Assembly (NCBI GenBank): GCA_950295325.1
Contig: OX485806.1
Coordinates: 26,906,001 to 26,970,000, forward strand
Length of the DNA stretch: 64,000 bases
DNA from: Polytrichum commune
Taxonomy: Eukaryota; Streptophyta; Polytrichopsida; Polytrichales; Polytrichaceae
Direction: 5' to 3'
Shown: positions 1 to 64,000 of the stretch, one piece after another
Numbering within the stretch: position 1 is the first letter of the stretch
Layout: each line of letters opens with the position of its first letter
Notes under the pieces: generated by a model
Database searches by the model: none
Seen by the model: only the letters and a program-made list of their open reading frames with translations
Told to the model about the DNA's origin: nothing
Program-made: the position numbers and the translations under genes

Positions 1-2745
1 TATGCCCCAAAATATTCCCAGACATTGTAGCCAAGCATGATTTTTATAAGCATGTTCAATACAAATGATTCTATGAAATAGTGATGGGATTTTGCTCCAA
101 GTGGACTTTGGAATTACTCCGTTGATAAAGATGACTTCAAAGAAGTGCAAACATGATTTCATGAAGGTTCCGAGATACTTCATGAACTTTCTTACCAATG
201 TCACCGGTGTTTTACCAGTCTCATGAACTTTTTATATTAGTTCATGATTCTTCTAAACCAACTTGACATGTGGTGAACCTCAGTTTCATGATAGTGGACC
301 CTTATCTCTAGCAATTTCGTGAATCTTCGAAACAGTTTCATAACTCTTTTCACACTATGTGGTTTTCATATTTATGAACTTTTGAACTTCTCACCTCCTC
401 GTTTCGCAGTCTTTGCCTTCTCATTGTTCATCGGATTCTTTTTGTTCTAGTTTACTTGGAAGCCTCTAGCCTTACTGTCAATTTTTCTTTGGTCAAATTA
501 ATGGCGATGTACAAGCAATCACAACAAACATGGTCCCATGTTGGATAAAAGAGGTCAATCAAAATTCTAGTAGGGCTAGTCACGGGGAGCGATTAGGAGA
601 ATCTTGTAAATGATGTACTGTTCTTTGTGAAATAAGTCATATAGTTAAATCACTGCTTAGGATAAATTTCCATGACATCTAAGCTGGCTCCAAGGCCATT
701 GAACCTCACGAACCAAGAAATTTATTGATCAAGAACAAAAATTTGGACCCAAGGAATTAACTCTATGGTTTGGGTTCAAAGTATGAAAAAAATATGAAGT
801 GGCGCTAATGTGGTATCGCTAACATGCCATATATTTGTGTTATCCGCTCAAGATAATATTCTTATCATGTGGAGAAGTTCATCTTCAAGCTTAGGTCTAG
901 TCTTGAGGTGGGTAGTGAGGGATGTTATGGGTGTTTTTGAGCCCCAAGTATCTTGGACCTAGATCTAATGTAAACCCAAGGGTGAATGTTCACAACATCT
1001 ACCAAGGGTGAGGGGAGGGAAGAATGAAGAATTGATTAGTAATGTAGAGCGTAGGGTCCTTAATGTATAAAAAAACTAAAATCAACTCCTAAATTGATGG
1101 TATAAACCTTGAGTTGGTCTATTCAACATGAAAACATGTGCTATTTATTCTAGCTTTGTAAATATAGTAGGCATATTATTCATATAATCCTAGTTGTATT
1201 TCTACCTTTAGGTTTAGACTCAATTATAATGAAGTGGATAACCTACAAGAGGTCCACATGAATATTTCATCCAATATGTGAACCATATTCATTCTTGAAA
1301 TTCAAGATTTACAAATACTCTTAAATAAATATTTGAAATAAATTTTGATTTTCATAAAACCACTCTTTGGAAGCCCTAAAGGTTTCTCACTGTGAAGCTT
1401 GCAAGGCGGACTGAGGTTGGAGCTCGTAGGTGGTTTTCCTTCTCTTCGTCTTGTGGTTACTTCTTGTTCCACTCATGAGATTGTTGTTGCAAAATGTGAT
1501 GTTTTGGGGGTTACTGTAATGTCAACGTTTGGACATTGGTTTATGATTCCCATCTTCACCTTCAACATCAATAGTTTTTGGACAGTGCATTACCTTTGCT
1601 TGTACATTATTATGTACAAATTTTGGTTCAACCAAGTGGGTTGGTGTTTCTCAATGACGGCCATTGCCTACTTTTGTTCACACTGAATACAAGAGCGCAA
1701 TTGGTATATGTCTTGTCAGGGTCACCGGCTCCCTACAATCCCCAATCTTATTATTTAGTGTTGCCAAAGGATAGGCTCACTATAGTGAAGTTTGGTATAT
1801 TGTATGTCACACCTAAAGTTTGATTATCTAGAGCCAGAGACAATGATTATTCATTCTTAGTGAGATGTGATTGTGTGATATCGTTTATCTCTCAAGAAGT
1901 CAAGAAAAGAGGGAAAAAAGCAAATTAGTGAAAACATTAACCACCAAGACTTGGTATTTGGGAAGGTCAATAGGATGCACCGCAAAATTGGCAATAGATG
2001 GATTAAGTGTCGACAACCAATCGACCTCTAAATTTGTTTGAGTTACATCCAATGAATGAACAAGTGTTCAATGACTTCATCAATGATAAATAAATATGTC
2101 TTCCTAAGAGTATTTTATCCATATCTTTCACGTAAACTTTCTCGTGTATACATATGATTGGAGTCTAAACGATTTAGTTATTTTTCACTTGTGTATATAT
2201 TTGAGGGGATTTCTAGCTATATGTTTGTATGTATGTCATTTTTATGAGGAGGAAAATCTTGTATATTAGGGGTATTAATTTCATGGTCATACATGCACGT
2301 GGTTCCCGGTTCTAACAATGTGCCCCCCCCCCCCCAAAGCATTTTCTCTACCAATATAATTGATGAATCATTTTGCCAAATTTTCATATAATTATCTTAC
2401 ATATAGTTGTGAACAAGACTGAGTACATTGTATACAAACTCAACTTCAACTTCCATTGTTAGCTGAGTCAAATTAGAATACAAAGTGATGAAGTGATCAA
2501 AGCAAGAAGTTAAGTAATCAATTGCATAAATATCCAACCAAAAAGCAAAAAAGGTTTAGGGTTTCTAAAATAGGAAATATTGAAGTGGTTAGGGTTAAGT
2601 ACTCGCTTTTTTTCGCCACCACTCTTCCAACATTGACATCTTTGTGTGCATTGCGTAGTTGGGAACATCGTGAGATTTCTTGTACATTGAGTAGCCTTGG
2701 TTCCATAGTACGTGAGGTGCAATTTGTAGAATCGTTTGTAGTTGT
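1..2745. other. No recognised gene
   Basis: AT-rich DNA with many stops in all frames. Two overlapping short frames at 1399-1686 and 1578-1823 (+) resemble no family I know and look like chance. A C13 tract lies at 2323-2335. No terminal inverted repeat for the Tc1-like element that follows could be found here. Confidence 0.5.
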
Positions 2746-3760
2746 ATGCCTCCGTTGTCTCCAGAACAAAAGCACCAGGCTTTGGTGCAACTTAGAAGTG
2801 GTGTTTCTACTCGCAAAGTTGCCACTTTAGTGGGCATGAGCCAATCTTCCGTAGCGCATCTGAGGAAGGATGTAGGGGGTGATATTGAGAAACAAAGAGG
2901 AGGGCGTTCAAAGTTTCTTGCAGACCGAAAGAAGAGGCGTTGTGTCACTTTTGTTACTAAAGGTCGACTTGGAACTGCATGTGCATCAACAAAACAACTT
3001 CGATCTTAAACAAGTAAATTGTTCTCAGACATCACTATGAGGCATGCTTTGAGAGAGGTTGGATTGGATGCACAAGTGCAGCAAAGGAATCCATTAATAA
3101 GTCGTTAACTTGTTCTCAAATGCATGAGGTTTGCTCAAAGGTATGAAAATTGGATCATTGATGATTGGAAACGCGTGATTTTCATTGACGAGACAAAGAT
3201 AAATAGGTTTAACTCAGATGGTAGGTCGTGGTGTTGGATTGGAGATGAAGTATATGTTGGACCTCAACATGTCCATCAGAATGTGAAGCATGGTGGTGGG
3301 TCAGAGATGATTTGGGGATGCATGATGACTTTTGGGCCGGGAACATGGTACAGAATTGAAGGTAGGATGGATGAGCATCCGTACAAATTTATTTTAGAAA
3401 ATTTCTTGTGGTCCACTATACATAATTACAATCTGAATCCAAGTAGGTTGGTCTTTCAACATGATAATGATCCCAAGCACACAAGCAAAATCGTGCAAGA
3501 ATGGTTGGCATCACAACCATTTCAACTCCTTCAATGGCCTGCACAATCTCCGGATTTGAATCACATTGAACACTTTTGGGCACTCAAACGGCGCTTGAAC
3601 AAATTTACGACACCTCCAAGAGGCATCCAAGAATTGTGGGAGCGTGTGTGTACAGGGTATCCCAATTTTCAGTGAATAGAATTGCATGGCGCTTTATGAG
3701 AGCATACCACAAAGAATTGACATTTTGTTGAAGAGTGGGGGTTACTGGACCAATTACTAA
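2746..3760 (+). pseudogene. Tc1-like (DD34E) transposase, broken
   Basis: Remnant of a Tc1/mariner-superfamily transposase, the enzyme that cuts and pastes its element at TA sites. Starting at the ATG, an N-terminal helix-turn-helix (about residues 4-40, containing STRKVATLVGMS) is followed by the DDE domain. The catalytic residues are all present: D148 in [11 protein letters not shown]240 in [10 protein letters not shown] and E275 in NHIEHFW, with 34 residues between the last two (DD34E, the Tc1 signature). Two in-frame TAA stops interrupt it, at 3007-3009 and 3106-3108. After YPNF at about 3672 the frame shifts by one base; the true C-terminus (ESIPQRIDILLKSGGYWTNY) continues in the next frame to the TAA at 3758-3760. 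The restored length of about 338 codons is typical for Tc1. No flanking inverted repeats were identified. Numbering counts the stop codons. The family call is secure; inactivity follows from the stops. Confidence 0.93.
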
Positions 3761-4412
3761 AGATTTTGTAGGCAACTTGAACAAAACTAAGTATCTACAT
3801 ATAGTTTCTCATTTGGATTTGCAACATACTTTCTTACTATCAACATAATGTGAAATTTTGCATACATGTGCACTAGTTTGTGCAGTAATATATCCAATTT
3901 TCAAATCTGAAAAAGAGCATGTGAATCATTTGTGGTTGTCTGTTGAAGATGGGTCTGTTCAAAACGTACTCAATTTTGTTCGTAACTGTAATTGTCAGAA
4001 TATGGTAAAACTCTCACCCCGCACAAGACTATGTAGAGTTGGTTGTCACTGTTAGATATCAGATGGAGAAAAATTTCACATTATATTCAAGATCATCCTA
4101 AGTTATGACAAACATTATGAGTTAAGACGCACTTACAGGGCTAGTTGTGTACTAAGAACTTGGTCTATGTCCTCAACTAGTTTTGGGACCTCAATTACAC
4201 ATAGAACATGCATCTGTAACTAGCATCCCCCTTCATTGTATTTAGCCAGCTAACTTATTTGCCTCGGTGGCATGGGTCAAGTTCCCTCAAATAGCTTCTC
4301 GAGTGTAAAGTGGCCCCGAGAGTATGGCAGAGAAAGTGTTCCATAACTTATCCAGTCAATGGGCTGGTGCAAATGCTGACTTCATTGTGGGCGCTGGCGG
4401 CTACAACTCAAC
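3761..4412. other. No recognised gene
   Basis: Downstream flank of the Tc1-like pseudogene, possibly including its 3' end. A short open frame at 3858-4055 (+) resembles no family. A small local inverted match (AATGTGAAATTTT near 3849 and its complement near 4070) is too weak to call an element end. Confidence 0.4.
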
Positions 4413-4415
4413 TAA

Positions 4416-4917
4416 GGGGCGGTTTACACTATGGACCAAGAGCCATGACCAAGAAAATTAAATCATTTTCATGGTCATAGCTCTTGGCCAAGAGCCGTGA
4501 CCATGAAAAATCAAAAATGGATTTTTGAGTGGCTTGGTCACTCTTGTAGTGTAAAGTGGATTTGGACCGGGACAACTTTGGGCTGATTTTTTTTAATATA
4601 AATACAGTAACGTCAAAAAAATTCGGGAAAAAAAAATATTAAAAAAAAATTCAGCCAATGGCTGATTTTCAGCCTTACGGCTCCCTTGATTTCCATTGAG
4701 TCGAGCATTTTGCCTCGCCTCAACGGAAAACCCGTTGGACCATGGCACATTATCCAAATGGCAGATTTTAGTAGTTTTTGGGGACCTCAAAGTTAGTGGT
4801 CATTCTCCTTTTTTCAAGGTAGTGTAAAGCCAAATGGGACCAAGAGCACTTTACTCTCCAATCACAGATTTTAGAATTTCATGGTCATGGCTCTTGGTCC
4901 ATAGTGTAAACCGCCCC
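4416..4917. mobile_element. HbA MITE (PIF/Harbinger-like), 502 bp
   Basis: Non-autonomous DNA transposon. Both ends carry the inverted repeat GGGGCGGTTTACACTATGG followed by ACC, and the element is flanked by TAA (4413-4415 and 4918-4920), the TWA duplication expected of PIF/Harbinger. It has no coding capacity. The ends are rich in nested inverted copies of CCAAGAGCC/GTGACCATGA, so single strands can fold extensively. A longer close relative lies at 25770-26321. The HbB MITE starts only eight bases after its end. Confidence 0.9.
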
Positions 4918-4925
4918 TAAACTTA

Positions 4926-5425
4926 GGGCCACTTCACACACGAGCCAAGAGCCGTGACCGTGAAATTGCGAGAGCCCAAAAGAAAGTGTCCAAAGGCCGT
5001 CCCAAGACACCTCCAAACTCATGTAGTGTGGTCATGGACCCTCAAGCGTAATGTGAAGTCATATGTGACTGGGGGCCTTAACCAAATGCTATTTCAATGA
5101 ATATCTATTCATGTGGGTCCTCACACATGATAAAATAGAATAATTCAGTGGTTGTGAGTGTTTGGAGTGCCATGGTCTCCCGGTTTTGTGTTAGGCCTAC
5201 TTCCAAGAGGTGATTTTTGAAAGTAGTCCAAGTGACTGTGAAACATGATGCATTCGATGCCATGTAGGAATCCACGGAGACTTTACATCCATCTTGCATT
5301 CACATACTCCGTTGGTCCCTCAAGGATAGTGTGAAGCAAACTTGGACCAGCTTTGCCTTTTCCACCAATGAGAGTTCTTCAAGTATATTGGTCACGGGCT
5401 CTCAATCTTGTGTGTGAAGTGGCCC
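4926..5425. mobile_element. HbB MITE (PIF/Harbinger-like), 500 bp
   Basis: Ends in the inverted repeat GGGCCACTTCACACACGAG / GGGCCACTTCACACACAAG with TTA on both sides (4923-4925, 5426-5428). Non-coding; open frames inside it are not genes. Relatives: 6520-6993 (opposite orientation), 37781-38245 and the longer pair at 7432-8637. The left end continues CCAAGAGCCGTGACC; the right end carries ACCAATGAGAG, which lets orientation be assigned in other copies. Confidence 0.9.
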
Positions 5426-5461
5426 TTACTCATTGGCAAGGCAAGGCAAAGCAAAGCAAAT

Positions 5462-6426
5462 CTCTCTCTAACCCATACACTCGTTCCTTGTTGGATGTCT
5501 AAACCCTTGCAGACCTTGGACAACTAACCAACTAATTCAACTATTAGTTAACTAGTTGCCTTTCATAACTATAGGTGTTTGCAATTTGACCTGCCAAAAA
5601 ATGTAGTTAATTATAGTTTTTTAAAATTCGGTCTACTAAAATTCTAGCTAACTATAGTTATGTCTAGTTAATTAAAGTTGAGCGCAGCTTGTCCACGGAA
5701 TTATGTTGTAGTGTTGTAGTGTCACTACACTAAATAGGATATTTAGTGTTGGATACATTAATACAAACGCATACACTAAATACCAATAACTCTATGAAAG
5801 TAAGTAACAATAAATGCAAACTCAAACTCTAAATATCAACTATGGTAATATGTGGAAGTTACATGTTTGAATATAGTGTTAGTAGGGATATGAATGAAAA
5901 AAAACAATGATAAAAAAGGATTCCAACATATCTTTAAATATCTTCTAACACTAATTGTCAAAAATTTGATAATTAGCGTTGAGCATGGTAGGGTGGTAAC
6001 AACATTAAATATAATCAAACAATAAATATCTTATTTAGTGTAGTGTGTTATTTGTGTTGGTGGTGTACATGGAGGTCATTCCAGAGCCCAACACTATGAG
6101 TGATCATATAAAGGCGTTTCTTGATGATTCTCAATGGCCCAAGCATATTAAAGACCTTGAACCGAAGCAAATCAAGAGGTGAACTTCTTTGCATATACAA
6201 TAATGCTTGGAATTTTTCCAGTTAACTATAGTTTTTCTTGAATTTGGTCTTAAATTTTTCTAGTTAACATTAGTTCTTCTTGAAATTGGTCTGAAATGTT
6301 GCTAGTTAACTATAGTTGTTCCCTAGAAGGTATTGGAAAAAAATCTAGTTAACTATAGTTACTTTGGCAGTTGTCCAAGGTCTGAACCCTTGCCTCCAAG
6401 AGACCAGGGTACGGGTTGGTTTGCCC
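5462..6426. mobile_element. Unclassified TIR element with subterminal repeats
   Basis: Outer flanks of this segment match in inverted orientation: GCAGACCTTGGACAACT near 5509 and its complement near 6370-6386, followed outward by AAACCC/AACCC-rich sequence and, on the right, GGTTTGCCC. Inside each end is a cluster of motifs like CTAGTTAACTATAGTT (near 5537, 5606, 5644, 5660 on the left; 6220, 6260, 6303, 6344 on the right), like transposase-binding repeats. A CAC-1 MITE (5723-6045) lies in the middle. Similar end sequence recurs near 15272-15438. Exact ends and TSD were not resolved. Confidence 0.45.
5723..6045. mobile_element. CAC-1 MITE (CACTA superfamily), 323 bp
   Basis: Begins CACTACACTAAATAGGAT and ends with the inverse (...TATTTAGTGTAGTG), with TGT directly repeated on each side (5720-5722, 6046-6048). 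A CACTA terminus plus a 3-bp duplication is the CACTA (En/Spm) signature. Non-coding. Other copies: 34212-34530 and 60985-61331; a truncated piece rides inside both long HbA elements (from 24942 and 54295). Confidence 0.85.
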
Positions 6427-6519
6427 TAGCCATCTCCCACCAAGTATATGTTAGGTTACACTAATGATAAATAGCTTCACTATTAGTGTCACCACTCGGC
6501 ATTCAAGAGTGCTTACTAC

Positions 6520-6993
6520 GGGCCACGTCACACACGAGATTGTGAGCCCGTGACCATTACACTTCAAACACTCTCATGGGTGGAAAAGGCGGAGCCGGTC
6601 CAAGTTCGCTTCACACTACGCTTGAGGGACCAACAAAGTATGTGGATTCCTACATGGCATTGAACGGATCATGTTTCATGGTCACCTGGACGTTTTCCAA
6701 AAACCACCTCTTGGAGGTAGGCCTAATACAAAACCATTGGGAGACCATGGCACTCCAAACGCTCACAATCGTTGATATATTCTATTTCATCATGTGTGAG
6801 GACCCGTATGAATATAAGTTCATTGAAATAGCATTTGATTGAGGTCCCGGTCACATATGACTTCCCACTACGCTTGAGGATCCGTGACCCCACTACATGA
6901 GTTTGGAGGTGTCTTGGGACGCCCTTTGGACACTTTCTTTTGGGCTCTCACACTTTCACGGTCACGGCTCTTGGCTCACATGTGAAGTGGCCC
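6520..6993. mobile_element. HbB MITE, 474 bp, inverted orientation
   Basis: Same family as 4926-5425 but reversed: GGGCCACGTCACACACGAG with the ACCAATGAGAG-type end on the left, and GGCTCTTGGCTCACATGTGA...GGCCC on the right. Flanking triplets are TAC and TAA, a one-base-decayed TWA duplication. The apparent 88-codon frame inside is part of the MITE. Confidence 0.85.
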
Positions 6994-7018
6994 TAACTTA
7001 ACTTAACTTAACTTATAG

Positions 7019-7233
7019 CAACGAACAGGGAGAAGTGACCGCTAGTTGCAGATGAACAACCATTTGAAGCTCAAAACTTCAGAGGAGGGATACCTACCAT
7101 GTTAGAGGAATAGACCCCAATTTGATAACAAAATAAAAACCTGAAAATTAAAGCTGTCAACGTGTTATGGGTTTGGAGTTGGAAACACTCGGATCTGGAC
7201 CGAGTATTCCCCAAGAATCTCCCCAGACACTTG
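7019..7233. mobile_element. hAT-1 MITE copy, diverged
   Basis: About 215 bp aligning along its length to the intact copy at 17392-17617 (GGGAGAA near the left end, GATCTGGACCGAGTATTCCC and AATCTCCCC near the right). Ends are eroded and no 8-bp duplication is visible. Confidence 0.7.
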
Positions 7234-7431
7234 AAGCACTGCAAGCAGATGTGGAGGAGGTCTCATTCACAACGAATATACATATAAAGAGTATGGGCCA
7301 CTGTGACAGAATATGCCCTCCTTATAAAATGCCCCAAAAAACTGAGGCTGGATAACAGGATTCTCGTGCTGTATGTGCAGGTAAAAGATAGATACCACTT
7401 TTCTGGAAAGCACACCATTGTATGGTATTTA

Positions 7432-8637
7432 GGGCCACTTCACACACAAGGCTGAAGGCCCCTGTCCATGGCAATGTAAGGGCCACTTCACACACGAGCC
7501 AAGAGCCGTGACCTTGTAATGGTGAGGACCCTTGACTCTCATCCAAAGGCCGTACCATGGGTGTTGGGAAAGCCATTTTATGTAGTCTTTGGCCCTCAAG
7601 CATTGTGTGAAGTGAGAATGAACCATGTTGCGGGACCATTGCATATTTTGTTGGCGGAAAAAGAGGGGAGGATTTGGTTTAATATAATATGTCTCCAAGT
7701 TTATCAATTTAAGATAACTACTTGGTGGTGTTTGTCTGTCCTGGAATCTGTCTTGGAATCTGTCCTGGAATCTGCCATGCAGTCTGTCCTGAAATCTGTC
7801 CTGCTGGAAAAAATATTAAAAAAATCATGGTCTCCCGGAATTTGCGTCAAGCCCACCTCTTGGAGGTGGGCCTGACGCAAATTCCGGTAGACCATGCACC
7901 CTTATCCATAACTAGCCATGTAGGACTCCATGTAGACTTTTCATCCACGAACTTTTCTTTGGGCCTTTAGGCCTTCACCTCCTAGTGTGAAGTGAACTTG
8001 GACGGTCTCCGCCTTTTCGACCAATGAGAGCTCTTACATTGCCATGGTCAAGGGCCTTCAGCCTTGTGTGTGAAGTGGCCCTAAGAGCTCTCATTGGTCG
8101 AAAAGGCGGGGACCGTCCAAGTTCACTTCACACTAGGAGGTGAAGGCCTAAAGGCCCAAAGAAAAGTTCGTGGACGAAGAAAAGTTTACATGGAGTCCTA
8201 CATGGCAGGTTGTGGATAAGGGTGCATGGTCCACCGGAGTTCGCGTCAGACCTGCCTCCAAGAAGTGGGCCTAATGCAAATTCTGGAAGATCATGACTTT
8301 TTTAATATATTTGTTCTTCAGCAAGGCAGATTACAAGACATACTGCATGGCATATTCTAGAATAGATTTTAGGACATATTCCACAACAGAGAAACACCAC
8401 CAAGTAATTCTCTTAAATTGATGAAGTTTGATACATATTATATTTAACCAAATCATCCCCTCTTTTTCCACCAACAAAATGTGCAATGGTCCCGCAACAT
8501 GGTTCATTCTCACTTCACACTATGCTTGAGGGCCCAAGACTACATAAAATGGCTTTCCCAACACCCATGATACGGCCTTTGGATGAGGTCCTCACCATTA
8601 CAAGGTCACGGCTTTTGGCTCATGTGTGAAGTGGCCT
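7432..8637. mobile_element. Outer HbB MITE carrying a sister copy inside
   Basis: Flanked by TTA (7429-7431, 8638-8640). Without the inner copy and its duplicated TAA it is about 601 bp, almost exactly the length of the inner copy (602). It lies in the opposite orientation to the inner copy: the GCTGAAGGCCC end comes first and the TTGGCTCATGTGTGA end last. The last base of the right end has mutated (GGCCT instead of GGCCC). Confidence 0.9.
7480..8081. mobile_element. Inner HbB MITE, 602 bp, inserted head-to-head
   Basis: Complete element from GGGCCACTTCACACACGAG to its inverse, flanked by TAA (7477-7479, 8082-8084). It landed 48 bp inside the outer copy in reverse orientation, so 7480-8034 and 8082-8637 are near-complete inverted copies separated by 47 bp. 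It also has its own near-perfect hairpin at 7826-7896 around CCACCTCTTGGAGGTGG and a short run of TCTGTCCTGGAA-like repeats at 7735-7803. Confidence 0.92.
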
Positions 8638-8797
8638 TTAGTGTCATGAACATGATTGGCAAACTAGCCTAAACTAGATGCCTAGAGGTCTCATCGTATT
8701 GCATCTGTTAATTGTCAACATGATACTATTCGTCAACACAAGTAACTTTTTGAACAGGGAAAAAACATATACACTATGATATTTAATGTTTCACATT

Positions 8798-9550
8798 GGG
8801 GCCATTCACGGTTGGGGTACTACTTTTGGCCGTTTAACGGAAAACGGACTTTTTTGGATAACTTCACATGCTTGGTATGCTTAGATTTGTATTATGAAGC
8901 ATATTTTGGATCATACCTACATTTCATACTCCATATCAAGTACACTGACAAAGTTAATTTAGAAGGAATAGGGTCATCTAAGATATCCTTTTGATTCCTT
9001 AAAGGACATTCAGGAGTGTTGTCCTAATTGTTCACCTTAGGATCAAGGAATGAAAAGGACAACAAGAATCAATCGAAACGATCCCAAATTTTTTCCTCAC
9101 ACTCATCGTTCAAGTGTGTACCAATAGAACCAAATATGTATTGAATAGCAATTGCCCAACTTTACATGTGGCACCAAACATGTCCAAATATACATATACT
9201 CACGGCCACACGTAAAAGGAACGTCTAGTATTAGAATTGGACAAAAAAAATTATATGAATGGACACATGACACTTTTACCAAGGTACCAAGATACATAAC
9301 AGGAAATAATTGACCACCAATGCACACCTAAATAGCAAAAAAATGCCACTGATGTGGCCTAGGGTTTAGGGTTTAGGGTGATTATTAAATAATAATAATA
9401 ATCTTTCTTGATAAAACTTATGAACTATCTACTTATTTATGTAAAATTTATTGATCAAATAATAGTAAATCATGATAAAAACCAAGATCAATGCAACAAA
9501 GTCCTTAACTCCTTTGTCCCAAAAGTAGTACCCCAACCGTGAATGGCCCC
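8798..9550. mobile_element. G4 TIR element, 753 bp
   Basis: Inverted repeats of about 32 bp starting GGGGCCATTCACGGTTGGGG and continuing TACTACTTTTGG. CATT is repeated on both sides (8794-8797, 9551-9554). The uninterrupted target can be read in sister M5 copies (GCACATTGGG near 37130, GCACATTGGA near 20250). No coding capacity is visible. The superfamily is not certain; a 4-bp duplication does not match the other families here. Confidence 0.75.
9361..9378 (+). repeat. Short TTTAGGG (plant telomere-type) run
   Basis: AGGGTTTAGGGTTTAGGG inside the G4 element, followed by an (AAT)n stretch. Too short and internal to be a telomere; it may be an interstitial remnant carried by the transposon. 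Confidence 0.6.
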
Positions 9551-9923
9551 CATTGGGATACTTGAGATGGTGGTTTTTGCGTTCCAGTATGCAAGGGGAA
9601 TTGTTTATTGAGCATACTAATGGGAAGTGTCATGCGTCTACATTTTAGTATGCAAGAGGAGGATATTCTTTAGCATACCATTGCCATGCTTCATTTGTGC
9701 ACATTTTTAGTCAACTTGTGACCATTATATAAGATAGGCATACACCTTATAACACGATTGAATATACTCATGCAAGGATATGTGTAAGCGCACTTGAATG
9801 CCAAGTTTCATCAGGGGACACTAATGGTGAAGTTGTAGATCATTAGTGTAACCTGACGTACGCCTCGGGTAAGTGACACTATTTTACGCACGTAACACTA
9901 TATACCATAGTTGGTGTAGCACT

Positions 9924-12900
9924 TGAACAACGCAATGATGATTCGGTTTGGTATGCTAATACCTACCGAGGGGGTGTGGTAAAAATTTCCACCTATAGGT
10001 ACATTGTTGGTTTGTCTCATATTGATCCCTAAAGGCCGAAGCAAAATCTAGTCCAAACTGCTTAAATAGTATATTCCAAATATGAAAGCTTATTAAGAAA
10101 ATTGGCTTCCACATGTCCAAATACATGAGATAAAATGAAAAATATATGTTGATATTGTCAGGAATCAATGATTGCCCAAATGATAATGTTTGCCTTGGCC
10201 AATAGGGGTTAATCTCGCTAGACTAATTAAGGGCCTTTGATCACCATTTAGGTGTTTCTTGGGCTTTAGATAACTTGGGGTTCTCCATAGTGATCGACAT
10301 TTTCACCATCCTTTTTGGTTAGTGATGTGAACATTTACTCACGACTTGGTGAGTAAAGTAGACATGCTTCGGGTGCCAATTCTCCCCCTTGTTGAACAAT
10401 TGCTTCTAATTCACTCCTAATGCTTTAATGTACAAATGATTGGAATTTCATAAAAAGGGCATCCGGAGGCAACCACCCTTCATGTTTAAACAGTTCTAGA
10501 ACTACATTAGATAATCCTATTGATATGGTGGGCCATAACGTTTGTATAGAGCCCACATTAGTTGTGATAATGGGAATTAATGCCGGTCATGTTAAGTTGA
10601 ATTCTAAGCCATTCTTCATTTTAGTATTTAGATTTCCGGAAGATTGATATAGGGGACTAATATTCTATTGGCTCTGCCCTTTAGGGAAAAGACTTAGTGA
10701 TGGTATTTGAAACGAGTTATAAGTTTGGCCTTTATCCTTAAGGAGTCTAGTATTATTCACAAGTAATGTAAAGTCATACTCTTAACTCTAAATAAAAGTA
10801 AAAGCTATCTTATTACTTTGAACATTACACATACTAGGTACATAGAAACTCACAATTGCATGCAATTATCACATAACTTGTGGTTTCAAGCGAGCATAAC
10901 ACATTCCTGTTCATATGCAAGATAATACTTGGGTGGAGTACTCTTGTGACTAGTTGCATGTTTAATGTTACTTTTGACGTTGAGCACTCAAGGTGTTGGC
11001 CATAAGTCTCCAAGATGGCGTAGGGGAAGACCTGGGGTGTTGGGCCACATTATCTCCACCTTGAATAAGCAATTCATATGGCCTACATTAATGATGTCCT
11101 CAGTAGTTTTCCACCAATACTAATAGGACTATTGAGTGCACATGGGAGGAAATTGTCTTGGACTAGGTTCATCATTCAAATCTCTTATTCACTTCTCAAT
11201 TTTTCTCTTCTCATAATTTATAGCCTTGAAAGTGCTTAGAATATGAAAACGACTCTAAAGTAATACCCCACTAAAATATTTTAGCAACTTCATACCAAGT
11301 TCTAAAGACAGTGACCCCTACGGATGCTACATATAGTTGCCACCCCAGGACTTTTGACTAGTTGTATTGGTTCCTTTTACCAACGGCACACTTCTCCTAG
11401 GATTTTAAACTTTGCAATAAGCTAAGTCAACTAACAAGTTTGGAGCTCATATGAATATCTTATACATTATCAAAGTGAAGATTCTCGATTTCCTTAATTG
11501 ATCAAATTAGACTCCCCCCCACCACCACCACCACCACCAATTATGGTGACTATTGAACCTAGAGTACTCAACAAATTAGAGCATGTAGCCAATCTCTTGT
11601 AAACACATGTGCTTTTGGTCTTCTTTCATAGGTTCACACCTAACCAGACACCACTCAAATATGATTGTGTGAGTAAGATGAATACTTAAGTGAGGCTTAC
11701 TTGCCTTAATATGAACTCCTATGAAAATAATTATCATCTTACAATACAATTTCTCATATAGGACAATGCATTGACCCAAGTGCCGTTTCACATATAAATA
11801 GCCTTAGAGGTAAGGAGCTTGATGAATTAGTGCATTATGTGGAGTAGAATTGCATTGGCATATGTTAGTGAAACTTAATTGTGCAATAAACAAACATTGA
11901 TTATTGTCAACTCTAGAACTTTCAAGAGGAGGTCAACTGCAGATGGCATCTTTGGTGCATATTAACCGTAGGAAACATCTAAGATGCTTACTTTAGGTTC
12001 CTCCATGCACAAAAACATGCATTTGAGTTACACATTCCACTTAAACTAATTATGTCAAAAATGACCCAATTTATAATTAACTTGTTCTGGAAGAGAGCAT
12101 TACAAATTGTTTGTATACCTTAAAATATTGAAGATCTGATCTCAAATACATAGCATGCGATTACAAAAGTTTAGTATTTTCAACATCAATGCAATGCCTA
12201 AAATCTCAAACCCGTAATTATATGAACATGGTTTGAAGACTTAATGAGGCAGTATGTAGAAAAAGGGAAGAAAAGAATAAAAACATTGATGTTACCCCCA
12301 ACAAGAATTTGAGCATGTTGGCTCTAACTTGTTCAAGAGTCCCCTCGTTACATAAGTAGGGCTTATTGCATATCCTTGTGGTAGGTGAGCTCAATTTGAG
12401 TAATTATATAGTTTTACAAGTGATTCCTTATGTATAGGTTGTTGTATGGGTTATTGTTTGTTATCTAGTCTCCTCTTGTTGAAGATTAGGTATGTAAGTT
12501 GTTTATTGCAATATGATGTATGATCTTCATTTTTTTTATACCTTATTCTTGTTTTTTTTTTCTTCGCGGGGGGGGGGGGGGGGAGTATATGTGGAGGTTT
12601 TCAAGTAGTTCAACGATCCTTTTGTGTATGGAGCCACAAAACTTGCGGTGATTACTATAAGTGGGTTGACTTTACATTCTTATGCTTTGGTCGTGTTGGA
12701 TAAGAAGATTAAATTTTGTCTCGTCTTGTATACACAGGCCGCACTTTGAATTCCTTGATACTTTGAAGGTTGACAAGTGGGATGGAGTGTTGTAGAGGGC
12801 ACATCATCTCTCTTTGCCCGTGGTTTCTTGAAGTAGGCTTGCAACTTAATTTAAAACCTACATACCAAAACAACTACTAGGATTTGCAAAAGCCATCCTA

Positions 12901-13050
12901 GTCATCATGTTTTAACGCTCGTGCGTAAAATCATAAGGGTTGACTCCGATTGTTTGGAATTCTTGAAAATAGAAAGAACATGAAAAGCAATAAGAAGTTA
13001 CTAGCTAGTGTGATTAAAGGTTGTCGCTTAGTAGTAGTAGTAGTAGCAGC
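9924..13050. other. No recognised gene; old dispersed repeats
   Basis: AT-rich sequence with frequent stops. The part at about 11420-11700 is a diverged relative of 33420-33680 (shared GGAGCTCATATGAATAT-like stretch, then a C run, then GTTCACACCTAACCA-like sequence), with a related inverted piece near 33180-33290, so it is an unclassified dispersed repeat. Simple repeats: (CCA)n at 11521-11538 and G16 at 12568-12583. Confidence 0.45.
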
Positions 13051-13053
13051 GAC

Positions 13054-13603
13054 GCTATCTTGTGAGCGGTGAGCAGTGAGCGGTGAGCAGTGAGCATAAA
13101 ATTTGAAATTTTTGAAAAAAAAATGATTTTTTGAAAAAATAATCAGAATATTTGACTTAATTCTTACACCGAGTAGGACTCTTCGTATAGTTTCTTTACA
13201 AATATGACTAAAAGTAGATGGTACGTTTAACTGTGGATGGTGCCTATAACCGTGGAGTGGAAGAAATTATAAACTTTTGAAAAAACCATCCATAAAAAGA
13301 AACGGAAGAAAACGAAAAAAAAAAATTAGAAAAAAACTTCCAAAATAATAGGGAACATAAAATAAGGGATAAGAATGTAAATTAAAATTTTAAGTATTTA
13401 TCCACGAAAACTCAAAAAAAGGAAATAGGACCTTGATTAATTTTTGTTAAATAATATGCAGATTTTATAGAATGAAACCATAAATTCTCCACGGTCATAG
13501 GGTCTATATCATACATTTCATTAAAAATCTGAAGAATAAAAATTCAAATTTTCTGCTCACGGCTCACTGCTCACCGCTCACCGCTCACCGCTCACAAGAT
13601 AGC
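13054..13603. mobile_element. TIR element with TGAGCGG/TGAGCAG tandem ends
   Basis: Each end starts GCTATCTTGTGAGCGGTGAG and consists of tandem 7-bp units alternating TGAGCGG and TGAGCAG (left about 13062-13094, right about 13555-13594, inverted). The AT-rich interior has no coding capacity. No clear target duplication is visible; both flanks carry a TAGTAGTAGTAG run followed by GGCGACG-like sequence. Termini made of tandem repeats recall some Mutator-like elements, but without a 9-bp duplication I leave it unclassified. Confidence 0.6.
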
Positions 13604-13752
13604 ATTCCTGGTAGTAGTAGTAGGCGGCGACGGTGAACGAGGATGCATGAGGTGTCTTTTGCAGCACTTGTCGCACTATTGACAGCACAAGTTCTTCTGG
13701 GCCTATATTGACCTCTAACTACTTACAGCTGATCAAGCTTCGACAACCCTAA

Positions 13753-13804
13753 GGGCCAAGTTCCATGTGCCGGTGCCAGTCCATTTTTTAAGTGGGTGAG
13801 AAAC
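13753..13804. mobile_element. Orphan HbD end
   Basis: GGGCCAAGTTCCATGTGCCG, preceded by TAA, matches the end of the HbD element at 47445-48491 for about 50 bp. No partner end is visible nearby, so this is a broken element. Confidence 0.55.
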
Positions 13805-13952
13805 TTAGTTGTGGCAAAGTCTTCATAACTCCCGCGTGTTCAACTTTCAAGCTGATTAGGTTCAAGATGAACCGGTCATGTTTATTGAACTTTTTTGGAA
13901 GTCATCATTGGCTGGTATTCTCACGACACTTTGACATTCCATACGTGTGCTG

Positions 13953-14692
13953 CACGCTAACCTTGTTAATACGACACATTTTTACGAGAGTGATTTTTTC
14001 ACTCTAAAACTCCCTCTTTTATACGACTACAACACTCGATAATGCGACATTCAAAATCTCCGTTTTGTCATATTAAAGAGGTGGTTAATGCTAAAATTCA
14101 TTTCATCTATGTTATGCGCATCTAAAATACATCCATTTTCTCTTGGGAACCACTTGGGAGGTTCACTTGCCATTGGGAACTTAATGAGAATCAGGGTTAC
14201 TAGTGCAGAATGGACATGGTTAGGGTTAGCGTGGCCTCTTGCTTAGTATGTTACCTTGTATTCATGGTGATATAGTATTAGGAGTATCTTGATGGTAAAC
14301 GTCATGCATCATTGTTGTCTAGTTTCTTATTAAAGAGCTCTTTATATTATGGTGTTAATGAAATAATTGGTTTTCAAAAGTTAGTAGGGAATTTAGGTAA
14401 GATGAGAGTTGCTAACTTGGGTAGGCAACACCAAAGATCTTTGAACTCCTATTTCAAGAGTTCTTGAGAATATTTGTGTTTGTTTGGAGTTGTAAGTTAT
14501 TATTTCACACCATCTATATTTCTTAAACTTGTTATATATATATATCTTTTTAAGCTCATATTACTTATGTTTTCGTATTTTCTCAACAATACGATAACTT
14601 TATGCCATTTGTCATATTAATGAGAAGGCGACACCTCAATAATACGACTTTTTTGTGTTTCCCAAACGTGTCATACTAAAGAGGGAGAACAA
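13953..14692. mobile_element. Pogo/Tigger-like non-autonomous element
   Basis: Left end CACGCTAACCTTGTTAATAC continuing GACAC; right end is the inverse of TTGTTCTCCCTCTTTAGTAT continuing GACACG. These match both ends of the copy at 62536-63229 (which lies in the opposite orientation), and the second type matches the left end of the pogo transposase-bearing element at 18204. About 740 bp, non-coding. The TA duplication is not cleanly preserved. Confidence 0.7.
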
Positions 14693-14796
14693 TACTTCAA
14701 ATTGAGCGTCCAAAAAGATGGAATTGTGAATCTTTAGCATCCCTCAAAATACGTTCAATCGGGTAGAATCAGCTGACTCTTTTTCAGAAGTAACAA

Positions 14797-15466
14797 GGGC
14801 CACTTTACACTAGAGTTTGAGGGCCCTTGACCCCATGATATTCAAGTTGTGTGATCGGTCGTAAAACTGGAGGCAGTCCAAGTTCTCTTTACTCTAGATT
14901 TTGAAGGCCAGAGGGACCAAGGAAATTTGAATGGATCACAAATCTACACGGTGTCCTACATGCCAACAAGTGGATACTGCTTTCATGGTGTATTGGATGT
15001 TACGTTAGGACCATCAAAAGGAGGCGAGTCTAACGCACAACTAAGGACCATGACAACCAATTAAATTGCCACCGGCTTCTAGAGATATTATATTACCATC
15101 CACCCAAACCCGAACATATGTTGCGGTCCCTCAACACAGACCTCCTTGTTTGTTTTATGCTAAACTTGAGAGCCCATCGATTGCAAAGCTGAGTTTATAT
15201 TTTTCACGGTGTAGCCTTTGGAGAGTTTTTTCATGGGCCCTTGCATCTTCGTGGTCATGGGCTCTTGATTTGGGCGAATCAACCCACACACTCATTCCTT
15301 GTTAGATGCCTAAACCCTTGCCTCCAAGAAAGCTGTGTACCGGCCATGATGAGCTCTTGATCTGTGTGTAGATTTGGGCAAACCAACCTGTACACCGATT
15401 CCTTGGAGGCCCGGGTTTAGGCATCCAACAAGGGTTAGTTCACCCAATTCGTGTGTCGAGGAGCCC
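14797..15466. mobile_element. Harbinger-like MITE related to HbB, interrupted
   Basis: Left end GGGCCACTTTACACTAGAG; right end is the inverse of GGGCTCCTCGACACACGAA, with flanking triplets CAA and TAA (2 of 3). The middle (15272-15438) contains inverted pieces of the unclassified family at 5462-6426 (CCTTGTTAGATGCCTAAACC and its inverse), apparently a later insertion. The 79-codon frame at 15066-15305 lies across these pieces and is not a gene. Confidence 0.5.
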
Positions 15467-15970
15467 TAAATAACACTGTGAGTTAATTCCCTTTTCAGAA
15501 GCAATAAGATCATAGCTAGGACCCTCGTCCTTTCCCAACAGTCCACACTGATAGAAAGGTGACTCTTGGCGTCTTCCAGAGGATAAGTACTTACCAGATC
15601 AGCTCCCCCAGCCTTTGTGGAACTTTTGATGAAAAGGATCCTCATACACTGGCCCCACAAACTTGAGAGGGAAAAGAAAAACTCCTTCAACCCTAATAAT
15701 AAATAATTAACAAACGCCCCTTCCCAAACCTCATCACGGCGGCTTTATTAGCACGCGCACGATTCTACAAGGTCACGATTGGCTTCCTCAACGGCATCTT
15801 AACGTGAGTTACAAGGCACACAAGCAAGCGAAGCTTTAGAGTTCCGATCGCCTCCTCATCACCATCATCGTCGTCGAATGGATTTGGGAACTTCAAGCGC
15901 AAACACATCGGTGGAATAATCGAACACGTGAACGTATCTAGATTCCAAGTTTCCAGCGGTCAATTTATAG
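15467..15970. other. No recognised gene; locally GC-richer
   Basis: Somewhat GC-richer than its surroundings. Short frames exist (for example 15466-15690 minus) but none resembles a known protein. A possible start context (ATGGATTTGGGAACTTC near 15878) runs into a stop after 14 codons. Confidence 0.35.
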
Positions 15971-15974
15971 GTTC

Positions 15975-16195
15975 TCTGGTCCGAGATGACCTTAAACTAC
16001 CGGATGATGGTGGAGAGATACCCAAATCTCAAGGAAAAGGTTGGCGGCTCGAATCCAGGCTGTGAAATCTCCTCTCTACTTGACGGAAAACTTGCCAGGT
16101 GGTCAATTGCCTCCTATACTTTGGTGCTGACCTGTCGGCCTTCTGTCTCAAAATAATAAAATACAATAATAATAATAATTATTATTATTATTATA
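15975..16195 (+). repeat. Possible SINE sharing a LINE 3' tail
   Basis: A B-box-like GGCTCGAATCC (about 16046-16056) is followed about 80 bp later by GCCTTCTGTCTCAAA and then an AT-rich tail ending in (AAT)n/(ATT)n (about 16163-16193). The same 15 bases GCCTTCTGTCTCAAA occur at the 3' end of the minus-strand LINE (complement near 38320-38335). A pol III box plus a LINE-like 3' tail is the architecture of tail-sharing SINEs. The A-box is not convincing and no duplication was found. Confidence 0.3.
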
Positions 16196-16893
16196 GGTTC
16201 TCCCCTCGAGCAGTGTCACAAGTTACCTTGCAGATTCATGAGACAGTCAATGAATCATAAGTTGAATCGATCTCCAAATGTTGAGTTATGCACTGTAGAG
16301 ATTTTTATCGGTGAAGAAATTGTATCGAAGCATGACTGGAAATCAAAATGTTGGTTATGGACTGTCACAAGCTGTAAACTTGTGATGTAAACAGTCTGGT
16401 TGGCTGACCAGGGCGTAACTGGACTGCACTTGAATGTGAAGGGGAAAGCCCTAAGGGAGAGAATTTATGAAAATTTAGGCGCTGCCCTAGGACGAAGATC
16501 AAAGGGCAGGGATTTTTTTCCCAAAAAAAAATAAAAAAAATTGGATCCCAAGAGCTTTCCCTTGCTTGAAAATCTTGCACTGATGTTCTGTTTACTTTCT
16601 TCTATGCCGAAATGCCCTCTGGTACGCGCTGTAATGCCTTGCCCTTGTGAAATAAACTTCCCTCCAGTGTTCAAGTTTGAAGTGTGCACATGCATTTCAA
16701 TGTAAAGGGCTTCAGAATTAATCACACTTCACTCAAACTTTCAAACTTTTTTGTGACACTTCACCAAAAAATACAAACTTGATGTTGGCCGATTTGTATT
16801 GAATATGAAAATAATATGATGTCTCGCTATATTGAAGACGTACATGCAATAAATTGATGCACTAAAATTATTTAGATTTCTTATATAATGCAC

Positions 16894-17200
16894 TTAATCA
16901 TCATCCAACTCCAAAGGCAAAGCCCTCTGGTTTTTGGTCAATTTCCAAGTGTCACAAATTCTAGCCCAATCCATATTTTCCATCAGAAGACCGCATAATG
17001 ACACTAGCATCAATGCATTCCATGTTTCAAGTTTCAATCGACTTCTGCGATCACTCTTCACCCCAATTATGTTTGGAAAATCCCCGTTCACATAGAGTTG
17101 TGCTTGCCAAGCCGAAGTTGCACTTAGTGCCGAGTCAAAGTTACAAAGTTGTGACATGCAGTTTTTGGAGAGGCCTTCACTATGACTAGTGGAAACTTTG
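16894..17200 (-). pseudogene. hAT transposase C-terminal remnant
   Basis: Minus-strand frame ending at the stop near 16894. The segment with NIIGVKSDRRSRLKLETWNA then LMLV matches the shape of the hAT C-terminal dimerisation domain (aGnIi...R.rLkpe....Lm.l). It is followed by an acidic tail ending LELDDD. Upstream the match decays (a degenerate ATSA where family members have PASSAxxER) and the frame runs into an A18/C12 tract at 17223-17252 that encodes only low-complexity residues. No start or catalytic domain remains. It could belong to the source of a hAT MITE family, but nothing links it to the copy at 17392. Confidence 0.55.
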
Positions 17201-17391
17201 CAAAGCATAGTTTTGTGAAATGCCCCCCCCCCCCAAAAAAAAAAAAAAAAAACTTCTTTGACGGCCAAGATGGCATTTGACAAGTATTGAAGACTTCAAT
17301 ATTGAACACCGCTTCCCTCTATTGAAAGCCTGGGCAATAAGAAACTGAAACTGGGATGAGGTGAGAATGATGATGAGAGGGGAAATTGGAT

Positions 17392-17617
17392 CAATGATTG
17401 GGAAGAACCGGTAGTTAGTTACAAATGAACCAGTTAAGTTTGAGAAATAACCGGTTGAAGTTCAAGACTGCAGGAAAATTACCGATCATTTTAGAAGAAT
17501 TCATAGAATATACCCCAAATTAATAAAGAAAAACCGGAGGATGTCAATATGTAACCGGTTGGAGTTGCAAACACTAGGATCTCAACCGATTATGCCCAAA
17601 AATCTCCCCCATCACTG
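17392..17617. mobile_element. hAT-1 MITE, intact, 226 bp
   Basis: Reference copy of the family. Inverted ends are CAATGATTGGGAAGA and CAGTGATGGGGGAGA, flanked by an exact 8-bp duplication AATTGGAT (17384-17391, 17618-17625), the hAT signature. The interior is marked by repeated AACCGGTT-like motifs. Non-coding. Other copies: 7019-7233, 24479-26392 (interrupted), 31433-32094 (composite), 34151-34665 (interrupted), 37320-37548. Confidence 0.9.
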
Positions 17618-17915
17618 AATTGGATTGGGACGAGGCAGACAAACTAGAAATGTCAACGCCTAAATGACAGGGACAAGTTACATGTGTATATATATATATA
17701 TATATATCTATCTATATATATGGACACGGAGTAGGTTTATAAGTAGTTGACTTGTGGTATGCATGTGTTGGCTTTATAACGACCCCATTTCTTATTATAG
17801 TAGCTAGGCAGTGGCGCACGAGCAAGTTATGATTGACTTAGACGTTGACATGGGAATATATGACCTTTTTACACTGACACACGGGGTCGGACCCATGCAT
17901 GTATGTATTGGCACA

Positions 17916-17951
<36 letters not shown>

Positions 17952-18203
17952 GAAAGCTTCAGCAATAGATTAGGTGATATGGTAGTATATATGTATGTGA
18001 TGTTATATATGTAAGTTAGGTGGTGGGGGATGAGAAACTGTGTCCGAAACTGCTTGTGTTCTCCTCCAATTGCGGCACGGTTCCATGTCTGATTGGGTTT
18101 GAGGACATGATCGTGAGCATCTGTTCGAGTTTTATCTCCCACCTTCGAATCATCTTAGAATAACACTCTCTTTAGGGAAAACTAAAGGCCCTTCTTTCCA
18201 CGG
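17618..18203. repeat. Microsatellite-rich spacer
   Basis: Contains (TA)n at about 17685-17722 and (GT)n followed by (TA)n at about 17917-17950. The frames reported through these repeats are low complexity. No gene seen. Confidence 0.7.
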
Positions 18204-20074
18204 CTGTTCGTTCGTTCTTTAATATGACACGTTTGGTCACGCACGAAAGTGTCATATGCTCGAAATGTCACGCGATGTGGAGTTTAAAAAATGTAGAGTT
18301 CGATGGTGATGTGTTCATCGTATCACACATTACGAAAGCAAGAACCTATTGTCTTCTGATGATGTTGGAAATCAACATCTTGTTCAGTTTATCTGTAAAA
18401 GATTGCATGTCGGTTACGTCTGCAACCAAAAACTCCAAAGTATGCTCACTACAAAATTCGATAGTAATCGGGCATTTTCACGGGCTCGAGGAAGCTTGAC
18501 TAGTGGTGTTGGTTGGTCGTCCTTATCATTCCTCTTCATTGGCTCTTTAATCAAATCTAAACTCAAATAGATTTCTCTTCACCATGCTGAACCCACCAAG
18601 TCAACCATGTTATACTTTGCATCAACAAGTTCCTTTCTTGCCAATTGCACGTATTCTTCAATAAGCTCTTTTTTTATTTTTTTATTTTAACTTCCAGGAT
18701 TCAAAGAGGAAATGCGACTTGTCAATCCATTTGTTGCGTTTTTCATTCTCGATTGCTCAAGTTCATCATCCATGGCATAATCAACACTTCAGTCTGCAAG
18801 TGAAATCTTGAACATCCTCTAGCTGTTTTGTATAATTTGGGAATTCATCTCTCTCTATATTTGCAAGCACCACATAATAGCATGCCTTACATTCTGCATT
18901 TTTTTCTTCAATTCATGGTGAGTAGTAAAAGAATCAAACTGAGAAAGAACCTATTCGAAAAGCTTCTTCTTGTACAAAACTTTGAATAAAGCAATTATTC
19001 CACGAACCAAGGGTTGTACCACATTTTTAACATTAGGTGGTAAGAAAGAAATAATAATATTGCTCAACTAAAAGGATGAAAAATCAAATGATTCACTCCT
19101 ACCAACATGCTTAAGAGAATGAGTAGCATAATTGTCCATAATTAACATTATACCTTCCACTTTTGAGATTTGTAATGTACATTGAGGCTCATCATCCAAC
19201 TCTCAAACACATCTCATGTCATCTAGCCGTTTGGTTTGCAAACCACCACATAATCTATTGGCAATCCCCTTCCAAAACATTACGAGCATAGAGATCTGTA
19301 AATAATCATAGGTTTGACACCAAGAACAAGAGTGAGACAGTCCTTCTAAATTTTGCACCCACAAATTCTTCCTCGGGTTGGTGTCTTGTTGGGATGGGCA
19401 CGATAAAATGAACCAATCTCATCCATGTCGTAAATATCTTTTGATGCCATAACCAATGCAAAGGAGGTTAATGCTTACCAAATTGTGTGCAAGTTGCTTT
19501 GTGTGTAGACATGGTCATCAACATTGGAATTATTGAAATCGTAACCAAAATGAAAGCATGTGTCAATCAAAATTGTTGTCACCTTTAGAGCCAAGAAATT
19601 GAAGAGTCGCATGGCAAATCTAGGAGTATGAGTTGGTGAAGACTGATGTTTCCAAATTAAAGAGATGTGAGATTCAGGTGTGAGAACAAATTTTGAATCA
19701 AGAAGAGAAATCAACAACTTCAGAATTATAGTTTGCAAATCCAATAATCCCTAAACCCTTCAACCTTCACCCAAACCCAAAGACTCAAAGTGCAATGTTT
19801 ATTTTGAAATCAAGGTTTAGAATATTTAACTTGAGTTAAGTTTATTTAAGTTAACCCATTGATGAATTCACCATGTACTCCCCGATCCCAAGGCATATCC
19901 TTAGCATGGGTCCCACCACATGTGCGCATTAATTACCTTATTATATGACAAATCGGGCCTAAAAATGTAGTATTACAAGCGTTGTAGGCAAATTATCATG
20001 ATAAATCAACACTAGAAAATTAGGTCAACGAGAAATGCATCATATAATCGAGGTGTGTATTATTGGGGTTGGAC
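18204..20074. mobile_element. Pogo/Tigger-like element, decayed
   Basis: Left end CTGTTCGTTCGTTCTTTAAT continuing ATGACACG matches the ends of the short pogo MITEs. The right end near 20074 is a diverged inverse (CCAACCCCAATAATACAC), so that limit is approximate. It carries the transposase pseudogene below on the minus strand and is probably a relic of the autonomous partner of the MITEs at 13953 and 62536. Confidence 0.6.
18500..19460 (-). pseudogene. Pogo/Tigger (DDE_1) transposase, broken
   Basis: Minus-strand remnant of the CENP-B/jerky/Tigger DDE transposase. In order: YDMDEIGSFYRAHPNKTP (first Asp; about 19400-19450), a segment like LPIDYVVVCKPNG...DVFESWM, then IMDNYATHS (second Asp; about 19125-19150), then ISFLPPNVKNVVQPLVRGII, which matches the family's LPPNtTsllQPlDqGvI. 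The Asp expected in QPLDQG is Val here, so even without its breaks the enzyme should be dead. Several in-frame stops and at least one frameshift (between ESWM and LDDEP) are present. The N-terminal DNA-binding domain was not found upstream. Plus-strand frames at 18224-18570 are antisense shadows of this gene. Confidence 0.82.
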
Positions 20075-22272
20075 CATATACTATTTATGATATTTAATGT
20101 CACATGCACTAATTGTGAAGGGAGTTGACTAGATGCCTAGAGGTCTCAAAGTGTCACATCTGTTAGTTGCCAATATGATTTTCTTTGTCAACATAAGTCA
20201 CTTTTGTTAGGGGAAATTTGTCTACATTATGGCATTTAGCATAGCACATTGGAATACTTAAGATTGTTCTGCAAACTTATCTAGTAGACCATTTTTCGTG
20301 AATACAAGTAAAAAGGCGTGATATGGTGTTCTCAAAATAACTCATATTTGTATTTCATCTTTAGTTTTTTAACAAACAATTAGTAACCCACTTGTCCTTC
20401 GTGTTAGGGTCATTAGTTGACAATCGACCACGCTCTTCTAGTTAGAAAATTAGACAAAATAACATCAGTGTTTTTTTTATTTACACTGACATAAAAGGGA
20501 GCCCGTTCTTCCTTAACATGGTGAACATGAGCTTGTCTCTTTAATTTCCATAAGAAGGTTTTACCCTTGCACAAGCTGGGAGATGGTATGCCAACCCAAC
20601 CCCATTATTCTTTAGCTAGAAGAGTTCAGTTGGCCACAAATCGATGAGCCTGGCATGAATGGCAGATTGCAATCATGATATTAACTTCCGGTTGAAGAGC
20701 AACAAATGGTGTATTAGACATGTTTGCAACCTAATGTAGTTGGTCTACAACTTGAGCTCAAGCATCAAGCTCAAGCTTGCAAATTTGGTGAGGCAATGTA
20801 AAAAAATGTGATCCCCACATGGCAAAAAACAAGAAAGAGGTCTAGTGAATTCATGAACTCATCCTCTCCCACTACAAGTGATGAGACAACCTACTCATGA
20901 ATGTCGTAACTCACCTAGGACCTCCCCCCCCCCCCAATGATACAATTCCACATTGGCTATACCCATGCATTTGTACAATGAGAACAAGCCGATGCCTTGC
21001 CCGTCTCAAACCCAACAAACTAATGTCATCACTAATGTCTCCCTCCAGAATACCCCCACTATACCACGCATAACTCTAGCTTGTACTTCATCAAATTCAC
21101 CTTCTACAATGACCACAACCCAACATCAACAACCCAACGCAAAACAATAAAAGTAAGAAATTGAAGTACAAATTGTTGAGTGATACACTTGAAGTACATC
21201 ACCTCGTTGGCATCCGTGGAGGCATTCACACGGATAGGATCACCAAAATCTTGAAAGAATGCTAGATCCCCCTCGCGCTTACTCACGCATGCATGCAACA
21301 AATCCACCCAATTGCTATGAAATACTTCACCCTACTCATGCTCTATCGAAGAAGACCTTTAACCACCAACTCCATGTACTACCCACCTAAACACAACAAT
21401 AAAAGCCATACACTAAAGTACCAAAATCCAAGGTTGAATCCTACAAGAAGATACTTGAACTAACCCCATTACACCATTTATGGTATTTTGTTTCACATGC
21501 GTGATGATGTCACTTACCCTATTTTGAGGCATATGAAGAGCTTGTGATGTCATTGAGACTGCAAGGCTTAAGATTAGTATATCAATGAGAATGCAATGCT
21601 TAAACTTGACACATGTTGTAGATAAGGTTGTTTGGCACAAATATATGCATATATGCAAACCAAATATACCAATATATGCAACCACCAAAGTATGATTGGG
21701 AAATGGATGCCCAATGATATCCAAAGTGGGTGAATGAGATTATTGGTGTGTAAATAGGAGAGTCTGCGATCCTGTGGTTTGATGCAAGGTGAAAAAAGGA
21801 GAAAAAAAAATTGGTGTTAGTTACACTAACACGAGATGCATGTTCACCACCTCGTACCCGTGGTCGCATGGCGATGAGGGTGTGAGGTGACTTAATGCCT
21901 ACTTTCATGGGTGGACCATGGGTTAATGTTAATAATACAAAATTTGTTACACATGACTAGGCTTTTTACTCCATTGGGACCGGTGCTTGTTTCTTTCCTA
22001 AATTGTAGCTGAGGTAAATAAAGAGCTGAACATTGTGCATTTGGCCTAACAGAAAACCCCGGCCTGCTCCACTCAAGATGCTTAAAAGAGCCGAATATGA
22101 AATGTGTAAACCAGCATGCAGTGTTGACTCAAAGGAAAGAATCGAAGACCCTGGGTGAAGTGAAACGTTAATCCTTCTTTGCGAAAAATCCAAACAAGTA
22201 TTCATGCCAGCTGCAAGAAGGTGTAAGTTAAACAAAAAGTCTGCCCATCCATGAAGACTGAGCTGAAGAGAC
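20075..22272. other. No recognised gene; M5 fragments
   Basis: 20075-20300 is a partial M5 copy (TATGATATTTAATGTCAC, CTAGATGCCTAGAGGTCT, TAGCACATTGG). Another eroded M5 end (TTACACCATTTATGGTATTT) lies at about 21466. C12 at 20924-20935. Short frames (for example 20953-21150, 21413-21908, 21966-22235) are unrecognised. Confidence 0.45.
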
Positions 22273-22275
22273 TTA

Positions 22276-22618
22276 GGGCCACTTTAGACTATGGTGAGAA
22301 GTGCACCGGTCAACAAGTTTAGGGGACTGGAGCAATTTGATTGACTATGAAAATGGGTTCTTCACCGGCCAGGGTTTACATTACGGTCAAGACTTCTTTG
22401 GTGGTGAACTTCAAGCCTGCATGAAGAAAGGATATGGATGTCAAGTTTTTGGGCCACCTCAAACCCTCGGACAAGAAACTTGACCTTTGGAGAACTCCAA
22501 TTCGAGATATTCTTTATATTCTTTATATATTTTTTCCATCGTGTCCGGCTTACCAACCGTTACCTCAAATAGCCTTGTGACCGACGGTGCACTTCTTCAC
22601 AATAGTCTACACCAACCC
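22276..22618. mobile_element. HbC MITE (PIF/Harbinger-like), 343 bp
   Basis: Ends GGGCCACTTTAGACTATGG and the inverse of GGGTTGGTGTAGACTATTG, continuing to AGAAGTGCACC on both sides. TTA is repeated at 22273-22275 and 22619-22621. Internal motifs (CACCGGTCAA, AAGAAACTTG) relate it to the 394-bp element at 44083. Non-coding. Confidence 0.85.
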
Positions 22619-22621
22619 TTA

Positions 22622-23222
22622 GACTGCCAAAGTTATATTAAACTATCTAAGAGGGCAACAAAATTATCTACCCAGAAGCAAAGGTAAGTCTAAGAACAAG
22701 AATAGACCAAATTTGCAACCAACACCCCTACACTTGCAGACAATAAAACACACTCAAAACTTTGATTTCACCTCTTGGCTCATCCTTTTGTGCCACCCAA
22801 ACATTCCACCTTCATCATCTTCAACACCCTAACCCAAGGTGAAATCCACTGCCCTAAATCCTTGAAGCTCTCATCACTAAAGCTTGAAAGGTGCCATTGC
22901 AACCTAAAGTTGACATACACATTTGTAGATTGGCACCTCTATTGAAGGGCCAAGTCTAGACACCCACCTCTTTGAGTTCGGACCCTACAACTATTACCCA
23001 AAGGTGCAAATGCATGCAATTGTAGAATTGATTTATTCTTTTTGGAGAACTTTACCCTGAAATTAGCATCACAAGCCCCAAATGAGTCTAGAGGGACCCA
23101 CTGGAGATGAATAAATCACAAACCTATGGAGGACATGTTTTTACTAGACCCCCTCCACCTTGATAATAGTGGTAGGTATCCAACTCAAAGAGGTTGGAGT
23201 CTAACCTTGGCCCCATTGAAGG
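22622..23222. other. No recognised gene
   Basis: Short frames only; no element ends or protein similarity recognised. Confidence 0.4.
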
Positions 23223-23575
23223 GGAGGCCACACATGTTCAAAAAGGTTGGATCTGAAACAAAGATCAGTGGGTCAAGGTAACACAAATTTGGCCTTGACA
23301 TGCGCCTACCCTTGAGAAGCTTGGTTTCAAGGTTGATCCTTTTTTTGGGTTAAAATTATCCTTTTTCAACTCTGACTGGAGAATGAGGTTTCAATCCTTA
23401 CAAAACAACCATTCTTGGATGAGAATTGAAAACGGACAATCCTACCCTATTAGAGAGGGACCAAACTTGAAACCAAGCTCCTAGAAGCTAGGCACATGTC
23501 AAGGCCAAAATTCATTTACCTTGGCAAAACTAAACCCCATTTCGAAACCGGCGTCTTCAAACGTGTGTGGCCTCC
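23223..23575. mobile_element. Foldback element, arms about 125 bp
   Basis: Left arm from GGAGGCCACACATGTTCAAA through GGCCTTGACATG and AAGCTTGGTTTCAAG (to about 23350) reappears inverted at about 23450-23575. The loop is about 100 bp and non-coding. A related end (GGAGGCCACACATGTCCAAA) lies alone at about 23827. No target duplication resolved; superfamily unknown. Confidence 0.65.
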
Positions 23576-24478
23576 ACATGAGTGCCAACATCCAAATGTC
23601 CTAATGCTCGTGGTGCTTCCTAACCACCCTCTTGCAACAATGCCCTCTTTTAAAAGCCATACCTCACACTTGCCACCCAACGCCACTATGGCCAATGACC
23701 TTTATTGACAGAGGGGTCGGTTTTATGGCTTGCCATGCTACATAAATTAGAAGCAACCATATATATTTTAGAACCCTTAGTGGAAACAACACATCTATAT
23801 TAAGTATCCGTTTCATCACCTCAAGCGGAGGCCACACATGTCCAAAACCTGACGTTCTTATAAAAAGTTGTCTCGAACCGGAGTGGTGAAACCAGATGAT
23901 TTGAAACTTGCAGTCACACTACATGTGCAAATGAGCCGTTGTTTTCGTTAATATAATGACATGTGGCAGGTTGAAGAGCTGCAATGTCCCACACACCTCA
24001 TAGTCGATGAGTTTACAAGTTGACCAAAATGTTTATTTTCAACAAGTGAGACCCTATTTTACGTTCTCATTCGGTCCCAAAATCTAGGATTGTGTGCCCC
24101 CCCCATCCCCCACTATATTTCCCTCCCCTTGAAGGGGGGGGGGGCACACAGGATGTGAAATTGTTGGGTTCCCCCAGTGACGCCACCTTCCTAGCATTCT
24201 AGGAGCAAGATAAAAACTTGATTCTTCATTGAATTGGTAGTTGGGAACGGGGGTTTACCTGCACATTGGACTGCCAATTCTTTAAAAATGGTAGGAGAAG
24301 CACACGGCCCATCATTTTGGGAGCCAATAAGAACGCATCATTGGGTCTTACATGATTATTTTTAATACTTTGATCTTTTTGTCAAGTTGTCATCTTTGAG
24401 GTTGGATGTCACTAAACCAACGGAAACGGCAACTCATTTGCACATGTAATGTGGCCCCAAGTTTCAAAAGACCCGATC
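23576..24478. other. No recognised gene; orphan foldback end, C/G tracts
   Basis: Contains the orphan foldback end near 23827, a C8 tract near 24097 and G11 at 24134-24144, the latter two set as an imperfect inverted pair (GTGTGCCCC / GGGGCACAC). No protein similarity seen. Confidence 0.45.
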
Positions 24479-24530
24479 CAGTGCCCGGGAAGTTTTTGGG
24501 CATAGTTGGTCGAGATCCGAGTGATTCTAA

Positions 24531-25667
24531 GGGGCGGTTTACACCATAGACCATGAACTCGTCCCACGGAAGATGCCTTATTCCGCGGTACGAGTTCATG
24601 GTCTCCATTTCATGGTCCAAGTTCTTAAAAAACTGATTTACAAAGCCGTTGGGCCCCTCACTAGGTGTAAATCGAACGTGGACCAAGAGGAATGACCATG
24701 CGGCAAGAAGTGAAGGTGCTGATTTTTTTAATACATGCCCAAAAAGGGCAATTTTGAAAAAAAATTAAGTTTGATCATTCCTTGTCTTCTCTTGGGCTTC
24801 ACTTGTCTTCACTTCTTGTTAAATGTGTCGAAGATGTGGCTTGCAAATCTTCTCACAACAATTTTTTTAAATAAAATAAAATGAGCAATTTAATTTGTAC
24901 ATGCTCAATGTAATTTACATGTGACATGTACCTTGTGTTGTCACTACACTAAATAGGATATTTAGTGTTTGATTATATTTAATGTTGTCACCACCCTACC
25001 TTGCTTAACACTAATTTTCAATTTTTTGATAATTAATGTTAGAAGATTTCCCATTGCACTTCTTTTGACTACCCTGATCTACAGTCACTAAACCACTACA
25101 AATTTTTGTTTTTTGTTTTGCAACTGCATTTTGTAAGCATATTGGGGTGTGTAATATACCGTTGGAAAGGTATTTTCAAGACCTTTCCAACGGTATATTA
25201 CAAGCCCCAAAATTCCAAACATTGCATTTGGTAGACCAAAAAAACAAATCTGCACTTGAATTCTTGAGTTCTAGATGTCCCGCGTTGTTTGTTGAAACAC
25301 GTGTGAGCCAGTTTAAGGGGTAGGGCAAGGTAGTGCTGGTATGTCTCATGAGCTTTGGTATAATTAAGGCACTTAAAAGGTAGATTCATTAGAGATTTAT
25401 TGAAATGTTATTTCTCTAACATGGGCCCTTGCCTTTTCCTAGCAGACCACCTCTCTTAGCTTGCCTCTCTCACGGCAAAACCTGTTGGACTATATCAATG
25501 CATTTATTAGGCCTTAAAATTTATATTTTGGGGACCTCGACCTATATGGTCCCTCTGCCATTTTTTCCTTAGTGTAAACCGAAGTTGTCCCGGGAGAACT
25601 TCAACAGCCAATCGGCTGCCTTGTAGAACCCTGGTCCAACTTCATGGTCCATAGTGTAAACCACCCC
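24531..25667. mobile_element. Long HbA element, 1137 bp
   Basis: GGGGCGGTTTACACCATAG at the left, inverse of GGGGTGGTTTACACTATGG at the right, TAA on both sides (24528-24530, 25668-25670). Non-coding. It carries a truncated CAC-1 piece (from 24942, about 115 bp) and a perfect-stem hairpin at 25150-25202 (TATACCGTTGGAAAGGT and its inverse). The sister copy is 53882-56362. At about 25330 this copy keeps the single GTAGTGCT into which the hAT-2 element inserted in the sister. Confidence 0.9.
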
Positions 25668-25769
25668 TAAATCATGCCGGTTACATGTTGACATCTTCCG
25701 GTTTCCTTTATTGAAATTGGGGTATATTCTTCTATAGATTCCTCTAAAATGATCGGTAATTCTCCTTAA

Positions 25770-26321
25770 GGGGCGGTTTACACTATGGACCAAGAGCCAT
25801 GACCAAGAAAATTAAATCATTTTCATGGTCATAGCTCTTGGCCAAGAGCCGTGACCAAGAAAATTAAATCATTTTCATGGTCATAGCTCTTGGCCAAGAG
25901 CCGTGACCATGAAAAATCAAAAATGGATTTTTGAGTGGCTTGGTCACTCTTGTAGTGTAAAGTGGATTTGGACCGGGACAACTTTGGGCTGATTTTTTTA
26001 ATATAAATACAGTAACGTCAAAAAAAATCGGGAAAAAAATATTAAAAAAAAAATTCAGCCAATGGCTGATTTTCAGCCTTATGGCTCCCTTGATTTCCGT
26101 TGAGTCGAGCATTTTGCCTCGCCTCAATGGAAAACCCGTTGGACCATGGCACATTAACCAAATGGCAGATTTTAGTAGTTTTTGGGGACCTCAAAGTTAG
26201 TGGTCATTCTCCTTTTTTCAAGGTAGTGTAAAGCCAAATGGGACCAAGAGCACTTTACTCTCCAATCACAGATTTTAGAATTTCATGGTCATGGCTCTTG
26301 GTCCATAGTGTAAACCGCCCC
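25770..26321. mobile_element. HbA MITE with internal duplication, 552 bp
   Basis: Same family as 4416-4917 with TAA at 25767-25769 and 26322-26324. It is 50 bp longer because about 52 bp starting CCAAGAGCCGTGACCAAG is present twice in tandem near the left end. Otherwise nearly identical, which suggests recent activity of this subfamily. Confidence 0.9.
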
Positions 26322-26392
26322 TAAGTCTCCATCTTCAACCGGTGATTCCTCAAACTCAACCGTAACTAACGGCCGGTTCTTCCGGGACACAG

Positions 26393-27360
26393 CTCCGGTC
26401 TGAGATGGCTTTTTGAGCAAAAGTTCTGTTGTACTTCTCTTTATTGTTGTGGCCTATAAAGAATCAAAGGTGTTGAACGTTTTAAATGCCATGGGGAACA
26501 AACCCAACAACCCTTCCCAACACCTGCTCTTATAACAAACATGAAATAATCCTGTGGTGAAACGCAATCATGAGTTTGAGGTTTTTTTGGCTCCAAAGCT
26601 ATCCGGACTCAACTCATCCCATCATCATTTTTTACTTTTTTTTGGGGGGGGGGGGGAGGGGGCAAGGAAAAAGAACAAACACCTCGGAGGAAATTTTTGA
26701 GCCAAAGAAATGTTGCCCATCCGGAACCACGAGATTGACACAACTCGTTAAGTCGCTAGTTTTTCAAGTTGAATTGACCAATCAAAGTTGTCATCATAAT
26801 TCTTACGTAAGCTATTTGCATCACCCATAAGATATTCTTCACAAACATGCATATCTTGATTCTTTTAGGTCTTTTGACTTTGACTTAGGGAGGGGGGGAG
26901 GCACACTTGCGAAAATGTGAAAAATCACGTGCGAGAAAATGTAGGGTGGATTTTATTCAAGACACAGAAAATACATTACATTTTTCTTAGATATACAAGC
27001 TCTTATAGCTGAGCGCATGTTCAATTCTTATCAAACTAACTTGGAGTCTTTGACATCGTGTTTGAATCTGACTTGTTTAATATCAAAACAAAATTTCAAG
27101 CTATAGAATAGTTCATTATAGAACACGTGCAGGTGAAAAAAGTTGTTTGAAAAAAGGACAAACATTATATACAAAGTCGATTTCAATAAGATTTTTAACA
27201 CCAAAGTCTTTGACAGAGCAATTTCATGCGCATCTTTAAACTGTTATGCACAGATTCTTAGCATTCAATACCACTGTTTGGCCTTAGCATTATGTTATAT
27301 GGCCCTAAAGAATAGCAATGAGCAATTTGAGCATTCAATCAGACTTATTCTTGAGCATAC
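26393..27360. other. No recognised gene; shared repeat piece
   Basis: A T/G13 tract lies at about 26636-26656. The stretch 26886-26995 (G run, then TGCGAGAAAATGTAGGGTGG, then ATTTTATTCA) is nearly the same as 46844-46950, so it is part of an unclassified dispersed repeat. Short frames at 26570-26830 and 27143-27436 are unrecognised. Confidence 0.5.
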
Positions 27361-27438
27361 CACTAGTAGAAAACTATGCCAAAAAGAACTGCAGCCGATT
27401 TCGACTATGATTTTTTGGGGCATAGTTTTCTACTAGTG
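27361..27438. mobile_element. Mini CACTA hairpin (CAC-2 type), 78 bp
   Basis: CACTAGTAGAAAACTATGCC at the left and its inverse at the right with a roughly 25-bp centre. CACTAGTAGAAA is a common plant CACTA end. Flanking triplets (TAC, ATA) do not match. It can fold into a near-continuous stem. Confidence 0.7.
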
Positions 27439-28590
27439 ATAAAGGTTTTGTGAAGCCCATGTGTCACAATCTCCTTGCTGCAGGGGACAAGATTAACAAT
27501 GAACAATGGTTTCAGGATAGTTTTCTATTTTTGTTTTTTGTAATTTTGCAAGGCTATGTGTAACGAACTAAGTTTAATTCGTTGCCAAAAGACATACAAG
27601 GCCATCATGATCCAAAAAAGAGAGCGTCGCAACACTCTTGGAAATGCACATAGTGAAATGAAATCACACAACCCCTAAAAAGATTTAACATAATTTAGAC
27701 ATGATCAACTAAGCCCACATTAGACATCTTATGTTCCAAGTCATGTTTCTAGTTAGTGCAACTATGATAATTTTTAGCCTAGTAATCAAAATAAATAGTT
27801 ATTGTGTATCGTTACAATAATAATATCAATCTAACTATCATATGTGATTGGTTTTATAGATAAAAAGCACGTGGGGTTGTGAGCTATCAACAATAGAGTT
27901 ATGCATAAAGTCTCTCAAACATGGACACAATCGTGAATAAATTCTTCTATGAGGGATTTTGTTACTAAGCGCTCTTCATGTGTCAAGGCCTATTTTGAAA
28001 GTTAGCTGAAACTCCTTGGACCTCCTCTTTCCATCCCAAAAATTGTGAGAAAACTTTAGAATCTAAAATATAGGTTTTTCCCATGGAAGCCATCACCCTA
28101 AACCCCAAATCGGCCTATGCAATGCTCACTTGGCCACCCATCCTAGAATGACAACCTAGAAGTTCAATTCTTAATAGCCCGACACCACTTTTTGAACATG
28201 TTAATTTAAGCTTGAAGAGGGGAAATTTGAGGTGAAGGTGTTGAACTCACGTTTTAGCCAAGTGAACATGAGTTTGATCCCAAGACTTTACGCATAACTC
28301 TAATGTGGGTAAAGGCTTTGACCACCAAACATTATCCAATTATGAACATATAGAATTTTATGTCAATTTCTAATCCACATTCTGACATGCTCACACATGG
28401 TCATTGTTTTTTTGACGACCTTGCATAAAACAAAGTGAGACCATCACTCATTTCTCAACCAATGAGAGATTTCAAAAAGCATTGGTCATGGTCACTAGTC
28501 ACTAGTATAAATTGGCTCTAAAATGTAATAGCCCAACTTGACAAACCTAATGTATGTGTATTGGCAACTATGATAGCTACCAATGGGAAA
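27439..28590. other. No recognised gene
   Basis: AT-rich with frequent stops. Near 28490-28520 a sequence like CACTAGTATAAATTGGCTCT resembles a worn Harbinger end, but no partner end was found. Confidence 0.4.
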
Positions 28591-28599
28591 TAACCTTTC

Positions 28600-29150
28600 T
28601 TGGGGGAGGATTCCTAAGAAGTTTGCCAAGAAAATTATGATTTGGCACCTTCTTAGGGGCATTACACTTTGGACTATTTGGATTGAATGAAATGATTGGG
28701 TGTCCAACCAAGAAAAATGGCATGACTCCAAAATGAAACACCTTGTTTGGGAAAACCTCATTATGTACGCCCAGGTGGCTTGGGCTAGGGTTGTTAAATT
28801 TGTCTACTTGGCCGAAGCCCTCTTCAAAGGCTTTAATTAAACTTGGGGTGCTAGAAATATTCTTTGTAAATGGGATAGAATGAAAATTACGTTGAATTGG
28901 AAACAACAACAACGCATGTAGGTAGCTTGGTGCTTTGGTCATTTGGCAGCTTGGGGATTGTCCTTGGTCGGTTGGATGGGGGTTGTCCTTGGCAGGGTGG
29001 TTTGGTTGGTCATCCTTGGCAGGGTTTGTTACTTTCTACGAGGCGGTGTGGTGCATACAAAGGGCCATGTCTCCCCTCAAAGTGGGCGCACCTTGCTTGG
29101 TATTTAATGCATTTGGCATTGTTTTTTTGGCCTTCTATATGGGGGGGGGG
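28600..29150 (+). pseudogene. LINE 3' fragment (ORF2 C-terminus and 3' UTR)
   Basis: Plus-strand remnant of the LINE family present on the minus strand at 38275-44890. The frame from about 28605 reads as WGRIPKKFAKKIMIWHLLRG then ITLWTIWIE, a stop, and WHDSKMKHLVWENLIMYAQV, matching GERIPKKF...HLLRGITFWMIWIERN of the other copy. This is the region C-terminal to the reverse transcriptase. Downstream, 28940-29135 aligns to that copy's 3' UTR (GGCGGTGTGG, CCTCAAAGTGG, GGCCTTCTAT) and ends in a G10 run. It is 5'-truncated and carries stops. The minus-strand frame at 28577-28942 is its antisense shadow. Confidence 0.8.
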
Positions 29151-30925
29151 AGGGGAAACTATTTACCTTGGGGTATATTGTTGATTGTTGACGAGCAGTC
29201 GATGGTGAAGTGGATTGCTCACAAAAATTGGCTTCTAAACTAGACGATTGCTAAAGAAAGTCACATTGGTGTGTTAACTAAGCATTAGCAGTTGACCAAA
29301 CAATTATTTCTGAACAGTCGACTCCAATGAGCACTCAACGCACCAGGGTGACAACTCTTCAACAATCATCTAGTTTATAAGCCAACTATTGGCAAGCAGT
29401 CAATTGCCGAAGTCATTAGCTCATTAGTAGTTATCAACCCAAGTTGACTACTCGTCAACAATCATCTAGTTTAAAAACCGATTGTTGGTGAATAGTTGAC
29501 AAACTAGGCAACTACTTGTGAGCAGTCAATATATCGACTGCATGTCCGCCCATGGACATGTGGTGTCTATGTGTTGGGTGGGGAGGGTTCGCATCCAATT
29601 ACCGCCCTCCCCATGAGTATATATGGACCCCACTTCCATTTCATCCTCCTTCCACCCTCACTCTAGTGGGTCCTTGGTTATTGAACAACCATTGCCGACA
29701 TGAGTTGGAGACCCACATTGTGGGTTTGCATTCAAGAATTGTACTTTATTGCACCGCATGAACTTACATATGTTAGACATACATAAATTCACCATTCCAC
29801 ACGTGACACCACATTCCAAAGCAACCTCTTTTATTTTTTTTGAGTTACATGATAGAGTTTTGAAACAATATTAGAATGTAAAATGTAAACACTTATTTTA
29901 CATGTGTTTTACATAATAGGATGTTGTCTAAACGACATATGTGTAGGCTTTATTTAAAATAAACTCTTTGGGTGTTAGCGTTTACTTTGGAAGTGCTACT
30001 GTCATCCAAATTTCCTGATAGAAACCATTCATTTTTGAAATTTTTATAGTAGTTAGCTCAAATCTTCTCTATAAACTTTGATCTATTAATAAATTGCTAG
30101 AAATTAGTGATATTTAAGTGAAATAGAGGACTAGTGAGCTGAGGAGTTTGATGTTTTTGACTATTGGCAAGAGATAACAAGAGTTACAATTAAGGGCCAT
30201 AGACATGTGCAAAATGTGGAGAAGTAGGAAACCCTTTTTGAGGTTGGCTATGGACAAACATACCTTTTGAGAGCCGAGTCTTTTGTGTTTTTGTTTTGTA
30301 TTTATATGTAGGCCATGGTCAGAACGTTAGTCAGGTAATGATTCGAGAGGGAGTGTCTGAAGGTTGAAATCCCTCTCGAGGAGAGAGAGGATAGTCTCCA
30401 ATTTTCAATTCAATTGAGCGCCATAGCCATGTTTAATCAATTGGGTGTAGAACCATGTGTCTAGTACATTGGTATCTCAATTATCTATGGTCGTGACAAT
30501 TTGCTCAAATGTGTATATCTAAATCATTGTCTTATCCCTCAAGATGGGAGCATGCATCAATTAAGTGGTGAAATCGATTGACACCGTTGTCTATGTTAAT
30601 GCCAAGGTGTGAAGCCTTTCGTTTGTAAGGCAAAGTTTTTGTGATATCTCTTTCAAACTGTCTCGGAAATGTGTATGGCCATAATCTAAATTGGAGAAAG
30701 GTGAGAAACCCTTTGCCAAGACATAGTAATGCATGTGATTGTGTAAGACAAATGGTCTTGTGAATGAATAGATCATTTCACCATATGATCCTCTCTCTTC
30801 TATTAGATAACACTTATCTCACTTCTCATCCTTCGATTTGTGTCCATCCACGCTCCTTAGCCTCGGACATCCATCCTTGCAATTTCCATTCTCCTCAATA
30901 TTCCATTTCCCAATTAGTCCATCAT
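29151..30925. other. No recognised gene; local repeat cluster
   Basis: 29200-29530 holds degenerate repeats of CAACAATCATCTAGTTT (near 29365 and 29456), an inverted version near 29238 (AAACTAGACGATTG), and several GAGCAGTCGA/CAGTCAAT motifs. The rest is AT-rich with frequent stops. Confidence 0.4.
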
Positions 30926-30929
30926 ACTA

Positions 30930-31010
30930 TTACTTGGCAGTATGCGCTCGAGGGGTCCCACCTCCCCTCCAAGTGGCCGCGTCTTCATTGTTCTTCATCC
31001 ATTCTTGACA
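30930..31010 (+). repeat. LINE 3' UTR fragment
   Basis: CGAGGGGTCCCACCTCCCCT then CCAAGTGG and CTTCATTG matches the 3' UTR of the LINE at 38275 (complement near 38370-38400) and the fragment at 36640-36720. Short, 5'-truncated. Confidence 0.5.
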
Positions 31011-31432
31011 TTTTTTTATTTTTTTCCCTCCATTCGTCGCAAATTTTATACATATATGTCATGCATGTTCTCATTTCAAGTTCAAGTATTGGAGTTGAGA
31101 TATTCAAGTAATCACAAATCACATAGGACCTCCTCATTATGCTAAGCATTGAACCTATATCGGTGTCTAATTTTTTTTTGCAAATACTCTAATCTCATTG
31201 TAATGTGTGTCCTTTTGTGTCCATATTTAACTACAAAGGTTGTCAAATACCACATATTTGTCTCTTTTATAGAAGAGTGACCATGCAACATTGTTCTCCT
31301 ACCAAAGAGTTCCTTGGTCATATATGCAAGAATAACTGGCCATCCTAGTATCTTAAGGTTGAATATGATATGTAGTGAAAAGTAATTTCTTTATTTGCAG
31401 TATGATTTCACTCTATATCTGCTAGCTTGCAG

Positions 31433-32094
31433 CAGTGCCCGGGAAGTTTTTGGCCATAGTTGGGTCCTAGTGATTCTAAATCCAACTGATTACATGTTGA
31501 CATCATCTTCCGGTTTTGCTTCATTCATTTGAGGTATATTCTTCCATAGATTCCTCTAAAATGATCAGTCATTCTCCCTAAGTCTCCAACTTCAACCGGT
31601 TATTTCTTAAACTCAATCGGTTCATCTATAACTAACCGCCAGTTCTCCCCAAGCAGTGATGTAATGCTGAGTGATGTTAATGAAAATATATAGTGTTAGT
31701 CCAACATTGGTAAGGTAAACAAGTCTAATTCAGCTAACTCCAACATGTCTAATATTGTTAGTTACATTGACTCAATCGTACATCTATATTTGAAGGTTGT
31801 GTAGTTAGGTGTGGCCATGAGAACAACCACCAAAAACACACGTCTATGTGAAGAACACTAAAGTATTTCTTCAAATATGGTTAAATGGTCTAGGTTCGAT
31901 AATCAACACACTTAGAGAGTTGTATATGATCATTTAAGAAGAAATATATTCTTCGTATTGATAATGAGTAATGTATTCATATGATATTTGTCCATTTTCC
32001 ACACCAAAATAGCTTAAGACTTGAACTTCAACCGGCCATTTCTCAAACTCAACCGGTCCATTTGTAGCTAACCGCCGGTTCTCCCCGAGCCATG
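31433..32094. mobile_element. Composite hAT-1 element with two right ends
   Basis: 31433-31658 is a full-length 226-bp hAT-1 copy (CAGTGCCCGGGAAG to the inverse of CACTGCTTGGGGAG), but the bases after it do not match the bases before it. About 436 bp further on is a second hAT-1 right end (last 80 bp, ending at 32094), and the octamer after that, GCTTGCAG (32095-32102), is identical to the octamer before the left end (31425-31432). The unit that transposed therefore appears to be the whole 662 bp. The extra segment (31659-32010) is AT-rich and of unknown origin. Confidence 0.7.
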
Positions 32095-32367
32095 GCTTGC
32101 AGAGAAAGAGATGACACCGATGTTAAGTTGGCATGAAATGAAAATGAAAATGAAAATGAAATGGATTTTAAAGTCCCCAAAAGCTGAAAAGGTTAATGCG
32201 AGGCTGAAAAGACTAAATGAGAGGCACTTTGGCATTGATCATAGCCGCAAAGTCATTTGTAACCGGAGGCATGATGTCAAGTTGCTTAAAGATTCTACCT
32301 TTGGCAAAGGGTCTCGCGTACGTTGAGGTGAGGTAGAAACAATAAAAAAAACGGTGAATGACCACTA

Positions 32368-32593
32368 CACCGTTCATGGTATTGAGTGTCGCTTACTATT
32401 TGGAGTTACATTGTGCTATAACTTTTCATTATAGATCTCACTTTTTTACCAACAAAGGCTGAATGGGTACTTTGTACACTATATAACATAAACATCTTTA
32501 TTCGGTAAAATATGACTTCAACAATAAAATGTTATAGCAATGCGTAACTTCAAATTCTGAATGCCACCAAATATCATAAACAATGTAACGGTG
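32368..32593. mobile_element. M5 MITE, 226 bp
   Basis: Ends CACCGTTCATGGTATTGAG and the inverse of CACCGTTACATTGTTTATG. The flanking five bases are CACTA and CATTA (4 of 5). Non-coding; the inner ends carry ACTATTTGG-like sequence as in 53596-53821. Confidence 0.65.
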
Positions 32594-34150
32594 CATTAAA
32601 TAAGGGTGGAAGGTTCTTGTGTGGACCCAAAATGGCTAATTATAAAAGTGCTGGCCCGAAAAGGATGCAGTGATGGACCAGACATGTGTTGTTTCGCACC
32701 ACTTGCGATCGCTTTTGGGTGCCATTGAATTAACCGTTTTGTATCATTCGTATGCAAAGTAAGATATTTTGATGCTCAAAGTAAGGAACTTTACTACACA
32801 TGCAGGGGTTTGACTTATTTGCCTCTTTGGGTAAGTGTAACCAAATATTGACACGGAATAAAATCATGAAACAACTTGCATGCCTCATCACTTTCTCTAC
32901 TCTGTCTCTCAAACATATTGCACAAGTTTTGAACTATTCTTCATGGTTGAATCAGTTTATTTATACCATTTTCCATATATCTACCCTAAACATGCCTAGT
33001 TTGACTACTTGCCTTAAACAAACACCTATATTTGAGTCATTCATAGTTAGGTGTGAATCTTAGAACATGCACCACGACAACTTGTGGTTGAACAAGATTG
33101 GACCACTAAGCGTTTAAAATTGTCTATGATTTGTAAACTTAATAGTCAACAAAAAGTGAGGGCATATATATAAATGATAATTTCATGAAGAAGAGGATCT
33201 TCACTTTGACAATAAATCAGACAACAAATACGAGCTCCAATTATTAGAAGGAAAATGGGTATGACCAAGACTTGAAGTTGCCAAGGTGAGGGTCTTAATG
33301 AACACTTACTTTTTTTTCTTTTTTCTTTATTTTTCCCTATGGACCTACTTCTTGTAAGATCTGAAACACGTTAATGTGAGATGATTAGCAAATCCAAATT
33401 GTGCCCGTAGCACTTCTCTCATAATTCTAGGAGCTCGTATGAATATGCAATTGCCAAAGTGAAGGTTTTAAGTTATTAAATGATCATGAAGCCCCCCCCC
33501 CCTCCATGTATGTTGATTGCATCTAGAATGATTAACAAAATTTGTGCGTGCAACCCAAACTCTTTTGGACACATGTCTTTATTTTATGTTTGTTCTTAGG
33601 TCCACACCCAACCATACACCATGCAAACATCATGTGTCCATTAAGATCATACGTTGACTCAAGCACATCTACCTTAATCATCTTGCACAATTTCCATGTT
33701 TCATATCCTACTATGAGAAGTGGGCATTGGGTGGAGGGCTAAATGAAAAGTGTATGTTTAAGACCCGCTTAATTTAAAGTATTTGGATGTTCTTCAATTC
33801 AATTTCCATGTTCTCCAACTTCCATCATTTAGAAGTTCTACAAAATGATAACTTGTGTTGCAATAACAAATCTACGATGAAACATCAACATGAATCATAT
33901 TGAAGATTGGATGTATCTTGATTTAGTTATGGTTATTAGAAGTGCATGTTTGTTGCGAGGTTTGTTGTTATGTGAATTGAATACATATGTCCTCCCAATA
34001 GTGTCTATTATTGAGTGTGGAGTAGTTAATCAAATTTGAAAGACATAGTCCAATTTTTTTTCTTTTTCTTTTTTCTTTTTTAAATGTGTGTCTTTTTTAT
34101 GTTTGCTCTTTGATCTGCATCCAACCCCACACCAATTAAACATAGGGGTC
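32594..34150. other. No recognised gene; dispersed repeat
   Basis: 33420-33680 resembles 11420-11700, and part of 33180-33290 is an inverted relative. C11 at 33492-33502. A related piece occurs near 34010-34150. Short frames (32800-33063, 33542-33742) are unrecognised. Confidence 0.45.
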
Positions 34151-34665
34151 CAGTTTAATATGTGGGTAGATTTTGGGCATAGATGATCAAGATCCAAATG
34201 TTTCCAAGTCCAACTACACTTAATATGACATTTCAAGTTTAATTCTATCAAATGTTGTTACCACCCTACCCTGTTCGTCACTAATTTTCAATTCCTTGAC
34301 AATTAGTGTTAAAAGATATACCAGAAGATATGTTGGAAATCTCCTTTTATCCTTGTTATTTTTCTCCATATCCTTACTAACACTAAATTAAACATGTAAC
34401 TTCCACATATCACCATACTTGATATCTAGTGTTTGAGTTTAATGTTACTTACTTTCATAGGGTTATTGACATGTAGTGTATGCGTTCGTATTTGGTGTAT
34501 CAAACACTAAATATCATATTTAGTGTAGTTACAAGTTGACATCTTTTATCGATTCAAACGATATTCCATAGATTCCTTTGAAAAATGACGGGGTAACTTT
34601 CTCGAAGTATTGAACTTCAACGAGTTATCTCTCAAACTCAACGGTCGATTTTTCCCGTTCATCAG
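34151..34665. mobile_element. hAT-1 copy interrupted by a CAC-1 MITE
   Basis: The left part (TTGGGCATAGATGATC, then AAGTCCAA) and the right part (TTACAAGTTGACATC, TCAAACTCAACGGTCG) align to the two halves of 31433-31658, with the CAC-1 element at 34212-34530 between them. Outer ends are eroded; no 8-bp duplication found. Confidence 0.65.
34212..34530. mobile_element. CAC-1 MITE, about 319 bp
   Basis: ACTACACTTAATATGA at the left and the inverse ACTACACTAAATATGA at the right; the first base of each end has mutated away from C. The interior (ACCACCCTACC, CACTAATTTTCAATT) is colinear with 5723-6045 in reverse orientation. Confidence 0.75.
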
Positions 34666-35422
34666 ACCGGTTAAGAAAAGTAACCACATAAGGTAGAAAT
34701 ACCCAAACCAGTTAACCACCCTCTACCCGTGCACTAGACCACCGTCATAATAATGAAGTGCCATTTCCGAAACCGATCGTGGCGAGGCGGCAACTTCAAT
34801 GCGTGTACACTCAGTGTATCCAAGTTTTAATGTACTCATGAAGTAACCAATTTAGGTGATGTCTGTATGGACATGCGGATTACCGTGTTCGGTGTAGGGA
34901 GAATCTAGTGAACGAGTAGGGGGTTTGACAACTTTCCACTTTGAAAAATTGTAGCATTTTTTGTACAGGACAAAAACATATGGAACAACTTGCATTCTTC
35001 ATGAATCCTTCTCGTCTATCTTGGAAAATTATCTCATGGTTGTAAGACCATATCTTCAATGCGAATCACCTTATTTTTCACGGGTTATGGTATTTGTACC
35101 TTAACATCCGCGTGCCTTAGAGGAAGAGAAGAGCCCATGTGTTTCCGGAGCTTGTTGGGTGGTCGAAAAGCCCTGTGCAAATATCTGCTTGTAGGTTAAG
35201 TGATGAGAGCATTGACAGGGTCGCTTGGAACGATGACCATTCTAGTTTTAGTGGAGTCTCGAGGCTTACTTCCTGTCCTTTTGTAGTCAATTGCTTTCTT
35301 TCGGGAATGGAATGTTCAGCTCTACAATGAATATGGAAACCAGTCAAGGTAGCCTGCCCTTGAGTTCCCTACTTTCTACTAGCGAGTGAGGTGGTGAGGC
35401 AAAGTGTGGACTGGTGAGTTCT
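34666..35422. other. No recognised gene; GC-richer open frame
   Basis: 35120-35340 is GC-richer than its surroundings and open on both strands (about 63-76 codons). The plus frame includes RLSDESIDRVAWNDDHSSFS. I recognise no family; it may be a fragment of a captured exon or an old transposon frame. Confidence 0.3.
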
Positions 35423-35554
35423 CACTAGTAGGAGAGGTGGGTCTACATGACACGCAAATCTAACACGAAGTGTCCAGAATGACATCATCTGGTGTCATTC
35501 TGGACACTTCGTGTTAGATTCGTGTGTCATGTAGACCCACCTTTCGTAGCAGTG
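35423..35554. mobile_element. CAC-2 hairpin MITE, 132 bp
   Basis: CACTAGTAGGAGAGGTGGGT and the inverse of CACTGCTACGAAAGGTGGGT; the arms continue inward as a nearly perfect palindrome (35435-35486 against 35493-35542) around a loop of a few bases. Flanking triplets TCT and ACT agree at 2 of 3. The long stem makes it a plausible small-RNA precursor. Confidence 0.75.
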
Positions 35555-35858
35555 ACTATTGTGTCAATGTGACCCTTACTATTGACTGGTGGGAATGGCA
35601 TGTCAATGGTTTCTTTGTAAGGTACCTACAGTGACTTTCAAAAATGAGTCAATGATTCACTCCGTCGATTTTCACACACCATGCCACACAAATAAAAACA
35701 AGGACATACAATTTTGTTTTTTCTCACTCGTGTAAATTGATGGTCAAAATTTAGTACATCGATTTCAACGCCTCGTGACGATTGCAAAACTACACATGGA
35801 GAAATAAGTATTTGAAGAGGAGTATATACGTAGACTCGGGTTTGTGACCTACATCTAC

Positions 35859-36480
35859 TTATAGGTCAATAATTTGTCCACGTCCTTTAGAAGCAAAAAC
35901 AACTAGGATACGAGTGGGCATGCTATGACGAAACTTTTGGCACTGCTCATAAATGATGGAATGGAAAGAAGCTTGTACACAAATCCCACAATTGAAGAAT
36001 TTCTTTGGCTAGTGTTAAATATTCATTTAATTTCCGTTTCACAAGTGCCCACACATGCTCAATTGGATTTAGTTCACGTGATTGAGAAGGCCAAGTAAGT
36101 ACATCACATTTTTGCATTGATAACCACTACTTGAGTAACTTTGCAGTATGTTTAGGATTATTATCATGTTGAAACGGTACCATTCGATTGTCTTCATGCC
36201 CCCATCTTGGAGAATGCTAAGATACAAAGCTTGTGTCATCTTCAACTTTATCTTGCACATGTAACCCATGCCACATGTAGTCATACAAGGCAACACAAAA
36301 ATCGCACCACCTCCATGTATAACTAACTGCTTGACTCACATGATGAGCATGTAATTGGGAGTCTCAATCCCTCACCCAACACCAAGCGCGACCATCAGAC
36401 TAAAATCGATTGATCTTACTCTCGTCACTAAAAATCATCACCCGCTTGATGCATGGGTCCAGCACCTGATCGACATGTCA
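35859..36480 (-). pseudogene. Second Tc1-like (DD34E) transposase, broken
   Basis: Minus-strand remnant of a Tc1-like transposase different from the one at 2746. All three catalytic blocks can be read: RVMIFSDESKINRF (first Asp, codon at 36424-36426) followed by a stop and SDGRAWCWV; FQHDNNPKHTAKLLK (second Asp); and SRELNPIEHVWALVKRKLNE (Glu), with 34 residues between the last two. The C-terminus reads MPTRILVVFASKGRG and stops at 35859-35861. Stops interrupt it after INRF and after AKLLK, and the middle block GYMCKI...ALYLSILQDGGMKT lies in a different frame, so at least two frameshifts are present. The N-terminal helix-turn-helix is missing, probably lost where a LINE fragment abuts at about 36560-36720. 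Confidence 0.88.
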
Positions 36481-36639
36481 ACAAACACCCTACATCAATT
36501 GTGTCAAAAATGTAGCCGGCCATGGTTCAAAGCAACAAACTAGGCCTTCCCTTTTCGAAAAAGGAGGCCGACATGTAAAAATTCTTCTTCTTCGGAGACA
36601 CAAACCTCAACAACCAACGTCACTATTGGATTGGAAAAC

Positions 36640-36720
36640 GTGAAGACAAACCCACTTGGAGGGGAGGCGGTACGGTGCCCCTCAAACAGGCCACACTGCC
36701 AAATATAACACAACACCAAT
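36640..36720 (-). repeat. LINE 3' UTR fragment
   Basis: Reverse complement reads GAGGGGCACCGTACCGCCTC then CCCTCCAAGTGG, matching the LINE 3' UTR pieces at 30930 and 38370. Short and isolated. Confidence 0.5.
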
Positions 36721-36972
36721 GCAAAGCCTCATCCTAAAAATGCATCCTTCCAAGTTTGCGATGAACTGGTTAAAAATCTGAAGCTATCATTGCACCATCT
36801 CATGAGATTTTACACAAGTTCACTTTCAATGTATATTCTACATCAGTTTCCGTGAATGCTAAACTCAACAATTATCCATGGAAAATATATTCCCAAACAA
36901 CATGCTTGTACAATTGACAAGACCATTCTTACGTAAAGAGTCTAGGTCTGAGCATGTAGATTTGACACAATA

Positions 36973-37294
36973 CACCATTCATGATCTTCAACGTCATGTA
37001 TACTTTTTGCGAAGGACCTAAATTAGATGCCTAGAAGTCTAGTAGTACCATTTGCTATTGCCAACATGACACTATTTGTCAAGACAAATACTTTTCAATT
37101 TGCAAGATTATTTATAGTATGACATTTAGCGTAGCACATTGGGTGCTTGAGACGATAGTTTTTACGGTACATGAAGATATTATTGAACATGCAAATGGCA
37201 AGTGTATGTGTTTACATTAGTGTAACCTAGGATAAACCTCATAACAGGGTATGTGACAGTAATAATCATGTGACACTAAATACCATGAATGATG
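36973..37294. mobile_element. M5 element copy, about 322 bp
   Basis: CACCATTCATGATCTTCAAC at the left and the inverse of CATCATTCATGGTATTTAG at the right. The body shares TTAGATGCCTAGAAGTCT and TAGCACATTGGG with 8650-8800 and 20120-20260. The flanking five bases (CAATA, TAGTT) do not match. It keeps the uninterrupted form of the site hit by the G4 element. Confidence 0.65.
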
Positions 37295-37319
37295 TAGTTG
37301 TTAGGGAGTAAGGACTATG

Positions 37320-37548
37320 CTAATGAACAGGGAGAACCAAGCTCTAGTTTCAGGTGAACCACTTGAGTTTGAGGAAAGGTGGGTTGAACTCTCAAGACTC
37401 CATAAAAAATGGCCGATCATTTTAGATGAATTTATAATATATATTTCAAAATTATTAAAGAAAAACCAAAAGATTACAACATGTAACCGGTTGGACTTGG
37501 AACACTAGGATTTCGACTGAGTATGCCCAAAAATCTCCTGGGACATTG
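37320..37548. mobile_element. hAT-1 MITE copy, 229 bp
   Basis: CTAATGAACAGGGAGAACC at the left and the inverse of CAATGTCCCAGGAGATTTT at the right. Flanks GGACTATG and GACCATTG are similar only if one indel is allowed. The body aligns with 17392-17617 throughout. Confidence 0.8.
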
Positions 37549-37780
37549 GACCATTGTTTCTAATAGTGAACTAACAGCAAAATATTGCAGTCAAATTCTT
37601 TGTCTACATGGAACTTACGTTTACTAGGTAGGTCAGACGGGTCTCCATACGGCCACTTTGGTCGTCTTTCTTGGTCGGTAGACTGCTTCAGAATTTATAA
37701 GTACTATGTTGGAAAAGGCTTCAGGTGAGAACAGTCACACCTCGTCTAATATTACTACCACCATTTTTAGGGTCATCATA

Positions 37781-38245
37781 GGGCCACTTCACACATGAGC
37801 CAGGAGCCGTGACCATGAAATTGTGAGAGCCCAAAAGAAAGTGTCCAAAGGCCGTCCCAGCACACCTCCGAAATCATGTAGTGTGGTCACGGACTCTCAA
37901 GTGTCGTGTGAAGTCATATGTGACCGGGCCTTCAACCAAATGTTATTTTAATGAATGTCTATTCATGGGGGTCTTCACACATGCTAAAATAGAATAAATC
38001 AACGGTTATCAGCATTCAAAGTGCCATGGTCTCCGGGTTTTGTGTTAGACTTACATCCAAGAGGTGGTTTTTGAAAATAATCCAAGTGACTATGAAACAT
38101 GATCCATTCGATGCCATGCAAGAATCCTTGTAGACTTTACATCCATCTTGCATTCACCTACTCTGTGGGTCCATGCCCTTTCCACCAATGAGAGTGCTTG
38201 AAGTGTAATGGTCACAAGCTCCTAGTCTCGTGTGTGAAGTGGCCC
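37781..38245. mobile_element. HbB MITE, 465 bp
   Basis: GGGCCACTTCACACATGAG to its inverse, with ATA on both sides (37778-37780, 38246-38248). Same orientation and layout as 4926-5425. Confidence 0.85.
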
Positions 38246-38439
38246 ATAGTCTATACCATCAAAAGGCTAAGTTAACATTTGATTTGATTTGATTTGATTT
38301 AAACTATTATTACAATAAATTTGAGACAGAAGGCTTAGCCAACGCCAAAAACATTAAGAATCAAGGAAGATGTGTCCACTTTGAAGGGAGGTGGAGCCCC
38401 TCGGAAGTGCCACACCGCCACATAAAAAGTAAAAGAGAA

Positions 38440-39410
38440 CCAAGTAACAAGAACCACATCAAGGACTACCCTCACTCCACCCACCCAGAACAACCCCCAA
38501 GCCACAAAGTGATTGAAGTGACAAACAATCTACATACATTATCATTTCCAATTCCATGTGATTTTAATTCTATCACTTCTAATAAGAATGTGTCTATCTC
38601 TCCAAGTTTGATCAAATCCTTTAAGGAGGGCTCCAACCAAGTGGACCCTAATCTTAACCAATTAACTACTCTTTCCCAAGCCATCTTGGCGTACATGATG
38701 AGGACGTCCCAAATAAGGTGTTTCGTTTTGGACTCATGCCATTGTTCATGATTGAACACCCTATTATTTCGTTCAATCCAAATCATCCAAAAGGTAATCC
38801 CTCGAAGGAGGTGCCGAATCTTAATTTCCTTGACAAACTTCTTAGGAATTCTTTCCCCAAAGAGGGTTTGCTTCCAGTTAAAGTCATAGTTGCATGTTCT
38901 AGCCCCACAAAGCTCATGCATGATGAAGGTGGCCCACCGCTAAGCACGCCTCATTTGAATGCAATCCCCGAACTTGTATTTAACTGACTCGCTAGTTTTG
39001 GGAAGACAAAAGACACATTGCTTGCAGATGGAGAGTGGAGCGATGCGGGCCTTGCATTCATTAACAGTGATGGCCTTATGCCAAATGGATCACATGAAGG
39101 CGATCTCTTTGCCGGAGTGAGCCAAATTCCAAACTTGAGACTAGTAAAACGTGTAGTTCCCCGACATGTAGCCTTGCCACTTGTCAACAACCCTTGTGGT
39201 CCCAAAGTTCCGAGTAATAAGCAAGATCCTACCAAACTTTGTGGTATAGTTGAGGAACCGGTAACCTTCCACCCATCACCACCAGTCCGGACTTCATCCA
39301 AGGGTGGCCATTTTGACATAGAAAAAGGTAATCTCTTGCTTCTCCTTGCCCCAGGGAGTGCTACCATGTGATCGGCGAGTAATGAGGTTGGAGATATTTG
39401 GAAATACAAC
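38440..39410 (-). pseudogene. LINE ORF2 C-terminal part with Zn-knuckle
   Basis: Minus-strand frames read WNLAHSGKEIAFMWSIWHKA then ITVNECKARIAPLSICKQCV then FCLP...ESVKYKFGDCIQMRR, the C..C...H....C pattern of the zinc-binding domain downstream of plant LINE reverse transcriptases. This continues in the open frame 38472-38921 (MHELCGA...GERIPKKF...HLLRGITFWMIWIERNNR). A stop lies where the family has Trp after RRA, and the frame shifts more than once. The plus-strand frames at 38407-38751, 38718-38987 and 39018-39371 are antisense shadows. Confidence 0.82.
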
Positions 39411-41109
39411 CACTAGTACCCTATATCTATGGTATTTTAGCATAAATAATTATAAATTTTTATAAGAACTTCCAACAAAACCCGGAAACTATGGAAGTAG
39501 TTGATGAATGTAGCCATTTAGACTCAATTATGGAATAACACTTTCATGTGACATTAGCTTTTCAAGGAATCTTTTGGGTTTTGAACCCAAACCTTCACGA
39601 ACATTCCACTGCAACAACCACCAACAAAATTTACTCAACTCTAAGGTGACCAAAATCTACATGGCCATGGCGTTTATTTTTTAAAATATGGGAATTGGAA
39701 GTTTCAACATATTGTAAATATCGAAGTCAATTTGTATCTATATTCTAAACTTCAACAACCGTAAGGTGGCACAAGGGTTTGGAATAGGGATTTCGAAATG
39801 ATATAAGTGTCAACATAAAAACATGATCTTATATCAAGTATTGATAATGTTGTACACAAAAAAATTAATCATAAAATATGGGGATCAATTGGGATGAATT
39901 GTCTAAATGGTCCCTTGTTTGAGGGTAACCGGTGTTGTGACGTGGGCCGGTTAGTGGATAAAACTTTGACATTCTTATGAGTTAGTTGTGTTTCTAAGTA
40001 TGTTACTAGATTGATGTTAGTGTGATTATTGTTCTAGTTCATGTATTAGTTGTGGTTAGTTAAGGACCGATTTTAGTTTGTTGATTGGGTAGGTTAGGTT
40101 AATTAGGGTGAGTTAGGGCTAAGCGGTGGCGGCAATATCCTAGCCGCCAATAGTTTTCTTGTGCCTTAACCCTAATGGCTTCCTATTGGCCAAAGGGATT
40201 AAAGGGATGGGTATTTAAAGAAGGGGAATTGGGGTATTTAGTCATTCGTGTGGGCATTTGGGTCTTGGAGTTTAGAGAATTAGAGGGTTTTGAGAGTGTA
40301 AGTGTTTTCTAAGTCTTTCCAAGTTCTTAGAATGTTTGTAGGCAGTGTGGTGACTTGGGAATGTGACGAAAGACACTAGAGCCAATAGTTATATCTTCTA
40401 CACTTGATCTATAAATAAGACATTATTTTGTTATCAATATTGGTATATAGTACATAATTGGAGTGAGATTTTGATATGAGATTTTGGAGATGTGTATTTG
40501 GTGAGGTATCTTATTTGTATGCAAATTTGGAGGGTCTCGTTTTTGTTGGAGAATGAGCATTGGAGTTTTGAAGTGAAGGGGTCCCATATTTTACATCCAT
40601 ATGGAAGCTATTTTTGGTAACTTTACATTTAACTCTAAAATGTCCCAATGTTTAGGATTAATTGGAAATTCATCACACAAATTGAAGTTCACAGATGTTG
40701 GAACAATAATAAATAAAACTAAACCTTCAAACATTGTCATACTTCCAACCAAAAAAATCCAATCCAATCAAACATGTAGTGGATGGTATTGAATACTATC
40801 TAAACGTACCTATACTATATTAGCTTATTTATCAAGATCATTACTTTCAACTACCTCATCATCTATATACAAACTATGAGCAATTCATACAAAACAACAA
40901 TGAATAGGCGGAGACGCAATCAATGCCATTAGTTGAATGACACTCTTTTTACATGGAAGCAACATCTTGGAGCTTGAAAGAGAATTCACACTTTTTTGCT
41001 TCTACAAATCAAAAGAATATTTGTTAGATTTCAAATATACATATCTAATGCCTTGGAGTTCTAGTGAGCAAAAATAAAGACACATTGCGAACTTATGTAC
41101 TCAAACAAT
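39411..41109. other. Interruption in the LINE; possible LTR-like promoter
   Basis: No protein similarity seen. 39920-40450 has features of a transcription start or LTR: a conserved-looking block with GGGTATTTAAAGAAGG (TATA-like, about 40209) and AATAAG downstream, but no second copy and no duplication. The remainder is AT-rich. Confidence 0.3.
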
Positions 41110-42155
41110 TTTTTCAAACAACCTTCTTTGCAAGTTCTTTGTCAAAATCTAGGAAGACACTATTTGGGTTAAGGCTAAATGGGGACCCTAGTAACTTAGC
41201 AAGATCCCTCTCCCTGGCCCACTTCTAATTGTACCTTGCAAGCCATTCCGACTTATGTTTGTGTCTATCGAACCAATATACACACAACTTATCCTAGTTA
41301 ATCTCCATCCTTAATGATCGCTAAAAACTTTAAGCCTAATCAACTCATTCATAGATTGTTTGTCTCCCCTTACCATGAAGAAAAATTTCATTTGTGTACT
41401 AAAAACTACAATGTTGTTTCTTCCCTCTTGGAAGGATGATTCCTTTTGGTCTCCCCTCTACCACTGCTTTCTTAAAGATATGCGTGAGGACTCCTCTGAC
41501 AATTAGAAAGAGGTCAAGCAAAAGTGGGCACACTTGATGGACCCCCCCTTTCAATTCTAAAATCTTCCCCCGGACTGCCATTCAAGTTAACCACAACAAA
41601 GGCATTTCCAAAGAGCATTTTGACCCACCGGATGTATTGCTCACTATCTCCCGTCTGGTGCATTGGAGAGAAAAGGAATCTCCAAAATGTTTTGTCATAA
41701 GCTTTAGAAAAGTCAAGCTTAGGAAAGATTGTTTGTTGCCTTGAAGTTTTAGCGCAATGTAGTGCTTCTTGATTATAAACTTAACAAGAAGGAAAGTAGT
41801 CTACTCTAGATTAATCATATCACTCGAATGGATTGTAGCCTAAGTTGTAGCATTTTGGCAAAGATTTTATAGATTGCAGTAAGAAGAGTAATCAATTGCC
41901 AATAATTGAGGTCTTAAATGTTGTCTCTTTCCTTTGTAATAAAGCTAATGAGACCTCTAGTGACCCCTTTGTGGAACGCCCCTAACTCAATACTATTACG
42001 GATCATTTCGTAAAAGTTGTTGCCAAGTGTTGGCCAAAGTTGTTAGAAGTATTCAATAGGAATCACGTCGTGACTTGGAGCCTTCCCTTTAGCCATAGAG
42101 TCTACTGCATTGTAGAGTTCACCTTGTGTGATTTCTTTGGATAAAGATTCATTCA
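41110..42155 (-). pseudogene. LINE reverse transcriptase domain, broken
   Basis: Minus-strand, several frames. In order: ITQGELYNAVDSMAKGKAPS and HDVIPIEYF (N-terminal block), RGLISFITKERDNI*DLNYW then LITLLTAIYKIFAK (RT motif region 2), LTFLKLMTKHFGD / FSKAYDKTFW (motif A region, F-D-x-AYD in active enzymes), the frame 41399-41581 (NG.PG...IERGVHQVCPL, motif B), then YTNEIFLHGKG where the catalytic YADD box should be, and LLGSPFSLNPNS near the end. The YADD Asp pair is lost and many stops and frameshifts are present, so it is dead. The family call rests on the order and spacing of these motifs. Confidence 0.85.
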
Positions 42156-42159
42156 TAAC

Positions 42160-43755
42160 CCCCGCGCCATGGGGGGCGAGGGGGGGGGGGGGGTCACCCT
42201 TGTATTTTAGAAAACTAGGTGCGAGCTACAAATCATAAAATCTATATATGTAACAAAGCTCAAGTTATATATTGGAACTCCATGGTATAAATAAATTAGG
42301 ATGTTTACAAATTGATCATGTTAGAGAATTCTTAAAGCGAGCATACCATAGGGTCCGGTAGGGTGGGGAATTAAAATATTATACATTAGGGCCCACACCA
42401 TGGATGAGCACCATTAACTGACATCCCATGGATGTCTCTTGGTAGTTATTGGTAATCTTTTGGATTAAATGTTGAAAGGGCTCATGACGGGTCCGCGCAT
42501 TTTGTTTGGCTTTGTGAGTTCCCTATTAGGATTTGTGGGAGCTCTTTGAATTTTTTTTGTTCTGTGCAAAATCCTACCATCTTGTAACTTGGCGAATGTT
42601 GATGGTTGATTGTTGAAGGTTGGATAGTAGGCGCACGGACATAGTTGCACTCCTTAGGTGCACCCAATCCAAGCTTCATCTTTCTTACTTTTAGTTTTTA
42701 GCTCACTTGGTACATGGGCAGGGTTTTGAATTCTTGTTGTGATTTCTCATATTTTTTTGGAGCATTTGTCAATGCAGAGGAGGGAGGCGACATCAATAGG
42801 AGGCATTTGTGTGAGTGATACCAACTACAACTTAATACTCGGTTTTAGTGATGTTGTTGGTCACTAACCAAGTTTGCTATTCTTTGAAGTTGAAATTGTT
42901 CTCACTTGATGATGCCTATGCTAGTCCAAAATTTATTGGATATTACGAGCGCCTTGAGAGTGACACATATGAAAAACTCATACCATTTATTTAAGGTATG
43001 CAATTTGTAGATTGGCTCTTTCAATTCTTTGATATTGAGAATACATGTAGGATTAACTGCAAGTTTGAGGGGCTCAATAGAGTTTATTTGAACGTATATG
43101 TCCTACAACCAATTGATCCCAACTTGATCCAAAAAGCACATGCGTGTGGTTGACCTAGATTTTGTTTCTGACTCCCATCAAACTTTAGAGTGCATAGCTG
43201 AGGATGCTAAAATCAAAGATCTCACCCTTTTTTATGGCTATATAACCATTGCCTCCACCTATTGGTTTTAGGAGGTAGTGGTGAGAGCATGGACACATGT
43301 GGCCTCTGACATGAAGTCCACATTGGTGAGTGCCGTAGTTATGGCTAGATACATGGTGACCAGAGAGAAATTTTGGAAATATATGAAATTAATAACCCGG
43401 GAGGATCATTAATGGCACTTGAGGTCTTCGGACCATAATTTTGTGGGTGTAGTAAAGGTAATTGTGTGGAGTGTTGTAAAGAATTTAGATCCACCGTTGG
43501 AGATCATTTCAAGAACAAAATCCACAGCCTCTTTGCCAATTTGTTTTAAAGAAAATCACCTCGTGTCTAACATACATATTCAAAATTGGTGCCAAAGAAA
43601 AGGAGTCTAGTTTAGTGATCATTCCCAGCCACAAATCTCTAAAAAGAAGTATGTTGTCTTGATCACATCTGACCACTAAGCATTGGTGGTTGAAGGCATA
43701 AAAATACTAAATGCAGTGAATGAAACTAGTGTTGATGAGAAGAAGAAAAATTTAT
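42160..43755 (+). pseudogene. Unrecognised decayed reading frame inside the LINE
   Basis: On the plus strand, against the direction of the LINE, two adjacent frames stay open with few stops. The first runs about 42860-43150 (KLKLFSLDDAYASPKFIGYY, then after a stop FVDWLFQFFDIENTCRINCK); the second about 43140-43610 (DFVSDSHQTLECIAEDAKIK, VASDMKSTLVSAVVMARYMV, then the open frame ending HIQNWCQRKGV at 43610). The residue pattern looks like a real, once-coding protein of about 250 residues with a frameshift between the halves, but I do not recognise the family and find no catalytic motif. G14 at 42180-42193 lies at the left boundary. It could be another element's gag-like or accessory frame. 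Confidence 0.35.
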
Positions 43756-43759
43756 TATA

Positions 43760-44082
43760 AAAAAAACCACTTGCTTTAGTTGGGTACCCTAAGTCAAATT
43801 CCATCCAAATCGCCCCTCTTGGTGAACTCCTAACCCCTTCTATCCCTTAGCTTAGAAATGACAGTGGTTAAGTTCTTTTGTTGAACCGTCTTAAAGAATT
43901 CCGCAAAGCACTTGTCTCCCATTGTTTTCCATTTAATCCTAGACCTCACCGCAACGCCCCTAGCCTTCATAGTTTCAATATCATCCAAGGATCTTATTTT
44001 TAAGGTGTTAACCTCTCGTTGTTTGACAATGTTTTAAATATTCTCATACAAATTTTCCGTGGCCACTTCCAATCTAGCATTA
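43760..44082 (-). pseudogene. LINE ORF2 linker between endonuclease and RT
   Basis: Minus-strand frame reads REVNTLKIRSLDDIETMKAR then GVAVRSRIKWKTMGDKCFAE then FFKTVQQKN...VISKLRDRRG with one stop, matching the stretch that precedes the RT in plant LINEs (the ..W...GDkcs.eFFk... block). It is separated from the endonuclease part only by the MITE at 44083-44476. Confidence 0.75.
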
Positions 44083-44476
44083 GGGCCGGTTTACACTACG
44101 GTGGAGAAGGCCTCCGGTCGGTCAAGAATGCTTGGCCAAGACATGGTTATATGAGGCAAATGGTGGATGTGCCGGAGAAGAATTAAAGGCAATAAAATAT
44201 TTTTATTGAGTTGGGCTTCTCCGGAGGAGGAGTTTCTTGTCCGGCCTCAAGAGGCCGGATAAGAAACTCGGCCTCCGGAGAAGCCCAACTCCAAAAAGTG
44301 CCGCCATGTAGGCGGCCATGTCATTTTATCATCCATGAGAAAAGTTCACCACCATTGTTTTCTTCACCTAGTGTAAACACCCACCGGTCAAGAGTTGCAT
44401 TTTTGACCAATCACAATTGAGAAACTCCCTTTTTTTCATGACCGGTGGACTTCTCCACCGTAGTGTAAACCGGCCC
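44083..44476. mobile_element. HbC MITE (394 bp) inserted in the LINE
   Basis: GGGCCGGTTTACACTACGG to its perfect inverse; TTA on both sides (44080-44082, 44477-44479). The centre is a long palindrome (44208-44292) built on GGGCTTCTCCGGAGG and AGTTTCTTGTCCGGCCTC. Clean ends and duplication in a decayed LINE show it is much younger than its host. Confidence 0.92.
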
Positions 44477-44890
44477 TTAGTATGTAGTTTTTCTTTCCTA
44501 TAAGTCTCAGCCTTTTGCTTAGAAAGTTCCCTATAGAACCTTGACACGTGCCATAATTTAAAGAAGAAAAAAAAGCTTCATCTGAGAGCATGTCCCATCT
44601 CTCCATGAGTTGATCAACGCCCCCCTTGTAAGTGTCACACATTTCATTTGAACGGGAACAATTTGGGAGCCTTGTTGCCTAGGGTATGTGATTTGTACTA
44701 GTGCATGATCGGATCCCATTGAATAACCATGAATCAAGTATGACATGTGTCGTCCAATGATTGCTTGTAAATTTGTGGAGTGTAAATCCTATCAAGCCTA
44801 GCAAGGCCATGCCATATTGATCATTGTTCGAGGAGAACTAGGGGCCTTTTTGATGGCTAAATATATCATAAATTTGGCAAGTGGTAAGTA
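44477..44890 (-). pseudogene. LINE endonuclease C-terminal part
   Basis: Minus-strand frames read LARLDRIYTPQIYKQ, then SMGSDHALVQITY (the SDH motif of AP-type LINE endonucleases), then RWDMLSDEAFFSSLNYGTCQ and LSKRLRLIGKKNYI leading towards the linker. Frameshifts separate the blocks. The N-terminal part of the endonuclease and ORF1 are not found upstream. Confidence 0.7.
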
Positions 44891-45880
44891 ACTCATTCCA
44901 ACTAAAAAAATCATATGTATTGTAATTTTTTCTATTATTTTGTTTGCTTAAGTATGAGTAAATACAATTTTAAAGTAATAACTATGTTGGCACCAAAAAC
45001 CATTAGGGGGTGTGTTGTTTATATTCCATACATTATCAAAATCAATATATACATATTATGCAAGATTTTGAGGGTGTTGGTATTGGATGATGTCTTGATT
45101 TAAGGTGCCTTTGGCATTGATGACAAAACGAAATTGACCATTGAAGTGGAAAGATGTTGGTTGTGGTAGGTCATTCTATACAATTATTGTGCAGCATGTG
45201 CGGTGGAGGGGTATTTGTTTAAGGGCTACCTACCTCCAATGCACAAATTAAAAGCTCCCTATAATTACTTAATTCTCTAAACTGACCTTTTTTTTTTGCA
45301 CCCTACCATTACTTATGTTGCCCATTGCAATTTTTTGTAGTCTACATTCATTCTTATTAAAAAAAAATTAAAAAGTGCATGCAATGCAAAAGTGATGGAA
45401 AAAAACATTGCTAAAAAAGGGCATAAAGCATACATACCATTGCAAAAACTAAAAGCAAAAACTTATCATACAAGTGAAAGACTTCTGCTTACCAAAACAA
45501 ATCTTAACTTGTGCAAAATATGTGTATTGTTAACCACATCACTGAAGAATAAGTGTGATCATAATGCAATTTAAATTTTGCTTTAAAATTTGTACCTGCA
45601 CAACCCATAAAACAAAACCTTCATGCATCAAAATACAAGGCTTAGCATGGAAACTCAACAGGAGTGAGCATGTGTTCACAAACATAACACCCGCTCTGTA
45701 AAAGTTTGACCCAAACACAAAAAAACTGCAACCATTGCAATTATGTGGAAATCGTGTGGTACCCAACAAGTTTGTGCAGGTGGGTTTAGGGTATGCAAAA
45801 CAAAACAAACCTATGTAATCATGTCCCATACCTTAGTGTCCAAACATGCACCAAAGAAACAAGCAATTTACGACCAAAAA
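44891..45880. other. No recognised gene
   Basis: AT-rich, with short frames (44915-45103, 45392-45574, 45539-45829) that resemble nothing known. Possibly includes the lost 5' part of the LINE beyond recognition. Confidence 0.4.
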
Positions 45881-45910
45881 AAAAAATCAAGATCTAAGAG
45901 TAGGGGTTAC

Positions 45911-46111
45911 CTAAACTCCCACATTGTCAACCGAACCATCACCATGACGGACAAAGTATTCTTGCGGCCAACCTGACTTGAGGTGCAGACGGATTGCATA
46001 GAGGTCCGTTATGTCGAGGCGTGCAAAAGATCTTGTGCGAAGGCGGCCGGGCACCGGGTTATTCAAAACCCACAACTTACCCAGTAGCTCCATGTGGACG
46101 TCGAAGCTCTC
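45911..46111 (-). other. Unrecognised short open frame
   Basis: About 67 codons between stops on the minus strand (ATG at 46093), reading GKLWVLNNPVPGRLRTRSFA ... DGSVDNVGV, in a stretch GC-richer than its neighbours. Upstream, near 46376, the minus strand reads CTAGGGTTTTGTTTCTTCC, a plant-like leader motif. No domain or family recognised. The opposite strand is also open (46011-46376), so the coding strand is not certain. Confidence 0.25.
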
Positions 46112-47444
46112 AACGATTGCCCACCCTCAATGTGCACATTGGCGCCAAATCCTAAATTGCCTCCATAACAACCGTAAGACCTTCAGCCAAGGAAATCAAA
46201 ACCCTATATGGAACTTCACGGCTGCCCCTGATCTTAAATCAACTACAAAGGAGATCTTAAACCAACTACAACAGTATATACTTGATGGACTTTGTTACCA
46301 TAAGCTTCAACAAGGAGGAGCTTCGACAAAAAGTTGCCCAAAACACAACGGACTCGAGGAAGAAACAAAACCCTAGGGCTTTGTTTTACAAACGGTAGTG
46401 CAGGAAGACGACCAGTAACGGGCCTTGCAATTTTCATCCATTTTTTGGGCAAACAATGAGCCATTTGTCATCCATCCCTCGTGAGGCACGCATACAAAAT
46501 TGATCCTACTAAACACATGTCCTAGGATCCTTATTTTCAACCCCTATATTATTATTTAAAGAAAAAGAATGGCCCACATTTAAAACCTATCTATCCTACT
46601 TGTAATTGGGTTGTCTACTTTTAATAGACCCTTCATAATTTGGATTTTTTTATAATTTTTATGTCAAACAAATGTATTCCTCCCTATATTATGCCGCACG
46701 CCATTTTTTAAATGCACTAAGTGAAGTACCCGGGGACGTCTATAACTTCATTAGCCTTTATTGTGAAGGGTTCAATTAATTCTTTGATCAATTAACCTCT
46801 TTATTGTGGTAATTAGGAATTTAAAGTAAATGATGAAAATGTAGGGGGGGGGGGCACTGGCGAAAATGTAGAAAACCACATGCGAGAAAATGTAGGGTGG
46901 ATTTTATTCAGGATACATAATTTCTATATTTTTCTTAGATACATAATAGCGTCTTGTAACTGTGAATTACATATAATGTAGAGTGTGGTTTAAGTTGTGG
47001 TATTTTATTTGTTTAGATGTAAACTAGCATATATAGAATTAAGTTTAGATTTTTGTTTATAGGTTTAACATAAATCATTTGCCATTAGTGGCATTGGATG
47101 AGAAACAAGCAAAATGTATGTGGACATGTGGATGAATTTGTTGAAACGGTCGCCTTTGGATGAAAAACACCGTCATCCAGCGATGGAAGGGTTGGCTGGT
47201 TAATTTAGGGTTTCTTGGGGGGGGGGGGTTAATAACCATAATGTGTGTAATGCATGCATAGTGTACTTTATGTGTAATGTATGTGCAGATTGTTCCAACG
47301 AAAATTTTATTACTTATAATTAATATTGGGTGATTATAATTATGCGACTCTAAAATTTGTATATAATGATAGGGTGTCAGAAAATACCATCAAGTATAAA
47401 TTTAGCTACTTATAGGGTGGAAAATATTCAACGAAGGATGGTAA
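46112..47444. other. No recognised gene; shared repeat piece
   Basis: 46844-46950 (G11, then GCGAGAAAATGTAGGGTGG and ATTTTATTCAGG) repeats 26886-26995. G12 at 47217-47228. No protein similarity seen. Confidence 0.45.
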
Positions 47445-48491
47445 GGGTGAGGTTCCATGTACTGGTCCTAGTCCCATTTTTGAAAAATAAATGGGTGGGC
47501 ATGTGAGAAAACAGTGGTGCCATGTGCCCATCCTCCTCACCCAAGGACTGGTACCCCCCATGGATGGGTGTCCCGTAGTGTACGTTGTGCAAGGACGGGC
47601 GCCAAAGGACGAGTTGTCCTAACAGTCAAGAGAAGGACATGTGCCGGTTAGAGAGCTCCGGTGACCAGATCGGCTGTTCACCGTGGGTACAACCTTGGGT
47701 ACTATAGGCCATATTGTTCTTCAAGTCCTTTCTTTTGAGGGGTAGTCCTAGGACCTCTTGCAGTATAGTGGTACTCTTTTGTGAAGGGCAAGGCAAAAAT
47801 CAATCACCTATTTGAGATTTGCAAGTGTGATGTAATATTAGTGGTAATTATTACTCTCTTGAGTTATTGCAATGCATGAACAATCGTTTAGTTACTATTC
47901 AAATGGAAATGAAAGAAATAAAAAGAAAAGAAGAGATAAAAGATGATTGTATGTTATATTGTTGGAATTCTAATCGTGAACTAAAGTGAACTCGTGGGAA
48001 TGTGTATCTCATAATGTTTCAAGAATTTGGATTTTAATAAAATTAAAAATTAAAAAATGATAGGAAGTGTCGGGTTTAATAAGAAAAAACCAAAGACTAT
48101 TCAAATGTATCAAAAATCACTTATAAACAACGAACAATTATGATTTCAACTGAAAGTTAAATATATAAATATTTATATATTTCCATAGATCACATCGGTA
48201 CCAACCTATGGATACCAAGAACACATAATTGGGAATTCATTCAATAAATTCATGTGCAAATCAAATATCAAAAGTTAAATGATGATGACCTTCAATATTG
48301 GTCACCTTCATAAATTGTGATATCTTATCACTCACCAAATTTGGTGAAAAAATAAGAAATTGGAATAAACTGACACCCCACATAGAAGTACCCCTTCATT
48401 AAATGAGTGACATCACCCCATTTTTTGATGATGTCACCCATTTCTCACCCACTTAAAAAATGGACCGGGACCGGTACATGGAACTTGGCCC
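47445..48491. mobile_element. HbD element (Harbinger-like), 1047 bp
   Basis: Right end is the inverse of GGGCCAAGTTCCATGTACCG continuing GTCC; the left end is a diverged GGGTGAGGTTCCATGTACTG. Both continue into ATTTTT...GGGTG...GAGAAA. Flanking triplets are TAA and TAC. Non-coding. C16 follows directly at 48494-48509. Confidence 0.6.
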
Positions 48492-49070
48492 TACCCCCCC
48501 CCCCCCCCCGCCCCCATTAAATATGGGGTTCTAACACGTGTCTACATAAATCAAGTGAGGTGCACCCCCCATAAACTAGTGCCATCTAGAGAGGTTGCCG
48601 GAGGCGAGCCAAGGGTTCAATATTAACAACATTTATGAGGGGCTTGCTACAAAAAATATGTTTATGTTGACATTGTTGCCATTTTCACCATTCCTAGCCT
48701 CTCATGCGGAGCAATTGGTAGGCTCCATACCAGTTGTGTCAGCCAATGTCCATTGGGGAGACCTATGCCTGCGGAAGTGCGCTAACATGAATAGACAACC
48801 ACCCAAAGCTCCTAGAATTGAACCCAACAAAGGTTGAAACCACTAAAAACACTTTGCCATCAATAACATATTATGTACTTACGACCATTAATAACATTTG
48901 TTTAAGGTCCAATTTGTAGCTCACATGGATCAGTTTATGAAACCCTCTATAAGTCAATGGAAAACCCAATCACATTATGCCATTGGAGAGTTTACAACAC
49001 TGTAATGTAACTAGAAATATTGATGGATGAATGAACCTTCTAACCACATGTGCCAGTGTGTAAGTAAACG
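48492..49070. other. No recognised gene
   Basis: Begins with C16 (48494-48509). The 80-codon frame at 48595-48837 has no recognised similarity. Confidence 0.4.
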
Positions 49071-49077
49071 ATGATGG

Positions 49078-49342
49078 GAGTTAGACAACTCCTGATGGAA
49101 GATCTTTGCGTTGGAGTTAAACAACACTTATTGGGAGTTAGACACCTCCCTCTGAAGGATCTTTGTGTTGGAGTTAGACAACTCCAATTAGAAGATATGA
49201 ATCAGAGTTAGACAACTCCCAACGGATGGATGTTATTCATTGGAGTTAGACAACTCTCAATGAATAGATGAATCAAGTTGGAATTAGACAATTTCAACTA
49301 GAAGAATGGATGATGAATCAAGTTGGAATTAAACAGTTCCAA
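49078..49342. repeat. Tandem array of eight small hairpins
   Basis: Eight units 34-42 bp apart, each centred on an inverted repeat such as TTGGAGTTAGACAACTCCAA (about 49078, 49113, 49136, 49170, 49204, 49239, 49279, 49321). Arms of 6-8 bp flank a loop of four. In the last two units GGAGTT is replaced by GGAATT and the partner CTCC by TTCC or TTTC, so pairing is largely kept. Spacers carry GAAGATGAATCA-like sequence. No gene is adjacent. Confidence 0.7.
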
Positions 49343-52300
49343 CTATAAGAATGGGATTGAGTTAAAAGATGGAAGAAGGTTCTAGACGAACGAAAGATAG
49401 ATGATTCATAGTAGAACGAAAGATAGAGCTATGAATAAAATATGTTTATTATATTTGAAAATAAAAAGTAAAAGTAGTGCCTTTGGCATGAGAGGAAGCT
49501 CGGGGGAGGAGAGAGGATCTTTTGTCTCTCTCCTATGGTTCGGTGGCTGAGCTTAGACCAAGACATTTGGTCTAAATGTACATGGTTGTGTCCATGCTCC
49601 TTTTGCAAATGTCTCTAATCTATCTTAGATTTTTAAAACTAAAATTAAAAAATCACCATCATATAAGTAGAAAATTATGGAAGTATTACCTTAAGGTTGA
49701 GTTACCTTAGATTGTTTATTTATATAAGAGTTATAGAATTTAGTTTGTTATCCAATGTCCAAATATTATGATTTGGCCATTGAAGTACGAAGATGCACGT
49801 AACCCGATTGGCCTTCAATAAAGTGTATATTGGAGTTTTGAATAGTGTAGCAGGTGGTTTCTTGGGGGAAGTCATGGTGATGATTATGGTGTTTGAGTTG
49901 GGCAATGCATTGACATGGTCCAGTGGTGCAAATGCATGGGTGCAACCTGGGGGATTACGTTGTCCATTGGGGGAGGGAGGGCGCTATGTGGGTTCCAACA
50001 TTCATTAGTGGGGTGTCTTGTGTCCTAGAGTGGGAGATGCAGAGGTTATGTTTTTTTTTCAAAATGCATTGTTGTGTTAGATTGTTTGGATGTTATTGAT
50101 AGTGGGGTTGGTGCACATGCAAGATGTGACAATCAAAACCAACAACCCATTTCAATACAACGGTGTTGAGGTTGCATCCATAACCTTTGAAAAAACCTCT
50201 ATGTATGGAGGGAGAACCTTTAAACTTGGAGGTGACATAACGGCCATCATATGTTTGTAAACTTCATAAACAACATGTTGTTTCTCAATAGTGAAAACAA
50301 TGGAGATCATGTAATGTTGGTGTTTTCCATGTCAACCTTTGAAACACTCATTATTTTCTAAAAATCGAATCGTAGCTATTTTCTTGTGAATGAATAATGC
50401 AACGAGGAAACACCGAGACTACAAAATCTTCAATATATAATAGATTACATCAAGTAATCTGAACCAACAATATAAAAAAACCATAGATCCAATGACAAGT
50501 AATGACAATTGCAAGGATTAGGGTTAACCATTTGCCATTAGAGACCTAGGCACCCCCAAACACAAGGTAAACTCATTTGATGCCCCACTACTTCTTGGAG
50601 ATAGTGAACTCATAAGTGTCCGCATAAGCTGTCCCTAACTTTCAAGGAGTATTATGAGCATGCAAGCTTTATCATGAAGGAAAGCATGCGCAAATTCAAA
50701 GATAACCTTGATTTGGTATGGATTGTGTGTGTTCCACCTAGGAATGGTGGTTGGAGGGGAGAATGCATTGGGAACCATGAGCCCCTCTGGCAAATATGCG
50801 ATGATGAGATCAAAATAACAACAACCAAATGACACATGTATATAAAAGAAAAAATGTATTAGGAAAAAAATCATGACTATGTATAAGGGTATTGAAGTAA
50901 AAAAAATGTTATGAAGGTATGAATGTTACCCTCTTCACAGATGCCATGGTCTCAAGTAAGAGAGGCATGTATCCGCTCCACTATCCATAATTGTTGGATG
51001 GAAGTATTCTCCCCATAACAAACACATGTGAGAATATGGCTTTCAATGATGAACCAACCCTATTTTCTCCACTTTGCTTTTGTGCTTTATGTCGCAAATG
51101 ATGAAAAAAAAGGAAAGGAGCAATGACAATTAGAGCCTCCAATATAGAAGGAATAGACATTTGTCCAACATCCTCCAAAGGCAATTAAAATATTGGAGCA
51201 TCTAGATCAAGAGGGATTATAGATTTAAAGCCATGTTTCCGCTTACCACCTTGCTAAGTTGGTGGGGGCGCCAACTTGGCATCGTCACCCAATAAACTTG
51301 AATCTTTTTAACTTTGGGAGCACCCACCTTAGACCTTTATGATTTCTTCTCTACCATATAAATGTTTAGAGGGCAAACAATGAATCATGGGCAACACTGC
51401 AAAGTAGGATTCTTGCAAATCCTAAACCAAGATATAGGAAAAATGCAAAGACTACCCTCTGCAATCCATGCCAACAAGTATGCAGGAGGTTTATTCAATG
51501 TGATCACCTCAAGGCTTGCGGTTCTCTCTTTGTGTTCCTAAGCAAAAATTAAAAATTAAAAATTAAATTAAATTAAATTAATTAAAATCAATGGATATCA
51601 TTGCAATGTGTTCCAACCAACACAAAGTTATTACATGGAATACAATGTCCCAAAGAGAAAAATACTTAAAAGACACTAGTATTATTTGAGACCACTTATT
51701 GCAATGCCACCATCATGGATGTCACTTAGTTTACAGGATTTTGTGAAAGGGAAGTTGCCTCAAAACAAGGGTTGGAAAGCCTTTGACCAAAGGAGTATCC
51801 TCCATTTCTCAACAGAATGTGATGGACATAGGGCATTGTGATGCCACCTCAGAACACCCAAGTCAATACTAATGGTCTTGAAGTCATTGATAATTGTTTT
51901 CTCCAAGAACGAGGCATGGTAATACTTTGAAATATCACAAAAATAGACTAATAGAGGAAAACCCCAAAAATGATATAACTAGAAAAACTTAAATGAGCAT
52001 AGAGGGGGAAGCTCTAACAACCCACCTCTCCAAGTTGGGTTTCTTTCACAATGCCAAGAGGGAAACGAATGGATTCTCGAGACATAGTCCACCCAACACC
52101 ACCATGAGCCCTATAATTAGGCTCCACACGAGTGAATACAATCATCTACAACTTCTCCAACGGCATCTTTGGTTTTGTCGTACCATCAAATGCTTATTAA
52201 TCTTCAACACATATATTGGCGCTATGAACGAAAGTAAAAGGAATTGGTGAATTAAAAAACATTCAAGAATGACAATGAAACATAGTTGGGGCTTGGAGGG

Positions 52301-52644
52301 GGGGAGGGGACTGGGGAAGAAATATTACGAGTGATTGGAATACACCCACAAAGAAATCCTCCATGTTTGCACAATTTCCCACTACAAGCAACTTTTGAGC
52401 TCTTTACTTTCCAATGGAAAGGATAGCCTTTTGCTTCGTCGCAACCTGCATGACATCCCACACACCTTTACCACTCCTAGCGTTCATGCGGTTCTCCCGA
52501 ATGAATTCTGGAACAACATCCTCTATGACAGCTTCCAAGGATAGAGAAGATACTATCGCATACGAATGTACTTGTCATTCATCCCACACAAAACCCTAAA
52601 CTAACATGCCACCCAAAGAATATTGTTTTAAGTTCAGTTGACAC
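49343..52644. other. No recognised gene; several unassigned frames
   Basis: Minus-strand frames at 50635-50874 and 50981-51184 (the latter LPLEDVGQMSIPSILEALIV then APFLFFHHLRH) extend through a few stops up to about 51400 and may be a decayed gene or transposon frame, but I recognise no domain. Plus frames at 51993-52250 and 52335-52599 are also unassigned. A short AT palindromic run (AAATTAAATTAAATTAA) lies at about 51557-51580. Confidence 0.35.
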
Positions 52645-53062
52645 CAGAGCCCAACATTTTCCTTTCTAATTGCACCCATACCCAGACCATGCCCATCAGC
52701 AGCGACCTATGCCCACCCATGCCCACCCATAGCATGACATGTGCGCACCCATGCCCACCCATGCCCACACATAGCATGACATGTGCCCACCCATGCCCAC
52801 CCATGCTATTCAAATTGCGCCCATGTATTCAAAAATTATGTAATGTGTATTGTGTAATTGTGTAATTGTGCCCCACCCATGCCCACCCATGAACAATAAT
52901 ATCGCAGCCATGCCCACCCATGAACAATAATAGCTCAGCCATGCCCAGCCATGCCCGCCCATGAACAATAATATTGCACCCATGCCCACTCAAAACCCAT
53001 GGGCATGGGTGGGTATGGGCATGGGCATGGGCATGGGCATGGGCGCCCAATGTTGGGCTCTG
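52645..53062. mobile_element. hAT-3 MITE made of decamer repeats, 418 bp
   Basis: Ends CAGAGCCCAACATT and its inverse, flanked by an exact 8-bp duplication GTTGACAC (52637-52644, 53063-53070), diagnostic of hAT. The interior is dominated by tandem copies of the decamer GCCCACCCAT, in places grouped in larger units of about 36 bp that include TAGCATGACATGTG. The right end carries the same motif inverted (GGGCATGGGC). Frames here encode only Cys/Pro/His/Met-rich repeats and are not genes. Confidence 0.92.
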
Positions 53063-53070
53063 GTTGACAC

Positions 53071-53590
53071 TAGCGTTACATATCAAAACCCTAAACTAGT
53101 CCATCCGAATCATATGAGATGAATCGACCACAAACCTTTAGAGGTCAAGTTTTTTTACTACGTTACATATATAAGACGTACACTTATAAGGTATTCAACA
53201 CCCCCCTTAACCCCCCCCCCCCCCACTTCTCTCTCCCCCCTCCTACCAAGCCATGTCCATTCCCCGGTCAACCAATTGTCAAACATTTGGCTGCCGAGTC
53301 CCGTCGATTCATGGGTTTTCATGACTTTATTGTATTTGGGGGTTTTATAGTCATATAGTTTTCCGGGATTTTATTGACACGGAATGGCATCTAAAATCCC
53401 ATCATCATGGCTACAGCCCACTGCATAACTTAAGTAAGTGGTCGCGTATGTTGGTCAACAAAGAACAAGCATGTGATCTTCACTTCACTTGCCGCCACTT
53501 GTAACACATTTTGGAAAGAAGTTACCGTACCCGAATCCCGTGAAAATGGCCGGAAAACCTTGCAAAACATAGACACCATGTGCATATAGA
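53071..53590. other. No recognised gene
   Basis: C14 at 53211-53224 with a C6 before it. The 79-codon frame at 53119-53358 runs across the C tract and is probably chance. Confidence 0.45.
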
Positions 53591-53595
53591 TAGTA

Positions 53596-53821
53596 CATCA
53601 ACTAGGACATGATATTTAGTGTCACTTACTACTTGGAATCACGCAAAGCCATGCCTTTTTACGGCACACCTTGTGTTTTACCAACAAATGTTGAATTGGG
53701 TGTTTGGTGTTATAGAACATCGATGAGTCTACTTGATAACCAATTCCATCAATAATAGATGAATAGAGTAGCACTGTGTAAATATCCAAATAGCAAGTGA
53801 CACGAAATAGCATAGTTGGTG
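53596..53821. mobile_element. M5 MITE, 226 bp, exact 5-bp duplication
   Basis: CATCAACTAGGACATGATAT at the left and the inverse of CACCAACTATGCTATTTCG at the right; both continue GTGTCACTT and TACTTGG-like sequence. TAGTA is repeated exactly on both sides (53591-53595, 53822-53826). Reference copy for the family. Confidence 0.75.
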
Positions 53822-54689
53822 TAGTAATACGAGTCGCGGAAAAGACTACTACGTTCGTTCGACTGTCTCAGGTGCTACTGAGGGGCGGTTTACACTATGG
53901 ACCATGAAGTCGTCCCACGTAAGAGGCCTATTTTGCGTGGGACGACTTCATGGGACGACTTCCATGGTCCGAGTTACTAAAATATTAGTTTTCATGGTTC
54001 ATGGGCCCTCCACTAGGTGTAAACCGAATGTGGACCAAGAGGAATGACCACACCAAAAAGTGGAGGTACTGATTTTTTTAATACATGCCCAAAAAGGGCA
54101 ATTTTGAAAAAAAAAATTAAGTTGGATCATTCCTTGTCTTCTCTTGGGCTTCACTTGTCTTCACTTCTTGTTAAATGTGTCGAAGATGTGGCTTGCAAAT
54201 CTTCTCACAACAATTTTGTTTAAATAAAATAAAATGAGCAATTTAATTTGTACATGCTCAATGTAATTTACATGTGACATGTACCTTGTGTTGTCACTAC
54301 ACTAAATAGGATATTTAGTATTTGATTATATTTAATGTTGTTACCACCCTACCTTGCTCAACACTAATTTTCAATTCTTTGATAATGAATGTTAGAAGAT
54401 TTCCCATTGCACTTCTTTTGACTACCCTGATCTACAGTCACTAAACCACTACAGATTTTTTTTTTTGTTTTGCAACTGCATTTTGTAAGCACACTGGGGT
54501 GTGTAATATACCGTTGGAAAGGTATTTTCAAGACCTTTCCAACGGTATATTACAAGCCCCAAAATTCCGAACATTGCATTTGGCATACCAAAAAAACAAA
54601 TCTGCACTTGAATTCTTGAGTTCTAGATGTCCCGCATTGTTTGGTGAAACACGTGTGAGCCGGTTTAAGGGGTAGGGCAAGGTAGTGCT

Positions 54690-56029
54690 CAGGGCATAAA
54701 ATTGACACCCTGGGGGGTGTATTTTGCTTCCTAGAGTGTCCTAGGACACCCAAATCTCAAACAGGGTGTCCCTGAGGACACCCAAAAATCCTACAAGGGT
54801 GTCCTTTTTACACCCAAAAAAAATTCAGGGTGTCCCCTGTACTTGTAGGGCCTATCAGCGTATATGTTTGACAAAGTTTTTGCAAGTTTTTCTTTTTTGA
54901 CACGCAAAAACTTGCACAAAAAAAAAATGCACGTCAATTGACACGCACATTCTAGAAACTGACACGTACTGTGACTTTGTGAAGAAAAAAATCACATGTC
55001 AATTGACACACTAGAAATTGAAATGACATGTATTACTTGAGTACTATAAAGTGCAGCTCAAGTATCCGGAAAACATAACCCATAACAGTAGGAGAACTTC
55101 CTACACTCACTCACATACTTAAGTTCAACTTTGCTCTTGCAATTTCCTTTGTAACCGGGAACTAGGACGGTGAATGGAGAGCGAGACTAACTAGGAACAT
55201 GGCGAGGCAAATGTTTCTATCACCGTGGTGCCTCCACATCCTCCACTCAATATGAGTTTTTTCTTGCTTCCAACCAATGTGAGTTTTTCTTGCTTTTCAA
55301 CCAAAATTGTTTTGAGCAATTCCCTTTGAATCACATGCTTTTAGCCCTGTCTGTTTTTCAATAGACTTGACACTTCTTCATCGAAATGCTCGTTTATGGC
55401 TTCAGAGTTTCATTGACCACTTCTGCACTAATGGAGGGAATCTTTTTGATGAGCGTGGTTTAAAATCAGAGCTTCGAGGTTTTTTGGATACACTTCATAT
55501 TTCATGTGGTGGTCTTAAAATGCACCAAGCTTGGATGGTTTATTCTTCCAATTTGGACTATGTTGGAAGATATCCTCATATGACAAAGTTGTGGCAAGCT
55601 GTTCTTGTAATTCCTGCTAGTACAACTTCTTGTGAGAGAGGGTTTTCTACTCAAAATCATATTAAATCTACTTTACGGTGTAGTTTGGTATTAGAGACTT
55701 TGGAAGCACAAATGAGAGTTGCAATGGCAAAAATCCCCATAGAGGCCATTGACTTTGAACAAGTATGGGTAAAGTGGTGTGCTATGAAAGGCCGCCGCTT
55801 GTAGGTTTGATTTGCATTGCAAGTTATGATATGTAGTGATTTTTTTTTTTAATTGAAAAATTGAAATGATATTATATATTTTTCAAAATTGTACCTATTT
55901 TGACCAAAAAAAATTTAAGAGAAATTTATGAGGACACCCAAAAATTGGAGCAGGGTGTCCTTGGGACACCCAAAATTTGGGACAGGGTGTCCCCTGGAAA
56001 TTTGGCTAGGGTGTCAAATTTATGGCCTG
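54690..56029 (+). mobile_element. hAT-2 element, 1340 bp, internally deleted
   Basis: Inverted ends CAGGGCATAAAATTGACACC and CAGGCCATAAATTTGACACC with an exact 8-bp duplication GTAGTGCT (54682-54689, 56030-56037). The empty site, with a single GTAGTGCT, is intact in the sister HbA copy at about 25330. Both subterminal regions carry repeated AGGGTGTCC / GGACACCC motifs, likely transposase-binding sites. It retains only the C-terminal part of its transposase gene. Confidence 0.95.
55316..55804 (+). pseudogene. hAT transposase, C-terminal part only
   Basis: An open frame of about 160 codons ending at TAG 55802-55804. The last 60 codons are a clear hAT dimerisation domain: RYPHMTKLWQAVLVIPASTT, SCERGFSTQNHIKSTLRCSL, then ETLEAQMRVAM (PAS/T-x-x-x-ER-x-FS core). 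Upstream is LTLLHRNARLWLQSF and FDERGLKSELRGFL, the usual lead-in. The catalytic DDE core and BED finger are absent, so it cannot be autonomous. No convincing ATG opens the frame; CTGTTTTTCAATAG at 55351-55364 resembles a 3' splice site, so the frame may be a last exon beginning at about 55365. It is intact across the retained region, consistent with a young insertion. Confidence 0.88.
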
Positions 56030-56365
56030 GTAGTGCTGGTATGTCTCATGGGCTATTGTATAATTAAGGTGCTTAAAAGGTAGATTCATTAAAAATTTAT
56101 TGAAATAGTGTTTCTCTGACATGGGCCTTTGCCTTTTCCTACCATACCACCTCTCTTGCCTCTCTCAGCGCAAAACCCGTTGGACCATGTCAGTGCATTT
56201 ATTAGGCCTTAAGAATTATATTCTGGGGACCTCGACCTTCATGGTCCCTCTGCCATTTTTCCCTTAGTGTAAACCGAAGTTGTCCCGGGAGAACTTCAAC
56301 AGCCAATCAGCTGCCTTGTAGAGCCCTGGTCCAACTTTATGGTCCATAGTGTAAACCAACCCTGA

Positions 56366-59300
56366 ATTTGTTTCGGGTTGGAGTGAGTCTCTGAGTGGAA
56401 ATACGGTGCCTTATTTAGTAGAAAGTTCAAAGAGCGGTAACCAAAGAAAAGCTTCTCATGTACGATAAATGAAAAAAAAATTGTGAGTTGTTTTTTATAT
56501 GAATTTGACCCAAGGTAATTTGCATGGATAAAGAGGCAGCCTCTTTGTGAAGGCAATCTAGTTGCACATATCAGTGTGGTGGTGGGAAGGGAAGAAGTGG
56601 CACAAAAGGCATGCAAGCCTAAGTATTTTATGGTAATGAGGTAGGTATGTGCAAAATCAATATTACCCTAGCTGAATGTATGGGGGGAGGGGGGGGGGGT
56701 AAATATATAGCTCTTGTTATGATACTACCGTCGATAATTAGGTGTCTATAGACCCAACCTCGTCATCGTAGGATGGCAACTAGATGTCGGTATGGTGCCC
56801 CATCATCTTAGGAGGTGGTGATGATCAAAGACCTTAAATGGACACCGAGGTTGAGAGAGAAAGATAATAGAGCTCTTGGTCTTGCTCTCTAGCTCTCAAG
56901 GATTATGCAATCTTGCTTGCATGATGTGCTTCTCATTTCATATTCATTTTGTACCCATTTTGTAATAGCTCTCACATACAATGTGGGTATTAGGTTATGT
57001 CATAATTTTCTTCACAAATGTACATGTTTATTTTCTAGAGAATTAGGATGGGTTGGCGTTGGGATCAAAATAGGTAGATATTGGAATCTCAAAATGTTTT
57101 AGTCTGAATCTAGATTTTGCAAGGAGGGAGAGACCAATTCCAATTTATGACAATTTTACAAAAGAGCGATTGAGCATGACCAACGAATGTTATGGTGTTG
57201 GTTTTGGGTATACCTGTCTTAATACAACTTCAATGCTTTGCCCCCACTCCATACATACATTCCCCCTCTCTAAACGCTTATATTGCAACTCATCATATTG
57301 TTTCATGAGGTAGGTGGGCCTTCTTATGTGGTCACTCTTTTCAATTGGACACCTACACTTGAGTGGTATTTGGCAAGGCATATAGTCAAAAATCGACACA
57401 AAAAACATACGTTCATGATGAGACTCGACAATATGCTCGACCTATAGACATAAACCACTCTTTTAAATCCAATACTTGACATAATTGGGAGGGGGAGGGT
57501 GAGGGTGAGGGGGATCAAGACTTTGACCTTAATAGCTTTTGCGTCTCGACTTCTATTGTGAAATTTTAATATGACAATACTTTTGGGATGTAATTGTTAA
57601 TTGGATGGGATTACTCTTGAGATAATCCAGCGCATAACATTATTAAAATGGGGTGGATTTCTCCCTCCCCCCCCCCCCGGAAAAAAATGCATTACATTGC
57701 ATGCCTAATTATGTTGAAGTTTATACGTTGGTGCTTAATATATTTAGGGTATTCCATGCAACAATTGGGTTTTTGGTACCTCTCCCAAATTACAAGCCTT
57801 GTCAATGGGAGGTCATAGGCAAACCATTTTTTTTTATTGATTTTTCCTAGAGCCAAGAAAGGTTGAGACCATTACCTGCAAGTTATTATCATAACATATG
57901 GTGACATATGCCAGTAGATTTGGAGCCCTGAGCTACCACTCGTACGATTGTGATGTTTCAAACACACTTGCCATTGACATGAATCTACTTTGTGCCCTTT
58001 CCATCCACTAGCTGGGCGGTCCATTTTACAACCATGTCATAATGGGCCGCCCATCTAACACATCAATCGTTTGGGGTTTGTGGTAGGTTCATTGTCCATG
58101 GCCTTGTTTATCGCTAGAGGATGGAAGCTTGCTTCAACTCTTTAACACCTAGCTTGAGATGGACAACTAGCCCGGTGGCCCATTTCCTTCCCGGTATGGG
58201 TTGGTAACTACATGACACAGTGCTCCTCATGTTGGGTAATTTTTTTTATTCAATAAAAAGGGACATTTAGGGGGTGATTACTATTGCAACAATGATCACT
58301 CTACATAGGACCCACTAATTGGTAGTTGCCAAGATTTGACATTCACGTTGTTTTTTTTTTTGGGGGGGGGGGGGGTAGGGTTGAATGTGTAGGGTTTAGG
58401 GTTTATGGGGCATTTAGGATAACAAGGGAAATAGAGAGCAAAGACTTTGAGAATCCTGAAGAACTTGGACGGTGGAGGCACACAACAATGGACTCACGTA
58501 TTCCATAAGAGAAGCAAGCCACGTGGCCTCTATGTCCTATTCTCCTATGTCCTCTCCCTTGGCCATTTTGCCTTCTCTAATTCCACCTCATCCAAGTAAG
58601 CCTCGGCAACAATTCAATGATATTATGGTTGCTTCTAGAATTGGTTGGATTAAAAAATCAACGTGTTGCATCCCATATTAGGGTTTTCATAACTTTTGTA
58701 CGCACATTTACAAGCTTCATGTTGAGACTTGTCAACACATGCTCCTCCTTCTTTCCTTTACAATTTACCTTTTTTATATCTTGCATATATAGTTATAGGG
58801 AGCACTAAATATGAGGAGACTAGTTTCACATGATGCTTTGTGTGTTTGTTCAAGTCTTTGGAAGTTGTGTATGTAGTGGGGTTCATCCAAGAGGTTGTGG
58901 TTCATGGTTTGTCACCCTCCCAACAATGCAATTCTCAATAGACAAATTATACCCATTACATCATTCTTGCTAACTAAATAAGAGTATAAGGAAGCATAAG
59001 AAACTTAGAGAAACACTTCTACATCTAAATGATGCTCCTTCCTTCTTTTACCTCTTTTCTTGATGAACACAGTTGCTTGCCTCTAGGGATCATTGAATAT
59101 GAGAAGATTGAACTTACATGATGCTTTGGGTGTGTTGAGTCAAAAAATTTGGAGGTAGTTATCCACATAAAAGTAGAATCATGTAATAAAAAGCTTCGTT
59201 CATCGGTGGAAGTTGCAATTATTTGATACACCAAATGCAATGAAGTAAAAAAAAAAAAAAAACAATTGGATGGAAGACTCATTTGTGTTGTTCTTATATG

Positions 59301-60980
59301 TTGCACTATGGGTGGTCATTCAAGCCTGCTCACGTTGGCACTCAAATTCAATTTTGATCCGCAACAACCATGCAACAACCCAAGCCACATTGAAATTTAA
59401 ACCCTACAGTAAATGCTCACATGATTACTCCAGTAGCAATGCTCCAAAACTTTACCATGGTTAATATTGTAAACCACAAAGAAGATGTCGTACCGTACAG
59501 TAAAACAATCATGCTCACTTATATTACCGAGGTGAAAATGCAACAGTCAACACAACCTACTTTTATTAGCCAAATACAAGTCCCCACCTATGTTCGGGGA
59601 AAACCGATGGCTAGTTCATTATCAACCGATGGATTTTCCCTCATGGCCAGTCCAAATTTCCAACCATTGGATGGCAATCCGACTGTAATTTCAATCCTCC
59701 GGCAATTAGCCGATGGACCAAAAAATGTCCTGGAAATGTAGCTGATTCTTCTTGTGAGTTACTGGATTTCAGCCGGAAGCATCCATAGCATTATTTGTCT
59801 AGGGCATCTGATGATGCACTTGAGGAAGTACCCTAAACCTTAAATTTTTTGAATTATGCAACCTTTCCATGACCAAATCCAATTGCTTCTATGAAGAATT
59901 GGGGGACCCTTGGTCTTCAAGCGGTGAAGGCATTGCTAGGTTCAATTCCTGCCAAGGATATTAACTCTTCAAATTTAAAGTTTTGAACATGCCTTTCTTT
60001 TCACTTATTCAAGATTTTGTACTAAGAAATGATTTCTAATAACTTTTCATACATTTTTTAAACAATTAGTGCCGATATGAATTCCATTTAATCGGATATT
60101 GGCCAATGAAAATATGAAAATATAGGCAATTGGCCGATTGATTTTTACAAAAGACCGGCTCTTGCCAATGTAAATTGGAAAAAATCCGACCCTTCGTAGC
60201 AACTACCGGTAATTAGCCACTAAGGCTTCAAAAACTTCCCAAACTCTGGTCCCCACATGCTTTTTCGATAATAAAGACCTTGATGATTCAACCCACTGCA
60301 CATATTAGACGAATGATGAGGGCATGGTTTATGCGACTCGACTTCAACTACATGTGACACCATTACATGGTGCATGGGTAGTGTTGCATTTTTTATTCTA
60401 GAGGTCGGAGGCGGCATTATATATATATATATATATATATATATCTATTGAAAATCGTCGAAGACATCAATCCGTGAGGTCTTTTATGGCAAATCATTGT
60501 CGAAAACATTTCCCTTTTCTAGGATCAATTCTTCGAGCTCCTTTCCGCCCAAGTATTGATCCAAGAATGAAGACATTGGGAATGCAAATCACCATTCACA
60601 ACTTGTCTGGTGTGCCATGTGGTGCATTATGTATTCCAGTATTTGTCAGTTCATGTGGCAACACTCAAGGCTCAGACACTGCCATTGAGTTTGAATGTAA
60701 TGATGCTATATAGTAGTATGGAACAATTGGCAAAGTTGAGTGTGTCTACATTTGGCCTACTTGCATGGACTGATTGTAGTTGTGAGTTTATAATAAAAAA
60801 AACATAAAAATGCCTCAAATTTTGTTGATTATTTTTAAATGAATTTTAAATTGGGTATTTTGAATTAAATTATAAATAAATGCACCACTATGCATGGGCC
60901 TCTGAGATACAACATCAGTAGAGTGACATGTTTGTGTTCAAAACTCAGTCAGGAATACAATTGCCCATGACCCACTATCC
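56366..60980. other. No recognised gene; homopolymer and AT repeats
   Basis: Long AT-rich stretch. G tracts at about 56682-56699 and 58362-58375 (directly after T12), C12 at 57667-57678, A16 near 59247 and (AT)n at about 60418-60443. Frames at 56296-56616, 59025-59306, 59421-59741 and 60474-60713 show no similarity I recognise, and I see no transposon ends. Confidence 0.45.
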
Positions 60981-60984
60981 TACT

Positions 60985-61331
60985 AGTGTTTGACTATATT
61001 TAGTGTTCTTACCACCCTATTGTGCTCAACACTAATTTTCAATTTCTTAATAATTAGTGTTAGACATAAATGTGCCGCTACCTTCCCTACTACCACCTCC
61101 CTTATTATATCTTTTTTTTCTCATATCCTTACTAACACTAAATTCAAACATGTAACTTCCACATATTATTATAGTTGATATTTTTGTTTGAGTTTACATT
61201 TAATGTTACTTTCTTTCATAGAGTACACTACACTAAATATCAATATTTAGCACACTACACTAATTATTGATATTTAGTGTATGCATTTGTATTCAGTGTA
61301 TCAAACACTAAATATCCTATTTAGTGTAGTG
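60985..61331. mobile_element. CAC-1 copy, left end eroded
   Basis: Colinear with the inverse of 5723-6045 (ACCACCCTA, CAACACTAATTTTCAATT, CTTACTAACACTAAAT, ACATGTAACTTCCACATAT) and ends ...CCTATTTAGTGTAGTG. An extra CACTACACTAAATATC start at 61226 and a palindromic TATTGATATTTAGTG stretch suggest a second CAC-1 end inserted or duplicated within it. No clean duplication. Confidence 0.65.
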
Positions 61332-62530
61332 TACAACGATCTTATTGAATGTGGATAAAGTTCATAAATGAGGACACAATCCCAATGTGTTTCCCAACCC
61401 CACAATGCAACATACCTGCTATGAGTAGCGCTATATGACCAAAACTTAATGTAGAGGGTGCTTAAATTAGCACTTTAAGCAATTTAGCCTATTTTTGAAG
61501 TTCATTTGGATTAGTGGAAATTGGATTAGACATAGTAGAAACAAAATTAGAACAAATTTCACATTTTATGAGTATGTTACGGATTTTTGGAGTCACTTAT
61601 CACTAGCTTCCTAAATCCCTCCTTAGACCCCTACTTTTCACACTACAAACAACTCTCAAAACCATCCCAACACTCTCCCCAAACTGCTCTCATTTTTTTT
61701 TTGTCCAAAATCAACTTGCTTTCTCCCAAATTGCCCTCACCTTTTGACCAAATCACCCCTGCATTAAACACAACTCTGCACCCAATAATCAAATTCAATC
61801 CTTACAACTTTTGCATGTGGGATCTTAATAAATACATATAAGTAAGCCAAAGTCACGTTCTAATTCTTGCCCAAATCCAATCCCACTTCACCCAGACTTA
61901 CCAACCTAGCATTCTCCCGAAACCAACTCATGTTTTGCTTAAATACGTCCCCACTTTGCGCTACAACCACTTCATATGGTTTGAAATATGTTTCGGGTAT
62001 GGGATTAAGATACGTGCATAGGTGTTGCTTTGGGGTGGGGTGTTGGATATAACACCCTCTACCTTAGGGTTTTTCCTTATTCCACGTTGAGGTGGCGAAA
62101 ATCATCCATGCCTCTCAAGAAACTAAATATCATGCAATAACATAACATTACAAAGCTCCTTCGTTGTTGTCTGCGGGACCAAATATCACTTAAACATAAT
62201 TCTCCTTTATTTCCAAAATTCCCCATTTATGAGGAGCACTTAAGTTGTGTATCGTGAACTTTCCAATAAGTAGTTGTGATTTATTAGAATGTTTTAAAAA
62301 AGAACTTAATCGCATCATCTTTCTTCTAAACTTTCCTAAAAAAAGAAACCATCATGTACCTGCTTAGTAATGTTATGATATGCCCAATAGACCCAACTCA
62401 AGCATACGGTATTGTTGCTCATGAGATTGGTATTATTACTTACCCATCTTGGAAGAGTCTTCACTAACTCAAGGGGATCTCTAAACATCCGAAGAGGTGA
62501 ATGAGTCCCAATGTTGCGATTACATGAACT
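61332..62530. other. No recognised gene
   Basis: Frames at 61587-61841 and 61867-62052 (rich in Pro, Ser, Leu) are unrecognised and probably chance in a C/T-rich strand. Confidence 0.4.
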
Positions 62531-62535
62531 CACTA

Positions 62536-63229
62536 CTGTTCTCCCTCTTTAGTATGACACGTTTGGGAAACACACAAATAGTCTCTATTATCAAGGTGTC
62601 GTCTTCTCCTTAACATGACAAATGGTGTAAAGTTGTCATATTATTGAGGGAACACGAAAACATAAGTAATATGAGCTTAATTTGTAAATAATAATTTATA
62701 ACTCCAAAAAACTACATATATTCTCAAGAACTCTTGAAATAAGAGTCCAAAGATTTTTGGTGTTGCCTACCCAAGTTAGCAACTGTCATCTTATCTAGAT
62801 CCCTTGTTAACTTTTGAAAACTAATTACTTCATTAACACCCAAATACAAAGAGTTCTTCAATAAGAATCTAGACAACAATGATGCATGACGTTTAGCAAC
62901 ATACTAGGCAAGAGATCACTCTAACCCTAACCATGTCCATTCTACACTAGTAACCCTAATTCTCATTAAGTTCCCAATGGTAAGTGAAGTTCCCAAGTAG
63001 TTCTCAAGTGAAAATGGATGTAATTTAGATGTACAACACATAGATGACAGGAATGTTAGCATTAATTACCTCTTTGATATGACGAAACGGAGATTCTAGA
63101 TGTCGCATTATCGAGTGTTGTAGTCGTACAAGGGAAGGAGTTTTGGAATACAAAGTTTGGTCGCGCAAAAATGTGTCGTAATATCAAGGGTGTCATCTAA
63201 ACGAGTGTCATATTAACGAGGTTCGACTG
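62536..63229. mobile_element. Pogo/Tigger-like non-autonomous element, 694 bp
   Basis: Ends CTGTTCTCCCTCTTTAGTAT (continuing GACACG) and the inverse of CAGTCGAACCTCGTTAATAT (continuing GACAC), typical of Tigger/pogo. CACTA flanks both sides (62531-62535, 63230-63234) and contains the TA expected for this superfamily. It is the inverse of 13953-14692, sharing ends and internal blocks such as GGTAGGCAACACCAAA. Non-coding. Confidence 0.8.
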
Positions 63230-63234
63230 CACTA

Positions 63235-63598
63235 GCACCGAGAGTTGAGTATCCAAATTTGGCGATGGCCATGAGGGTCGTCTTGGGAAGATGAGGGAAT
63301 CACAAAGAAGAAGAGGACATGGCCGTAGGAGTTGTGATGTGCGAGAAGTGAGCAAAATACAAAGAGTTGCAATGCATAAGGGCAAAGACGACGAAGTTCC
63401 TTCTTGAGAAAACTCCACATAAACGTAGTTGAGAACGTAAGCAAGGAGTTACCACATGGCACCATCGTGAAAACAAGAGGGGTTTTGGAAAGATGAAAGG
63501 GGGTTTTGGGAATATGGAGGGACTAACCCATCCCTTAAGACCCCTAGTTGAAGATCATGGTCTTAAAAAGAGCCAAATACTGGGTCTTGGAAATCGAC
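63235..63598. other. No recognised gene
   Basis: Short minus-strand frames at 63197-63465 are unrecognised. Near 63530-63590 an inverted pair around AAGACCC/GGGTCTT suggests a small palindrome. Confidence 0.4.
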
Positions 63599-63601
63599 TA
63601 A

Positions 63602-64000
63602 GGGCATCCTCAGTCATCTCCCTGTAAACATTCCCGGCAGGGACGTTTGCAGGGAGCCCTGCGAAGGAGCGGGTGCGAGAGCCGGGAGGGGGGTCCAGTG
63701 CGACGCCCACCAACCGCCCCCGGCAAGGGAATCCAATGCCACGCGGGCAGCTAGGTGGCGCGGGGGACTCCACGGCGGCAGACAGGTTGGCTTTGATTAG
63801 GGTACGGGGTTTGCCCTTCTCCAGGAGCGTGAGGAGGAGCAAATGCTTCCTCCAGGTTTTTATTTTCTATCACAGTTGGTTCCCTTTGTGTTGTAGTTGT
63901 TGTGATTCTCATAGTAGTGGGTATGGAGGCATGGAGGAAGGAGGTTCAGGCGTCTATTGAGAGGGCATTACAGAGTGATGAAAATGAAGAGGAGTATGAG
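63602..64000 (+). mobile_element. PIF/Harbinger-like element, left end, cut by window
   Basis: Starts GGGCATCCTCAGTCATCTCC directly after TAA (63599-63601), the form of plant PIF/Harbinger ends. A GC-rich leader (about 63602-63790), much richer in G+C than the surroundings, precedes an open frame at 63923 running off the window. The right end, second TAA and any second frame lie outside. Confidence 0.55.
63923..64000 (+). CDS. Start of probable Harbinger transposase, partial
   Basis: ATG at 63923 opens 26 codons to the window edge, starting MEAWRKEVQASI and ending in an acidic run DENEEEYE. An acidic N-terminus about 300 bp inside the element end fits a HARBI1-type transposase or its Myb-like partner frame, but no catalytic motif lies within the window. 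An upstream alternative frame (63673-63960, +) overlaps in another register and looks like a shadow. The assignment depends mainly on the TAA + GGGCATCC end. Confidence 0.4.
   Translation, partial: MEAWRKEVQASIERALQSDENEEEYE

Follow-up and report, generated by a model that had tools for sequence, protein, structure and literature searches.

Jiang and Wessler (2001, Plant Cell 13:2553) reportedly used the nested MITEs of maize and rice to read insertion preference. To judge by the title of that work, those elements resemble the locus described here in that MITEs lie within other elements and show an insertion preference, whereas in Polytrichum commune a single site 46 bp inside the MITE's own end has been struck repeatedly. 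Self-insertion of longer mPing-type elements is raised as a hypothesis (PMC10288884) and nested plant LTR retrotransposons are described as targeting particular regions of other elements (PMC6911290). For mPing/PIF, another paper gives a 3-bp target site duplication (TSD) and an insertion preference reaching 9 bp (PMC2836001). The P. commune family has in common with these elements the 3-bp TSD and a preference extending beyond it, but it also has TGA or TCA duplications in 3 of 36 copies. Within the available parts of the literature a MITE with a recurrent internal landing site was not found, which is not to claim that none is in print.

The other system to be compared is Mu killer of maize, which carries a partial inverted duplication of mudrA (PMC3440606, also for the following statements). 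Silencing individuals had short antisense transcripts and read-through sense transcripts accompanied failure to silence, while longer transcripts may also contribute through a hairpin; because of this transcript pattern, the hairpin model of Mu killer is proposed and not settled. The initial annotation of our locus had invoked Mu killer as its precedent. What remains of this precedent is the likeness of an inverted duplication of mobile-element sequence able to give double-stranded RNA, whereas silencing through the hairpin is disputed. Mu killer is the transposase gene sequence of an autonomous element duplicated by rearrangement; the P. commune nest, in contrast, is a MITE without recognised coding sequence that would have formed by plain transposition, and its arms are 88% alike. 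Since the four MITE frames are without a Pfam match, a hairpin from the nest would not target a transposase mRNA as has been proposed for Mu killer. The analogy is weak.

Structure and relative ages of the nest

The window, that is the whole 64-kb stretch of DNA analysed, has at 7429-8640 a MITE interrupted head-to-head by an inverted sister. This organisation agrees with the initial annotation, including its element lengths (the outer pieces of 48 and 553 bp add up to 601 bp, next to an inner element of 602 bp) and its TTA and TAA duplications. The nest comprises the following features:

7429-7431, no strand: left TSD (TTA) of the outer element
7432-7479, minus strand: left 48 bp of the outer MITE, one copy of the TAA target (7477-7479) included, 96% identical to the reversed right end of the inner element
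7477-7479, no strand: left TSD (TAA) of the inner element
7480-8081, plus strand: inner complete MITE, 602 bp, with a 16-bp perfect terminal inverted repeat (TIR); young copy, 0.66% divergent from the family consensus
7735-7803, plus strand: 12-bp tandem repeat of the TCTGTCCTGGAA type within the inner MITE
7826-7896, plus strand: internal hairpin of the inner MITE, an inverted pair with 34-bp arms, 94% complementary; this is the 71-bp self-complementary block carried by the MITE family
8082-8084, no strand: right TSD (TAA) of the inner element
8085-8637, minus strand: right 553 bp of the outer MITE; old copy, 8.75% divergent from the consensus, first base of its terminus altered (AGGCC vs GGGCC)
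8638-8640, no strand: right TSD (TTA) of the outer element

The outer MITE is split after its base 48, the duplicated TAA being counted, and because the target TAA is unbroken at the equivalent position of the reversed inner sister (GCAATGTAAGAGC), the insertion point is certain. The two arms are real, but to say that they pair almost completely is an overstatement: they align at 88% over 563 columns with 51 mismatches and 5 gap openings, a 97-bp stretch beside the loop being 98% alike. Besides lying close to the consensus, the inner copy is ~99% identical to many copies; the best identity of the outer copy to any of the other 40 aligned sequences is 91.8%, in a set biased toward young copies since its members were chosen as the most like the two queries. 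Judged by these sequence distances, a recent insertion went into an old host copy, and the two arms were probably never identical.

We regard the nest, with high confidence, as an ordinary nested MITE insertion, one of the many that have gone into this preferred target. An old Tourist-type (PIF/Harbinger-like) MITE entered at a TTA; after a long interval a young copy belonging to its own family transposed into it at the TAA found 46-48 bp from its end, presumably by the action of a PIF/Harbinger transposase. The inverted orientation is due to chance and gave the 1.1-kb imperfect inverted repeat. With such a TAA (C-TWA-G core) acting as preferred target on up to ~1,900 related copies, it has been hit many times and in both orientations. 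The nest needs no function; its hairpin is a by-product and is presumably idle.

Target preference and recurrence at the same TAA

The TSDs are equal in 36 of 37 fetched copies (TAA in 18, TTA in 15, TGA in 2 and TCA in 1, so that TWA accounts for 33 of the 36), and a C precedes, hence a G follows, the TNA at 40 of 72 flanks (36 sites, both strands read). This type of TSD together with the C/G flanks identifies a Tourist-type MITE of the PIF/Harbinger superfamily, and both this assignment and a strong potential fold-back are in line with what the initial annotation had put forward. The copies duplicating TGA or TCA in place of TWA are L006, L026 and L027, while L040 has unequal duplications (TGA/TTA). 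The MITE is ~600 bp long and its internal site is found, with at most 3 mismatches, at 942 places in a 408-Mb genome assembled into 64 contigs, ~406 Mb of it lying in seven contigs of 42-78 Mb. Four open frames were scanned, all within or overlapping the inner element and the left end, and none has a Pfam match. DDE_Tnp_4 domains are common in the genome (150 scored among 990 candidates); matching ends on both sides of a transposase gene, as an autonomous partner would have, were seen at none of the eight loci read of these 990. Rfam returned no match at gathering scores, and a scan for bacterial-type promoters, which is not applicable to a plant, gave chance numbers only.

A target profile was built from 36 other insertions. 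The nest site scores 6.26 bits and so ranks first among the 39 TNA sites of the outer element, as it does among the 35 of the inner one, near-end sites being omitted; the corresponding site of L001, a second head-to-head dimer described below, scores 5.62. Over the whole window, 109 of 5434 TNA sites score at least as high as the nest site and 191 of 5434 at least as high as the L001 site; such a score is thus not rare among the TNA sites of the window.

The same TAA has been hit elsewhere in the genome. The right-junction pattern occurs at 22 places genome-wide and its reversed control at none. The left-junction pattern occurs at nine places with at most 3 mismatches, and two of these have no more than 1; four of the nine are the window, L001, L051 and L057, and the other five have 3 mismatches each. 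Leaving the window aside, 19 of the remaining 21 places have a family alignment that picks up again exactly at the TAA; at L060 it starts two bases in, and at L047 nineteen family positions further on, with the short pattern present. A left junction was found at 11 of these 21 places, its end being degraded at L050. The window has one too, and both junctions are thus in hand for 12 of 22. At the remaining ten the right junction alone was found, the left one having diverged, been lost or lying more than 1.7 kb away. Full-length outer copies of the nest family are present at six of the 22 places (window, L001, L042, L050, L051 and L057), the other 16 lying, by our count, in shorter or partial relatives.

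Twelve inserts, counted by reading, have ends related to the nest family. Seven are inverted (window, L001, L045, L047, L049, L053 and L059) and five direct (L043, L044, L051, L058 and L060), which is no bias in orientation (p = 0.77). The other ten are elements with different ends, and one of these, L054, looks like a double insert. On the basis of junction-crossing alignments and end sequence we assign the inserts to some eight families; treating the two orientations separately makes this ten kinds. Junction-crossing alignments are 76-86% identical among L045, L047, L053 and L059 and 81-85% identical among L044, L051, L058 and L060; going by these sequences, each of the two groups may consist of composites that later moved as units.

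How many hits should be expected was estimated from preference and copy number. Restricted to A or T in its final place, the pattern of a TIR end with TNA directly after it has 4711 occurrences; at 61% A+T this corresponds to ~7,700 in total. The two main versions of the intact site are found at 942 and 976 places, at most 3 mismatches being allowed for each, and these sets may overlap. Relative to the mean TNA, such sites gain a factor of 15 to 22 from target preference. From a rough product of preference and copy number, the number of exact-TIR insertions should be 3-5, against nine seen among the 22 (P 0.006 to 0.05), the expectation resting on a profile of 36 sites and a TNA density taken from one window, while some junctions may copy one older composite. 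For these reasons we do not read the excess as real: target preference multiplied by copy number explains most of the recurrence, and there may be a modest excess above preference at the nest site. At a comparison site, the second-best TNA, there are two junction-like places for 323 intact copies, neither followed by a family alignment; confirmed insertions are zero there, with ~0.5 expected by our same arithmetic. The 22 and 2 places of the two sites do not compare like for like, given that 16 of the 22 are in relatives that are shorter or partial. We do not claim a special hotspot over and above target preference.

Origin of the dimers and their proposed silencing role

L001 (C4:16059200-16060900) is a near full-length head-to-head dimer at the same TAA, and L049 is a third inverted dimer at this site, partly full-length. 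Beside the L001 dimer, a third related element abuts the end of the outer copy at a shared TTA, forming a run of three MITEs. The possibility that the dimer moved as a composite unit, with L001 as the sister of the window nest, draws on their same TAA and same orientation, on 92% identity over an 877-bp alignment across the junction, and on the two outer copies, which have eight changes from the consensus in common, five of them absent from all others of the 41 aligned sequences, and which are paired in a tree (support 0.864, long branches). However, the two inner copies have no derived change in common and are 95.2% alike, each being nearer to other copies (99.3% and 95.8%), while the outer copies are only 86.5% alike, below their identity to other copies. 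An older subfamily to which both outer copies belong would explain the shared changes and the tree pairing. Given the unequal inner and outer distances, movement as a unit is disfavoured and we hold it to be highly improbable; compared in this way, the L001 and window dimers are two independent insertions. That the window structure results from a false inverted join in the assembly has next to no likelihood. Long palindromes are error-prone in principle, and nothing else was found in favour of such a join, whereas each element is flanked by a separate pair of TSDs, the two arms show 12% difference, another, independent head-to-head case is present and the 64-kb window contains no N.

The initial annotation had also suggested that the locus, if transcribed, could be a trans-silencing source for its whole family. 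In this reading a transcript would fold, be diced into siRNAs and silence the family in the manner ascribed to Mu killer. The physical premise of strong fold-back is right in the folding model. For a plus-strand transcript the predicted folding energy is -932 kcal/mol, the arms forming 513 pairs with each other and the longest unbroken helix reaching 93 bp. For a minus-strand transcript it is -923 kcal/mol with a longest helix of 65, as against -229 and -195 kcal/mol for the single elements alone; long double-stranded RNA is thus possible. Besides, the genome has RDR-type genes (24 matches to RdRP), and a review reports that MITEs transcribed from an adjacent promoter can yield RNA that folds and supplies 24-nt siRNAs (PMC12595863). 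When all changes are considered, transitions in the family have higher rates in CG and CHG than in other contexts, as methylation would give (0.048 per site and copy at CG, 0.065 at CHG, 0.011 at CHH, 0.005 at A and 0.007 at T, in 39 copies with the two outer copies dropped); but among singleton changes the CG/CHG excess is not significant (16 vs 38 at CHH, p = 0.19), and CHG transversions are raised too. Among 43 open frames of at least 70 aa in the 1-22 kb region, ten outside the nest were scanned against Pfam, and these show no sign of a transcript or gene adjoining the nest; Pfam recognises in them nothing but two fragments of a Tc1-type transposase, and the closer fragment ends 3.8 kb from the nest. 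The four MITE frames scanned have no transposase domain, similar inverted dimers are present elsewhere in the genome (L001 and, in part, L049), and the maize precedent is contested (PMC3440606). The claim of a special silencing source is not supported, and we consider a Mu-killer-like trans-silencer to be very unlikely. A broader reading, in which the preferred landing site at the MITE's own end would let bursts yield inverted dimers as potential hairpin RNA genes, and thereby a self-made silencing brake proportional to activity, we likewise hold to be most improbable.

As an ordinary nested insertion, the locus illustrates MITE nesting clearly, the relative ages included, in a moss, and it shows a MITE that itself contains a good target for its transposase. 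Should the dimers be transcribed, their recurrence at one site would provide a natural set of hairpin loci that differ in age, in which the idea of silencing by nested inverted copies could be tested directly.

The window holds further mobile elements. Three relatives of ~0.5 kb with the ends of the nest MITE lie at 4920-5428, 6515-6999 and 37779-38250, the former two facing each other as an 85-92% inverted repeat with ~1.1 kb between them. A Tc1/mariner-type transposase fragment is found at 2716-3672 (HTH_23 at 2716-3006, below the cut-off, and DDE_3 at 3109-3672, above it) and a hAT C-terminal dimerisation fragment (PF05699) at 55316-55801. Elsewhere in the genome, whose gene content points to a land plant and probably to a moss, SAM_LFY (LEAFY-type) domains occur at four places. 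Past one of these, at a distance of 1.4 kb, lies an open frame with its best match to the solved chain 4bhk, FLORICAULA/LEAFY homolog 1, the Physcomitrella protein.
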